Shown here: piece after piece, positions 1-51,578 of the stretch
How the letters are laid out: each line of letters begins with the position of its first letter
Position numbering within the stretch: position 1 is the first letter of the stretch
Origin: an uncultured Bacteroidales bacterium
Lineage (GTDB): Bacteria; Bacteroidota; Bacteroidia; Bacteroidales; Muribaculaceae
Length of the DNA: 51,578 nt
NCBI GenBank assembly: GCA_902793405.1
Contig: CADBDH010000018.1
Span: 1-51,578 of the forward strand
Direction: 5' to 3'
Made by a program: the position numbers and the translations under genes
Notes under the pieces: model-generated
The model's input: the letters and a program-made list of their open reading frames with translations, nothing else
Database searches by the model: none
What the model was told of the DNA's origin: nothing

Positions 1-648
1 CACAGACGTTACCGCTCATGTCATACAAGCCCAGCTCGTTAGGAGCCTTGGTGGCCACTGGATGGGGTGTTCTGTAGGCATTGTCACTGTACCAAGCAAC
101 ATTCTCAATCGTGTCACTGCCGGCATATTTGTAACCCAGGCTCTTGTTGCCACCACGAGCAGCGAATTCCCACTCCGCCTCGGTCAACAGACGGAAATTC
201 TTGCCCGTCAGCTCGTTCAGGCGAGCGAGAAACGTCTGGCAGTCATTCCAGCTCACCTGCTCCACAGGACGCTGGAGATTTCCTAAAAAGCGGCTGGGAT
301 TGGCACCCATCACTTCGAGCCACAGCGCTTGCGTCACCTCAGTCTGGCCGATGAAATAGCTCGACAGATGAACGCGGTTCACAGGGGTCTCATTGCTTTG
401 GTAGTCCCCTGCCTGCTCCTCGGTAGCACCCATCCAAAAGGTGCCTCCCTTGACATATACCATATTGAACGGTACCGAGTTCACGTTATAGGTGAACACT
501 TCGCCATCGACGGGCTCATCAATGGGCTCATCGACGGGTTCATCCCATCGACGGGCTCATCGACGGGTTCATCATTGCTACACGAAGTGAATCCCATGGT
601 TAAGCAAATGGCCATCATGGCAATCAATAAAGGTTTAATCTTCATCAT
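1..648 (-). pseudogene. FGE/SUMF1-domain lipoprotein, frameshifted, partial at left edge
   Basis: Read leftward, a start at 648 (or the next ATG, 645) gives a lipoprotein-type signal peptide (MMKIKPLLIAMMAICLTM, then lipobox-like FTSC) followed by acidic DEPVD repeats, then runs into a TGA at 483-481. The following frame (codons from 544 down to 1) encodes a clear formylglycine-generating-enzyme/sulfatase-modifying domain: GGTFWMGATEEQAG, TEVTQALW, RLLTEAEWEFAARGG and NELGLYDMSGNV at the window edge. The break lies in a tract of 12-bp units (GATGAGCCCGTC type; 573-550 and 544-509) interrupted by a 5-nt piece at 549-545. One extra base there would join the frames. The domain frame has a stop at 559-557 and no ATG of its own. 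Family members in Bacteroidales are usually cell-surface proteins of mostly unknown substrate. The gene is either inactivated or carries a sequence error. Confidence 0.8.
509..573 (-). repeat. 12-bp tandem repeat coding for DEPVD
   Basis: Five 12-bp units of the GATGAGCCCGTC type encode acidic Asp-Glu-Pro-Val repeats in the spacer after the lipobox of the FGE-domain gene. Units lie at 573-562, 561-550, 544-533, 532-521 and 520-509. A 5-nt partial unit at 549-545 shifts the frame. Because 12 is a multiple of three, gain or loss of whole units would not toggle the frame. Confidence 0.8.
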
Positions 649-852
649 TGTTTTGTTGTTTGGGTTTAAAGTTAGACTTATACTTATTTGAAAGATTCTT
701 TCCTTGTTTGAAGCGGACGGTTAGCGACACGTGTGCGGTGCGGCCAGGGGTCGTCGTAACCAGGTGCAACCCGAGCGGGCAAGCTCCGGCATAAAGACAC
801 CACAAAATTACAAATAATCCGATGAAAAACAATGGGGCAACTATAAAAACCA

Positions 853-918
853 CAAATTACTCGAATTAAACTAATTTTGGTTTCCGCAGCAGAGCCTTCG
901 TTTAATTCGCGTAATTCG
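853..918. repeat. intergenic inverted repeat (AATTCGCGTAATTCG family), copy 1
   Basis: The left arm (853-871, CAAATTACTCGAATTAAAC) pairs with the right arm (900-918) at 17 of 19 positions by eye. A much cleaner copy is at 28872-28944 and a degenerate relative at about 13185-13210. It sits just past the 3' end of the thioesterase gene, so it may act as a terminator hairpin in that transcript. The rest of 649-927 shows no convincing gene. A weak promoter-like TAACTTTA (minus strand, 674-667) lies just upstream of the FGE-domain start. Confidence 0.6.
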
Positions 919-927
919 TAGTTTTGT

Positions 928-1674
928 TCAGCGCTCTTGCCAGTGGAAGCGGGCACGCACGTGGTCGTTGCCATCGGCATCGGTGATGCTCATCGGGGTG
1001 CACATCGGGTCGGTGTCGTCGATGACCATCTGGCAGGTCTCGCCGTAATGGCTTTCCTTGATAAAGGAAATCTCCATGCGGTGGATGAAGAAGTGGTCAT
1101 AGCAGTCCATGTCGAACAGGTTCATCAGGTGCGACAGGATGCGCACGGTGTTGACGTGGCGGTTGAAATCGCAATCCATGTAGCCGAAGGTGTAGTCCAC
1201 TGCATGCCCTTCTTCGATAGGACGCAGGCGGCCCATCGGCTCGATGGGACACGGCAGGTCGGAGATGTTCTCGCGGATGTAGCTCAATTGCGAAATGTCG
1301 ACGCTGGCACGGGAATTCATGTCGATGACCATCCAGATGGTGCGCACATAGCCCAGCGTATTGCCGTCGCCATCGTCCAGACGCATATTGCGTTGCGAAA
1401 AGTGGCGGTTGTAGTCCTCGATCCATGTGGTGAGGCGGTAGTTCTCGTTCACCTTGGGGAAACGGGTCACCTCGATGGTCACGCGCGAGAGCACCCACAC
1501 GTGGTTGTCCTGGATGAGGCGGGCATAGCCCACACCCCACGAGTTGGCATGGAAAGTGGCCACCTCGATGATGCGTGTCATCAACAAGGTCAACGGCATC
1601 TCGCCCTGGGGGTTGCACTCGCCGGCAGCCAGGTAATAGTCCTGGTAGAACTGTTTTTTATCGTTAGAGCTCAT
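928..1674 (-). CDS. acyl-ACP thioesterase
   Basis: 248-residue double-hotdog protein that hydrolyses acyl-ACP to free fatty acid in the cytoplasm. The second hotdog carries the DxNxH signature of plant/bacterial FatA/FatB enzymes in YMDCDFNRHVN (Asp169, Asn171, His173). The N-terminal hotdog helix (TRIIEVATFHANSWGVG) and the WVLSRVTIEV strand also fit. Length matches the bacterial Acyl-ACP_TE family. It is the last gene of a tightly packed leftward set. Its first 11 bp overlap the 3' end of aroC, which implies translational coupling. The functional link with chorismate synthase is not obvious, and this may simply be a housekeeping operon. Chain-length specificity cannot be read from the sequence. 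Confidence 0.9.
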   Translation of the reverse strand: MSSNDKKQFYQDYYLAAGECNPQGEMPLTLLMTRIIEVATFHANSWGVGYARLIQDNHVWVLSRVTIEVTRFPKVNENYRLTTWIEDYNRHFSQRNMRLDDGDGNTLGYVRTIWMVIDMNSRASVDISQLSYIRENISDLPCPIEPMGRLRPIEEGHAVDYTFGYMDCDFNRHVNTVRILSHLMNLFDMDCYDHFFIHRMEISFIKESHYGETCQMVIDDTDPMCTPMSITDADGNDHVRARFHWQER

Positions 1675-2686
1675 TGGTTTTCCTGATTAAATAATTGTCT
1701 AATATCACGAGAGCCGCCATCGCCTCGACGATGGGCACGGCACGCAGCACTACGCACACGTCGTGGCGGCCACGGGGCTGCAGCGTCACGGGGTTGCCGT
1801 CACGGTCAACCGTGGGCACCTCGCGCATGAGGGTGGGAACAGGCTTGAAGGCGATGCGCATCACGATGTCCTCGCCGTTGCTGATGCCGCCCTGGATGCC
1901 GCCCGAATGATTTGTCACCGTGCCAATGGAGCCGTCCTCACGTTTCTCGAACAGGTCCATCACCTCGCAGCCGCGCTTGGCTGCCATCGCAAAGCCGTCG
2001 CCATATTCAAAGCCGTGAACCGAGGGAATGCTCATCATGGCTGCTGCCAGCTGGGCTTGAAGTTTGCCGAAGACAGGCTCACCCAGCCCGACAGGTACAC
2101 CCTTGACCGTGCACTCGATGATGCCGCCCAGGGTGTCGCCCTCGGCCATCGCACGCTTCAATTCATCCTCAAGCTGGGAGACGCAAGATTTTGCGTCTCT
2201 ACATTGAGAATTCCCGACTTGGACCGCAGAAGCCTGAATAGTAATGCCCAACTTGTTAAGGGCCTGAATGGCGATGCCGCCGGCCACCACCCGCGCTACA
2301 GTCTCGCGGGCCGATGCCCGACCGCCGCCTCGCGGGTCACGCAGGCCGTATTTCTTCTCCCAAGTGAAGTCGGCATGATTGGGCCGGTAACACCGGGCGA
2401 TGTCGTCATAGTCACCGCTGCGGGCATCGGTATTGCGCACAAGGAAGCCGATGGGCGTTCCCAGCGTCCTGCCCTGCCAGATGCCCGAGAGCACATCTAC
2501 CCTATCCTTCTCGTCACGGCTGCTGCTGCCCGCGGTCTGCCCCGTGCGGCGACGGTCCACAAAACGCTGCAGCGCGTCCAGGTCGATGTCCACACCCGCG
2601 GGCATCCCGTCAAGAATGCCGCCCATGGCAGGCCCGTGCGACTCGCCAAAGGTGGTCAGTGTCAATATTTTGCCTATTGTGTTCAT
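1664..2686 (-). CDS. aroC: chorismate synthase
   Basis: 340 residues. It converts 5-enolpyruvylshikimate-3-phosphate to chorismate (EC 4.2.3.5), the last common step of aromatic amino acid synthesis, using reduced FMN. Family signatures are GESHGPAMGGILDGMPAG near the N-terminus, GLRDPRGGGRASARETVAR in the middle and RHDVCVVLRAVPIVEAMAAL near the C-terminus. Start and upstream stop overlap as ATGA with the YbaK-type gene (2683-2686). An unusual feature is a 22-bp palindromic repeat at 2178-2199 that reads in frame as RDAKSCVS. Identical or near-identical palindromes occur at 15798 and 15853 outside genes. The flanking residues resume a normal helix (LEDELKRAMAEGDT), so the element sits in a variable surface loop and the gene looks functional. 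Confidence 0.95.
   Translation of the reverse strand: MNTIGKILTLTTFGESHGPAMGGILDGMPAGVDIDLDALQRFVDRRRTGQTAGSSSRDEKDRVDVLSGIWQGRTLGTPIGFLVRNTDARSGDYDDIARCYRPNHADFTWEKKYGLRDPRGGGRASARETVARVVAGGIAIQALNKLGITIQASAVQVGNSQCRDAKSCVSQLEDELKRAMAEGDTLGGIIECTVKGVPVGLGEPVFGKLQAQLAAAMMSIPSVHGFEYGDGFAMAAKRGCEVMDLFEKREDGSIGTVTNHSGGIQGGISNGEDIVMRIAFKPVPTLMREVPTVDRDGNPVTLQPRGRHDVCVVLRAVPIVEAMAALVILDNYLIRKTNEL
2178..2199. repeat. 22-bp palindromic element inside aroC
   Basis: Stem GAGACGCAA, 4-nt loop GATT, stem TTGCGTCTC. It is the same element, in opposite orientation, as the copies at 15798-15819 and 15853-15874. It is read in frame by aroC. Confidence 0.9.
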
Positions 2687-3174
2687 ACTGTCTTCTCGGC
2701 AATCAGGTCAACGGTTTCGGCGCCCACAAACGCGACCAGCGCCTGCGGGTCAATCTTGAACTGGAGGCCCCGCACTCCCGCGCTCACATAGATGTAGTCA
2801 TACAGGATGCAGGTCTCGTCGATATAGGTGGGGAACGGCTTTTTCATGCCCACAGGCGAACATCCGCCACGAATGTAGCCCGTGGTGGGCAGCAGTTCCT
2901 TCATGGGTATGAGGTCCACCTTCTTGTTACCGGACACCTTGGCGGCCTTTTTCAGGTCCACCTCTTCGGCTCCCGGGATGACGCACACAAAGTGTCCCGT
3001 CTTGTCGCCCTGCAGGATGAGCGTCTTGAACACCTGCTCGATGTTCTCGCCCAGCTGATCGGCGATGTGCTGTGCCCCCAGGTCGGTCTCATCGACCTCG
3101 TAGGGGATAAGTTCATATTCAATCGCAGCGGCGTCGAGCAGGCGCGCGGCGTTGGTTTTATTGATTTTTTTCAT
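2683..3174 (-). CDS. ybaK: YbaK/EbsC-type Cys-tRNA(Pro) deacylase
   Basis: 163-residue single-domain trans-editing hydrolase that clears Cys mischarged on tRNA(Pro). The signature GYIRGGCSPVGMKK and the FKTLIL strand with the conserved lysine (Lys50) are present, and length is typical of the family (about 155-165). It is the first gene of the leftward ybaK-aroC-thioesterase operon and overlaps aroC by ATGA. A minus-strand -7 element (TATCTTTG, 3202-3195) lies 21 bp upstream of the ATG. Confidence 0.92.
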   Translation of the reverse strand: MKKINKTNAARLLDAAAIEYELIPYEVDETDLGAQHIADQLGENIEQVFKTLILQGDKTGHFVCVIPGAEEVDLKKAAKVSGNKKVDLIPMKELLPTTGYIRGGCSPVGMKKPFPTYIDETCILYDYIYVSAGVRGLQFKIDPQALVAFVGAETVDLIAEKTV

Positions 3175-3194
3175 CGTTTCTTGCCTTTATTCGG

Positions 3195-3202
3195 CAAAGA
3201 TA
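3195..3202 (-). promoter_or_regulatory. -7 promoter element for ybaK-aroC-thioesterase operon
   Basis: TATCTTTG on the minus strand matches the Bacteroidota TAnnTTTG consensus. It is back to back with the rightward element at 3205-3212, so the two divergent promoters nearly overlap. Confidence 0.6.
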
Positions 3203-3204
3203 GC

Positions 3205-3212
3205 TATATTTG
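3205..3212 (+). promoter_or_regulatory. -7 promoter element for the DUF5106-like gene
   Basis: TATATTTG matches TAnnTTTG and lies 48 bp before the ATG at 3261. Confidence 0.6.
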
Positions 3213-3260
3213 CCAAAAATTTGACGCATTAACACCAATAAATTTAAGAATAAAGACAAA

Positions 3261-4064
3261 ATGAAGAAGCTTATTTTAGCTGTATTGGTAGCCGTCGCAG
3301 GATGGTTCACCAGCCAGGCACAATCAATGCCTGCGCCCGAGAGATACAACCAGTTACTCGAACAGATGGTCCTGCTGGAACAGCCCAAAGCCGAATTCCT
3401 CATGCAAGCCACGATGGAGACCCTCTCCAAGGACCCCAAGGGCTACCGCCAAATGCTGGACCTGGCCGAGAAGCGTTTCAGTGACGCTGCCGACCCCCTG
3501 CACAACGAGGGCCTGTACATGGTTGTGCTCAAGCATGCCATCGACAACTACATCCTGAGCAATAACGAGAAAGAAAGACAGCGCCTGCTGCTCGAGGGTG
3601 CCAAGAAGAACATGATTGGCACCGTAGCCGCCGACTTTGACTACATCACCCCCGACAGCAAGGACGTGAAGCACCTCAAGGACCTGAAGGCCGACTATAT
3701 CCTCGTCTATTTCAACAACCCCGACTGCGAGTCGTGCGAGACCGTGAAGCAGCGCCTGGCCGAGAACCAGTTCATCAACAAGATGGTCGGCGACAAGAAA
3801 CTCATCGTGCTGGCCATCTACCCCTATGACGACCAGAAGCTGTGGAAGAAGGCCAAATATCCCAAGATGATGATTAACGGCTGGAACCAGAACCACCAGA
3901 TTGAATATGCCGAGCTCTATGACCTGCCCACCCTGCCCTGCTTCTACCTGCTGAACAAGGACTACAAGGTGCTCGTCAAGAATGAGGGAAGCCTCAACAA
4001 GGTCGAGGCCAAGCTCAAGCAGCTGACCGCCGATCAGGTATCGGGTCCTAGCCCCATGCCCTGA
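3261..4064 (+). CDS. secreted thioredoxin-fold protein, DUF5106-like
   Basis: 267 residues with a cleavable signal peptide (MKKLILAVLVAVAGWFTSQAQ). The N-terminal half (about 25-125) is a helical region of the type named DUF5106. From about residue 140 comes a thioredoxin-like fold with a CxxC active site in NPDCESCETVK and the cis-proline strand LPTLPCFYLL. The CESC pair suggests a periplasmic disulfide or thiol role. The partner is unknown. It stands alone, divergent from ybaK and convergent with the TPR gene. The C-terminal tail VSGPSPMP is disordered. Confidence 0.75.
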   Translation: MKKLILAVLVAVAGWFTSQAQSMPAPERYNQLLEQMVLLEQPKAEFLMQATMETLSKDPKGYRQMLDLAEKRFSDAADPLHNEGLYMVVLKHAIDNYILSNNEKERQRLLLEGAKKNMIGTVAADFDYITPDSKDVKHLKDLKADYILVYFNNPDCESCETVKQRLAENQFINKMVGDKKLIVLAIYPYDDQKLWKKAKYPKMMINGWNQNHQIEYAELYDLPTLPCFYLLNKDYKVLVKNEGSLNKVEAKLKQLTADQVSGPSPMP

Positions 4065-4110
4065 TCCATTCATCAAGTAATTTATAGAGATTTTACATCT
4101 GCAGCGTCCT

Positions 4111-6201
4111 CTAGCGTGTCATGCGCTTGAGGACGTTGTAGCTTGGTAACACGCCCAGTTCGCCGGCCTGGCTCAAGTCGGCAACGCCCAGCGTCTTGTT
4201 ACCCATGCGCAGGTACATCAAGCCGCGGTTGTAATAAGCCTCAGCCAGATCGGGCTTGAGCTGGATGGCAGTGGTGTAGCAGCTGATGGCGCCGGTGTAG
4301 TCGCCCTGCAGCATATAGATGTTGCCCTTGTTGTAGTGGGCATAGACGTTCTTGGGCGACAATTTGAGCGCCTTGTCCAGATCGGCCATCACCAGGTCGA
4401 GCGTGGTCACGTCCTGACGCTGGCGCAGCATGGCATGGGACTTGGCATCGGGGGCTTCGTCGATCAGTTCGCTGTTGTTGTCGCGCGCCTGGGCCATGCG
4501 GTACTGCATGTAGTGGGCGTCGGCCCGCAACAGGTAGGCCAGCATGAATTGGGGGCTCAATGCCAGGGCCGCGTCGGCATCACTGATGGCCGCATCGGGG
4601 TTCTTGACCAGCAGATAATCCAGGCCGCGTGCAAAGTAGTCGATGCTGGTGGGCTTGGCACCGGCGAGCAACGAGTTGTAATACTCGATGTTGCCAAAGT
4701 GGTGCTGAATGTCCTCGGCACCGAGCTGCGACTCCCCTGCCACAAGGGTGAGTGTGCCGGGCAACTGCTTCAGGTCGTTGATTTCGCTGATTTCGCGCAA
4801 GAAACGTGTGCTGTTGCTGAGTTTGTTGTCCTGGGCATAGTAGGACAGCGAGAACATGGGCATGGGTTCCACCTCGATGTTGTCGTTCTGCACATGGCCG
4901 CGCTGGCGGTTGGCGTATTCGGGCTTGACAGGGTCGTTCTCGTTGACCGTGAGCAGGGTGTTGAAGCGGTTGATGATATCCTCGGCGGTCTCGGGCTCGT
5001 CCTCGGTGGGATTGAGGGCGCGCTGCTCGGCCTTCTTGACGGCGGCTGTGGCTTCAATCTCGGCGGGATTGAAGTTGGACACGTGCGTCTTGTTGCGGCG
5101 GAAGATGGCCATCGCCTTCTCCATGTCGGCCTCACTGCCCTTGTTGTCGCCCAAGCGGCGCTTGGCCTCGCCACGGGCCATGTAGCCTGCCTCAAAGTCG
5201 GGATACTTCTTCAGGATGGCCGAGAAATCGTTCACCGCCTCGCGGAACTGGCGTGTGCGCATGTGCAGCAGGGCCCGGTTATACAGGGCCATGAAGTTGG
5301 ACGGGTTGCTCTTGAGCACGAAGTCAAAGTCGCTGATGGCCTTGTTGTTGTCGCCCACCTCGGCGCGCAGCAGTCCGCGGTTGAAGTGAGCCTCCTGGCT
5401 GGAGGGGTCCAGGCCGATGGCATAGTCATAGTCGGCCATCGCGCCGAAGTAGTCGTCCAGGTTGTACTTCATGAAGGCGCGGTTGATGAAGTAGCCCGCA
5501 TAGCGCGGTTCCAGCAGGATGGCGCTGTCCATATCGGCTAGGGCGCGCTCAAAGTCGCGATGAGAGCGCGTGTAGATCTCGGAGCGCATGACATAGGCGC
5601 TGGCGTTGTTTTTGCTCAAGGCGATGCCGCGGTTCAGATTGTCGAGGGCCGCAGTCGTGTCCTTGCGGGCCAGGTTCATCTGTGCCAGGCCGATGTAGGC
5701 ACGGTCATTGCGGCGGTCAAGCGACAGCAGGCGGTCAAAGGTCTGCTGCGCCTCGTCATAGTTCTTCAAGGCGCTCTCGCACACGGCTCGGTTGATGAGC
5801 AGGTTCTTGTCCTCGGGCATGAGATTGAGTCCCGCGTCATAGTCCTCGATAGCCCCCTTGAAGTCGCCCAGATTCTGACGCGACACGCCCCTCACCTGAT
5901 AGGCATCGACGATGAACGGGTTGCGCTCAATCGCCATGCCGGCATCCTGCTCGGCGCCGCGGTAGTCCTCCAGACTGATCTTGGCCACCGAACGGTAAAA
6001 ATAGGGCTCGGCAAGAAACGGCTTGGCCTTGATGGCCTGGTTAAAGTACTGGATGGCAAGGATATAATCCTCGAAATAGAGGGCATTGCGCCCGATGTTC
6101 ACCACCTGGTCGGTGTTGATTTGGGCCTGTGCGCCCAGCATTGTCGCCAGCAAGGCCAGCAACAGGGTCCATCGTGTATATATCGTCCTGAATCTCTTCA
6201 T
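4111..6201 (-). CDS. large secreted tetratricopeptide-repeat protein
   Basis: 696 residues from the Met at 6201, chosen because it directly precedes the signal peptide MKRFRTIYTRWTLLLALLATMLGAQAQ and follows a good promoter. An upstream in-frame Met at 6234 would lie on top of the promoter. Two TPR superhelices cover roughly residues 30-375 and 510-690 (repeats such as AYVMRSEIYTRSHRDFERALADMDSA and AHYNKGNIYMLQGDYTGAISCYTTAI). They are separated by a low-complexity linker rich in E, P and N with no TPRs. TPR proteins of this type in Bacteroidales are periplasmic scaffolds. No catalytic motif is visible. Transcribed alone, convergent with the DUF5106-like gene. Confidence 0.85.
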   Translation of the reverse strand: MKRFRTIYTRWTLLLALLATMLGAQAQINTDQVVNIGRNALYFEDYILAIQYFNQAIKAKPFLAEPYFYRSVAKISLEDYRGAEQDAGMAIERNPFIVDAYQVRGVSRQNLGDFKGAIEDYDAGLNLMPEDKNLLINRAVCESALKNYDEAQQTFDRLLSLDRRNDRAYIGLAQMNLARKDTTAALDNLNRGIALSKNNASAYVMRSEIYTRSHRDFERALADMDSAILLEPRYAGYFINRAFMKYNLDDYFGAMADYDYAIGLDPSSQEAHFNRGLLRAEVGDNNKAISDFDFVLKSNPSNFMALYNRALLHMRTRQFREAVNDFSAILKKYPDFEAGYMARGEAKRRLGDNKGSEADMEKAMAIFRRNKTHVSNFNPAEIEATAAVKKAEQRALNPTEDEPETAEDIINRFNTLLTVNENDPVKPEYANRQRGHVQNDNIEVEPMPMFSLSYYAQDNKLSNSTRFLREISEINDLKQLPGTLTLVAGESQLGAEDIQHHFGNIEYYNSLLAGAKPTSIDYFARGLDYLLVKNPDAAISDADAALALSPQFMLAYLLRADAHYMQYRMAQARDNNSELIDEAPDAKSHAMLRQRQDVTTLDLVMADLDKALKLSPKNVYAHYNKGNIYMLQGDYTGAISCYTTAIQLKPDLAEAYYNRGLMYLRMGNKTLGVADLSQAGELGVLPSYNVLKRMTR

Positions 6202-6220
6202 GAATGCGCTATTATAACGG

Positions 6221-6228
6221 CAAAAGTA
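6221..6228 (-). promoter_or_regulatory. -7 promoter element for the TPR gene
   Basis: TACTTTTG on the minus strand matches TAnnTTTG, 20 bp upstream of the chosen ATG. It argues against the upstream Met at 6234. Confidence 0.65.
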
Positions 6229-6341
6229 GGGCAAAATTTCACAACCGCCAAAAATCGGTACGCGGCACCCTGTTTTTTCACATTTTATGGCATAAAATCT
6301 TAAAAACGGCTAAAGGATTTTGTCATGTCGGCCAGTTACAG

Positions 6342-6349
6342 TAACTTTG
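6342..6349 (+). promoter_or_regulatory. -7 promoter element for the META gene
   Basis: TAACTTTG matches TAnnTTTG and lies 31 bp upstream of the ATG at 6381. Confidence 0.6.
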
Positions 6350-6380
6350 AAGATTGTAATCAAAACAAGACTTCAACAAA

Positions 6381-7238
6381 ATGAGAAAATATATCGTTTT
6401 TGCCCTCTTGATGGCCATGCTCATGGCACCCGCCACGATGGATGCCCGCAAGAAGAAAGACAAGAAACTGGAGAAACGCGGCGTGAACATCGAGAATGTC
6501 AATGCCGTCGAGCAACCCATGCAAGAGGTGACCATCACCAATCCCGCCCAGCAACTCTATGGCGAGTGGGACATCGTGACCATGCGCAAGAAGAAGGTCT
6601 ATAGCCTGGAGCGCGCCTACCTCTATCTGGACTTCAAGGGCGGTAACAAGGTGTACGGCAACAACGGCTGCAACACCATCAACGGTACCTTCCAGCTGAG
6701 CGGCAACAACATCAAGTTCGGCGAATTCATATCCACCGGCGAGTCGTGCCGCAACGTGACCAACGAGAAGACCATCATGCACACCCTGGCCGACGTGCGG
6801 CGCTACACGCTGCAAACGCAGTATAACGCCCAGTACATGAACCTAATGAATTCCAAGGGGGCCGTCATCATGGTGCTCAAGCGCCACAACCTGGACGCCA
6901 TGAACGGGCCCTGGCTCGTCAAGGAAATCAACAGCGAGAACGTGTCCGAAAAGAACATGCGCCTGGTCATCGACGCGCTGATGCAGACCATCCATGGCGA
7001 CACCGGCTGCAACATCATCAACGGCATCATCACCCTCGACCCCACCAAGGACATGGCCATCCAGTTCGAAGACCTGCATTCCACCGAGAACGACTGCGAG
7101 GATATCGATTACGAGACAGCCCTGCTGCTGGCCCTCGAGACCACGGTATCCTGCAAGCGCATCAACCCCTACGAGATGGCTCTGCTCGACAGCAAGGGCG
7201 CCATCGTCCTAATGCTGCAACGCATCAACCTGCGCTAG
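6381..7238 (+). CDS. secreted protein with two META (HslJ-like) domains
   Basis: 285 residues with a signal peptide (MRKYIVFALLMAMLMAPATMDA). Two META/DUF306 domains follow, at about 55-165 and 170-285. The first has the typical GNNGCNTINGTF turn and a paired Cys in GESCRNVTNEK. The second has GDTGCNIINGIITLDP and ENDCEDIDYETALL. The repeated Cys positions suggest one disulfide per domain. META proteins such as HslJ are envelope stress-associated with no known enzymatic role. It is a single-gene unit divergent from the TPR gene. Confidence 0.85.
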   Translation: MRKYIVFALLMAMLMAPATMDARKKKDKKLEKRGVNIENVNAVEQPMQEVTITNPAQQLYGEWDIVTMRKKKVYSLERAYLYLDFKGGNKVYGNNGCNTINGTFQLSGNNIKFGEFISTGESCRNVTNEKTIMHTLADVRRYTLQTQYNAQYMNLMNSKGAVIMVLKRHNLDAMNGPWLVKEINSENVSEKNMRLVIDALMQTIHGDTGCNIINGIITLDPTKDMAIQFEDLHSTENDCEDIDYETALLLALETTVSCKRINPYEMALLDSKGAIVLMLQRINLR

Positions 7239-7364
7239 AATTCCCGCCGTCGCCACCCCTTATGCAGGGCTTATTATGCAGGCCATGGGCCTGCAGTTTA
7301 GAGTTTAGGGTTTAGAGTTTTGGCCTGCGGCGCTAATGCTAATTTCGCGAATTTACTGATATTC

Positions 7365-7495
7365 GAGCTGCGCTCGCAGTTTAGAGTTTAGGGTTTAGAG
7401 TTTAGAGAAGCATCCGCATCCATGAACTGCAACGGGATGCGGATGCCAGTTGTTTGAGTTGTATGAGTTGTCTTTATTTTTTAGGGCGCGGATGC
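7365..7495. repeat. 131-bp dispersed repeat, left copy
   Basis: It begins GAGCTGCGCTCGCAG, continues with a GTTTAG-rich tract and a perfect 12-bp inverted repeat (GCATCCGCATCC 7410-7421 with its complement 7435-7446), and ends near GCGGATGCC. About 85% identical by eye to 13461-13591 in the same orientation. A shorter GTTTAG-type tract also occurs at about 7295-7320. The rest of 7239-7623 holds no gene. Confidence 0.8.
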
Positions 7496-7585
7496 CATAG
7501 TATTTGTTGTATTTGTTGTTTTCCTTTTTTGGTGAGGGAGTGAAATTTTTTATCCTAATTTCTTGCATTTTTGTGAGATTTTTGC

Positions 7586-7593
7586 TAGATTTG
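7586..7593 (+). promoter_or_regulatory. -7 promoter element for the DUF285 gene
   Basis: TAGATTTG with TTG at 7563-7565 (20-bp spacing) fits the Bacteroidota consensus. It lies 30 bp before the ATG at 7624. Confidence 0.65.
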
Positions 7594-7623
7594 CGGCAAT
7601 TATTAACTTTAAACTAAATCGTT

Positions 7624-10600
7624 ATGAAAAATCAATCCTTTCTCTTTCGTCTGGTCGTCCTGGTGGCGGCCATGATGTGTGCCCTCGGCGCCAGCGCTGC
7701 AGAGGCCTATGCCAACTACACGCCGTCGAACACGACGCTGACGTTCTACTACGACAACCAGCGCGCTTCCCGCCCGGGCACGACCTACAACCTGAACACG
7801 GGCAGCAACTATACCGGCTGGAAAGCCGACGGCACCAATTACAATGTGACCAAGGTGGTCTTTGACCCCTCGTTTGCCAATGTCCGCCCGACGACCACCA
7901 ATGGTTGGTTCTATGGCATGGAGAACCTTCTATCCATCACGGGCATGAGTTACCTGAACACCAGCGAGGTGACCAATATGGCTTGGATGTTCGCCCATTG
8001 CTATAGATTGAATAGCCTTGACTTAAGCAGTTTCAACACGTCCAAGGTGACCGCTATGTTTTGCATGTTCATCTCCTGCAATAGCCTAACGAGCCTTGAC
8101 CTGAGCAGTTTCAACACGTCCAATGTGACAAATATGGAAAGTATGTTCGAAGGCTGCTCCTATCTGCAGACCATCACTGTGGGCAGTGGTTGGACCACGG
8201 CTGCCGTGACGTCCTCGACTGATATGTTCAAGAACTGCACCAGTCTGGTGGGTGGCCAGGGCACAACCTACAATGCCAGCCATGTGGACAAGGCTTACGC
8301 CCATATCGACGGCGGCACGAGCAACCCGGGCTACTTCACCAGAGATCCCAATGAGCCTGAGGCCTACGCCTGCTACACGCCCGGGAACACCACTCTGACG
8401 TTCTACTATGACAACATGCGCAGCAGTCGCTCGGGTATAAAATACGACCTGAACACGGGCGAAATCGAACCAGGTTGGCACTATCAAGGCAACTATACCA
8501 ATGTGGTCAGCGTGATCTTTGATGCATCGTTCGCTGGCGCCCGCCCGACGAGTACCTATGAATGGTTTAGCGGAATGGATAATCTTGAGTCCATCACGGG
8601 CTTGAGTTACCTGAACACCAGCGAGGTGACCGACATGGCTCACATGTTCAATGGTTGCTCTAGTTTGACGAGCCTTGACTTGAGCAGTTTCAACACGTCC
8701 AAGGTAACCGACATGCGATTCATGTTCAAAGAATGCTCTGGTCTAGCGAGTCTTGACCTGGGCAGTTTCAACACGTCCAAGGTGACAAACATGTACTGGA
8801 TGTTCTTTGACTGCCCCAGTCTGAGGACCATCTTTGTGGGCAGTGGCTGGAGCACGGCTGCAGTGACAAACTCCTCAGGCATGTTCGGCTACTGCACCAG
8901 CCTGATGGGTGGCAAGGGCACGACTTATAATGAAAATAATGTGGATGCGGCCTACGCCCACTTGGACGGCGGCGCGAGCAACCCAGGCTACTTCACTGCC
9001 ACGGGTACCGAGGCCTATGCTTGCTACACACCGTCGAACACGACACTGACGTTCTATTACGACACCGAGCGCAGCAGTCGCACGGGCACGACCTACGACC
9101 TGAACACGGGTGAAAACAATCCTATTTGGTACAGAAACGGCACTCATGCCCAAGTGACCAAAGTGGTCTTTAATTCCTCGTTCGCTAGTGCCCGCCCGAC
9201 GAGTACCCATGCTTGGTTTTACAATATGGAGAATCTTCAGTCCATCTCGAGTCTAAGTTACCTGAACACTAGCGAAGTGACCAATATGACTTGGATGTTC
9301 GGCGCCTGTCCAAATTTGAATAACCTTGATCTGAGTAACTTCAACACGTCCAAGGTGACCGATATGGATCACATGTTCTATAACTGCGCAGGTCTGACGA
9401 GACTTGACTTGGGCAGTTTCAACACGTCCAAGGTGACCAATATGAATAGCATGTTCCTTAGCTGCTCCAATCTTCAGAAAATCTATATTGACGAGGGCTG
9501 GAGCACGGCGGCTGTGACGAATTCTTCATATATGTTCCTATACAGCACCAGTCTGGTGGGTGGCAAGGGCACGACCTATGATGCTAGCCATGTGGATAAG
9601 GCCTATGCCCACTACGACGGCGGTCCAAGCAACCCTGGCTATCTCACTGCTGTGGGTGCCGAGGCTTATGCCTGCTACACGTCCTCGGACTCGACGCTGA
9701 CTTTCTACTACGACACCCTGCGCGGCATGCGCCAGGGCACGAAATATAGCATGCCCAGCATAACCACACTTACACCTGCTTGGTACACTGACGGCACCTA
9801 TGCCAATGTGACGAATGTGGTCTTTGAACCCTCGTTCGCTGGCTACCGCCCAACTTATACCTACGGTTGGTTTCGGAGTATGCGTAAACTAAGAAACATC
9901 ACGGGCATGAGTTACCTGAAAACCGACAAGGTGCTCGATATGCGTTATATGTTTCAGTCCTGTACAGCATTGTCAAGCCTTGATGTGAGCCACTTCAACA
10001 CGTCCAGGGCGACCAATATGAATGCCATGTTCGATGGCTGCAGCGGCCTAGCAAGTCTTGACTTGAGCAGTTTCAACACATCCAACGTGACCAATATGGC
10101 CAGAATGTTCACAGCCTGCCTCAACTTGACCGCCATCTATGTGGGCGAGGGCTGGAGCACGGCTGCAGTGACAAACTCAACAGATATGTTCCTTAATTGT
10201 AAGAATCTGGTGGGCGACAAGGGCACGACCTATGATGCCAACCATGTGGATAAGGCCTATGCTCACCTCGACGGCGGCCCGAGCAACCCGGGCTATTTCA
10301 CCGATAAGGGTACCGAGGCATATGTCTGCTACACGACTTCGAACACTACGCTGACGTTCTACTATGACAACATGCGCAGCAGTCGCTCGGGTATAAAATA
10401 CGACCTGAACACGGGTAATAACGATCCTGATTGGAGAACTACCGGCGTCCTAACCAATGTGACCAGGGTGGTCTTTGACCCCTCGTTCGCTAATGCCCGT
10501 CCGAGGACCACCTACTGTTGGTTTCTTGGCATGCAGAACGTGCAATACATCACGGGCATGAATTACCTGAATACCAGCATGGTGACCAATATGTCTTATA

Positions 10601-13182
10601 TGTTTTGTCGCTGTACAGGTTTGACGAGCCTTGACTTGAGTCACTTCAACACGTCTAACGTTACCAAAATGTATAACATGTTCAGTTACTGTAGCCGTCT
10701 GACGAGTCTTGACTTGAGCAGTTTTAACACTTCCAAGGTGACCGATATGGCTGAAATGCTCCGTCTCTGCAGCGATCTGCAGACCATCACTGTGGGCAGT
10801 AATTGGAGTACATCGGCAGTGACGAGATCTACAGATATGTTCTATAACGACACGTGCCTGGTGGGCGGCATGGGCACGGTTTATGATGAAAATCATGTGG
10901 ACAAGGCCTATGCCCACATCGACGGCGGCACGAGCAACCCGGGCTACTTCACCGCTGCGGGTACCGAGGCCTATGCAGTGTACACGTCCGAGAACACGAC
11001 GCTGACATTCTACTACGATACCGAGCGCAGCAGCCGCACGGGCACGACCTATGACCTGAACACGGGCGAAAACGAGGTCGGTTGGAAAACTGACGGTAAC
11101 AATGCCAATGTGACCAAGGTGCACTTTGACCAGTCGTTTGCCGGTGCCCGCCCGACGACAACCTACATGTGGTTTTACTTGATGAGGAATCTTCAAACCA
11201 TTACGGGCATGGAGTATCTGAACACCAGCGAGGTGACCAATATGGCTCACATGTTCAATACTTGCTCCAGTTTGACGGGCGTTGACTTGAGCGGTTTCAA
11301 TACCTCCAAGGTGACAGACATGCGAGTCATGTTCTGTAACTGCACTGGTTTGACCAGCCTTGACTTGAGTAGTTTCAACACATCCAATGTGACAAACATG
11401 TTTAACATGTTCGGTGGCTGCAGCGGTCTTACGAGCCTCGACTTGAGTAGTTTCAACACGTCCAACGTGACCAATATGGGTAGAATGTTTTATGAATGCT
11501 CCCGCTTGACTGCCGTCTATGTGGGCGAGGACTGGAGTACAGAGGCTGTAACGAGTTCCTCGTATATGTTCCATAACAACAATAATCTGGTAGGTGGCCA
11601 GGGCACAACCTATAACGGCTCCAACCCGAAGGACAAGACCTATGCCCACATCGATGGCGGCACGAGCAACCCCGGCTACTTCACTGCTGCGGGTACCGAG
11701 GCCTATGCCGTGTACACGCCCGAGAACACGACGCTGACGTTCTACTACGACACCGAGCGCGACAGCCACCCGGGCACGACCTATGACCTGAACACGGGCA
11801 ACAACGACCCTGATTGGGAAACTGACAGCACCAATGCCAGTGTGACCAGGGTGGTCTTTGACCCCTCGTTTGCTAATGCCCGTCCGACGACCACTGACTC
11901 ATGGTTCTATAATATGCAAAACCTTCAGGCCATCGAGGGCATGGAGTCTCTGAACACCAGCGAAGTGACCAATATGACTTGGATGTTCGGTTACTGTCCA
12001 GGCTTGACGAGCCTTGACCTGAGCCATTTCAACACGTCCAAGGTGACAAACATGACTCGCATGTTTGCTTACAGCAGCGGCCTGACGAGCCTTGACTTGA
12101 GCAGTTTCAGCACGTCCCAGGTAACAAACATGACTGGCATGTTCCGCAGGTGCGGCAGTCTGCGGACCATCATTGTGGGCAATGATTGGAGTACAGCGGC
12201 TGTCGTGTACTCCCAAAATATGTTCGGTGACGACACCTGTCTGGTGGGTGGTAAGGGCACGACCTATGATGCCAACCACATTGACAAGGCCTACGCCCAC
12301 ATCGACGGCGGCTCGAGCGACCCGGGTTACTTCACTGCTGCGGGTACCGAGGCCTACGCCTGCTACACGCCCGAGAACACCACAATGATGTTCTACTACG
12401 ACACCGAGCGCAGCAGCCGCCCGGGCACAACCTACGACCTGAACACGGGCATGAATACTCCAGCATGGAGATCTGTCGGTAGCCATGTGACCCAGGTAGT
12501 CTTTGACCCGTCGTTTGCCAACGCCCGCCCGACGACCACCTACTCATGGTTCTATGGGATGCAAAACATTCAGACCATCGAGGGCATGGAGTATCTGAAC
12601 ACCAGCGAGGTGACCGATATAGCTTATATGTTCGGATGGTGCACCAGTTTGACAAGCCTAGACCTGAGCCACTTCAACACGTCCAAAGTGACCAATATGG
12701 GCTACATGTTCTATTACTGTGAAAGTTTAACGAGTCTTGACTTGAGCAGTTTCAACACCTCGATGGTGACCAATACGGGTTTCATGTTCTATGGCTGCAG
12801 CAATCTGCGAACTATCTATGCTAGCGAGGGTTGGAGCACGGAGGCCGTGACGTCCTCATCGATGATGTTCTATGGCTGCACCAGCCTGGTGGGCGGTCAG
12901 GGCACTACCTATGATGCCAGCCACATTGATAAGGCTTATGCCCACATTGACGGCGGCACGAGCAACCCGGGGTACTTCACTGATAAGAACGCCAGCCTGC
13001 GCGGCGACGTGAACGGCGACGGCAGCGTGAACATTGCCGACGTGACGGACCTGATTGACTACCTGTTGACCAGCGATGCTTCGGGCATCAGCCTGAGTGG
13101 TGCCGACACCAATCAGGACGGCGTCATCAACATCAACGACGTGGCCGCCCTGATCGACTACCTGCTCACGGGCACCTGGTAA
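7624..13182 (+). CDS. giant BspA-like surface protein: eight DUF285 modules plus dockerin
   Basis: 1852 residues with signal peptide (ending GASAAEA). Eight homologous modules of about 211-244 residues start at 7702, 8359, 9010, 9661, 10315, 10966, 11698 and 12349. Each opens EAYA-YTP-NTTLTFYYD, contains WF--M-NL--I-GM-YLNTSEVTNM and then two or three copies of the DUF285 unit (LTSLDLSSFNTSKVTNM--MF--C), and closes with YAHIDGGTSNPGYFT. Module 6 is about 80 bp longer, with one extra DUF285 unit. Residues from about 1787 form a type I dockerin with two Ca-binding loops (GDVNGDGSVNIADV and TNQDGVININDV). BspA-type repeats are linked to adhesion in oral and gut species. Binding partner and anchoring are unknown. 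The internal modules invite recombination. Flanked by 131-bp direct repeats. Confidence 0.9.
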   Translation: MKNQSFLFRLVVLVAAMMCALGASAAEAYANYTPSNTTLTFYYDNQRASRPGTTYNLNTGSNYTGWKADGTNYNVTKVVFDPSFANVRPTTTNGWFYGMENLLSITGMSYLNTSEVTNMAWMFAHCYRLNSLDLSSFNTSKVTAMFCMFISCNSLTSLDLSSFNTSNVTNMESMFEGCSYLQTITVGSGWTTAAVTSSTDMFKNCTSLVGGQGTTYNASHVDKAYAHIDGGTSNPGYFTRDPNEPEAYACYTPGNTTLTFYYDNMRSSRSGIKYDLNTGEIEPGWHYQGNYTNVVSVIFDASFAGARPTSTYEWFSGMDNLESITGLSYLNTSEVTDMAHMFNGCSSLTSLDLSSFNTSKVTDMRFMFKECSGLASLDLGSFNTSKVTNMYWMFFDCPSLRTIFVGSGWSTAAVTNSSGMFGYCTSLMGGKGTTYNENNVDAAYAHLDGGASNPGYFTATGTEAYACYTPSNTTLTFYYDTERSSRTGTTYDLNTGENNPIWYRNGTHAQVTKVVFNSSFASARPTSTHAWFYNMENLQSISSLSYLNTSEVTNMTWMFGACPNLNNLDLSNFNTSKVTDMDHMFYNCAGLTRLDLGSFNTSKVTNMNSMFLSCSNLQKIYIDEGWSTAAVTNSSYMFLYSTSLVGGKGTTYDASHVDKAYAHYDGGPSNPGYLTAVGAEAYACYTSSDSTLTFYYDTLRGMRQGTKYSMPSITTLTPAWYTDGTYANVTNVVFEPSFAGYRPTYTYGWFRSMRKLRNITGMSYLKTDKVLDMRYMFQSCTALSSLDVSHFNTSRATNMNAMFDGCSGLASLDLSSFNTSNVTNMARMFTACLNLTAIYVGEGWSTAAVTNSTDMFLNCKNLVGDKGTTYDANHVDKAYAHLDGGPSNPGYFTDKGTEAYVCYTTSNTTLTFYYDNMRSSRSGIKYDLNTGNNDPDWRTTGVLTNVTRVVFDPSFANARPRTTYCWFLGMQNVQYITGMNYLNTSMVTNMSYMFCRCTGLTSLDLSHFNTSNVTKMYNMFSYCSRLTSLDLSSFNTSKVTDMAEMLRLCSDLQTITVGSNWSTSAVTRSTDMFYNDTCLVGGMGTVYDENHVDKAYAHIDGGTSNPGYFTAAGTEAYAVYTSENTTLTFYYDTERSSRTGTTYDLNTGENEVGWKTDGNNANVTKVHFDQSFAGARPTTTYMWFYLMRNLQTITGMEYLNTSEVTNMAHMFNTCSSLTGVDLSGFNTSKVTDMRVMFCNCTGLTSLDLSSFNTSNVTNMFNMFGGCSGLTSLDLSSFNTSNVTNMGRMFYECSRLTAVYVGEDWSTEAVTSSSYMFHNNNNLVGGQGTTYNGSNPKDKTYAHIDGGTSNPGYFTAAGTEAYAVYTPENTTLTFYYDTERDSHPGTTYDLNTGNNDPDWETDSTNASVTRVVFDPSFANARPTTTDSWFYNMQNLQAIEGMESLNTSEVTNMTWMFGYCPGLTSLDLSHFNTSKVTNMTRMFAYSSGLTSLDLSSFSTSQVTNMTGMFRRCGSLRTIIVGNDWSTAAVVYSQNMFGDDTCLVGGKGTTYDANHIDKAYAHIDGGSSDPGYFTAAGTEAYACYTPENTTMMFYYDTERSSRPGTTYDLNTGMNTPAWRSVGSHVTQVVFDPSFANARPTTTYSWFYGMQNIQTIEGMEYLNTSEVTDIAYMFGWCTSLTSLDLSHFNTSKVTNMGYMFYYCESLTSLDLSSFNTSMVTNTGFMFYGCSNLRTIYASEGWSTEAVTSSSMMFYGCTSLVGGQGTTYDASHIDKAYAHIDGGTSNPGYFTDKNASLRGDVNGDGSVNIADVTDLIDYLLTSDASGISLSGADTNQDGVININDVAALIDYLLTGTW

Positions 13183-13278
13183 GAAACTACGAATTTCGCA
13201 AATTAAACTAATGGCATCCGCATTCTAATATTGTCGGCAAATTTAACGAATTAGACTGAATGGCATCCGCATTGATGC

Positions 13279-13332
13279 GAGCTGCGCTCGCAGTTTAGAG
13301 TTTAGGGTTTAGAGTTTAGAGAGGCATCCGCG
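13279..13332. repeat. GTTTAG-type dispersed repeat, short copy
   Basis: GAGCTGCGCTCGCAG followed by the GTTTAG-rich tract and GAGGCATCCGCG. It is a truncated copy of the 131-bp repeat. A further fragment in opposite orientation lies at about 13665-13705. Confidence 0.75.
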
Positions 13333-13370
13333 TTCTTTTTGCCCCCCACGCTAAGACGCTAAGAATTTTT

Positions 13371-13448
13371 GAAGACAAGAAGGACAAGAAAGACAAAAAT
13401 ATTGATTGTCAATATAAATAAATTGTCCTTCTTGTCTTTCTTGTCTTC
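13371..13448. repeat. long hairpin with 26-bp arms
   Basis: The left arm 13371-13396 (starting GAAGACAAGAAGGACAAG) is complementary to 13423-13448 with two mismatches. The loop is AT-rich, 26 nt. The arms are polypurine/polypyrimidine and themselves repetitive (GACAAGAA units). It lies in the 520-bp gap between convergent genes, so it may act as a two-way terminator. Confidence 0.75.
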
Positions 13449-13460
13449 TATAATTAATGT

Positions 13461-13591
13461 GAGCTACGCTCGCAGTCTAGAGTCTAGGGTTTAGAGTTTA
13501 GAGAAGCATCCGCATCCACGTATTGCCAACAGGATGCGGATGCTGGTTGTTTGAGTTGTTTAAGTTGTCTTTATTTTAAGGAGTGCGGATG
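13461..13591. repeat. 131-bp dispersed repeat, right copy
   Basis: Same orientation and length as 7365-7495, with the same perfect 12-bp inverted repeat (13506-13517 with 13532-13543). Together the two copies bracket the DUF285 gene. The rest of 13183-13702 shows further repeat fragments and no gene. Confidence 0.8.
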
Positions 13592-13702
13592 TCTTGTTAT
13601 GATAAACGCTGATTATAATTAAATGAGCTTAGCGTTAATTCGCGTAATCCGCGTTAAAACCAAAATGTCTCTAAACTCTAAGCTGCGAGCGGTTAGCGAG
13701 CT

Positions 13703-15676
13703 TTAGTGCATACGCTTGGTGGTGGTGCGGGTGCCGTCGCTGTGGGTTTTCACGACGATGTTCACACCATCCTGGGGCTGCTGGCTGATGATGCCGGCAG
13801 GGCTGATGTACTTCACGTCAACCACCTGCTTGTCGATTGTGGTCTCGTCGACTGCAGCACACGAGATGACGGCCAGAGGATAGATGGTGTAGTTGGTGAA
13901 GTAATCCTCATCAGTTGTATGGATGCGGCGCATGGGAGCACCTTCTCTGTTCTCTTCCCACGCCTCATCGAGGGTGAAGACGCACAGCAGGCCATACTTG
14001 AAGCCTTCCTTGGCAGCCATCTCGGCCTCGAGGGCAGGAGCATAGTCGAAGTTGAGCTTCACCACCACAGTGTCCTGCTCGCTGCACAGGTAAGGCTGGC
14101 CGTCACGGTAGAAGAAGTAACCGTCGGCACGTCCCACCTCGTGGCCCAGGGCAGCAATGTAGTCCTCGCTCAGGTCATACTGGAACAGGGTCAGCATGGG
14201 CAATTCAACGTCTTCGAGTCCATCAGGCACACTGTTGAGCACAAGACGCGGATTGGTCTGGCAATCGTTGAGCACGCCCTTGACGGTGCCTGGAGCAAGC
14301 ACCTCGAGTTCGGCCAGCTCGTTGTAAAGAGCCTCGTTGCCGCTGCAATCCAGAGCAATCCAGTCGGGGTACCACGCCATCCACTCGGCATAGCCCCACT
14401 CGGCGTAGGTGTCGTAGTAAATCTCATCGACGTTGTCGGTCACGAACACCATCTTCTTGTCGCCGGCATTGACGGCGGCAGCGACAAACAGGGTGTCGTT
14501 GAGTTTATAATAGGTGCCGTCCTCGCCCTCATACACGACCTTCCACAGCTTGGTGCCCGGGTCGCCGGTGATGATGATGGGGTACAGCTCCATCTTGCCG
14601 TTATAGATGGTCATCATGCCCTCGATGCCATAGACCTCGGTAGGATCCACATCGGGGTAGTCGATTCCCATCTTGTTGAAGCCAGCCATCGTTACATCGA
14701 TGGGGTTGCCCTCGTCGTCGGTCTCGTGGCTCGTGATGGTGAAGTTGCCGCGGCTGTCGACCTGAGACAAGTGCACACCATCGAAGAAGACCTTGAAGTT
14801 GGCCCATCCCATCCCGGGATTGGCAACCTCGTGCATATATCCCGTGCAGTCAAATGCCGAGTAATAATCCCAGTCGAGGATGTCCTTGGCATTGGCAAAA
14901 TGGGCGGGTTCAGTCACCTCGACCAGGCCCTTGTAGGTTATCTTCTTGCCCGTCCAGCCAGCGGGAATCACAGCGCCCAGCTGATACTGCTTGCCCGGGT
15001 CGCCATAGATGAGACCAGCCAAGGCATAGCCCTCGCCGTCGAGCTGCATCACCCACAGGAATTCGTTCCACTGGTAGTTGACATACACGTCGCTGGTGAA
15101 TTGGAACTCGGTGCCATCGGGCAGAGCGGCCAGCTGGTACAGCGAGTCGACTTTCTCGATATTGGGGTCGATGGGGTCTTCGGGGTCAGTGCCGGGGTTG
15201 TCGCTGCTGGTAGTGACAACGAGGCTGGCCACCTGGGCATTCTTGGTGCCCACGTGGGTAAAGGTCACCGACGACGCGCTGCCTGTCCACGTGCCCACAC
15301 CGGCGGCCACACTGTAGTCGCCCACATCGGCCAGCAGATCAAAATTTGACGTGTTGGCGGCGTTGACGGTCACGCCCGTGATGCTACCCTCGGCCACCGT
15401 CAAGGTGATGGTGCCGTCCACATAGATGCGCAGCGTGTAGCTGCCCTGCGAGTTCCAGATGCGCGTAGCGGTAGCGCCGTCGGTAGCCGACAACGTCACA
15501 CCCTGCACAGTCACGGGACCCTCCTGGGTCAGATTGGTGCCAGCGCCCTGATCGGGCACAGCATAACCCATCGCTGCAATACCCTCGGCCGACGAGAAAT
15601 CAAAGGTCACCTCGGCAGCCTGTAATACGAAAAAGGCCGTAAAGGCCATCAAAAAAGTCGAGAAAAAGCGGTTCAT
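13703..15676 (-). CDS. secreted multidomain protein of unknown function
   Basis: 657 residues with a signal peptide (MNRFFSTFLMAFTAFFVLQA). An N-terminal beta-rich domain (about 22-165, starting AEVTFDFSSAEGIAAMGYA) is followed by an acidic Pro linker (DNPGTDPEDPIDPN). A second beta domain (about 175-265) opens with VDSLYQLAALPDGTEFQF, and a long third region runs to about 620. The C-terminus (VKYISPAGIISQQPQDGVNI then VVKTHSDGTRTTTKRMH) resembles the terminal motif common on secreted Bacteroidales proteins, possibly a sorting or anchoring signal. I do not recognise an enzymatic motif. Convergent with the DUF285 gene. A good promoter lies at 15709-15702. Confidence 0.7.
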   Translation of the reverse strand: MNRFFSTFLMAFTAFFVLQAAEVTFDFSSAEGIAAMGYAVPDQGAGTNLTQEGPVTVQGVTLSATDGATATRIWNSQGSYTLRIYVDGTITLTVAEGSITGVTVNAANTSNFDLLADVGDYSVAAGVGTWTGSASSVTFTHVGTKNAQVASLVVTTSSDNPGTDPEDPIDPNIEKVDSLYQLAALPDGTEFQFTSDVYVNYQWNEFLWVMQLDGEGYALAGLIYGDPGKQYQLGAVIPAGWTGKKITYKGLVEVTEPAHFANAKDILDWDYYSAFDCTGYMHEVANPGMGWANFKVFFDGVHLSQVDSRGNFTITSHETDDEGNPIDVTMAGFNKMGIDYPDVDPTEVYGIEGMMTIYNGKMELYPIIITGDPGTKLWKVVYEGEDGTYYKLNDTLFVAAAVNAGDKKMVFVTDNVDEIYYDTYAEWGYAEWMAWYPDWIALDCSGNEALYNELAELEVLAPGTVKGVLNDCQTNPRLVLNSVPDGLEDVELPMLTLFQYDLSEDYIAALGHEVGRADGYFFYRDGQPYLCSEQDTVVVKLNFDYAPALEAEMAAKEGFKYGLLCVFTLDEAWEENREGAPMRRIHTTDEDYFTNYTIYPLAVISCAAVDETTIDKQVVDVKYISPAGIISQQPQDGVNIVVKTHSDGTRTTTKRMH

Positions 15677-15701
15677 TTGCGCACATTAATTAATTATTGT
15701 G

Positions 15702-15709
15702 CAAAAGTA
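15702..15709 (-). promoter_or_regulatory. -7 promoter element for the 657-residue secreted protein
   Basis: TACTTTTG on the minus strand, 25 bp upstream of the ATG (15676-15674). Confidence 0.65.
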
Positions 15710-15797
15710 CTGCCAAGGCGTGAAACCGCCATCACAAATCACCGAAAAAAGTTATTAACAGCGACAAAAAATATCTATCTGGCATTGACCGCTTGTA

Positions 15798-15819
15798 GAG
15801 ATGCAAAATCTTGCGTCTC
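15798..15819. repeat. 22-bp palindromic element, copy 2
   Basis: Stem GAGATGCAA, loop AATC, stem TTGCGTCTC; one mismatch in the stem. Preceded by TGTA and followed by a C-rich stretch. Same family as the aroC element. Confidence 0.85.
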
Positions 15820-15852
15820 CCAATCCATAGAAGCTACTATAATGTCAGCCCA

Positions 15853-15874
15853 GAGACGCAAAATCTTGCGTCTC
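15853..15874. repeat. 22-bp palindromic element, copy 3
   Basis: Stem GAGACGCAA, loop AATC, stem TTGCGTCTC, perfect arms, followed by a T-rich run (TACTTATTTTT). It sits 31 bp after the stop of the DUF4153 gene in transcript direction and could end that transcript. Confidence 0.85.
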
Positions 15875-15904
15875 TACTTATTTTTGTTAGGAAGATTTGC
15901 CTCG

Positions 15905-17626
15905 CTACTTGGTGAACAGGATGCCCGAGACGCTGGGATACATTACCGAATTGTCGCGAACCGACAGGCTGAAGTAGCTGACAACAAAAGCTGCTTCGCC
16001 GTTATCCAGAATCAACGGCTCGACGCTGCTGTGATGATTCCTGTCGATGTCGCGCCCGACAAACTGATTGAGCGCTACCTGAAAACGATATTTCGTGACC
16101 TCGTCACCGGTCTTGGATGGCACATCAAAGACAAGGCGGTTACCCTGTTGCTCGACCATCTCGATGTCATCGATGCTTTCCATGTGGGTATAGCCCTGGG
16201 GCACACTCATACGGGTCATCAGGTTGTCCTTGCTGTTGTAGTAATGCATCTCTTTGGTCCCGACGATATCACCTTGCACCTCGATTCTGTCGGTAGTACC
16301 GACAATAGCGTCCTTGCCAAGCAAGCCAAGGGTACTGTCATAGCCGTAATCCACCTGCAGGTAATGCAGTTTGGCATCGATCGACTTGACGACCTTCTCG
16401 TCGGCCGTCTTGAGCCATTTCTCATACTGCTCACCCGACAGCGGCAGCTGCTTGACACCCGTTGAGGCAAAGGCTTCACGCACCTCGCCCAGCAAGTGTC
16501 GCTCGGTCACATTGGGGATGCTCCAGGGACCCACCGAGATGAGCAGCAGCACCACGGCAAACGAGGCAGGCACCCACCAGATGCGGCGGTTGCGGCACAG
16601 CAGCAGGCCGATGCAAACCACATAGCACCAGATGTTGAACACCACCACATAGAGGCGGCTCACCGTAATGCCGTAGTCACTCAAGCGGCGACCGATGGCG
16701 ACCGACATCAGCACCAGCAGCGGCAGCATGGCCAGCGGCAGCAGGCGCGTCAACGTCTTGAAGAAGGACTTGCCCTGCTCGTGCTGCACGGGATAGGTGA
16801 TGAAAATCAGGATCACCATGCCCAGCATGCTGGCCGACACCAGATAGCACACCCAGCCCACAGGCAGTTGCCAGGTGAACAGGATCTTGGCGGCATAGAC
16901 GTAGAGCGTGGCCATGTAGAGCAGCAGCAGGGGAATGAACAGGTATTGCGAAACGCCCTTGGTAAAACCGGCAAAGGGGCCGATGCGGCGGATGTGCTTT
17001 TGGCCACCCTCGGGAATCTGGCTCATCGCCAGCAACGGTGCCAGCAGCACCATGCAGAAGGTGGGTATATAGAGGAACCACCCGTTGACATTCACACCGA
17101 AGAGCCAGTCGAGCGACTGCACGAACAGGATGATGCCCAGCGTGAGGATACCGCCCACCACGACGCCTGCCGTGACAGCGATAAAGAGCCGTTGGGCAAA
17201 GTTCCAGAAGGGCACATCGTCGCCCCTGCGGTAGAAGCACAACAGGAACAGCGAGAGCACTATCGCCACCACCGTGGCACTCACGCCCACCAGCTGCTGC
17301 ATTGAGAAGCGTTCAAACTGCGTCAGGTAGATGGACACGCCCAGCCACAGGGCAAGGCCGAACACCTGGGTGACGACGGCCGTGAGGCGACGCTTGAAGT
17401 CCTCGGTGAGCAACTGCAGCGACACAGCCAGCAAAGCACCTGTAGCCGGGAAGAAGATGAAAAAGAAGTTCCACTTCTCATCGACGGGATGGCCATCGCG
17501 GTTAATGAGGAACATCAGGTAACCCGTGAGGAACACGAGCAGCAGCACGGCCACAGGGAAACGCCTGATGCAATGGCCGAAACGCTCGATCAACACAGTG
17601 GGAGAAATGCGTCTGAAAACTTCCAT
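15905..17626 (-). CDS. DUF4153 multi-pass membrane protein
   Basis: 573 residues. Roughly eleven hydrophobic segments lie between residues 20 and 375 (for example FPVAVLLLVFLTGYLMFLI, LFIAVTAGVVVGGILTLGII and LLPLAMLPLLVLMSVAI). A soluble C-terminal domain of about 190 residues (from VTERHLLGEVREAF) follows and is predicted to be beta-rich. This matches the DUF4153 family of Bacteroidota inner-membrane proteins, whose function is not established. No sensor or catalytic motif is seen. I see no TAnnTTTG element in the 70 bp upstream. The gene is divergent from rnpB. Confidence 0.8.
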   Translation of the reverse strand: MEVFRRISPTVLIERFGHCIRRFPVAVLLLVFLTGYLMFLINRDGHPVDEKWNFFFIFFPATGALLAVSLQLLTEDFKRRLTAVVTQVFGLALWLGVSIYLTQFERFSMQQLVGVSATVVAIVLSLFLLCFYRRGDDVPFWNFAQRLFIAVTAGVVVGGILTLGIILFVQSLDWLFGVNVNGWFLYIPTFCMVLLAPLLAMSQIPEGGQKHIRRIGPFAGFTKGVSQYLFIPLLLLYMATLYVYAAKILFTWQLPVGWVCYLVSASMLGMVILIFITYPVQHEQGKSFFKTLTRLLPLAMLPLLVLMSVAIGRRLSDYGITVSRLYVVVFNIWCYVVCIGLLLCRNRRIWWVPASFAVVLLLISVGPWSIPNVTERHLLGEVREAFASTGVKQLPLSGEQYEKWLKTADEKVVKSIDAKLHYLQVDYGYDSTLGLLGKDAIVGTTDRIEVQGDIVGTKEMHYYNSKDNLMTRMSVPQGYTHMESIDDIEMVEQQGNRLVFDVPSKTGDEVTKYRFQVALNQFVGRDIDRNHHSSVEPLILDNGEAAFVVSYFSLSVRDNSVMYPSVSGILFTK

Positions 17627-17745
17627 AACTTCGGTTTTAGATGATTAGTCTATATTAATAACGTATAAAGGCGCCCGAAATTGCTGCAAGACCGCCAATT
17701 ATGGGCCAAAGCATCAAAAAAGTTGCACCAACGGGGAAATCATTG

Positions 17746-17753
17746 TAATTTTG
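17746..17753 (+). promoter_or_regulatory. -7 promoter element for rnpB
   Basis: TAATTTTG with TTG at 17723-17725 (20-bp spacing), about 18 bp upstream of the RNA 5' end. Confidence 0.65.
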
Positions 17754-17770
17754 TGCCCACGAAACAAAGC

Positions 17771-18137
17771 AGTATGGCGGCTTGTCGCTCGTTAACATCA
17801 TGGTTGCGAGAGGAAAGTCCGGGCAACACAGAGCATCACATTTCTTAACGGGAAGCTGGGGGTGACCTCAGGGTTAAGGTGACAGAAAACAACCGCCGCA
17901 ACGCCACGCGTGACGAAGCGGTAAGGGTGAAAAGGCGGGGTAAGAGCCCACCGGGCACTGTGGCGACACAGTGTGCCGCACTACCTGTGAGTTGCAAGTT
18001 CATGTATACCGGCATCTAAGGGCTGCTCGTCCATTGTCGGGGGGTAGAACGCTATACCGGCACAGCAATGTGCAGGACAGATAAATGACAGGCACCTGCC
18101 ATCACGGCAGGCACATAACCCGGCTTACAGCCATACT
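17771..18137 (+). ncRNA. rnpB: RNase P RNA, bacterial type A
   Basis: About 367 nt. P1 is formed by AGTATGGC at the 5' end and GCCATACT at the 3' end. Conserved core elements are GAGGAAAGTCCGGGC (17809 onward), ACAGAAAACAACCGCC, GGTAAGGGTGAAAAGGCGGG with GGTAAGAGCCCACC, and the 3' ACATAACCCGGCTTACA. The RNA is the catalytic subunit that matures tRNA 5' ends. It is followed by a T-rich run (18138-18150) that ends the transcript just before folC. Confidence 0.95.
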
Positions 18138-18151
18138 GTTTTTTTCTTTTT
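18138..18151 (+). terminator. T-run after rnpB
   Basis: GTTTTTTTCTTTTTAT directly follows the P1 3' strand, which would serve as the terminator stem. Confidence 0.55.
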
Positions 18152-18191
18152 ATAATGATGTCACACGAGTGAACCGTCAAGAACCTGAGAT

Positions 18192-19523
18192 ATGGCACGA
18201 AAAGAAGAATTAGCGCGCATGTGGAAGCGCACGACCGATTACCTGTTCAATCAGCGTCCCGCATTTGAGCGGCAAGGTGCAGCCGGCTACAAGCCCGGCC
18301 TGGATACCAGCCTGGCCCTGGACAGGATGTATAACGAGCCGCACCGCCACTACCGCATCATCCACATTGCAGGGACCAACGGCAAGGGCTCAACAGCACA
18401 CCTGCTGGCCTCCTGCCTGCAGGAATGCGGCTACCGCGTGGGCCTGTTCACCTCGCCCCACATGATCGACTTCAGGGAGCGCATCAGGGTCAACGGCAAG
18501 AAAATCAGCCGCAACTACGTCAACAAGTGGGTGGCTGCCTACCGCAAGAAGCCGCTCGAAGGCTTCGAGCCGTCATTCTTTGAGCTGACCTCGACCATGG
18601 CATTTGACTATTTTGCCTACCGCAACGTCAACGTCGCTGTCATCGAGACGGGACTGGGCGGACGATTGGACAGCACCAACATCATCACTCCCGACCTGAG
18701 CATCATCACCAACATCGGGCTGGAACACCAGCAATTCCTGGGCGACACCATCGACCAGATCGCCATGGAGAAAGCCGGCATCATCAAGCACGGCAAACCC
18801 GTGGTCATCGGCCATGCTGAGGGCATCGTCAGGGACGTGTTCGAGCGAGTGGCCAAGCGACTGTATGCCCCCATCACGTTTGCCGAGGACAAGCCCGAGG
18901 TCACCCAGGTCAAGCACATCGACGGCTACCTGCGCATCGACACCGCTAACTACGGCACCATTGATTGCGAACTCACCGGCGACTATCAGGCCGAGAATGC
19001 CAACACCGTGCTCAAGGCCATCGACCAGCTCAAAGAGCTCAAATACCGCATCAAGGGCGACGCCATCACCAGGGGATTTGCCCGCGTCATCGAGAACACC
19101 GGCCTGATGGGCCGATGGATGATCATCAACAAGCAGCCGCTCACCGTGCTCGAGTCGGCACACAACGTGGCCGGCATCACCCAAGCCATGAAACAGCTCA
19201 AAAGCGAGTATTATGACGAATTGCACATGGTGATCGGATTCATGGCCGACAAGGACGTGAACGGCATACTGGAACTGCTGCCCAAGAAGGCTACCTATTA
19301 TTTCACCCAGGCACAAACCTCGCGCAGCATGACCACCGAGCAACTCAAGGAATGTGCTGCCCAGCACGGCCTCAAAGGCGAATGCTTCCCCAATGTGGTC
19401 GAAGCCCTGGATGCCGCCCGCCGCGCCGCCCATCCCCGCGACTTCATCTACGTGGGCGGCAGCATGTATGTGCTGGCCGAGCTGCTCACGGCCATCAACT
19501 ACGACGACCATCTGGACAACTGA
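18192..19523 (+). CDS. folC: bifunctional dihydrofolate/folylpolyglutamate synthase
   Basis: 443 residues. An ATP-dependent Mur-ligase-family enzyme that adds glutamate to dihydropteroate and tetrahydrofolates. The P-loop GTNGKGSTAHLL (about 61-72), the omega-loop region LFTSPHMIDFRERIRVNG, the magnesium-site helix ETGLGGRLDSTNII and NIGLEHQQFLGDTI are all present, and the C-terminal ligase domain starts near residue 300. Length is typical (about 420-450). It starts 54 bp after rnpB with no obvious -7 element between them, so it may be partly read through from the rnpB promoter. Confidence 0.93.
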   Translation: MARKEELARMWKRTTDYLFNQRPAFERQGAAGYKPGLDTSLALDRMYNEPHRHYRIIHIAGTNGKGSTAHLLASCLQECGYRVGLFTSPHMIDFRERIRVNGKKISRNYVNKWVAAYRKKPLEGFEPSFFELTSTMAFDYFAYRNVNVAVIETGLGGRLDSTNIITPDLSIITNIGLEHQQFLGDTIDQIAMEKAGIIKHGKPVVIGHAEGIVRDVFERVAKRLYAPITFAEDKPEVTQVKHIDGYLRIDTANYGTIDCELTGDYQAENANTVLKAIDQLKELKYRIKGDAITRGFARVIENTGLMGRWMIINKQPLTVLESAHNVAGITQAMKQLKSEYYDELHMVIGFMADKDVNGILELLPKKATYYFTQAQTSRSMTTEQLKECAAQHGLKGECFPNVVEALDAARRAAHPRDFIYVGGSMYVLAELLTAINYDDHLDN

Positions 19524-19761
19524 CGCCCCCACACCGCTGCATCACAACCCCATCACTGCCCCGCATGGTGCCGCCAAACGGCCCTGCGGGGCAGTCACCG
19601 TATTCCATATGACAGAAAAAACCGGGCTTGCCGTCATGTCAAAATGTCATTATTTGTTATAACCGGGCCATCCAATGTAAAACTAATTAAAAAGACGGCA
19701 TATAGCTATTAATATTGTTTAAAAACCGAGCCGCAACTATTGCCAGTGTCATTTTTCGTTG

Positions 19762-19769
19762 TACTTTTG
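19762..19769 (+). promoter_or_regulatory. -7 promoter element for htrA
   Basis: TACTTTTG with TTG at 19740-19742 (19-bp spacing). It implies a leader of about 70 nt and a start at 19844, not an upstream in-frame Met. The gap 19524-19843 otherwise holds no gene that I can see. Confidence 0.65.
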
Positions 19770-19843
19770 GCACACGATTTGAAAAGTTAAAATTAACACT
19801 TGGAAAAATTAAAAACAACAATAATTTAACAATAAAGGAACAC

Positions 19844-21376
19844 ATGAACAAGAATTTGAAATTAGCAATCATGCTCGTGGCAGCCTCGGTTATGGGATCG
19901 GGCGTGACCATGATGGCAACAAGTGAGTTGCAAAAGAAGGGCGTCATCGCCGACACTTACCTGCCCACACAGGAGAAGAAAATTTCCAGCGACGGATTTG
20001 TGCAGACCTCGACCAGGACCGTGGACATGAGCCGCGACTTTACCGATGTGGCCGAGAGCACCATCAACTGCGTTGTGAGCATCAAGAGCTATGCCACACC
20101 GCAGCAGAACTACTACCAGGGCGGTTTCATTGACCCGTTCGAGTTCTTCTTCGGCCCCGGCTTCGGCCAGGGTCAGCGCCAGCGCCAGCAGCAACCGCAG
20201 CAGAAGAGCGAACCCCAACCCATGGGCATGGGCTCGGGTGTCATCATCAGCAATGACGGTTACATCGTCACCAACAACCACGTCATCAACGGCGCCGAGA
20301 AATTGGAGGTTACCCTGAACGACAACCGCCAGTTCAACGCCACCGTGATCGGTACCGACGAGAAGACCGACGTTGCCCTGATCAAGATCAACGCCAAGGA
20401 CCTGCACGCCATCACCTTCGGCAACAGTGACGCCGTCAAGCCCGGCCAGTGGTGTGTCGCCGTGGGCAACCCCTTCGGCTTCAACTCGACCGTTACCGCC
20501 GGCATCATCAGCGCCAAGGCCCGCGGCATGAACACCAGCGACAACAACGGCATCAAGGCGTTCATCCAGCATGACGCAGCCGTCAACCCCGGCAACTCGG
20601 GCGGCGCCCTGGTGAACACCGCAGGCGAACTCATCGGCATCAACACGATGATCTATTCCCAAACGGGTAACTACAGCGGCTGTTCGTTTGCCGTTCCCAG
20701 CAACACCGTCAAGAAGGTCATCACCGACATCAAGCAATACGGTACCGTACAGCGCGCCGTGCTGGGCATCCAGTACTCTGAGCTGACCGCCGAGAAGGCC
20801 AAGGAAGAGAAGATTACCGCCACCAACGAGGGTATCTATGTAGCTAAGGTTACCGACCGCGGTGCCGCCAAGGAGGCCGGTCTGCAGGAAGGCGACGTCA
20901 TCGTCAAGCTCAACGGCTCACGCGTCAAGGACAGCGGCGAGTTGCAGGAGGAGATGAACAAGCTGCGCCCCGGTGACAAGGCCGAGGTGGAATACTACCG
21001 CGACAACAAGCTCAAACGCACCACTGTCACCTTCAAGAACGACCAGGGCAACACCAAGATGACCAAGCAGAGCGATGTCATGTCGCTGGGTTGCGCCTTC
21101 ACCGAGCTGAGCAAGGAGGACAAGGAAGACCTGGCCATCAGCAAGGGTCTTAAGGTGGTCGGCATCAAGGCCGGCAAGTTCAAGAACGCCGGCATCCGCG
21201 ACGGCTTCATCATCACCGACATCAACAACATCCCCGTTGACTCGCGAGACGACGTAGAGAACATCTACAACCAGATCATGCGCAGCAGCGACAGCGACAA
21301 GGTGATGTTCATCACCGGTTTCTACCCCACCGGCAAGAAGGTTTACTATGCCGTTGACTTGAGCGACGAGGACTAA
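19844..21376 (+). CDS. htrA: HtrA/DegP-family periplasmic serine protease
   Basis: 510 residues from the ATG at 19844, which directly precedes the signal-anchor segment LKLAIMLVAASVMGSGVTMM and lies downstream of the promoter. The trypsin-like domain has the full triad: His146 (NNHVING), Asp176 (EKTDVALI) and Ser252 (NPGNSGGALVN). A Q/R-rich insert (about 105-125, GQGQRQRQQQPQQ) sits in the LA-loop position. Two PDZ domains follow (about 295-390, with GVIVKL-type ligand groove EGDVIVKLNG, and about 410-505). It acts as an envelope protease/chaperone for misfolded proteins. It is a single-gene unit with a hairpin terminator after the stop. Confidence 0.95.
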   Translation: MNKNLKLAIMLVAASVMGSGVTMMATSELQKKGVIADTYLPTQEKKISSDGFVQTSTRTVDMSRDFTDVAESTINCVVSIKSYATPQQNYYQGGFIDPFEFFFGPGFGQGQRQRQQQPQQKSEPQPMGMGSGVIISNDGYIVTNNHVINGAEKLEVTLNDNRQFNATVIGTDEKTDVALIKINAKDLHAITFGNSDAVKPGQWCVAVGNPFGFNSTVTAGIISAKARGMNTSDNNGIKAFIQHDAAVNPGNSGGALVNTAGELIGINTMIYSQTGNYSGCSFAVPSNTVKKVITDIKQYGTVQRAVLGIQYSELTAEKAKEEKITATNEGIYVAKVTDRGAAKEAGLQEGDVIVKLNGSRVKDSGELQEEMNKLRPGDKAEVEYYRDNKLKRTTVTFKNDQGNTKMTKQSDVMSLGCAFTELSKEDKEDLAISKGLKVVGIKAGKFKNAGIRDGFIITDINNIPVDSRDDVENIYNQIMRSSDSDKVMFITGFYPTGKKVYYAVDLSDED

Positions 21377-21423
21377 GCCCGTTCGGAATAACTCAGTAAT
21401 TATCATACGCACATTTATACATG

Positions 21424-21464
21424 GCGGTGACAGTGGACAGCCCATTGTCACCGCTATCATTTTC
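21424..21464 (+). terminator. hairpin terminator after htrA
   Basis: GCGGTGACA (21424-21432) pairs with TGTCACCGC (21446-21454), followed by TATCATTTTC. Confidence 0.65.
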
Positions 21465-21551
21465 AGTCAAAAAAAATTTGACAAAACATGTTATTGAACA
21501 TTTTTTGGAAAATTTATTCTATAAAAATTAGGATATTCCAATAAAATGCAT

Positions 21552-21559
21552 TACTTTTG
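21552..21559 (+). promoter_or_regulatory. -7 promoter element for the small RHH-like gene
   Basis: TACTTTTG. An upstream in-frame ATG at 21546 overlaps this element, so translation most likely starts at 21606. Confidence 0.65.
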
Positions 21560-21605
21560 CAAAAATCTACGAAAACATACATTAACTTTTTATAGAATTG
21601 GAATT

Positions 21606-21797
21606 ATGAGAGGAGGACCTAGACCTGGTGCCGGAAGGCCCAGAATTTACGGAAAGAGAGTTCAATTGTCGATCTTGATTTCTGAGGACACTAAAGCCAA
21701 GCTCAAAGAGCTTGCAGTGGCTCAGGAAAAGCCCCTTGCCATCGTTGTTGAGCAACTGATCATCAACGAGCACAATGACATGATGATGTCGGTGTGA
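21606..21797 (+). CDS. small basic RHH-like DNA-binding protein
   Basis: 63 residues. It opens with MRGGPRPGAGRPRIYGKR, a Gly/Pro/Arg AT-hook-like tail often seen on small phage or plasmid DNA-binding proteins. Then comes QLSILISEDTKAKLKELAVAQ-type sequence, a strand followed by two helices as in ribbon-helix-helix (Arc/CopG-like) repressors. Its target is unknown. It stands alone between htrA and the sigma-54-type promoter of the first sigma factor gene, so a regulatory link to that gene is possible but not shown. No toxin partner gene is adjacent. Confidence 0.7.
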   Translation: MRGGPRPGAGRPRIYGKRVQLSILISEDTKAKLKELAVAQEKPLAIVVEQLIINEHNDMMMSV

Positions 21798-21939
21798 TGC
21801 AATAGCCGTCGCACACTGAATGAAGCCATATTATCCAAGCTGGCCCATCAGTCCAAAACACCGCACGACTGAGGTAAATCACTAGACACATCCCCAAAGG
21901 CAAGAAAGACACAATTTGAAACCCCATTACCTGTCGTCT

Positions 21940-21968
21940 GTTACTGTATTACGTTATAATATAGTGAC
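21940..21968. promoter_or_regulatory. inverted repeat, candidate activator site
   Basis: GTTACTGTATT (21940-21950) and AATATAGTGAC (21958-21968) form 11-bp arms with 9 matches around a 7-nt spacer. The centre lies about 51 bp before the -24 GG of the sigma-54-type promoter, a usual place for a bacterial enhancer-binding protein. Confidence 0.5.
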
Positions 21969-22003
21969 GGAATGATTGTGTAATTCTGGCATGAGCGAAA
22001 AGC

Positions 22004-22019
22004 TGGCACGCTTTTTGCT
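22004..22019 (+). promoter_or_regulatory. sigma-54 (-24/-12) type promoter
   Basis: TGGCACGCTTTTTGCT fits the RpoN consensus TGGCACG-N4-TTGCW exactly. GG is at 22005-22006 and GC at 22017-22018, 12 bp apart. Transcription would begin near 22030, about 55 nt before the ATG at 22086. I see no TAnnTTTG element in 21798-22085. Confidence 0.75.
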
Positions 22020-22085
22020 GTAACGATTTAATCCACAACTCACGTCAACTTAAAAATAGACCGATAGACAGTTTTATCAAACAGA

Positions 22086-22943
22086 ATGAGACAACTTAAA
22101 ATCACAAAGGCAATCACCAACCGCGAAAGCGCCTCGCTGGATAAGTACCTCCAGGAAATCGGCCGTCAGGACCTGATCAGCGTCGATGAGGAGGTTGAAC
22201 TGGCTCAGCGCATTCATCAGGGCGACCAGGCAGCACTTGACAAACTCGTCAATGCCAACCTGCGCTTTGTCGTGTCGGTCGCCAAGCAGTACCAGAACCA
22301 AGGACTGAGCCTGTCGGACCTCATCAACGAGGGCAATGTGGGCCTCATCAAGGCTGCACAGAAGTTTGACGAGACCCGAGGGTTCAAGTTCATCTCCTAT
22401 GCTGTGTGGTGGATTCGCCAATCCATCCTGCAGGCCATTGCCGAGAACTCCAACATGGTGAGAGTGCCCCTGAACCAGGCTGGCCTCATCAACAAGGCCA
22501 ACAAGGCCCAATCCCGCTTCGAGCAGCTGCACGAGCGTCGTGCCTCGGCCGAGGAGCTTGCCGAGGAGCTCAATCTGCCCATCGACAAAGTCATCGAGAC
22601 CATGAAAATCAATACACGCTCGGTATCGGTCGACGCCCCCTTTGCCGACGGCGAGGACAACAGTTTGCTCGACGTGCTTCCCAACAACGACTCACCCCTT
22701 GCCGATTCCACATTGAACCAGGAATCGCTGTCCAAGGAGATCAACCGTGTGCTGGCACAGCTCACCCCGCGCGAGAGGGACATCCTCAAGATGTTCTTCG
22801 GCATCGGCTGCCAGGAAATGACGCTCGAAGAGATCGGGGCAAAATTCGACCTGACGCGTGAGCGCGTTCGCCAAATCAAGGAGAAGGCCATCCGCCAGCT
22901 GAAAGGTCACAAGAGTCAGCTGTTGCTGTCCTATTTGGGCTAA
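22086..22943 (+). CDS. RpoD-type sigma factor paralog, candidate alternative sigma
   Basis: 285 residues, co-linear with the second copy at 23078 and with Bacteroidota RpoD. Regions: 1.2 (about 12-50), 2.1-2.4 (about 53-128, [18 protein letters not shown] and [16 protein letters not shown]), 3 (about 130-215) and 4 (about 225-285, with [21 protein letters not shown]). Differences from the neighbour cluster at residues 117-139 ([20 protein letters not shown] against [20 protein letters not shown]), the part that reads the promoter -7/-10 element. Region 4.2 is unchanged. Together with the sigma-54-type promoter upstream, this suggests an alternative or conditionally expressed sigma. It could also be a redundant duplicate. 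Confidence 0.85.
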
Positions 22944-23044
22944 AAAGGCCCGTTCGATGTGCCATTTGTGGCTGTTTCAACAGCCGATTTGAAACTTTTA
23001 TTGATTTTTTCTGGCAATTACTTGGTGAATTCAAGTAATTGCAG

Positions 23045-23052
23045 TATCTTTG
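23045..23052 (+). promoter_or_regulatory. -7 promoter element for rpoD
   Basis: TATCTTTG with TTG at 23022-23024 (20-bp spacing), 25 bp before the ATG. It allows rpoD to be expressed independently of the upstream paralog. Confidence 0.65.
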
Positions 23053-23077
23053 CGCGCTTAAACTCTACACAAGTTAG

Positions 23078-23935
23078 ATGAGACAACTTAAAATCACAAA
23101 ATCCATTACTAACCGCGAGAGCGCATCCCTCGACAAGTATCTTCAAGAAATCGGCCGCAAGGAACTCATTACGGTCGATGAGGAAGTCGAGTTGGCACAG
23201 CGCATTCGTCAAGGGGACCAAGCAGCACTGGACAAGCTTGTCAGCGCCAACTTGCGTTTTGTCGTTTCGGTCGCAAAACAGTACCAGAACCAGGGATTGA
23301 GTCTTCCCGACTTGATCGACGAGGGTAATCTGGGCCTTATCAAGGCAGCGCAAAAATTCGACGAGACGCGAGGCTTCAAGTTCATCTCCTATGCTGTGTG
23401 GTGGATTCGCCAATCCATTCTCCAGGCTCTTGCCGAGCAGGCTCGCATTGTCAGGCTTCCCCTCAACCAGGTGGGCTCGATCAACAAGATCAGCAAGGCT
23501 CAGGCCCGTTTCGAGCAAGAGCATGAGCGCCGCCCCTCGGCCGAGGAGTTGGCCGACCGTCTCGACATCCCTGTTGACAAAATCAGCGACACCATGAAGG
23601 TGTCGGGCCGCCACGTGTCGGTGGACGCGCCTTTTGTCGAGGGTGAGGACAACAGCCTGCTGGACGTGCTGCCCAACAACGATTCCCCCATGGCCGACTC
23701 GACGCTTAACCAAGAGTCGCTGGCCAAGGAGGTGAACCGTGCGCTGGATCAGCTCAGCCCCCGCGAGAGGGACATCCTCAAGATGTTCTTCGGCATCGGC
23801 TGCCAGGAAATGACGCTCGAGGAGATTGGTGCCAAGTTTGACTTGACGCGCGAGCGCGTGCGCCAAATCAAGGAGAAGGCCATCCGCCGCCTCAAGGGTC
23901 AGAAGAGCAAACTGCTCAAGGCCTATTTGGGTTAA
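23078..23935 (+). CDS. rpoD: housekeeping sigma factor RpoD
   Basis: 285 residues, the compact Bacteroidota form that lacks an extended region 1.1. From memory it matches the canonical Bacteroides sequence through region 2.4 to 3 ([23 protein letters not shown]) and 4.2 ([18 protein letters not shown]). It directs RNA polymerase to TTG/TAnnTTTG promoters such as those listed throughout this window. It lies 134 bp after its paralog, has its own -7 promoter and is followed by a clear terminator, so it can be expressed separately. Confidence 0.93.
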
Positions 23936-23962
23936 CCAAGACATTTTAAGTTAAGCATTCAG

Positions 23963-23988
23963 GCTGCCTCACAAGGGCAGCTTTTTTT
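23963..23988 (+). terminator. Rho-independent terminator after rpoD
   Basis: GCTGCC (23963-23968) and GGCAGC (23976-23981) form the stem, followed by seven Ts. Confidence 0.85.
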
Positions 23989-24130
23989 GTTATAAATGTG
24001 CCGATTGGGTGACATTTTGCGCAAAAATGGATGAAATTGTTGCGGGAATGAAAAAATGGCAGTAATTTTACCCGATAAAATGTGCGGAAAAATACTTAAT
24101 CAATAAACAATAACATTATTAGACAGAAGA

Positions 24131-24646
24131 ATGAAAAAGATTTTAACTCTTATTTGTGCGCTCGTGCTGGGCATGGGCGTGAGTCAGGCACAGGTGCATG
24201 AAGCCCAAACGGCTGTCGGTGCCAATCTCGTTTACGGTACCGAAATCAAGAGCCCGGGTGTGGGTGCAAGATTCCAGTATGGTGTTCTTGACCAGCTGCG
24301 CACCGAGGTGGGTTTCAACTACTTCTTTGAGCACAAGAAGAACTCGTGCTGGGATGTGAACATCAACGCTCACTACCTGCTGAACGTGTGGAATCAGAAA
24401 GTCTACATCTACCCCATTGCCGGCATCAACTACACGATGATGAAGTATGGCAGGCACACCGAGACTATCAATGGCACAAGCGTAGAAATACCCGCGGATG
24501 AAGATAACCACATTGGACTCAACGTGGGCCTCGGCGCTGAATACGAGCTCACCGATCACATCGGTGTGAACCTTGAGTATCGCCACACCATCAATCGCAG
24601 TAATGACCAGGGCGTCATTGGCGCAGGCATCAACTACAAGTTCTAA
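24131..24646 (+). CDS. small outer-membrane beta-barrel protein
   Basis: 171 residues with a signal peptide (MKKILTLICALVLGMGVSQAQ). Alternating hydrophobic strands typical of an eight-stranded OmpA/OmpW-like barrel follow (TAVGANLVYG, VGARFQYGVLDQLRTEVGFN, VYIYPIAGINYTMM, IGLNVGLGAEYELTDHIGVN). The protein ends in a terminal aromatic (NYKF), the usual barrel-assembly signal. Function is unknown, most likely a minor porin or structural barrel. The best upstream -7 match is weak (TAATTTTA near 24062). It is followed by a strong terminator. Confidence 0.85.
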   Translation: MKKILTLICALVLGMGVSQAQVHEAQTAVGANLVYGTEIKSPGVGARFQYGVLDQLRTEVGFNYFFEHKKNSCWDVNINAHYLLNVWNQKVYIYPIAGINYTMMKYGRHTETINGTSVEIPADEDNHIGLNVGLGAEYELTDHIGVNLEYRHTINRSNDQGVIGAGINYKF

Positions 24647-24670
24647 CACAACATTGTAAACCACAAAGAA

Positions 24671-24710
24671 AACAGGACCTCGCCCCGGCACGGGATGAGG
24701 TCCTGTTTTT
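24671..24710 (+). terminator. Rho-independent terminator, probably two-way
   Basis: AACAGGACCTC (24671-24681) pairs with GAGGTCCTGTT (24697-24707), followed by a T-run. It separates the convergent barrel gene and DUF4836 gene. Confidence 0.85.
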
Positions 24711-24736
24711 AATTGTCCGACTGGCGGCTGTGGCCG

Positions 24737-26263
24737 TCAGTTCATGGGTTGGAGCTTGTCGATGGCGCCTGTCATGAACGAGGAGAAGCCCTGGTCGTCG
24801 GCCTCGTTGCCAAAGGAGTCGCTAACCTTGATGGAGCACAACGAGCGCAGCAGTTCCAACGTGGCGTTATTCTTCTTACCGCCGTCGGTATAGAAGTGGC
24901 CCTTGCCGTTATAGATGTCGTTCAAGCCGAAGTCAAAGTAGCCGTTCACGCTGTCATTGTGCGTCTGAGCAAAGATGCCCAGCAGCGCACGGTCAAAGAA
25001 CTCGCGCACAGGCTTCATCTCGTAGGCATAACCCTCGGTCTGCTCATAGTCGAGCATCTTCAGATACAGGATTCCGTCAATGATACCAATGCGAATCATC
25101 TTGTTCTCGTACTGATAGATGTACTCCCCGTCATAGATCTCTGGCGCCTGGCCCATTGAGTTGGCAAACGTACTGATTTGGTTCACTACACCGTCGGGAT
25201 CGGTCGAGCGGGTTGCAATCACCATGTTCCACTCGCCCTCGAGGTGCGGGTCGCGCGCCAGGCCAATGGAGAACGGGCCGTCGATGGTCGACAGGATGTT
25301 GGCCAGGTCGATGCTGCCGATATAAGGAATCTTGCCGAACATCTTGAGCAGCTGCTGGATTTGTTTGAGCTTCACGAAATGGTCACCCTTGACGCTCATC
25401 GTGAAGATATAGTCCATCGAGTTGGGCATCGCCTTGAGCACATCATTGTTGGGCTTGCCCAGCGTGGAGTTGAGCAACTGGGCATATTCACTGCCGTCGG
25501 CCGCCAGGATGCGGGTGGTCATCTCGACCTGTTCATCTTCAAGCTCTACATTGCAGGTCACTGCATCAATATCGCTCTCGGTAAAAATCTCGATGAGCGG
25601 CATCTTTTGCGACAGTTCACGATAGACCTCGCTCCTGCGCAGGATGGCTTTCAGGCCTTTGCCCTGAATCCAGGCATTGATGGCACCGTCCTGTCCGTGC
25701 AGCAAGTCCTTGACCTGCTTGTTGTCGATGATGCTGGTTGCCGTTTTGGAGAAAATCCCCTTGGCGGCACGTGCAGCCCTTGAGACCTCCATGGCCTTGT
25801 TGACCGTGCCCACGAGGAGCACATTGCCGTCGATGGCATACAGGTTGTCGCCCACATACATGCATTCCAGGCCATCGACCTTGGCAAAATCGCCCCCCAC
25901 GCGCATCTCGAGCGTCTTGCGCGCCTTGGCGGGGTCGTCGAGCGATGCCAGCAGCACGCGCCCGAAGGTCTTGGTCGTGAAATAGGCATAGACCTTGCTG
26001 CCAGTGTCCAGGCCCAACTGGGGCAGATCGCTGAGCAGGATACACAACGGCGACATGTCGTTGTCATCAATCACTTGCTGCAATGAGCTGGGCAACACGA
26101 TATTGCCGTCGTCAATCATTCCAGCTTTTTTCAGGATTTCGTTAACATCAAAGCAAACAACGCCTGTCGCGTCGGCAGGAATCATCTTTTCAAGGCCATT
26201 GTTGGCACAACCGGCCAGCAGCAGGAGCATCCATGTTGCTGCCAAGCACTTCAACCATCTCAT
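24737..26263 (-). CDS. DUF4836-family lipoprotein
   Basis: 508 residues with a lipoprotein signal (MRWLKCLAATWMLLLLAGC, lipobox LAGC). The rest matches the DUF4836 family: N-terminal IPADATGVVCFDVNEILKKAG, a central VYAYFTTKTFGRVLLASLDD region and a C-terminal half with YIFTMSVKGDHFVKLKQI and DGPFSIGLARDPHLEGEW. The family is widespread in Bacteroidales, is probably on the periplasmic face of the outer membrane, and has no assigned function. Transcribed alone from a promoter within a 23-bp palindrome about 80 bp upstream. Confidence 0.82.
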   Translation of the reverse strand: MRWLKCLAATWMLLLLAGCANNGLEKMIPADATGVVCFDVNEILKKAGMIDDGNIVLPSSLQQVIDDNDMSPLCILLSDLPQLGLDTGSKVYAYFTTKTFGRVLLASLDDPAKARKTLEMRVGGDFAKVDGLECMYVGDNLYAIDGNVLLVGTVNKAMEVSRAARAAKGIFSKTATSIIDNKQVKDLLHGQDGAINAWIQGKGLKAILRRSEVYRELSQKMPLIEIFTESDIDAVTCNVELEDEQVEMTTRILAADGSEYAQLLNSTLGKPNNDVLKAMPNSMDYIFTMSVKGDHFVKLKQIQQLLKMFGKIPYIGSIDLANILSTIDGPFSIGLARDPHLEGEWNMVIATRSTDPDGVVNQISTFANSMGQAPEIYDGEYIYQYENKMIRIGIIDGILYLKMLDYEQTEGYAYEMKPVREFFDRALLGIFAQTHNDSVNGYFDFGLNDIYNGKGHFYTDGGKKNNATLELLRSLCSIKVSDSFGNEADDQGFSSFMTGAIDKLQPMN

Positions 26264-26342
26264 AACTCGATATCAGAGTGTTCTGGTAATACAAAAATTA
26301 GGTTATACACAAGCCGCAGGCGAGACTCCTCGCCCACAACGC

Positions 26343-26365
26343 CACAAAGTTACTATAACTTTGTG
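26343..26365. promoter_or_regulatory. 23-bp palindrome holding two opposed -7 elements
   Basis: The arms CACAAAGTTA and TAACTTTGTG surround a 3-nt centre. Each arm contains a TAACTTTG element, minus strand 26352-26345 and plus strand 26356-26363. The leftward one suits the DUF4836 gene. The rightward one would drive a transcript through 26366-26626, where I see no gene before 26627. Confidence 0.6.
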
Positions 26366-26539
26366 ACATAAAAAGCGAAAAAACAAACAACTTTTTCACA
26401 GGGTCGAACAAGCGCATCAATCAAGCCCCGATGGGCCTTGTGGGCCGACATTGCAGGTGCCTCGATTATCATTTAACCGATATCCATAATAATATCATTT
26501 TTTAACTATTATTTATAGCTCAAATCAAAAAAATGGTAT

Positions 26540-26547
26540 TATATTTG
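26540..26547 (+). promoter_or_regulatory. -7 promoter element for the small acidic protein (and perhaps aguAB)
   Basis: TATATTTG, 79 bp upstream of the ATG at 26627. Confidence 0.55.
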
Positions 26548-26626
26548 AACATCGAAAAACCAATTATCTTGTATAACATCTACAGCCTTGCTTTGCGGCA
26601 ACTGTAACTAACTGAGGAAGAAGAAC

Positions 26627-26866
26627 ATGAACGATATTTCTGATCTTTTAAGAGAGCTTCTCGACCGCTACAGCAACACACCTGAACTGGACCAGGAATT
26701 TGAGCGAATGCGACGCGAGGATGAAGAATTTGAGAAAGAGTATGCCGTGTGGTGTGATGAGAATGGTTACACCGTCAAAGACGGATATCGCGACTTCATC
26801 AACGAGATTATCGAGTCCCAAGACTCCTATTGGGACAACTACCAGGAATTCGGCAACAATATTTAA
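26627..26866 (+). CDS. small acidic hypothetical protein
   Basis: 79 residues, rich in Glu, Asp and Tyr, with no signal peptide or membrane segment. It is predicted to be mostly helical: DISDLLRELLDRY, then LDQEFERMRREDEEFEKEYA, then YRDFINEIIESQDSYWDNY. I do not recognise a family. It has its own upstream -7 element and ends 55 bp before aguA. I see no -7 element in that gap, so the three genes may form one transcript. A regulatory or partner role in putrescine synthesis is only a guess from position. Confidence 0.65.
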   Translation: MNDISDLLRELLDRYSNTPELDQEFERMRREDEEFEKEYAVWCDENGYTVKDGYRDFINEIIESQDSYWDNYQEFGNNI

Positions 26867-26921
26867 TCGACAAATTCGTTTTTCTCCTAGAAGACACTAT
26901 TATCAAATACCATAGGACAAA

Positions 26922-27989
26922 ATGTTTCCTTCAAAGAGAAACCGCGCTTTTGCGGCCGAATGGGATTGCCAAGACGGCATACTCATAGCATGGCCTCACG
27001 CCGGCACCGACTGGGCTTACATGCTCGACGAGGTGACGGCTTGTTATGTTGAAATGGCACGAGCCATCCTCAACGATGACGAGCGGCTGCTGATTGTGGC
27101 CCCCGATGCCCAGGAAGTGCACGATGCACTGGGTCCCGACGTGGACTGGCAACGCATCGACATCGTGGAACTGCCCACCAACGACACCTGGGTGCGCGAC
27201 TACGGCCCCATCACGGTCTCTAACGGCGGCCAGCTGGAACTGGCCGACTTCACCTTCAACGCTTGGGGAATGAAGTTTGCCGCCGACTGCGACAACCTGG
27301 TCACCTCGCGCCTGGCCCAACGCGGCGCCTTCAAGATGCCTCTGGCCAACTGCCGCGACATGGTGCTCGAGGGCGGCTCGATCGAGACCGACGGCAACGG
27401 CACGGTGATGACCACCACCTGCTGCCTGACGGCCCCTAACCGCAACGACGCCATGACCCGGGAGCAGATGGAAGCCCAACTGCTGCAACGCCTCGGATGC
27501 CTGAAGATGCTGTGGCTGGACCACGGCGGCCTCGTGGGCGACGATACCGACGGCCACATCGACACGCTGGCACGCTTTGCCCCTGGCGGCGTGATTCTCT
27601 ATACCGGATGCGACAATCCCGAGGACGAGCACTTCGAGCCGCTGATGCGCATGGAAGAACAGCTCAAGCAGTTCACCGACGTGGACGGCAACCATTACCA
27701 CCTCATCAAACTGCCGCTCCCCGACCCTACCTTTGACGAAATCTCACGGCTGCCCGCCACCTATGCCAATTTTCTGGTCACCAATCACCAGGTGCTGGTG
27801 CCGGTCTATGGCCAGCCGCGAAACGATATCAAGGCCTGTGAGCTCATCGGCCAGGCATTCCCCGGGCGCAAAATCGTCGGCATCGACTGCCGCGCGCTCA
27901 TCTGCCAGCACGGCTCGCTGCACTGCGCCACCATGCAGTTGCCCCAGGGCTCACTTTCCCATCCAATCCCTAATCTCGAAGAACTATGA
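26922..27989 (+). CDS. aguA: agmatine deiminase
   Basis: 355 residues. It hydrolyses agmatine to N-carbamoylputrescine and ammonia (EC 3.5.3.12) in the cytoplasm. Peptidylarginine-deiminase-like fold with family motifs NDTWVRDYGP, LEGGSIETDGNGTV, DDTDGHIDTLARF and, near the C-terminus, the catalytic cysteine in QHGSLHCAT (Cys335). Length is typical. Its stop overlaps the start of aguB as ATGA, a translationally coupled pair that makes putrescine from agmatine. Confidence 0.93.
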   Translation: MFPSKRNRAFAAEWDCQDGILIAWPHAGTDWAYMLDEVTACYVEMARAILNDDERLLIVAPDAQEVHDALGPDVDWQRIDIVELPTNDTWVRDYGPITVSNGGQLELADFTFNAWGMKFAADCDNLVTSRLAQRGAFKMPLANCRDMVLEGGSIETDGNGTVMTTTCCLTAPNRNDAMTREQMEAQLLQRLGCLKMLWLDHGGLVGDDTDGHIDTLARFAPGGVILYTGCDNPEDEHFEPLMRMEEQLKQFTDVDGNHYHLIKLPLPDPTFDEISRLPATYANFLVTNHQVLVPVYGQPRNDIKACELIGQAFPGRKIVGIDCRALICQHGSLHCATMQLPQGSLSHPIPNLEEL

Positions 27990-28861
27990 AAGTAGGAATC
28001 ATTCAACAACGCAATAGCGGTGACGTGAAGGCCAACCGCCAGGCACTCATCAGCAAAATCAAGCAACTGGCTAGTCGGGGAGCACAACTCGTCGTCCTGC
28101 CCGAACTGCACGACTCACTCTACTTCTGCCAAGTGGAGAGCGTGGACAATTTTGACCTGGCCGTGGAGATTCCCGGTGAGGTAACCCGGGAATATGCCGC
28201 CGTGGCACGCGAGTGCGGCATCGTGCTGGTGACCTCGCTGTTTGAGAAACGCGCGACGGGTCTGTATCACAACACAGCGGTCGTCTATGACACCGACGGC
28301 AGCGTGGCAGGCCAGTACCGCAAGATGCACATCCCCGACGATCCCGCCTATTACGAGAAATTCTATTTCACCCCCGGCGACCAGGGCTTCATCCCCATCC
28401 AGACCTCGCTGGGCAAGCTGGGTGTAATGGTGTGCTGGGACCAGTGGTACCCCGAGGGGGCACGCCTGATGGCGATGCGCGGGGCACAGATGCTCATCTA
28501 CCCCACTGCCATCGGCTATGAGAGCAGCGACACGCCCGACGAGCAGGAGCGCCAGCGCGAGGCATGGACGACGGTGCAACGCGGCCATGCCGTGGCCAAC
28601 GGCCTACCCGTCATCACAGTGAACCGTGTGGGACTCGAGCCCGACCCGTCGGGCCAGACCAACGGCATTCAGTTCTGGGGCAGCAGCTTTGTGGCCGGCC
28701 CGCAAGGCGAACTCATCTACCGCGCGCCCAATGACAGCGAGGACCTGCAGGTCATCGACATCGATATGGAGCGCAGCGAGCAGGTGCGCCGCTGGTGGCC
28801 TTTCCTGCGCGACCGCCGCATCGAGTTCTACGGCGACCTGAACCAGCGCTTCCTGGACTAA
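27986..28861 (+). CDS. aguB: N-carbamoylputrescine amidohydrolase
   Basis: 291 residues, nitrilase superfamily (EC 3.5.1.53). The Glu-Lys-Cys catalytic triad is Glu40 (VVLPELHD), Lys113 (YRKMHIPDD) and Cys150 (GVMVCWDQWYPE). It releases putrescine, CO2 and ammonia from the aguA product. The first four bases overlap aguA. No arginine decarboxylase gene is in this window, so the agmatine source is elsewhere or external. Confidence 0.93.
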   Translation: MKVGIIQQRNSGDVKANRQALISKIKQLASRGAQLVVLPELHDSLYFCQVESVDNFDLAVEIPGEVTREYAAVARECGIVLVTSLFEKRATGLYHNTAVVYDTDGSVAGQYRKMHIPDDPAYYEKFYFTPGDQGFIPIQTSLGKLGVMVCWDQWYPEGARLMAMRGAQMLIYPTAIGYESSDTPDEQERQREAWTTVQRGHAVANGLPVITVNRVGLEPDPSGQTNGIQFWGSSFVAGPQGELIYRAPNDSEDLQVIDIDMERSEQVRRWWPFLRDRRIEFYGDLNQRFLD

Positions 28862-28871
28862 GGCATAAGAT

Positions 28872-28944
28872 AAACTACGAATTACGCGAATTAAACGAAT
28901 GGGCTTCTGCCCGTATTTCGTAAAATTCGCGTAATTCGTAGTTT
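28872..28944. repeat. intergenic inverted repeat (AATTCGCGTAATTCG family), copy 2
   Basis: Perfect 21-bp arms: the left arm starts AAACTACGAATTACGCG (28872-28892) and the right is its complement (28924-28944), around a 31-nt loop. It lies between the convergent aguB and the amphipathic repeat gene and could serve as a shared terminator. Confidence 0.85.
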
Positions 28945-28958
28945 CTGATCTGTGGGGA

Positions 28959-29588
28959 TTAGGCCTGGCCTTCGTCCTTGGGACCGCCGAAAGTCTTCTT
29001 CAGGAAGTCATCGACCTTGTCCATCACGCCCTCGGCAGCTTTGGAAGCATCGTCAAGTGCATCTTTAGCCTTATCAAGTACACTGGGTTCGCCCTCTTTG
29101 GGTTCAAAGGCTTCCTTGGCCTTTTGTGACAGGTCCTGAGCGACCTCGGTAGCAGCGGCCGTGCCCTGCTCCACAAAGTCCTTGGCCTTATCCATCATTT
29201 CACCTGCGGCGGCAGCGCCCTCGCCAAACATTTCCTTGGCCTTGTCGAGCAAGCTGGGTTCGCCCTCCTTGGTCTCGAACATCTCCTTGGCTTTCTCCAA
29301 GAAGTCCTGGCTCACCTCGCCGGCAGCAGTGGTGCCCTTTTCGAGCATTTCCTTGAGCTGGTCGAGCATACCGGGCTCACCCTCTTTGCCGTCAAACATT
29401 TCCTTGGCCTTATCAAAGATGCTCGGGTCACCGTCCTTGCCCTCAAGCACACCTTTGAGTTTGTCGAACACATTGCCCTCGCCACTGGTGGCCTCGTTGA
29501 GCAAACCCTTCAACTGGTCAAAGATGCTGGCACCCTCGTTCTTCACCTCGTTGGCAGCCTGTTCGGCATTCTTCATTTCCTCTTCCAT
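28959..29588 (-). CDS. amphipathic-helix repeat protein, unknown function
   Basis: 209 residues, no signal peptide, very rich in Lys, Glu, Asp and Ala. It is built of about six imperfect repeats around the pattern KAKEMFE-KEGEPSLLDKAKE. Alanine-rich segments such as EGAAAAGEMMDKAKDFVEQG alternate with DGDPSIFDKAKEMFDGKEG. Periodic hydrophobics (L, F, M) predict long amphipathic or coiled-coil helices, recalling LEA- or apolipoprotein-like sequences. It ends in a hydrophilic tail (FGGPKDEGQA). I do not recognise a defined family. A stress, membrane-surface or scaffold role would be a guess. Single gene with its own promoter at 29665. Confidence 0.7.
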   Translation of the reverse strand: MEEEMKNAEQAANEVKNEGASIFDQLKGLLNEATSGEGNVFDKLKGVLEGKDGDPSIFDKAKEMFDGKEGEPGMLDQLKEMLEKGTTAAGEVSQDFLEKAKEMFETKEGEPSLLDKAKEMFGEGAAAAGEMMDKAKDFVEQGTAAATEVAQDLSQKAKEAFEPKEGEPSVLDKAKDALDDASKAAEGVMDKVDDFLKKTFGGPKDEGQA

Positions 29589-29657
29589 AAATCCTGAATC
29601 TAGTTATTGAACTGGTTGTCGCCTACTCCCTTTCAAGCGTTTCAGCATTCTCTGCCC

Positions 29658-29665
29658 CAAATTTA
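29658..29665 (-). promoter_or_regulatory. -7 promoter element for the amphipathic repeat gene
   Basis: TAAATTTG on the minus strand with TTG 19 bp further upstream, about 70 bp before the ATG. Confidence 0.6.
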
Positions 29666-29761
29666 CACATTATTTCCTACACTGCAACAATTTGCCCCAA
29701 TAAAAATCAATAATCCTCAAAAAATCATTACCAAAACAGGTCATGTTGTTGAAAAAAAGTG

Positions 29762-29769
29762 TATATTTG
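29762..29769 (+). promoter_or_regulatory. -7 promoter element for the BspA-like gene at 29819
   Basis: TATATTTG, 49 bp upstream of the ATG. Confidence 0.6.
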
Positions 29770-29818
29770 CACACGATTAACTAATTTCCTTAAATAAATA
29801 ACAATCATCACATCAATT

Positions 29819-30856
29819 ATGAAAAACTTTTACTTTTCTCCCAGATTGAGCCTGCTGGCAATCCTAGTAATGTTTTTATTCGCTCCAGTTAGTGCACAGT
29901 ATTTCTATCATGCTGGTATCGTCTATAAGATGACTGACGTAAACACTGCCGAAGTGTCGTATCTCGATGGTGACTTTAGTGGTGTCGTCGAAATTCCAGG
30001 TGTCATCAACGCGATTATTGAACCCATGTATTCCGAGCCTTATGAAGCGACCGTGACCATCACCGGTATAGGAAACTACGCATTTGAATACTGCAGCAAC
30101 ATCACCGAGGTTGTTCTGCCCAACACAATCAGCTATATTTCAGATGCGGCTTTCTACCATTGCAATTCACTCTCAAAGGTCAACTTGCCTAACAGCCTGA
30201 CATCTATTAGCCGTAACGCATTCAGCTATACAGGGCTGAAGACCATCAAGATTCCTGAAAGCGTAACTGAGTTGGGTTGGAACGTGTTCTATGGCTGTGA
30301 ACAACTCACCGACGTCACCTTGCCCAATTCAATCACTGATCTGCCAGGAACCTTCGCATGGTGCACTGCCCTGGAGCACATCAACATCCCGAACTCTGTC
30401 ACATCGTTGTATGACACGTTCCATGGCTGCACAAAACTGAACAACGTTGTCATTCCCAGTTCAGTCACTGCAATCGGCCAGTCCACTTTCTATCAGTGCA
30501 ACACGCTCAACGACATCACTTGCTTGGCTATTGTTCCTCCGACACTTTCTAATAGTAACAGCTTCTACTCGGAGTTATTTGACATCTATGCAACAGCTAT
30601 GTTGCGTGTTCCCGAATCCTCGATTGGCGCATACAAAGCAGCCCCGGTTTGGAAACTGTTCGTCAATATCAACGGCATTACTGACACGGTTCGCGGTGAT
30701 ATAAATGGAGACGACGAAGTCAACATTGGCGATATCAATGCCATCATAAACCTGATTTTGAAAGGTGAATACAATGATGTGGCCGACCTCAACGGTGACG
30801 GTGAGGTCAACATCGCCGACGTCAACGCAGTTATCGACATTATCCTAAGGAGCTAA
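29819..30856 (+). CDS. BspA-like leucine-rich repeat protein with dockerin
   Basis: 345 residues with a signal peptide (ending APVSAQ). Residues about 75-240 are BspA-type LRR_5 repeats (IGNYAFEYCSNITEVVLPNT, then SISRNAFSYTGLKTIKIPES). A conserved capping segment follows (CLAIVPPTLSNSNSFYSE to PVWKLFVNINGI). Residues about 285-345 are a type I dockerin with two loops (GDINGDDEVNIGDINAIINL and LNGDGEVNIADVNAVIDI). These proteins are probably surface exposed and bind host or polymer ligands. The ligand here is unknown. Codon use is more AT-rich than its neighbours. It is followed by a truncated relative at 30896. Confidence 0.88.
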   Translation: MKNFYFSPRLSLLAILVMFLFAPVSAQYFYHAGIVYKMTDVNTAEVSYLDGDFSGVVEIPGVINAIIEPMYSEPYEATVTITGIGNYAFEYCSNITEVVLPNTISYISDAAFYHCNSLSKVNLPNSLTSISRNAFSYTGLKTIKIPESVTELGWNVFYGCEQLTDVTLPNSITDLPGTFAWCTALEHINIPNSVTSLYDTFHGCTKLNNVVIPSSVTAIGQSTFYQCNTLNDITCLAIVPPTLSNSNSFYSELFDIYATAMLRVPESSIGAYKAAPVWKLFVNINGITDTVRGDINGDDEVNIGDINAIINLILKGEYNDVADLNGDGEVNIADVNAVIDIILRS

Positions 30857-30880
30857 GACAAAAGGCATTATATAACCTGA

Positions 30881-31324
30881 ATCATACTTGGCGGAATGAG
30901 GCAACAACACCCTTATTCCGCCAATTATGTGATTAGAAGCATCGGTTATATGTCTTTCTCCGGTTGCAATTCATTGAAGGATATCACCTGTTTAGCTACA
31001 ACACCCCCTGTTGTATACAGCGAAAGCTCCTTTTACTCATATGTTGATGACATTTATACCACCGCAACAGTCCATGTGCCCCAGGCGTCAATCACTGATT
31101 ACGCTAATACCAGGGTGTGGAAAGATTTCACCCATTTCGTTGGCATCAGCGGTGGCTTGCAAGGCGATGTTGACGGCGATGGCCAGGTAACCATCTCGGA
31201 TGTGGCCCGACTGATTGATTTGCTGCTGACGGGTGCAACCGAGGCCAGTGCTGCTGCCGACGTTGACGGTGACGGTGTTGTCACCATCTCGGACGTGGCC
31301 CGACTGATTGATAAGCTGTTCTAG
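30881..31324 (+). pseudogene. 5'-truncated BspA-like/dockerin gene remnant
   Basis: An open frame from 30881 (first ATG 30896, 142 residues) matches the C-terminal part of the preceding protein. It has one LRR-type turn (IGYMSFSGCNSLKDITCLAT), the capping segment (SESSFYSYVDDIYTTATVHV to WKDFTHFVGI) and a complete dockerin (GDVDGDGQVTISDVARLIDL and DVDGDGVVTISDVARLIDKL). There is no signal peptide, no LRR array and no promoter of its own, so it would be cytoplasmic if translated. It looks like the 3' end of a former tandem copy. The start region overlaps an 8-bp-arm hairpin (30890-30897 with 30915-30922). Confidence 0.7.
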
Positions 31325-31430
31325 TATACTCTAGATTTCAGCGAGTTAGCCACCAGATGCAAGTAGAGCATGGTTTATCATTTATCACGTCAATAGTTCA
31401 AATTCAAGATACAAGGCACAAACAACAAAA

Positions 31431-31464
31431 AACAAGCGGACAGGATTTGTCCGCTTGTTTTTGT
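31431..31464. terminator. two-way terminator
   Basis: AACAAGCGGACA (31431-31442) pairs with TGTCCGCTTGTT (31448-31459), with A-rich sequence before and T-rich after, so it works for both convergent transcripts. Confidence 0.85.
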
Positions 31465-31491
31465 TTGTTGTCAGTAAGACATTATGCCATT

Positions 31492-33615
31492 TTACTTCAG
31501 GCCGCGGTTGCGCAGCAGGGCCTCGGCAGTGGGAGCCTGGCCACGGAACTTCTTGTAGAGCTCCATGGGATCCTCGGTGTCGCCAGCCTCGAGCAGAGCA
31601 CGATACTTGTCGGCAGTAGCCTTATCGAAGCAACCGGCCTTCTCAAATGCCATGTAGCCGTCGGCCTCGAGTACCTGCGACCACAGGTAGGTGTAATAAC
31701 CGCAAGCATACTGGTCATCGGCAAAGATGTGCTTGAAGTAGGGGCTGCGATAGCGGAACTCGACGAGGGCGGGCATGTTGAGCTGAACTTTCACATCCTG
31801 CTCAAAGGCCTTCACGTCGATAGCCTTTGCCTCCTCGGGGGTCCAGGCTTTCTTGTGCCAGTACATATCCAGCAGGGCAGCACCAACGAGCTCGGTGGTC
31901 ATGAAGCCCATGTTGAACTGGGCGCTCTCGTTGAGCTTCTGCACCAGGGTGTCGGGGATGAGCTCACCGGTCTTGTAGTGACGGGCGTAGTTCTTCAGCA
32001 CCTCGGGCTCGAATGCCCAGTGCTCGTTGATCTGCGAGGGCATCTCGACGAGGTCACGGTCGGTGTTGGTGCCGGCCAGGCCGCGATACTGTACGCGGGT
32101 CAACATGCCGTGCAGGGCGTGACCGAACTCGTGGAATACGGTCTGTACCTCGTCCCAAGTGAGCAGCGAGGGAGTGTCGCCACTGGGAGGCGTCATGCTG
32201 GCCACATTGTAGATGATGGGACGGATGTTCTCGCCACCGTAGTTATAGGCCTCCTGCATGGCTTCCATCCATGCGCCCTGAGCCTTGACGGGACGGGGCA
32301 GGTAGTCGGTCATGAAGATGGCGAGGTGCTTGCCCTCGGCATCCTTCACGTCATAGACCTTAACCTCGGGGTGATACTTGGGAGCATCGGGCAGTTCCTC
32401 GAAGGTGAGGCCGTAGAGCTTGTTGGCGGCAAAGAAGATACCGTTCTTGACCACGCTGTCGAGAGCGAAGTAGGGACGCACGTCGTCCTCGCTGAAGTTG
32501 AATTTCTCCTTCTTCACCTTCTCGGCATAGTAGTAATAGTCGCAAGCCTCGATTTGGGCAGTGTCACCGTGCTCGGCAGCATACTTCTGCATGTCGGCCA
32601 CTTCCTCGTCCACCTTCTTGATGGCGGGACGGAACAGGGACATCAGCAGATCCTCGGCAGCCTTGGGGGTCTTGGCCATGTAGGGATCGGTAGCATAGTC
32701 GGCATAGGTGTTGAAGCCGAGGAGGTTAGCCTTCTGCTGACGCAGGAGCAGGATGTGGCGGATGTTCTCGCTGTTGTCCCACTCGTCGCCATGGCTGGCG
32801 GTGGTGGTGTAGGTCTCGTACATCTGACGGCGCAGGTCGCGGCTGTCGGCATAGGTCAGCACGGCCAGGCGGGTCGAAGCGGTAGCGGTGAATGCCCACT
32901 GGCCCTTCTTGCCCTTGTCGGCAGCGAGCTTGGCGGCATTGTCGATGATGCCCTGGGGCAGGCCCTTGAGCTGCTCTTCCTTGTCGACGAAGAAGACGCA
33001 GTTGTCCATGTCGTGCATCACGTTGTTACCGAACTTGAGCTTGAATTCACCCAGCTTGCGGTTGATCTCCTTGAGGGTGTCCTTCTGGGCAGCGGTCAGC
33101 AGGGCGCCGTTGCGCACAAACTCCTTGTAGTACTTCTCGGTGAGGCGCTTCTGGATGGGATCCATGCCCAGCTTGTCGGCGTTGTCATAGACGGCCTTTA
33201 CCTTGATGAACAGGCTGTCGTTCATGTACATGCCGTCGCTCTGAGCGGTGAGCTTGGGAAGGAGCACCTCTGAGAGCTTCTGCATCTCGGGGGTGTTGTC
33301 GCTGCTGCTCAGCGCATTGAATACTCTCGACACCTTGTCCAGGATGCGGCCGCTGTTGTCCAGTGCCAGGATGGTGTTCTCGAAGTTGGGCTCGGCCGTG
33401 TTCTTGATGATGGAATCAATCTCGGCATTCTGCTGCTCGATACCGGCATCAACGGCAGGCTCGTAGTCAGCATAGGTAATCTTGTCAAACGGCGGAATGC
33501 CGTATTCGTTCTCATACTCCGACATAAACGGATTGTTCTCGGTTGATTTTTTCTCGCTGCAGCTCACGAGCACGAGGGCTGCAAGTGCAAGAACGGTGAA
33601 TAAAACTTTCTTCAT
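31492..33615 (-). CDS. dcp: M3-family zinc oligopeptidase (peptidyl-dipeptidase Dcp-like), lipoprotein
   Basis: 707 residues from the Met at 33615, chosen because it begins the lipoprotein signal MKKVLFTVLALAALVLVSC. An in-frame Met 17 codons upstream would overlap the preceding gene. The metalloprotease HExxH motif is H495-E-F-G-H499 in TVFHEFGHALHGMLT. The second zinc-ligand region EMPSQINEHWAFEPEVL is also present. Length is typical of Dcp (about 680-710). It trims peptides in the periplasm. It is the last gene of a leftward run that begins with the rhomboid pair. Confidence 0.92.
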   Translation of the reverse strand: MKKVLFTVLALAALVLVSCSEKKSTENNPFMSEYENEYGIPPFDKITYADYEPAVDAGIEQQNAEIDSIIKNTAEPNFENTILALDNSGRILDKVSRVFNALSSSDNTPEMQKLSEVLLPKLTAQSDGMYMNDSLFIKVKAVYDNADKLGMDPIQKRLTEKYYKEFVRNGALLTAAQKDTLKEINRKLGEFKLKFGNNVMHDMDNCVFFVDKEEQLKGLPQGIIDNAAKLAADKGKKGQWAFTATASTRLAVLTYADSRDLRRQMYETYTTTASHGDEWDNSENIRHILLLRQQKANLLGFNTYADYATDPYMAKTPKAAEDLLMSLFRPAIKKVDEEVADMQKYAAEHGDTAQIEACDYYYYAEKVKKEKFNFSEDDVRPYFALDSVVKNGIFFAANKLYGLTFEELPDAPKYHPEVKVYDVKDAEGKHLAIFMTDYLPRPVKAQGAWMEAMQEAYNYGGENIRPIIYNVASMTPPSGDTPSLLTWDEVQTVFHEFGHALHGMLTRVQYRGLAGTNTDRDLVEMPSQINEHWAFEPEVLKNYARHYKTGELIPDTLVQKLNESAQFNMGFMTTELVGAALLDMYWHKKAWTPEEAKAIDVKAFEQDVKVQLNMPALVEFRYRSPYFKHIFADDQYACGYYTYLWSQVLEADGYMAFEKAGCFDKATADKYRALLEAGDTEDPMELYKKFRGQAPTAEALLRNRGLK

Positions 33616-33649
33616 CTCTTTTTGTAATTTAAATGGATAAAATGTTGAA

Positions 33650-34777
33650 TTAATTGTCGATATCAAATTCTACCAGCAGCGGATAATGGTCGCTGCTGCC
33701 GCCCGCCAGGCGGTGGGCGTTGAGCGCAGTGATGTCACCGCGGTAGAGGACGTGGTCGATGCGGAACCGCAGTCCGTGACGGTTGTAGGTGTAGGCATAG
33801 CCTCGGCCCACATCGGCCCAAGCGTCAATCATGTCATGCCCCTTGATCACACGATAGGTGTGGGACGTGGAAACGTCGTTCATGTCGCCACACACGATAA
33901 GATTGGCTGGCGAGGCGTCGATGGCAGCCCTCACTGCGGCGGCATCGCTGCCACGCAGGGCAAACGAGCGTTTCATGCGCTCGATGGGCGACGGCTTGGC
34001 ATCGGGGCTGACGCGCACACTCATGTTCTTGCCGAAGCTCAGGTGATAGGACTGCAGTCTGAAGTCCACAATCCTCAGTTGCTTGCCATTGGGCAGCTGC
34101 ATGTCATAGGCACGTGCCAAATGGCTCGACTGGTCGCGGTTATAGCCCAGGACCGACCGCGCATTGCGGCATTCTCCCAAGGGGAACGTCGTGAACGGAT
34201 ATTTCGAAATCATGCTCAACCCCTCGTTGCTCTGGTAGGTGTAAGGGTAGCGGGACTTCAACTCGGCCATATAGGGCTTGAGCGACGGCACTTCGCTCCA
34301 GTCCACACCGCGGCAGCTGCCTTCCTGCAGGAGGACGACATCGGGGTTGGAATCAAGGATGAGTTTCATGGTCTTGGACGGTTCATTTCCCAGTTGCGGC
34401 TCGTTGTAATTAAACGCGAGCACGTTATAGGTCATCACCTTGAGAATCAAGGTCGTGTCGGCAGGAACCGGAGGACGGTTCTCGCTCGTGTTGAACGGCA
34501 TGAAGATTTTGACGGTGGGCAACGAGATCAACAACGATAATGCAATCGCTGCTATCGCCACCCAGCGCCGCCACAGCACTGCCAGCACCAACAAAACAAA
34601 CACAAGAATCAACATGGGCATGAATGCCAGCACCATGAAAGGAGCAGGGAAAAACCGCTGCGGATCGATATCGCCACTATAGGCACAGGCTATGAGCAGC
34701 AACGCTGCCACTGCCGTAATGATCTCAAAAGTCCATTTCTTTTTCTTCTTGCGTCGGTATGTGTTAGAATATGACAT
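33650..34777 (-). CDS. membrane-anchored endonuclease/exonuclease/phosphatase-family protein
   Basis: 375 residues. A basic N-terminus (RRKKKKKW) is followed by three hydrophobic segments up to about residue 95 (ITAVAALLLIACAY, APFMVLAFMPMLILVFVLLV and VAIAAIALSLLISL). A full EEP domain follows: MTYNVLAF, DVVLLQEG, CGDMNDVSTS, RIDHVLYRGD and the final GGSSDHYPLLVEFDI. These provide the metal-binding and catalytic Asn, Glu, Asp and His. The catalytic domain probably faces the periplasm. The substrate (phosphodiester or phospholipid headgroup) is not evident. It lies 34 bp upstream of the M3 peptidase and 40 bp downstream of a rhomboid gene. Confidence 0.87.
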   Translation of the reverse strand: MSYSNTYRRKKKKKWTFEIITAVAALLLIACAYSGDIDPQRFFPAPFMVLAFMPMLILVFVLLVLAVLWRRWVAIAAIALSLLISLPTVKIFMPFNTSENRPPVPADTTLILKVMTYNVLAFNYNEPQLGNEPSKTMKLILDSNPDVVLLQEGSCRGVDWSEVPSLKPYMAELKSRYPYTYQSNEGLSMISKYPFTTFPLGECRNARSVLGYNRDQSSHLARAYDMQLPNGKQLRIVDFRLQSYHLSFGKNMSVRVSPDAKPSPIERMKRSFALRGSDAAAVRAAIDASPANLIVCGDMNDVSTSHTYRVIKGHDMIDAWADVGRGYAYTYNRHGLRFRIDHVLYRGDITALNAHRLAGGSSDHYPLLVEFDIDN

Positions 34778-34817
34778 ATATTATTTAATAATGTGTTTAA
34801 GGTTGCTAAATATGTGT

Positions 34818-35735
34818 TTATGGTTGTCGGCGGCGAGACGCCTTAAAGAGTTTATCCTTCTCCTCATCGGTCAAGGCATCATAGCCCGCAGCCTTGATTT
34901 TGCCCAGGATGATGTCCAGTTCCTCCTCGCTGACGGTGTCGGCAGGACGGGCACCGCGCGGTGCCTGCTGTGCCCCACCCTTAGCGTGGGTGGTGTTGCC
35001 AGCGCGTTTACTCTTGAAGTCGGGCATCTTGAACGAGCGCCCGTTGAACATGCCCACGATGCCATCGATGGCGGCATTGAGCGGACGCGTGATATCATGG
35101 CCGGCCCTGATGCGCAAGGCATAGATAGCTCCCACAATGGCGCCGCCAATGTGAGCGATGCTGCTCCCCAGGTTACCGCCCTCCATGCTCAGCAGGTCGA
35201 TGGCTACCGTGACGATAGCGACCCACTTGAGCGAGACCTCACCCAGGAAAAGCAAACCGATTTTGTAGTTAGGTGTATAGACAGCCGTTGCCACCACAAT
35301 GGCTATCACCGAGGCCGATGCGCCAATCAGGAAGTAATGGCCCATGGCCAAATGAGGCAACAGGTTATAGGCCAGCAGAAAGAGCAGGGCTCCACCCCAT
35401 CCGCCCAGCAGATACACACCGGTGAGCTGCTTGGGCGAGAAGAATTCCATGAAGATGCGTCCCAGCCAGTAAAGCCACAGCATGTTGAACAGGATGTGCA
35501 ACATGCCATAGTGGGCAAACATATAAGTCACCAGCGTCCAGGGCCGCCTTAGCAGCAGTCCCAGGTCACTGGACAGCTCCACCCATTGCAGCATCTGGTC
35601 GCCAGGTACATTAAACAACAATGCGCCCAGGGCCAGCAGATGCAACAACAAGAAGACGCCGATGTTGATGAAGATGAGCCTCAACAACATCGACCCCTGC
35701 AGGTAACTGCGCTTGATGTCATCAATAAAAGCCAT
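34818..35735 (-). CDS. rhomboid intramembrane protease with C-terminal extension
   Basis: 305 residues with about six membrane helices between 15 and 210. The catalytic Ser140 is in GASASV and His195 in SSIAHIGGAIVG, with the TM2 HILFNMLWLYWLG motif. The serine motif reads GASA instead of the usual GASG. A soluble C-terminal tail contains a small conserved helical domain (VSEEELDIILGKIKAAGYDA to LTDEEKDKLFKAS) seen on many Bacteroidota rhomboids. It cleaves membrane-embedded substrates. The substrate is unknown. Its start overlaps the upstream rhomboid gene by 14 bp. Confidence 0.9.
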   Translation of the reverse strand: MAFIDDIKRSYLQGSMLLRLIFINIGVFLLLHLLALGALLFNVPGDQMLQWVELSSDLGLLLRRPWTLVTYMFAHYGMLHILFNMLWLYWLGRIFMEFFSPKQLTGVYLLGGWGGALLFLLAYNLLPHLAMGHYFLIGASASVIAIVVATAVYTPNYKIGLLFLGEVSLKWVAIVTVAIDLLSMEGGNLGSSIAHIGGAIVGAIYALRIRAGHDITRPLNAAIDGIVGMFNGRSFKMPDFKSKRAGNTTHAKGGAQQAPRGARPADTVSEEELDIILGKIKAAGYDALTDEEKDKLFKASRRRQP

Positions 35736-36471
35736 TACCGCGCGACAGCGTACCGTTGTGTTTCCAATAGAGAATCAGGATAATGCCCGCCAGCATGCCG
35801 CCCAAGTGGGCGAAATGGGCCACGCCGCTCATCGTGTGCGAGACACCGAAGAACAGCTCAATCAAACCGTAGCCAAGCACCATCCACTTGGCCTTGATGG
35901 GGAACGGGAACGGAATGATGTACATGGACATATTGGGGAACAGCATACCGAAGGCCAACAAAATGCCGAACACGGCACCCGAGGCTCCGATAGTAACCAG
36001 TGAATTGTAGAAATCGTTCATCGTGAAGGCCGCATGTCCCTCGTTGATGGCCTTGATGATATCGGCCACCGAGCCGGCTGCGGGTCCCGACACACTGCTG
36101 GCAAGAATGCTTTGCCACGAGAACTGCCACACCAGCTCCTGGACCAGGGCAGCGCCCAAGCCGCAAGAGATATAATAAAAGAGGAAACGCTTAGAGCCGA
36201 ACACTCTCTCGAGCAGGCTACCGAACATCCACAGTGAAAACATGTTGAAGAAAAGGTGGGTGAAACCGCCATGCATGAACATGTAGGTGAACAGCTGCAC
36301 GGGGTTGAACTGGCTGCCTTTCCAGAAGTGGAGGCCCAGCCAGCGGTTCAAATCAATCATCCCCGTCTGCTCAAACACAAATGTGGCCAGCCACATGATG
36401 ATGTTGATAACCAGCAAATGACGCGTTACGGGCATGATCGATGCCCAAAAAGAGCGATTATTATCTTGCAT
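35722..36471 (-). CDS. rhomboid intramembrane protease
   Basis: 249 residues with six membrane helices, catalytic Ser164 in IGASGAVFG and His222 in VAHFAHLGGMLAG, and the conserved THLFFNMFSLWMFG segment. It is the first gene of a leftward group: rhomboid, rhomboid, EEP protein, M3 peptidase. The tandem rhomboid arrangement is recurrent in Bacteroidales. A minus-strand -7 element lies at 36513-36506. Confidence 0.92.
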   Translation of the reverse strand: MQDNNRSFWASIMPVTRHLLVINIIMWLATFVFEQTGMIDLNRWLGLHFWKGSQFNPVQLFTYMFMHGGFTHLFFNMFSLWMFGSLLERVFGSKRFLFYYISCGLGAALVQELVWQFSWQSILASSVSGPAAGSVADIIKAINEGHAAFTMNDFYNSLVTIGASGAVFGILLAFGMLFPNMSMYIIPFPFPIKAKWMVLGYGLIELFFGVSHTMSGVAHFAHLGGMLAGIILILYWKHNGTLSRGNGFY

Positions 36472-36505
36472 TGGATAAAGTCATGTTAACGATTAAAACT
36501 GCGCA

Positions 36506-36513
36506 CAAAAATA
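36506..36513 (-). promoter_or_regulatory. -7 promoter element for the rhomboid operon
   Basis: TATTTTTG on the minus strand, 34 bp upstream of the ATG. Confidence 0.55.
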
Positions 36514-36628
36514 TAGAAAATGTCCCTATTTTCAGCGATTTTGGCCCTAAAAAAGCCAAAAAACACGTTTTTTCGCTGTTTTGGCGCAATTTTTTCGGCT
36601 TTTTTTTTGCAGAAACCGTTGTTATACT

Positions 36629-36636
36629 TATATTTG
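36629..36636 (+). promoter_or_regulatory. -7 promoter element for the HU gene
   Basis: TATATTTG with TTG at 36607-36609 (19-bp spacing), 60 bp upstream of the ATG. Confidence 0.65.
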
Positions 36637-36696
36637 CGACAACAAAACAACTATTTATTTTATTCACTTAACTAATTTAATAAAAAACTTTACACT

Positions 36697-36981
36697 ATGA
36701 ACAAGACTGAATTAGTACAAGCTATCGCCGAGAAGGCCAATCTCACCAAGGTTGATTCCAAAGCTGCTCTCGATGCAACCCTCGATGCAATCACCGGTGC
36801 TCTGAAGAATGGTGAAAAGGTTGCTCTTATTGGTTTCGGCACCTTCCAGGTAGTTAAGAAGAATGCTCGTCAGGGCATCAACCCCGCTACCAAGCAGAAA
36901 ATCAAAATCGCTGCCAAGAAGGTCGTTAAGTTCAAACCCGGTGCAGGTCTGGCCAACAAGGTTAACGCAAAGAAGAAATAA
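36697..36981 (+). CDS. HU-family DNA-binding protein
   Basis: 94 residues. A small basic nucleoid protein that dimerises and bends DNA. The HU fold is complete: helical body MNKTELVQAIAEKANLTKVD, the GEKVALIGFGTFQVVKK sheet, the DNA-gripping arm with ARQGINPATKQKIKI, and the lysine-rich tail. Codon use is that of a highly expressed gene. Single-gene unit with a strong promoter and a strong terminator. Confidence 0.96.
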   Translation: MNKTELVQAIAEKANLTKVDSKAALDATLDAITGALKNGEKVALIGFGTFQVVKKNARQGINPATKQKIKIAAKKVVKFKPGAGLANKVNAKKK

Positions 36982-37031
36982 GTTGCTTGTACCACGACAG
37001 TCAAGGGCGTGACCCTTGAAAAAAGACTTTA

Positions 37032-37072
37032 GCCTGCCGCCTCCCGATTGAGGGATGCGGCAGGTGCTTTTT
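37032..37072 (+). terminator. Rho-independent terminator after HU
   Basis: CCTGCCGC (37033-37040) pairs with GCGGCAGG (37057-37064), with inner TCCC/GGGA pairs, followed by TTTTT. Confidence 0.85.
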
Positions 37073-37140
37073 ACCTGCCACGGCTGCGAAGTTTTATTTT
37101 TTTTTTAGAATTGTTGACGGCTTTTCAAGGATATTTTATT

Positions 37141-37148
37141 TAAATTTG
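37141..37148 (+). promoter_or_regulatory. -7 promoter element for the 1037-residue BspA-like gene
   Basis: TAAATTTG, 52 bp upstream of the ATG. Confidence 0.55.
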
Positions 37149-37200
37149 TGGGTTAAAACAACAGACAACATTTTATATCACTAAAAACAGTAAAAGGCTT

Positions 37201-40200
37201 ATGAACAAGATTTTTACCCAAACCCACTGGTTGCGTCGATTGATGCTTGCCACGGCGTGCCTGGCCACGGCAACGGCCCTGCAGGCGGCCAGCATCACCG
37301 TTGACGGCATCAACTACACGACCAACGCGACCAAGAAGGAGGCGACAATCGCCAAGTACACCATCATCAAAGCGACCGACACGACGCCCGCCGACACCCT
37401 TTTCTATAAGGGTGAGATTGTAATTCCCGAAAAAATCACCTACGAGGACGTCGAGTACACTGTGGTTGCCACTGCAGCCAACTCATTCCTTGACTGTAGG
37501 GAATTGACCAGTCTGACTCTGCCCTCGACTTGCGTGACCATTGCACGCAACACCTTCAAGGGGTGCTCGGCCCTCAAGGTCAGCCCTCTGCCCCCCACGG
37601 TGACCAGTGTGGGCTCTGGTGTGTTCAACGGATGCACCAGCTTGGAAGAAGTCACCATCTGGCCCGGCTGGACCAAGCCCGTGAGCGAGGAGTTCTCCAA
37701 CTGCGACAATCTTAAGCGCCTCATCATCAGTGACGAAGGCGCAGCCGTGGTGATGAAAGTCAACGCCTTTGGTGCAACAGCCGAAGCCCGTACGGCACTC
37801 AAGAGCATCAACTACATCTACATGGGCCGCGACGTTGACGCCAGCGCCTATTCCAACGCCGAACAGCCCTTCCACAACATGAGCGGACTGCAAACTCTGA
37901 TTATCGGCGGCGAGACCACAACGATCCAGGGCACGACCTTCCAGGGTTGCACGGCACTGCAGACGGTTACGTTCCTGAACGACAAAGTGACCAGCATCGG
38001 CACGAGTGCCTTCGCCAGCTGCACCTCGCTGACGAGCATCGACATTCCTCATGCCATCACCACCATCGAGCAGAGCGTATTCAACGGTTGCCGCAACCTG
38101 AAGAGCGTCACCATGGGCGACAATGTGACCAGCATCGGCATCACCGCGTTCTACAACACGGGGCTGACGTCGATCAGCTTCCCGAGTGCCCTGACCTCGA
38201 TTGGCCAAAGCGCCTTCGAGAATTCCCAACTGAGTGGCAATATCGTGCTGCCCGACGCTTTGACAGCCATCGGCACCCAGGCATTTGCAGGGACCCAATT
38301 GACGGGCGTGACTATTCCCGCCAGCGTGACCAGCATCGGCCAAGGCGCCTTCGCCCCCATCCCCAACCTTGCCAACATCACCCTTGCCGAGGGCAACACC
38401 GCATTCAAACTCGACAATGGTGTGCTGCTCAATGCCGGCGGTACCCGCCTGCTGGTAACAGCCCACGAGGGCGAGATCGGCACCAGCTACAGCAATGCCA
38501 CGGTGACCAGCATCGACAACTACGGACTGGCCTACGCTCCGTTTACGAGCGTTGACCTGCCCGCACTGACGACCATCGGCAACTACGGCTTTGCCTACAG
38601 CGACATCGAGAATTATACCCTGGCCAATAAAATCAACGTGGGCCAGAACGTGTTTGCCGGCTCGGCACTGCAGTCCATCGTCATTGCCGAGGGCCGCAAC
38701 GAGATTCCCCAGGGCCTGTGTGCCGGTTGCACCAGCCTGACCAGCGTGTCGCTGCCCAGCACCACGACCAACATGATGCGCAACTGCTTTGAGGGCTGCA
38801 CTGCACTCGAGACGATGGAAATTCCTGCCAACGTCAACTACATGGAGCCCGGCTCGGTTCCCGCCACCATCAAGGAGCTGCGCGTACTCAACGTCAACAC
38901 GCCCGCGCTGGCAGCCGGCGTCTTTAACGAGGGTCAGGGCGACGTCATCTGCAAGGTGGCTCCTGAGTCGGTCGAGGCCTACAAGAACGCCAACCAGTGG
39001 CGTTACCTCAACATCGTGGCCGACGAGACCATCTCGGGCGAAGGCTCGACACTGGGTTGCCCCACAGGTCTGTACTTCGCCACCACGAGCGGTGACCTGA
39101 TGTACAAGGACGAGAACGGCGACATCGTGAACACCAACTTCAATGCCGGTCAGCACGCCTTCACGCTGCAGAGCTACAAGAACCGCGTCTATGTCGCTGT
39201 AGCAGGTAAGAACTTCACCTATCAGGATCCCAACCAGCCCCTGGGCGACGGTGAACTCTTCTATGTGAACAACACCAACGGCATCTTCTACCGCGTGACC
39301 GTTCTCAACAATGTGGGCTATGCCCCCAGCGAGGACCCGTTCACTATGTTCATCGACAAGAACGAGAACAAGATCTACATCAGCGACCGCAACGTGGGTA
39401 TCCACGAGCTGAATGCCGACACCACCGGCCTTTACGGTTCACAGCCGTTCCTGCTGCAGAACCAGTGGCTCCCCTACTACAACGACGAGATCAGCTGGGG
39501 CTCCATCACCGGCGGCTTTACCCAGGATAAGCACGGCATCTTCTGGATGAGCAAGAAGTTCAACGGCCTGTGCCTGCTGCGCTTCAAGAAGGGTGACATC
39601 TATCCCGACGGCGGACAGGGTCACACCAAGCACTACAACGCCCTGTTCAAGGACGCCATCATCAAGACCTTCTACCTCGACGAGGAGAACGGTTACCTGT
39701 ACATGCAGGTACAGACCAATCCCAGCGGATGCGTGCCCGGTATCTACCGCATCGCCCTGAGCAAAATCGAGAACCTCGAGACTGGTGACGACGTGGAGGG
39801 CAACGAGAGCCTGCGCATCAGCGACTGCGAACTCATCGACGACTCGCCCATCAAGGTCGAGGGTGCCGAGGATAGCGGTGAGATTGCCAATGTCGCCCAA
39901 ATCAACAGCGACGGCGAGTACATCTACTGGAGCTACATCGCTCCCGCCAGCGATGCCCAGGCCATCCGCAACAGTGTGCCCCTGGATGTGAACAACCCGT
40001 TGCACCACAGCGGTATCAAGTGCCTGCGCGCCAAGCCCAACGAGGACGGCACAATGCCTACCGAGGTCATGTTTGCCATCGAGGATGTTGAGGCCTACGG
40101 CGTGTGCGGTGATATCCAGTTCGAGCCCGGCACATCGCCCATCAAGGGTGACGTGAACGGTGACGATGAGGTGAACATTGCCGACGTCAACGCCATCATC

Positions 40201-40314
40201 AACGTCATCCTGGGAGGTGACGACGTATACGGTGGCCGTACCGACGTGAACGGTGACGGTGAGGTGAATATCGCCGATGTCAACGCCATCATCAGCATCA
40301 TCCTGAACAGTTGA
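37201..40314 (+). CDS. large BspA-like LRR protein with beta-propeller-like region and dockerin
   Basis: 1037 residues with a signal peptide (ending ATALQA). Residues about 75-590 are BspA-type LRR_5 repeats (TSIGTSAFASCTSLTSIDIP, then TSIGQSAFENSQLSGNIVLP). Residues about 620-970 form a different region with repeated short strands (GLYFATTSGDLMYKDENGDI, KIYISDRNVGIHELNADTTG, GIFWMSKKFNGLCLLRFKKG), consistent with a beta-propeller. Residues about 975-1037 are a dockerin with two Ca-binding loops (GDVNGDDEVNIADVNAIINV and DVNGDGEVNIADVNAIISI). Surface or secreted, possibly a binding protein. No catalytic site is recognised. It stands alone and ends in a strong terminator. Confidence 0.88.
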   Translation: MNKIFTQTHWLRRLMLATACLATATALQAASITVDGINYTTNATKKEATIAKYTIIKATDTTPADTLFYKGEIVIPEKITYEDVEYTVVATAANSFLDCRELTSLTLPSTCVTIARNTFKGCSALKVSPLPPTVTSVGSGVFNGCTSLEEVTIWPGWTKPVSEEFSNCDNLKRLIISDEGAAVVMKVNAFGATAEARTALKSINYIYMGRDVDASAYSNAEQPFHNMSGLQTLIIGGETTTIQGTTFQGCTALQTVTFLNDKVTSIGTSAFASCTSLTSIDIPHAITTIEQSVFNGCRNLKSVTMGDNVTSIGITAFYNTGLTSISFPSALTSIGQSAFENSQLSGNIVLPDALTAIGTQAFAGTQLTGVTIPASVTSIGQGAFAPIPNLANITLAEGNTAFKLDNGVLLNAGGTRLLVTAHEGEIGTSYSNATVTSIDNYGLAYAPFTSVDLPALTTIGNYGFAYSDIENYTLANKINVGQNVFAGSALQSIVIAEGRNEIPQGLCAGCTSLTSVSLPSTTTNMMRNCFEGCTALETMEIPANVNYMEPGSVPATIKELRVLNVNTPALAAGVFNEGQGDVICKVAPESVEAYKNANQWRYLNIVADETISGEGSTLGCPTGLYFATTSGDLMYKDENGDIVNTNFNAGQHAFTLQSYKNRVYVAVAGKNFTYQDPNQPLGDGELFYVNNTNGIFYRVTVLNNVGYAPSEDPFTMFIDKNENKIYISDRNVGIHELNADTTGLYGSQPFLLQNQWLPYYNDEISWGSITGGFTQDKHGIFWMSKKFNGLCLLRFKKGDIYPDGGQGHTKHYNALFKDAIIKTFYLDEENGYLYMQVQTNPSGCVPGIYRIALSKIENLETGDDVEGNESLRISDCELIDDSPIKVEGAEDSGEIANVAQINSDGEYIYWSYIAPASDAQAIRNSVPLDVNNPLHHSGIKCLRAKPNEDGTMPTEVMFAIEDVEAYGVCGDIQFEPGTSPIKGDVNGDDEVNIADVNAIINVILGGDDVYGGRTDVNGDGEVNIADVNAIISIILNS

Positions 40315-40343
40315 TAAGAAGCATTATCAGCTCATTAATTATC

Positions 40344-40375
40344 AAAGAGCGCGGGCAGTCACGTCCGCGCTCTTT
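40344..40375 (+). terminator. hairpin terminator after the BspA-like gene
   Basis: AAAGAGCGCGG (40344-40354) pairs perfectly with CCGCGCTCTTT (40365-40375). The U-tract is short. Confidence 0.75.
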
Positions 40376-40505
40376 ATATTATGATACCAGCCTCTGCCGG
40401 CGAGTAGATACAAAAAAAATGGATTAACCATTCTATCTCAACGACAGTAAAGTTAATCCGAAACTCTTTGATAAATCAAAATAGATTTTTCCCTTTTATG
40501 CGCTA

Positions 40506-40513
40506 CAAAGATA
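40506..40513 (-). promoter_or_regulatory. orphan leftward -7 promoter element
   Basis: TATCTTTG on the minus strand with CAA (TTG on the minus strand) 18 bp upstream. No leftward gene follows before the terminator at 40375-40344. It is either a chance match or the promoter of a short RNA. Confidence 0.35.
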
Positions 40514-40607
40514 GCATCATTTTTTTACATACAAAACTTTTTCGACTTTTTTTTAAAAAAAATCAGGAAAAAGGGCAATACGCACGTGATAGATTCTTGA
40601 AAGTGCC

Positions 40608-41780
40608 CTATTTCACGCGATTCTTGCCGTTATAGATGCGGTCCACAATCAGGGCAATCGCACCGTCACCAGTCACATTGCAAGCGGTGCCGAAGCTGTC
40701 CATCGTGATGTACAGGGCAATCATCACCGCCTGTTGCTCGGCAGTAAAGCCAAGAACGGACTGCAGCACACCCAGCGCGGCCATGATAGCGCCACCGGGC
40801 ACACCAGGAGCTGCCACCATCATCACACCCAGCATGAGGATGAAACCGGTGAAATGGCCGATGTCGATTGAGAGGCCCTGCATGAGCATCAGCGCCACGG
40901 CACAGGCCGTAATCTTCATCGCGCTGCCCGACAGGTGGATAGTCGCGCACAAGGGCACGACAAAGCCCGCTATGCCCTCGCTCACGCCATTGAGCTTGGC
41001 CTGCTTGAGGGTCACGGGAATCGTTGCTGCCGATGACGAGGTGCCCAAAGCCGTGAAATAGGCGGGCAACATATTATATAATGCCTTGAAGGGATTGCGC
41101 TGTGAGATGGCGCCGGCAATGCAGTACTGGAGCACCAGCAGGAAGATGTGCATGGCAAAGATCACACCGATGATGGCCACAAACACATTGATGATGTGCC
41201 ATGCCTGTCCCGTGAAGGACATATTCAGGAAAATGCCGAAGATGTACAGGGGCAAGATGGGAATCAGGGCCACCTCGATGGTCTTGGCAATGATATCGCG
41301 GAATTCATCGAACACCTTTTTCAGGTTGGGCGACTCAAAGAAGGCGATGCCCAGACCCATGACAAAGGCCGAAATGAGCGCACTCATCACGTCGAGCAGC
41401 GGCGGTATCTCGATAGTAAAGAAGGGCTTCAGCTCCTCGGCAGTAGCCACTGCCTGGGCTGCGTTGCCACGGTCGATGAGCGACGGGAAGATGCCCGTGC
41501 TGACGCCATAGCTCAAGTAGCCCGAGAACACCGTGTCGCCATAGGCAATGAGGGCCGTAATCAGCAACAGTTTGCCGGCTCCCTTGCCGATGTCGGCAAT
41601 AGCGGGCGTTACCAGTCCCACGATGATGAGCGGAATCAGGAACGAGAGGAAATGGCTGAATACACTGTTGAACGTCACAAAGACCCTGACTGCCCAGTCA
41701 GGGAAAAACAATCCGCACAGCACACCCAGGATGATGGCGATGATAATGCGCGGCAATAGACCTATTTTGAGCTTTTTCAT
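40608..41780 (-). CDS. dicarboxylate/amino acid:cation symporter (DAACS family)
   Basis: 390 residues. Glutamate/dicarboxylate-type secondary transporter in the inner membrane. Family features are the re-entrant serine-rich loop TALGTSSSAATIPVTL and the C-terminal substrate motif DSFGTACNVTGDGAIALIVD, with eight membrane segments starting IGLLPRIIIAIILGVLCGLF. Length fits the GltP/SstT group. Substrate (glutamate, serine/threonine or a C4-dicarboxylate) cannot be decided by eye. Single gene, promoter at 41820. Confidence 0.9.
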   Translation of the reverse strand: MKKLKIGLLPRIIIAIILGVLCGLFFPDWAVRVFVTFNSVFSHFLSFLIPLIIVGLVTPAIADIGKGAGKLLLITALIAYGDTVFSGYLSYGVSTGIFPSLIDRGNAAQAVATAEELKPFFTIEIPPLLDVMSALISAFVMGLGIAFFESPNLKKVFDEFRDIIAKTIEVALIPILPLYIFGIFLNMSFTGQAWHIINVFVAIIGVIFAMHIFLLVLQYCIAGAISQRNPFKALYNMLPAYFTALGTSSSAATIPVTLKQAKLNGVSEGIAGFVVPLCATIHLSGSAMKITACAVALMLMQGLSIDIGHFTGFILMLGVMMVAAPGVPGGAIMAALGVLQSVLGFTAEQQAVMIALYITMDSFGTACNVTGDGAIALIVDRIYNGKNRVK

Positions 41781-41812
41781 GTATTGAATATGGATTATTG
41801 GTTAAATTTGCG

Positions 41813-41820
41813 CAAAGGTA
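41813..41820 (-). promoter_or_regulatory. -7 promoter element for the symporter gene
   Basis: TACCTTTG on the minus strand, 32 bp upstream of the ATG. It is 13 bp from the divergent element at 41834. Confidence 0.6.
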
Positions 41821-41833
41821 ATATTTTTTGGTG

Positions 41834-41841
41834 TATTTTTG
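41834..41841 (+). promoter_or_regulatory. -7 promoter element for the FemAB/GNAT-like gene
   Basis: TATTTTTG, 12 bp upstream of the ATG, giving a very short leader. Confidence 0.55.
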
Positions 41842-41853
41842 CGTTATTAAACA

Positions 41854-42801
41854 ATGAGTATGACAGAAATCATCAGATATGACGCCTCGATGGCAGCCCG
41901 ATGGGACGAATTTGCGCGCCTGAGCCGCAACGGCACACTGCTGCACCAGCGCGGCTACATGGACTATCACAGCGACCGTTTCAAGGATTGCTCGCTCATC
42001 GCCATGCGCGAGGGCAAGCTGTGCGCCCTGCTGCCTGCCTGTGCCGACGGCGACACGCTGTGGTCACACCGCGGCCTCACCTACGGCGGCTGGCTGGTGC
42101 CGCTCAAGCACTTCGACGCCACGGTAATGATCGAGGTCATGGACGCTGCCTGCCAGTGGATGGCCGACAAAGGCATCAAGCGGCTGGTTTACAAGTCCGT
42201 GCCGCACATCTACCATCGCTACCCGTGCGAGGAGGACCTCTATGCCCTGTTCCGTCACCAGGCCAGGCTCATCGAGACCAATATCTCGACAACCATCGAC
42301 CTGGCGTGCCCGCTGCCCCTGGACCGCGGCAACAAGAGCGGCGCTAACGCGGCACGCAAGGCGGGCATCCAAGTGGGCCCCAGCGACGATTGGCAAGGCT
42401 ACTGGAACCTGTTGTCGTCGTTGCTCGACGAGCGTTACGGCACCCGTCCGGTGCACACCCTCGACGAGATGCGGCTGCTGCAAGGGCGTTTCCCCAACGA
42501 CATCAGGCTCTACACCGCCACGCTCCATGGCGAGCTGCTGGCCGGCGTGGTCATGTATCTGTCACAGCCCGTTGCACACTGCCAATACATCGGCGCATCG
42601 CCCCAGGGCAAGGACAGCAAGGCCTTGACGCTGCTGTTCGACTACCTGATTGGCGAGGCCACGAAATCGGGCTACCGCTATTTTGACTTCGGCATCTCCA
42701 ACGAGGACCACGGCCGCTACCTGAACGAGGGCCTCGTGCGCCAAAAGTCCCGACTGGGTGGCCGCGGCATCGTGTACAACACCTTTGAAATCGACCTGTA
42801 A
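41854..42801 (+). CDS. FemAB/GNAT-like acyltransferase
   Basis: 315 residues, cytoplasmic. Two halves look like tandem acetyltransferase folds: about 20-150 (LLHQRGYMDYHSDRFKDCSL, then THRGLTYGGW-type strand) and about 165-310 (ELLAGVVMYLSQPVAHCQYI, then LLFDYLIGEATKSGYRYFDF). This is the arrangement of FemAB-like or GNAT-6 proteins, which transfer aminoacyl or acyl groups to cell-envelope precursors. It is followed 15 bp later by a Wzx-type flippase, so it may modify the lipid-linked sugar that the flippase exports. The substrate is inferred from context only. Confidence 0.72.
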   Translation: MSMTEIIRYDASMAARWDEFARLSRNGTLLHQRGYMDYHSDRFKDCSLIAMREGKLCALLPACADGDTLWSHRGLTYGGWLVPLKHFDATVMIEVMDAACQWMADKGIKRLVYKSVPHIYHRYPCEEDLYALFRHQARLIETNISTTIDLACPLPLDRGNKSGANAARKAGIQVGPSDDWQGYWNLLSSLLDERYGTRPVHTLDEMRLLQGRFPNDIRLYTATLHGELLAGVVMYLSQPVAHCQYIGASPQGKDSKALTLLFDYLIGEATKSGYRYFDFGISNEDHGRYLNEGLVRQKSRLGGRGIVYNTFEIDL

Positions 42802-42816
42802 TCATTATAATTATTA

Positions 42817-44253
42817 GTGGCAGGCAAGCAAAGCAACATATCACGCATGGCGATGAAGGCAATGGGCCTCTTTGGCGGGGTCCAGGTCGCTGGCATCCTG
42901 TGCTCCATTATCCGCACCAAGCTTGTCGCCCTGTGGATAGGTCCCGTCGGCATCGGCCTGTTCGGCCTGTTCAACAATGCCCTGGAGATGATCTCGACAG
43001 GCACCAACCTGGGCATCCGCTCCAGCAGTGTGCGCGACATCTCCCAGGCCATGGACCGCAGCGACAAGAGTCTGATTGCGCGCATGGTCACCGTGGTGCG
43101 CAAGTGGTCGATGTGGCTGGGACTGGCGGGTGCACTTCTCACCCTCATGCTCGCCCCCTTGCTGAGCCAGGTCACCTTTGGCGACAGTATGCACATCTGG
43201 GGTTTTGTCGCCTTGAGTGTTGCCGTGCTGCTGCAAGCGTTGACCAATGGCGAATATGCTGTGCTTCAGGGCACTGCGCGACTCAAGCGGCTGGCCAGCG
43301 TGACCCTGTGGGGAACGGTGGTCGGCCTGGCGGTATCTGTCCCGCTGTTCTACCTGCTGCGTGAACGCAGCATCCTGCCGTCAATCCTGGCCTATGCCCT
43401 GGCGCTGGCGGCATTTGCATGGGTATTCCGCAACCGCGACTACGCTCCAGCTACGGTGAGCCGCCGCGAGACATTCGACATGGGCAAGGGCTTCGTCCGA
43501 TTGGGCATCTACATGACCCTGGGCAACTTTGCCACCATCCTGGCCAGCTATGCCTTCAATGCCTGGCTCAACGTGAATGCGGGCACCGAGCAAGTCGGCT
43601 TCTACCAGGCCGGATACACCCTCATCAACAAATACACGGGCCTGATACTCACCGCCCTGGGCATGGAGTATTACCCCCGCCTGGCCAAGGTGGCCGACAG
43701 CCGCCAGCGGTTGCGTGCCTTTGTGTCACAGGAAATCAACGTCGCCATTGCCGTAATGGCCCCTGTGGTGGCGCTGTTCATCCTGCTGCGCGAGGTGGTG
43801 GTGTGGCTGCTGTACACCCCCGACTTCAATGTCGTCCTGACGTTTGTGTCATGGGGAATGATCGGCACCGTGCTGCGCACGCTATCGTGGTGCCTGGCCT
43901 TCACCATCCTGGCCAAGGGCGACGGCAAGACCTACCTGTGGACCGAGGTGGCCAGCGCCGTCATCAACCTAGTGCTCAACATCGTCTTCTACCGCTGGTG
44001 GGGACTCACAGGACTGGGTATTGCCTTCCTGGTGTCCTACCTGCTCTATACGCTCATCATCGCCGTGGTGTATTTCAAGGTTTACCGCCTGAGCGTGACC
44101 CGTGCCAGCCTCTATAACCTGCTGTGGACTCTCGCCGTGGCAGCAGCCGTGATGGCCGCCATGGAGGCAGGGCAAACCGTGGTTGCTGCCGTTATCACTG
44201 CCATCAGCATCGGCATCGCTGCACGGCAAATCATCGCATTGTGGCGAAGATAA
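42817..44253 (+). CDS. Wzx-type polysaccharide flippase
   Basis: 478 residues from a GTG at 42817. An ATG at 42847 is the alternative, giving 468. About 12-14 membrane helices fit the MVF/PST flippase fold, starting MAMKAMGLFGGVQVAGILCS and LVALWIGPVGIGLFGLFNNA. It moves undecaprenyl-linked oligosaccharide across the inner membrane. It probably forms an operon with the upstream FemAB/GNAT-like gene. No glycosyltransferase or polymerase genes are nearby, so it is an isolated flippase, as is usual for O-antigen-translocase-like genes scattered in Bacteroidales. Confidence 0.85.
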   Translation: MAGKQSNISRMAMKAMGLFGGVQVAGILCSIIRTKLVALWIGPVGIGLFGLFNNALEMISTGTNLGIRSSSVRDISQAMDRSDKSLIARMVTVVRKWSMWLGLAGALLTLMLAPLLSQVTFGDSMHIWGFVALSVAVLLQALTNGEYAVLQGTARLKRLASVTLWGTVVGLAVSVPLFYLLRERSILPSILAYALALAAFAWVFRNRDYAPATVSRRETFDMGKGFVRLGIYMTLGNFATILASYAFNAWLNVNAGTEQVGFYQAGYTLINKYTGLILTALGMEYYPRLAKVADSRQRLRAFVSQEINVAIAVMAPVVALFILLREVVVWLLYTPDFNVVLTFVSWGMIGTVLRTLSWCLAFTILAKGDGKTYLWTEVASAVINLVLNIVFYRWWGLTGLGIAFLVSYLLYTLIIAVVYFKVYRLSVTRASLYNLLWTLAVAAAVMAAMEAGQTVVAAVITAISIGIAARQIIALWRR

Positions 44254-44361
44254 GCGACAGCATCACCGAAAACCGTTGGTTATATCCTTTATATCGGTTA
44301 ATTTTTAATAATTAGGACGGAATTTATTAACAAAGATGCGTCCTAATTTGATTTTTATATA

Positions 44362-44369
44362 TACCTTTG
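44362..44369 (+). promoter_or_regulatory. -7 promoter element for greA
   Basis: TACCTTTG, giving a leader of about 95 nt before the ATG at 44470. Confidence 0.6.
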
Positions 44370-44398
44370 CAACGTTAAATGAATATTAACCGCGGGGG

Positions 44399-44436
44399 AT
44401 CTCAACAGCTTATTGAGATTCTTCTAATTTTTTGAA
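44399..44436 (+). promoter_or_regulatory. hairpin and U-rich tract in the greA leader
   Basis: ATCTCAA (44399-44405) pairs with TTGAGAT (44413-44419), followed by TCTTCTAATTTTTTG. It resembles an intrinsic terminator within the greA 5' untranslated region. Confidence 0.5.
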
Positions 44437-44469
44437 TCTTAAAAATTAAAAAAAAACACAGTATTTAGC

Positions 44470-44940
44470 ATGGCTATTACTTACATGACACAGGAAGGTT
44501 ACGACAAGAAGATGGCAGAGCTTTCCCATCTTGAGAATGTCGAACGACCCGAGGTTGTCCGCGCCATTGTTGAGGCTCGTGACAAGGGTGACCTTTCAGA
44601 GAACGCAGAATATGATGCCGCCAAGGAACGCCAGGGCATGCTCGAGGCCAAGATTGCTGAGCTGAAGTCCCTTATTGCATCGGCACGCATCATCGACGAG
44701 AGCAAAATTTCGACCGACGAGGTGCAACTGCTCACCAAGGTGACCATCCGCAACCTCAAGAACAAGGCCAAGGCCACCTATACCATCGTCACCGAGACCG
44801 AGGCCAACCTGCGCGAGGGTAAGATCTCTGTATCCACCCCCATCGCCAAGGGTCTCATGGGCCACAAGGTGGGCGACAAAGTGGAAGTGCAGGCTCCTGC
44901 CGGCTTGATGAAGTTTGAAATCCTGAAAATCGAAGTATAA
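44470..44940 (+). CDS. greA: transcription elongation factor GreA
   Basis: 156 residues. An N-terminal antiparallel coiled coil (about 1-75) carries the acidic tip LSENAEYDAAKERQ that reaches into the RNA polymerase secondary channel and stimulates transcript cleavage. The C-terminal FKBP-like domain (about 80-156) ends VGDKVEVQAPAGLMKFEIL. Length is typical. It starts an apparent operon with the HIT-family gene 4 bp downstream. Confidence 0.96.
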   Translation: MAITYMTQEGYDKKMAELSHLENVERPEVVRAIVEARDKGDLSENAEYDAAKERQGMLEAKIAELKSLIASARIIDESKISTDEVQLLTKVTIRNLKNKAKATYTIVTETEANLREGKISVSTPIAKGLMGHKVGDKVEVQAPAGLMKFEILKIEV

Positions 44941-44944
44941 GATT

Positions 44945-45337
44945 ATGGCAACCATTTTCAGCAAAATCGCTGCTGGCGAAATACCCAGCTATAAAGTGGC
45001 CGAGGACGACCGCTACTACGCATTCCTCGACATCAACCCCATGGCCAAGGGCCACACCCTGGTCATTCCCAAGCACGAGGTGAACTACATGTTCGACCTC
45101 GACGAGGAAGAGTATGCCGGCCTGTGGGCATTTGCCCGCAAGGTGGCCATGGCGCTGGAGCAGGCCGTTCCCTGCAAGCGCATCGGCATCGGTGTTCTGG
45201 GTCTTGAAGTGCCCCACTGCCACATCCACCTCGTGCCCCTGCAGAGCGAGAAGGACATGGCTTTTGGCGGTCCCAAACTGACCCTGCCGGCCGAGGAGAT
45301 GCAGGCTATTGCCGCTGCCATCGCAGCCAAGCTCTAA
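44945..45337 (+). CDS. HIT-family nucleotide hydrolase
   Basis: 130 residues. Histidine-triad fold with the catalytic motif HCHIHLVP (His91, His93, His95) and the N-terminal FSKIAAGEIPSYKVAEDD signature of HINT-type proteins. It is likely to hydrolyse nucleoside phosphoramidates or related mononucleotides. It lies 4 bp after greA in one transcript, a common pairing in Bacteroidota. Confidence 0.93.
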   Translation: MATIFSKIAAGEIPSYKVAEDDRYYAFLDINPMAKGHTLVIPKHEVNYMFDLDEEEYAGLWAFARKVAMALEQAVPCKRIGIGVLGLEVPHCHIHLVPLQSEKDMAFGGPKLTLPAEEMQAIAAAIAAKL

Positions 45338-45368
45338 GGTTTACCGACCTATTAAAACCACAAATCAG

Positions 45369-45400
45369 GCGCTGGTCCGTTTTCATGGGCCGGCGCTTTG
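45369..45400 (+). terminator. weak hairpin after the HIT gene
   Basis: GCGCTGGTCC (45369 onward) pairs with GGGCCGGCGC (45387-45396) using two G-U pairs, followed by a short T-run. Confidence 0.45.
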
Positions 45401-45420
45401 ATTATTCCACCAAATACAAG

Positions 45421-45428
45421 TACCTTTG
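45421..45428 (+). promoter_or_regulatory. -7 promoter element for the BASS transporter
   Basis: TACCTTTG with TTG at 45398-45400 (20-bp spacing). It fixes the start at 45452, not the upstream in-frame Met at 45398. Confidence 0.7.
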
Positions 45429-45451
45429 CAGACCGAAAACCATTATTGATA

Positions 45452-46297
45452 ATGAATACGATTTGGATTGTATTGCCCATCTTGACACTGCTCATGTTCG
45501 AGCTGGGCCTGAACCTGAAGATTGAGGATTTCAAACTATTCAAAACACGTCCCAAGCCCGTGCTGGCAGGCTTGATCGGGCAAATCATCATTTTGCCCTT
45601 GCTGGCATGGCTCATTGGCAAGGCCTTCGGGCTGGAAGCCATCTTCCTGATTGGCTTTGTGCTCATCGCGTGCTGTCCCGGCGGCAGCTCGTCCAACGTG
45701 TTCTCGATGCTGGCCAAGGGCGACGTGGCCCTGTCGGTGTCGCTCACGGCGTGCAGCAGTATCATCACCCTGGTGACCGTGCCCCTGATTATGGAATGGG
45801 TGACCAAGGCTGTAGGCAGTGCCGTGATGGTGCATCTGCCTGTGGGCAAGCTGGTGATGCAGAACCTCGTGCTCATGTTCCTGCCCATCGCAGTGGGTAT
45901 TGCCGTGCGCAAGAAATGGGCCAAAGCCGCCGACAAGATGCACAACATCCTGTCGCGCATTGCCTTCCCTGCCCTCATTTTCCTGGCCACCGTATTCTTT
46001 ATCCAGAACCGTGACGCCATCATCGACAGCTTCGGGCAACTGGGTCTGTCGATCAGCGTGCTCATCCTGCTGGCTATGGGCAGTGGTGCCCTGTTGTGCC
46101 GCGGGATGCGCCTCACGGGTCAAGAACGCCGCACCATCATCATCGAGGTGGGCATGCAGAATGCCGCCCAGGCCATCGCTATCGCCAGCAGCCCGCTGGT
46201 GTTCAACAACGACGTCATCGCCATCCCGGCCATCATCTATGCCTTGATGATGAACGTCATCCTCATCACCTACGTCGCTGTAGTGAAGAACCGGTAA
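45452..46297 (+). CDS. BASS-family (bile acid:sodium symporter-like) transporter
   Basis: 281 residues, nine or ten membrane helices. The family motif CCPGGSSSNVFSMLAKGDVALS after FLIGFVLIA and the later EVGMQNAAQAIAIASSPLVF are the two discontinuous-helix signatures of the bile acid:sodium symporter fold (the sodium sites). Substrates in bacteria vary (bile acids, pyruvate, pantoate), and none can be chosen here. The start follows from the promoter at 45421. The upstream in-frame Met is inside the promoter region. Confidence 0.88.
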   Translation: MNTIWIVLPILTLLMFELGLNLKIEDFKLFKTRPKPVLAGLIGQIIILPLLAWLIGKAFGLEAIFLIGFVLIACCPGGSSSNVFSMLAKGDVALSVSLTACSSIITLVTVPLIMEWVTKAVGSAVMVHLPVGKLVMQNLVLMFLPIAVGIAVRKKWAKAADKMHNILSRIAFPALIFLATVFFIQNRDAIIDSFGQLGLSISVLILLAMGSGALLCRGMRLTGQERRTIIIEVGMQNAAQAIAIASSPLVFNNDVIAIPAIIYALMMNVILITYVAVVKNR

Positions 46298-46312
46298 ATT
46301 TTATCTTTTTCC

Positions 46313-46765
46313 TTAATCGCGGAAGACGATATCGTAGTGGCGGGACTCATCTTCAAACCTGCCGCCACCATCGGTCTTCAGATGCCATGCCGCCTCGTTG
46401 TTCCACAACTCGGGGCGGACTTCGTTTTCACCCTTCTTGATGGAAGTGATGTATTTCCAGAACGGAACGATCAGTTCCTCACGGTACAGCCCCGACCATT
46501 CGTTATCGACCACCAGCACCTGTTCAGGCGCCAGCACGGCAACGTTGCAGCTATCAGCCTCATAGTCAGTGCTCACGCTGTCATTCTCAATGATGGTATA
46601 GCCCTTGTAGGACGAGGTCATGATTTCCTTGTACATGGCCACCGTGACCGTGTCGGTCGACTTGTTGTATATCTTGAAATCAACCGACGACATGGGGTCG
46701 CACGAAACGAGCGACAACACGACGGCCAGAAAGGCCATCCACAGGGTTATATTGATTCTGTTCAT
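46313..46765 (-). CDS. small lipoprotein, unknown
   Basis: 150 residues. Lipoprotein signal MNRINITLWMAFLAVVLSLV with lipobox SC at residues 21-22. The mature part is beta-rich (FKIYNKSTDTVTVAMYKEIM, then NEWSGLYREELIVPFWKYI). I do not recognise a named family. Convergent with the BASS gene. No TAnnTTTG element is seen in the 70 bp upstream. Confidence 0.7.
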   Translation of the reverse strand: MNRINITLWMAFLAVVLSLVSCDPMSSVDFKIYNKSTDTVTVAMYKEIMTSSYKGYTIIENDSVSTDYEADSCNVAVLAPEQVLVVDNEWSGLYREELIVPFWKYITSIKKGENEVRPELWNNEAAWHLKTDGGGRFEDESRHYDIVFRD

Positions 46766-46857
46766 TCTATTAATTCCGTTTCGGGATTATCCACTCTAAT
46801 ACTACTAACGTCTACTCCACCCGTTTTCTTGCATTGCCCACCGAGAAAATCGCGGTT

Positions 46858-46919
46858 ACGGCGGCATAGCCGCCGTCCACGGGACATTGACGGACCCGAG
46901 TAGTACCAAACCCCGTGGC
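46858..46919. other. structured intergenic segment
   Basis: ACGGCGGC-ATA-GCCGCCGT (46858-46876) is a perfect hairpin, and CCACGGG (46877-46883) pairs with CCCGTGG (46913-46919). There is no open frame. Function is unknown. Confidence 0.4.
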
Positions 46920-46989
46920 GATGAGGGGATTTTTCGTTAATAAAACTTATTGTTGAGGGGTGGTGGCACGGTGTTTGCGGGATTTTTAG

Positions 46990-46997
46990 TAAATTTG
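46990..46997 (+). promoter_or_regulatory. -7 promoter element for parE
   Basis: TAAATTTG, 31 bp upstream of the ATG at 47029. Confidence 0.55.
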
Positions 46998-47028
46998 CAG
47001 GTTAATACGCAGATTTTTAGAAAACAGA

Positions 47029-49023
47029 ATGTCACAAGACAAGCAGAATCAGATAGAAGAGCCCGCCATGGATGCGGTTCAGCAGCAGCAACAGCCTGCA
47101 GGCAGCGACTTTGGCGGCTATGAGAAGCTCATCACGCTTTCGCCGCGTGAGCACATCCGCCAGCGCCCGGGCATGTACATCGGCAAGCTGGGCGACGGCT
47201 CCCAGGATGACGACGGTATCTACGTCCTCATCAAGGAGGTCATCGACAACAGTATCGACGAGTTCAACACGGGCTATGCCAAGCCCAACATCGACATCGA
47301 CGTGGTAGACGGCATGGTCACCATACGTGACTACGGCCGCGGCATCCCCCTGGACCAGGTCAAGGACGCGTCCAGCAAGATGAATACCGGTGCAAAATAT
47401 GACACGCAGACCTACAAACGCTCGGTGGGTCTGAACGGTGTGGGCATCAAGGCGGTGAACGCCCTGTCCACCGAGTTCTACATCCGCAGCGTGCGCGACG
47501 GGCAGTGCTCGTCGGTGCTCTACAGCGAGGGTCTGGTCAAGGAAGAGAGCGGCATCGTCACCGCCAGCGAGGGCGAGGATAACGGCACGCTCGTGCGCTT
47601 CAAGCCCGACAACAGCATCTTCAAGAACTACGAGTTCCGCGAGGAAATCATCGAGCAGATGATCAAGAACTACTCTTACCTGAACACGGGCCTGACGCTC
47701 ACGTTCAACGGCAAGAAGTACCACTCGCGCAACGGTCTGAGCGACCTGGTGAAAGAGAACATGACCAACGACCCGCTGTACCCACTGATGCACTTCACGG
47801 GCGACGACATCGAGGTGGTCATCACCCACGCCGCACAGCTGGGCGAGGAGTTCTACTCGTTTGTCAACGGCCAGCACACGACGCAGGGCGGTACGCACCA
47901 GAGCGCCTTCCGCGAGGCCCTGTCGAGGACCATCAAGGAGTTCTACGGCAAGAACTTTGAGTACAGCGACATCCGCAACGGCATCGTCGCCGCCATCAGC
48001 ATCAAGGTCGAGGAACCCGTGTTCGAGTCACAGACCAAGATCAAGCTGGGCAGCAGCATCATGTGGAAAGACGGCCCCACCATCTACAAGTACATCAACG
48101 ACTTCATCAAGAAGGAGCTGGACGACTACCTGCACAAGGCCCCCGAGACCGCCGAGGTGCTGCTGAAGAAAATCCAGGATAATGAACGCGAGCGCAAAGC
48201 CATCGCCGGCGTAAGCAAACAGGTGCGCGAAAACGTCAAGAAAGCCACCCTGCACAACGACAAGCTGCGCGATTGCCGTGTCCACTTCAACGACACGCGC
48301 GCGCCCAAGGACAATGACCGCCGCGACGAGACCAGCATCTTCATCACCGAGGGTCTGAGCGCAAGCGGCTCTATCACCAAAATCCGCGACGTGGAGACTC
48401 AGGCCGTCTTCTCGCTGCGCGGCAAGCCGTTGAACACCTACGGCCTCGACCCCAAGAGGGTCATCATCAATCAGGAGTTTGCCATGCTGCAGTCGGCTCT
48501 CAACATCGAGGACGGCATCGACGGCCTGCGCTACAACAAGGTCATCATCGCTACCGATGCCGATGTCGACGGCATGCACATCCGCCTGCTGCTGTTGACC
48601 TACTTCCTGCAGTTCTGTCCCGAGCTCATCAAGACGGGACACCTCTTCATCCTGCAGACGCCCCTCTTCCGCGTGCTCAACAAGAAGGACGCCAAGCGCA
48701 AGAACCGCTCAACCAAGCGCGAGGCCAAGCCGCAGAAGGTAGAGACCTACTACTGCTACAGTGACGAGGAGCGTCTGGCCGCCCTCGACAAGCTGGGCGA
48801 TGCTGCCGAGATTACCCGATTCAAAGGTCTGGGTGAAATCTCGCCCGACGAGTTCAAGGACTTCATCGGCCCCGAGATGCGTCTCGACCGCGTGAAGCTG
48901 AGCAAGGACGACTCGGTGAAGCAGATGCTCGCCTTCTTCATGGGCAAGAACACCATGGAGCGCCAGAATTTCATTATTGACAACCTAGTGAACGAAGATG
49001 ATGAAGACATCACAGTGCATTGA
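47029..49023 (+). CDS. parE: DNA topoisomerase IV subunit B (type IIA, GyrB/ParE family)
   Basis: 664 residues. The ATPase (GHKL) domain covers about 28-240: [41 protein letters not shown] and the Walker-like [14 protein letters not shown]. The transducer follows, then the TOPRIM domain with [11 protein letters not shown] (about 440) and [18 protein letters not shown], and the C-terminal [18 protein letters not shown]. It relaxes and decatenates DNA with ParC, which is not in this window. Assignment to ParE over GyrB rests on TEGLSAS (GyrB usually reads EGDSA) and the short TOPRIM insert. Its 3' end overlaps coaD by 26 bp. Confidence 0.9.
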
Positions 49024-49498
49024 TAACGAAGGCAAGCGCGTAGCGCTGTTTCCCGGCTCGTTTGACCCCTTCACACGCGGCCACGAGTCCATCGTCAGGC
49101 GGGCGTTGCCGCTGTTCGACAAGTTTATTATCGCCATTGGTGTGAACGCCGACAAACACTCCTACATGACCATGGAGCAGCGCAAGGCGTTGATCGAGAG
49201 CGTCTTCGGCGACGACGAGCGTGTGCAGGTCATCGCTTACAGCAACATGACCGTCGAGGTGGCCCGCGAGGTGGGCGCCCAGTTCATCGTACGCGGCGTG
49301 CGACTCATCCAGGACTTCGAGAACGAGAAGCACCTGGCCGAGGTGAACCGCGACCTGACAGGTATCGAGACCATCCTGCTCTATACCTTGCCCGAGTACA
49401 GCCACATCAGCAGCAGCATCGTGCGCGAGCTGGCGCGCTATGGCCAGGACGTGAGCGCTTACCTGCCCGAGAACGCCGACCTGAAACAGTTGCCGTAA
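48998..49498 (+). CDS. coaD: phosphopantetheine adenylyltransferase
   Basis: 166 residues from the first of two adjacent ATGs. It transfers AMP to 4'-phosphopantetheine in coenzyme A synthesis (EC 2.7.7.3). The nucleotidyltransferase motif is [12 protein letters not shown] (TxGH form), and [20 protein letters not shown] and [15 protein letters not shown] complete the active site. The start lies inside the last codons of parE (26-bp overlap), and an S41 protease follows 91 bp later, so the three genes are probably cotranscribed. Confidence 0.95.
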
Positions 49499-49589
49499 AC
49501 ACTTGACAGTTAACAGATAGCAATGGTTATTAGATGGGCTTCCGGTCAACCGGAAACCCAGAACAAAAAAATTCAGAATACAGAAGTAA

Positions 49590-51227
49590 ATGAAAAAGAT
49601 ATTATTTGCCGTCACAATGTGTATGGCACTGTCTTTTACCACTACAGCCCAGAGGTCGATGCCTCAGGCGCTGCAAAAGCTGCTGAACGCCGAGTATGCC
49701 ATCTCAAGCCTGTATGTGGACTCGGTCAACGAGGATAAGCTTGTCGAGGAAGCCATCAAGGGCATGCTCGAGAGCCTGGACCCCCACTCTTCCTATACCG
49801 ACGCCAAGGAGACCAAGGAGCTCGAAGAACCCCTGCAGGGCGAATTCAGCGGCGTGGGCATCCAGTTCAACATGAACAAGGACACCCTCTACGTCATCCA
49901 GACCGTTCCCGGCGGCCCCAGTGAACGCGTCGGCGTGCTGGCTGGCGACCGCATCATCTACGTCAACGACACCATTATCGCGGGCGTGAAGATGAAAAAC
50001 AGCGATATCCAGAAGCGCCTGCGCGGCAAGAAGGGCACCAACGTCACCATCAAGGTGAAGCGCCCCGGCGTGAAGGAGCTGATCACCTTCCGCATCACGC
50101 GCGACAACATTCCCCTGCACAGCATCGATGCCCAGTACATGCTCGACGAGCGCACGGGATACCTGCGCATTTCACGCTTTGGTGCCAAGACCCACGAGGA
50201 GATGATGGACGCCCTCGAGGAACTCAAGAAACAAGGCATGACACAGCTCGTCATGGATCTGAGCGACAACGGCGGCGGCTACCTGAATGCCGCCATCGAC
50301 ATGTGCAACGAGTTTCTGGACCGTGGCCAGCTCATGGTCTATACCGAGGGCGACAACTCACCCCGCAACGAGGCCAATGCCAACGGCTGGGGCGAGCACA
50401 AGGACCTGCACATGGTGGTTATGGTCAACCAGTACTCGGCATCGGCCGCCGAAATCTTTGCCGGCGCCATGCAGGACTGGGACCGTGCCGTGATTGTGGG
50501 CCGCAGGACCTTTGGCAAGGGACTGGTGCAGAGGCCGTTCAAGTTTGAAGACGGCTCGATGATGCGCCTGACCGTTGCCCGCTACTACACGCCCAGCGGC
50601 CGCTGCATCCAGAAGCCCTACAGCCGTGGCGACAAGAAGGCCTATGAGAAAGAGCTGCTCGACCGTGCCAACGAGGGCGAATACTACAGCCTGGACAGCA
50701 TTCAGATCAATGACACCGTGCGCTACACCACCCGCCTGAACCACCGCACCATCTACGGCGGCGGTGGCGTCATGCCCGACGTGTATGTGCCCCTCGACAC
50801 CACCGAGTATTCCACCTACTACCGTGACCTGAGCGCCAAGGGCATCCTCAACCAGTTTGCCATCAAGTATGTGGACAAGAACCGCAAGAGCATCGCCAAG
50901 CAGTATAGCTCGGTCAACGCCTTCGATCGCGGCTTTGTCGTGACCGACGAGATGATGCGCGACCTCATCGCCATGGGCGAAGGGGACAGCATCAAATATG
51001 ACGAGGAGAAATACCGCACCAGCGAACGGCTGCTCAAGGACATCGTCAAGGGACTGATTGCCCGCGACGTGTATGGTGACCAGAGTGCCTACAGCATCGT
51101 CATCAACCACCGCAATCCCGACCTGAAGGCCGCCCTCGACATCCTGAACGACCGCGAGCGTTTCGACCGTCTGCTGCGCGAAGGCAATCCCGAATACGAG
51201 CGCCTGGTCAAGAAAACGGAGAAGTAA
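49590..51227 (+). CDS. S41-family C-terminal processing peptidase (CtpA-like)
   Basis: 545 residues with a signal peptide (MKKILFAVTMCMALSFTTTAQ). The PDZ domain (about 85-170, LQGEFSGVGIQFNM to RPGVKELITF) is followed by the S41 catalytic core. The Ser-Lys dyad is Ser285 in NQYSASAAEIFAG and Lys310 in RTFGKGLVQ, and the NGGGYLNAAIDMCNEF loop precedes it. A C-terminal domain of about 140 residues runs to the end. It trims protein C-termini in the periplasm. Its position after coaD is common in Bacteroidota, and it is followed by a strong terminator. Confidence 0.94.
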   Translation: MKKILFAVTMCMALSFTTTAQRSMPQALQKLLNAEYAISSLYVDSVNEDKLVEEAIKGMLESLDPHSSYTDAKETKELEEPLQGEFSGVGIQFNMNKDTLYVIQTVPGGPSERVGVLAGDRIIYVNDTIIAGVKMKNSDIQKRLRGKKGTNVTIKVKRPGVKELITFRITRDNIPLHSIDAQYMLDERTGYLRISRFGAKTHEEMMDALEELKKQGMTQLVMDLSDNGGGYLNAAIDMCNEFLDRGQLMVYTEGDNSPRNEANANGWGEHKDLHMVVMVNQYSASAAEIFAGAMQDWDRAVIVGRRTFGKGLVQRPFKFEDGSMMRLTVARYYTPSGRCIQKPYSRGDKKAYEKELLDRANEGEYYSLDSIQINDTVRYTTRLNHRTIYGGGGVMPDVYVPLDTTEYSTYYRDLSAKGILNQFAIKYVDKNRKSIAKQYSSVNAFDRGFVVTDEMMRDLIAMGEGDSIKYDEEKYRTSERLLKDIVKGLIARDVYGDQSAYSIVINHRNPDLKAALDILNDRERFDRLLREGNPEYERLVKKTEK

Positions 51228-51247
51228 TTTGATTAACCACGAATAAA

Positions 51248-51283
51248 AAACAGCACATGGCCATTGGTCATGTGCTGTTTTTC
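51248..51283 (+). terminator. Rho-independent terminator after the S41 protease gene
   Basis: AACAGCACATG (51249-51259) pairs with CATGTGCTGTT (51269-51279), followed by a T-run. Confidence 0.88.
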
Positions 51284-51308
51284 ATTTTCACCCCAAAACG
51301 CATGTGTC

Positions 51309-51471
51309 GTCCCTAACGGGACTTTATCTAATATTATGCCATTTCACAGGGGTTTCGTTCGGCTTCGCCTCACTACACCCCTGCCTAAACCATTACGTCC
51401 CTAACGGGACTACTTCGCCATTCTCCCTGTTACCGATACCAATTCGCACGACGTTAAAGCCCGTTAGGGCT
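51309..51471. repeat. cluster of short palindromic repeats
   Basis: Two identical 14-bp palindromes GTCCCTAACGGGAC (51309-51322 and 51397-51410) and a related AGCCCGTTAGGGCT (51458-51471) surround an inverted repeat AGGGGT/ACCCCT (51348-51353 and 51377-51382). Such REP-like clusters are common between genes in Bacteroidales. Confidence 0.8.
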
Positions 51472-51486
51472 GACATGGTTTTGAAG

Positions 51487-51505
51487 TGACCCCAAAAAGT
51501 TGGAC
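51487..51505. mobile_element. terminal inverted repeat of an IS3-family element
   Basis: TGACCCCAAAAAGTTGGAC is the characteristic outer end of many Bacteroidota IS3-family elements. It lies 4 bp beyond the transposase stop in transposase direction. The rest of the element lies beyond the right edge. Confidence 0.82.
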
Positions 51506-51508
51506 GGG

Positions 51509-51578
51509 TTATTGATTAAGGAATAGAGTTCGGTATTGCACCGGGCTCTTTCCATTTAACCGTAATTTGATTCTTTTA
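51509..51578 (-). CDS. IS3-family transposase (OrfB) C-terminal end, partial
   Basis: Read leftward from the window edge, the last 22 codons give KRIKLRLNGKSPVQYRTLFL then NQ and TAA (51511-51509). This is the usual end of IS3-type integrase-core transposases (N-ERIK-KLNG-SPVQYR). The gene continues outside the window. It may be intact there. Confidence 0.85.
   Translation of the reverse strand, partial: KRIKLRLNGKSPVQYRTLFLNQ

What the first reader, a model, noticed from the sequence alone, without database searches (positions are those of the whole stretch)
21940..22086. Perfect sigma-54 promoter with an upstream dyad drives an RpoD-family sigma factor gene
Seen: TGGCACGCTTTTTGCT at 22004-22019 fits the RpoN -24/-12 consensus with exact GG-GC spacing, 67 bp before the ATG of a sigma-70-type gene. 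Neither this leader nor the rest of 21798-22085 shows the TAnnTTTG element found before most other genes here. An 11-bp-arm inverted repeat (9 of 11 matches) is centred at 21954, about 75 bp before the inferred start, where an AAA+ enhancer-binding activator would bind. Inference: a two-step cascade (signal, enhancer-binding protein plus RpoN, then a second sigma-70-type factor). I know of no described Bacteroidota system in which an RpoD paralog is placed under RpoN.
Basis: partly seen in the sequence, partly recalled or inferred. Interest (0 to 1): 0.78.

Follow-up and report, generated by a model that had tools for sequence, protein, structure and literature searches.

The report
RpoN promoter on duplicated housekeeping sigma gene
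In a genus of Bacteroidales bacteria, a spare copy of the housekeeping sigma factor gene carries a promoter of the kind used by the alternative factor RpoN, and single-copy relatives often carry that promoter on the housekeeping gene itself, which suggests an inducible supply of the main transcription factor that became split between two genes.

Summary
TGGCACGCTTTTTGCT (22004-22019) is a full -24/-12 match, 66 nt before an RpoD paralog (22086-22943). The genome has one rpoN and one clear activator.

Of 101 genus genomes, 85 gave a readable rpoD or paralog start. There, 25 of 26 paralog leaders carry the motif (at least 10 of 12 positions), against 1 of 25 canonical rpoD leaders of tandem genomes; reverse strands give 0, shuffles about 0.3 per set. 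Unexpectedly, 34 of 58 single-copy rpoD leaders carry it too, 22 of them 42-74 nt before the ATG and 19 of those 29-32 nt upstream of TAnnTTTG. RpoN input to sigma-70 supply is thus not tied to the paralog, and tandem genomes divide the two promoters between the copies. Outside the genus it is rare: 1 of 313 other family genomes, 0 of 392 others in the order scan.

Matches also precede groES, dnaK and a Clp ATPase gene, so an RpoN protein-quality-control regulon that includes RpoD supply is my best reading. No transcription data exist; the signal is inferred.

The parts
22004..22019 (+). -24/-12 (RpoN-type) promoter of the rpoD paralog; start of transcription predicted near 22030
   Evidence: same motif in 25 of 26 paralog leaders of the genus, including the T-run at positions that the scan left free
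22086..22943 (+). RpoD paralog, 285 aa plus stop
   Evidence: dN/dS 0.026-0.062 in six close paralog pairs
23045..23052 (+). TATCTTTG, -7 element of the TAnnTTTG-type promoter of canonical rpoD
   Evidence: a TAnnTTTG 23-39 nt before the ATG in 25 of 25 canonical leaders of tandem genomes
23078..23935 (+). Canonical rpoD (primary sigma factor), 285 aa plus stop
   Evidence: The 84 canonical starts read in the genus are 91-100% identical to it (called canonical at 88% or more), while the 25 other paralogs are 52-94% identical to 22086-22943
21940..21968 (.).
   Evidence: Present, weakly above shuffles, 10-14 of 22 letters at best in the other 25 paralog leaders
23014..23042 (+). 12-pair inverted repeat between the two sigma genes, just before the -7 element of rpoD
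   Evidence: terminator-like scan: 3 found, shuffles mean 1.7; role unknown

Best explanation
22004-22019 is a working RpoN promoter that drives an extra, inducible copy of the Bacteroidota primary sigma factor. The likely chain: the single clear enhancer-binding protein of the genome activates RpoN-RNA polymerase at a set of protein-quality-control genes and at this gene; the paralog is made beside the constitutive RpoD and directs RNA polymerase to a similar, perhaps shifted, set of TAnnTTTG promoters while the condition lasts. In many single-copy relatives the same input acts on rpoD itself through two closely set promoters; in tandem genomes the paralog has the RpoN promoter and rpoD the housekeeping one. 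Shown by sequence: the motif, its conservation, its division between the copies, rpoN, the activator, constraint on the paralog. Inferred: activity of the promoter, the signal, what the paralog transcribes, and the order of evolutionary events.
For: Motif in 25 of 26 paralog leaders against 1 of 25 canonical leaders of tandem genomes; 34 of 58 single-copy rpoD leaders; reverse strands 0 of 26, 0 of 25, 0 of 58; shuffle means 0.29, 0.36, 0.34 per set; 2 sites in 93,558 bases of CDS. The scan ignored positions 8-11, yet T fills 24, 19 and 23 of 24 paralog sites at positions 9-11. A stricter motif-plus-start pattern hits 23 of 101 genus genomes, backward control 0. In 14 of 22 single-copy proximal leaders the motif lies exactly 30 nt before TAnnTTTG, 29-32 nt in 19 of 22. 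rpoN in 98 of 101 genomes; in the own genome PF00158 gives one strong match (223 bits) with Fis-type HTH. Motif also ahead of groES and a Clp ATPase (exact) and of dnaK and a Bax1-I family gene (one mismatch); the dnaK site recurs in 10 of 101 genomes at one spacing window, backward control 0. Paralog under purifying selection, dN/dS 0.026-0.062 in six pairs. Regions 2.3-2.4 and 4.2 of paralogs keep 88% and 82% of the rpoD consensus.
Against: No transcript start or expression data. G077 lacks the motif (best 9 of 12, 210 nt away, GC lost) and G078 has it only 197 nt upstream. Twenty-seven of 58 single-copy genomes have neither a proximal nor a distal site although all 27 have an rpoN match. 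No activator binding site was found: enriched words upstream are A/T runs and terminator-like dyads. PF00158 gives three further matches over cut-off (27-39 bits); one is the Clp ATPase, two were not examined. The stress link rests on neighbours of motif matches that I chose to inspect (16 exact, 21 with one mismatch) without an enrichment test; several exact matches precede metabolic genes (panC, a semialdehyde dehydrogenase, a cobalamin adenosyltransferase) and 4 of 16 lie inside ORFs over 110 aa. One tandem pair outside the sampled genus genomes (L093) has TAnnTTTG, not the motif, before the paralog. The paralogs of G045, G035 and G022 have a TAnnTTTG 77, 137 and 196 nt upstream.
Confidence: 0.78

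Rival explanations
1. The RpoN promoter is real but general: RpoN tracks growth or nutrient state, not protein damage, and the paralog simply adds to the RpoD pool under that state (dosage control rather than a stress response).
For: Exact motif matches also precede panC, a semialdehyde dehydrogenase gene and a cobalamin adenosyltransferase gene and a near-exact one a GyrB/ParE-type gene; the activator has no recognised N-terminal sensor domain, its AAA+ domain starting at residue 19.
Against: groES, dnaK and a Clp ATPase all have matches, PMC12316311 (passage of section 19) reports enrichment of chaperone genes among predicted sigma-54 targets in Bacteroidota, and PMC9723704 (passages) ties the F. 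psychrophilum sigma-54 regulon to protein quality control and envelope stress.
Confidence: 0.35
2. The paralog has a distinct promoter specificity (an RpoS-like second sigma factor with its own regulon), not just more RpoD.
For: Paralogs diverge most in the C-tail (49% of the rpoD consensus kept) and regions 3.1-3.2 (58%), then 3.0 (65%) and 4.1 (66%); residues nearly fixed in rpoD are replaced in most paralogs (K28, D81, S134, V187, A222, K281).
Against: Regions 2.3-2.4 and 4.2, the main -10 and -35 readers, are among the best kept (88% and 82%). Paralogs do not share one new set of residues.
Confidence: 0.35
3. Origin: the dual promoter on single-copy rpoD is secondary (paralog lost, its leader joined to rpoD), rather than ancestral and later partitioned.
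For: Tandem, proximal and distal states interleave on the rpoD DNA tree (22 changes for four states; shuffled labels 43.3); nine singles carry the motif 126-206 nt upstream.
Against: No paralog coding remnant at E 0.01 between the motif and rpoD in the 12 single-copy genomes with motif 126-277 nt away; the exact 30-nt spacing in 14 of 22 proximal leaders is not expected of many separate joins. One origin of the paralog is not rejected (AU p 0.777), so the order stays open.
Confidence: 0.3
4. Chance match to a short consensus.
For: Loose matches are common: 52 with up to 3 mismatches in the window against 62.9 expected.
Against: Conservation in 25 of 26 paralog leaders with 0 on the reverse strand and 0.29 in shuffles.
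Confidence: 0.02

Closest known systems
Rrp2-RpoN-RpoS cascade of Borrelia burgdorferi (PMC2940757: abstract and outline seen)
   Same: An activator and RpoN transcribe a second sigma-70-family gene.
   Different: There the target is rpoS; here it is a tandem duplicate of the primary sigma gene in Bacteroidota and, in single-copy relatives, rpoD itself. The activator here has no recognised receiver domain.
Heat-shock promoter of E. coli rpoD (sigma-32 dependent; recalled, no source read; one search gave only a listing)
   Same: An alternative sigma factor adds a stress-responsive promoter to the gene of the primary sigma factor.
   Different: RpoN instead of sigma-32, a promoter set close to the housekeeping one, and division between two copies in tandem genomes.
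Predicted sigma-54 regulons (PMC12316311: section 20 read, passages of others; PMC9723704: passages)
   Same: Chaperone and protein-quality genes as sigma-54 targets in Bacteroidota; COG0568 (sigma-70/sigma-32) named among COGs with a consistent sigma-54 association, no phylum given.
   Different: Neither names rpoD or an rpoD duplicate of Bacteroidota as a target in the parts that I read.
Sigma A of Bacteroides fragilis (Vingadassalom 2005, 2007; seen only as references, and described in a passage of PMC12632263)
   Same: Primary sigma factor without region 1.1 that reads TANNTTTG promoters.
   Different: No tandem copy and no RpoN promoter mentioned in what I read.

Membership tests
RpoN (sigma-54) dependent promoter | GG and GC doublets at the -24/-12 spacing within TGGCACGN4TTGCW | tested here: met
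   12 of 12 positions
RpoN (sigma-54) dependent promoter | rpoN and an AAA+ activator in the genome | tested here: met
   PF04552 one match over cut-off; PF00158 223 bits with Fis-type HTH
RpoN (sigma-54) dependent promoter | Motif kept at orthologous genes | tested here: met
   25 of 26 paralog leaders
RpoN (sigma-54) dependent promoter | Upstream activator binding site | tested here: inconclusive
RpoN (sigma-54) dependent promoter | Start 12 nt downstream of GC; RpoN dependence | not testable with these tools
   No transcript data
Sigma-70 family, group 1/2 (RpoD-like) | Regions 1.2, 2, 3 and 4 | tested here: met
   All four Pfam models over cut-off
RpoD equivalog of NCBIfam | Curated score cut-off | tested here: not met
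   277.8 against 555 bits for PRK05658; canonical rpoD of this genome fails too (283.5), so the test does not discriminate
RpoS equivalog of NCBIfam | Curated score cut-off of TIGR02394 | tested here: not met
   256.7 against 378.7 bits: it may work like RpoS but is not filed as RpoS

The most novel reading that the evidence does not exclude
In this genus the primary sigma gene was itself an RpoN target with two closely set, mutually exclusive promoters; duplication split the two inputs, giving a constitutive RpoD and an RpoN-controlled second RpoD that retunes housekeeping transcription during protein-quality stress. This would be promoter subfunctionalisation of a primary sigma factor with intermediate states still alive.
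Probability: 0.5. Interest if true: 0.85.

Novelty: new variant of a known kind. Interest (0 to 1): 0.74.

Why it matters
Here an RpoN-type promoter on sigma-70 supply is conserved in much of a genus, and dual-promoter, distal-promoter and split tandem states coexist in related species. That makes promoter partition after duplication of a central regulator directly testable, and gives an entry point to what RpoN does in Bacteroidales, on which my searches found little.

Tried and rejected
Chance match: rejected by the comparison across the genus. Enhancer dyad: best match in the other 25 paralog leaders 10-14 of 22 letters. Paralog remnants between distant motifs and rpoD: none at E 0.01 in 12 genomes. 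A conserved activator site: k-mer and dyad counts over 60 leaders gave A/T runs and terminator-like words, above mononucleotide shuffles. An RpoN match near rpoN itself: none at 9 of 11 or more on the plus strand of L229, the only strand checked. Single origin of paralogs: neither shown nor rejected (AU p 0.777; long branches). Literature: searches (0 papers) listed no paper that by title or start of abstract describes RpoN control of rpoD in Bacteroidota; the lists are capped and the library holds open-licence papers only. One search looked for the E. coli rpoD heat-shock promoter; the one paper opened (PMC3415461) had the terms only in its reference list.

Limits: 16 of 101 genus genomes are not in the counts: 12 gave no match and 4 only partial genes (G002, G026, G053, G084), of which G053 holds a start that I did not fetch. 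G039, whose paralog is a fragment without start, was set apart from the counts. Leaders of G004 rpoD (82 nt), G089 paralog (208) and G080 rpoD (202) are short. The genus genomes are 57-100% complete and mostly in many contigs (G060 is one contig). For downstream genes I looked at the 16 exact places, 2 of the 4 one-mismatch loci and 19 further one-mismatch places that I picked from its capped list. Of 8 pairs named for dN/dS, 6 paralog pairs had equal length; dS is high (0.7-1.9) in them. (leaders against tandem regions) was cut in the output and is used for no count. Trees have many weak forks.

Full report
WHAT IS THERE. The gene behind it (22086-22943, 285 aa) has sigma-70 regions 1.2 to 4. 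A second gene, 84% identical, follows at 23078-23935; these are the only two matches of the paralog protein in this genome. The downstream copy is the canonical rpoD: the 84 canonical starts read in the genus are 91-100% identical to it (assigned at 88% or more), while the other 25 paralogs are 52-94% identical to the upstream gene. Canonical rpoD has TATCTTTG at 23045-23052, the Bacteroidota -7 element (TANNTTTGY in a passage of PMC12632263); the paralog leader has none.

IS IT AN RpoN PROMOTER. One rpoN and one clear activator gene are present. The activator, L004 793-2055 -, has the AAA+ domain from residue 19 and a Fis-type HTH, so no recognised sensor domain; it sits beside an lptE gene and an acyltransferase gene. 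PF00158 gives three further matches of 27-39 bits, one of them the Clp ATPase. TGGCACGN4TTGC occurs 16 times exactly in the genome; with up to one mismatch there are 122 matches against 67 for the pattern read backwards. Of the 16 exact sites, 12 lie outside ORFs over 110 aa by a simple test.

THE COMPARISON. I searched the paralog protein in 61 and a further 40 genus genomes, together the 101 that one search reports for the genus, and read leaders from 85. Scoring 12 positions, with GG and GC required and at least 10 matches within 300 nt: paralog leaders 25 of 26; canonical rpoD in tandem genomes 1 of 25, that one (G045) weak and 140 nt away; single-copy rpoD 34 of 58. Reverse strands: 0, 0 and 0. 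Means of 100 shuffles: 0.29, 0.36 and 0.34. Of the 34, 22 lie 42-74 nt before the ATG, 9 are 126-206 nt and 3 are 218-277 nt away. The scan left positions 8-11 free, yet the paralog sites show the T-run of the known consensus (recalled) there: 24, 19 and 23 of 24 at positions 9, 10 and 11. The misses are G077 (best 9 of 12 at 210 nt, GC lost) and, for the expected distance, G078 (197 nt). TAnnTTTG is within 45 nt of the ATG in 25 of 25 tandem canonical leaders and 57 of 58 single-copy leaders, and occurs anywhere in the 300 nt in 3 of 26 paralog leaders (77, 137 and 196 nt away).

DUAL PROMOTERS. In 19 of 22 proximal single-copy leaders the motif ends 29-32 nt before TAnnTTTG (14 at exactly 30). 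At that spacing the RpoN start would fall close to the -33 element of the housekeeping promoter, so the two holoenzymes should exclude each other (inference). Decayed versions are visible by eye in G038 (L083), G051 (L051) and G073. In the rpoD DNA tree the states tandem, proximal and distal interleave, though less than with shuffled labels (22 changes against 43.3), and 22 of the 27 genomes without a site fall in one group of 31 rows that also holds 6 tandem and 3 proximal ones. All 27 have an rpoN match, so loss of the site is not explained by loss of rpoN. In three tandem genomes (G004, G022, G061) the paralog lies downstream of rpoD and still has its own motif.

RANGE. The combined pattern (motif, 50-80 nt, sigma start) hits 23 of 101 genus genomes, 1 of 313 family genomes of other genera (G287; 21 of 84 same-genus in that draw), and 0 of 392 genomes other than the own one in the order-wide draw. 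The pattern fixes spacing and start codons, so it undercounts. Contig lengths and coordinates equate G036 with CADCFN010000013 (RUG14590) and G013 with CACZNP010000025 (RUG12782), both labelled uncultured Bacteroidales, and G100 with CAMVPC010000051 (labelled Prevotellaceae). I do not name the genus. A tandem pair in L093 (labelled Muribaculaceae) has a TAnnTTTG before each copy and no motif.

THE PARALOG PROTEIN. It is under purifying selection (dN/dS 0.026-0.062 in six pairs), though less strictly than rpoD in the same genomes (0 to 0.005). Against the rpoD consensus the 26 paralogs keep 88% in 2.3-2.4, 83% in 2.1-2.2, 82% in 4.2, 70% in 1.2, 66% in 4.1, 65% in 3.0, 58% in 3.1-3.2 and 49% in the C-tail (region borders are mine, by recalled homology). 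I infer that the -7/-33 reading heads are kept, while promoter escape, discriminator contacts and activator contacts may differ.

LIKELY ROLE. Motif matches precede groES (exact, 314 nt), a Clp ATPase (exact, 53 nt), dnaK (one mismatch, 136 nt) and a Bax1-I gene (one mismatch, 38 nt); the dnaK site recurs in 10 of 101 genomes within one spacing window. PMC12316311 (section 20 read, passages of section 19) and PMC9723704 (passages) link sigma-54 in Bacteroidota to chaperones and protein quality control. Other matches precede metabolic genes, and no enrichment test was made, so the stress reading is the best one, not a proven one.

VERDICT. A real RpoN-type promoter on sigma-70 supply, conserved in much of one genus.

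Noticed in passing
46964-46997: TGGCACGGTGTTTGCG (11 of 12 positions) 10 nt before TAAATTTG, ahead of a GyrB/ParE-type gene (47029-49023): another possible RpoN plus housekeeping dual promoter.
   Followed up: partly
L093 418-2355: Muribaculaceae MAG NALB_7823_26 has a tandem rpoD paralog (68% identical to rpoD here) with a TAnnTTTG promoter and no RpoN-type motif.
   Followed up: partly
L066 2572-3439: Canonical rpoD of G027 is in two pieces beside an intact paralog; real break or assembly error not resolved.
   Followed up: no
23014-23042: 12-pair inverted repeat directly upstream of the -7 element of rpoD; a similar palindrome is visible in the G048 leader.
   Followed up: no
G040 and G023 genomes: No rpoN match (completeness 92% and 62%), and their rpoD leaders carry weakened motifs (TGGTATGATTTTTGCT, CGGCACGATTTTTGCC): possible loss of the regulator and decay of the site, or incomplete assemblies.
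   Followed up: no
Paralog leaders of G033, G027, G047, G056, G008: A terminator-like hairpin (AAAAAAGTTGGC... ...CCAACTTTTTT) lies just upstream of the RpoN-type motif, seen by eye, so the paralog is probably insulated from the upstream gene there.
   Followed up: no
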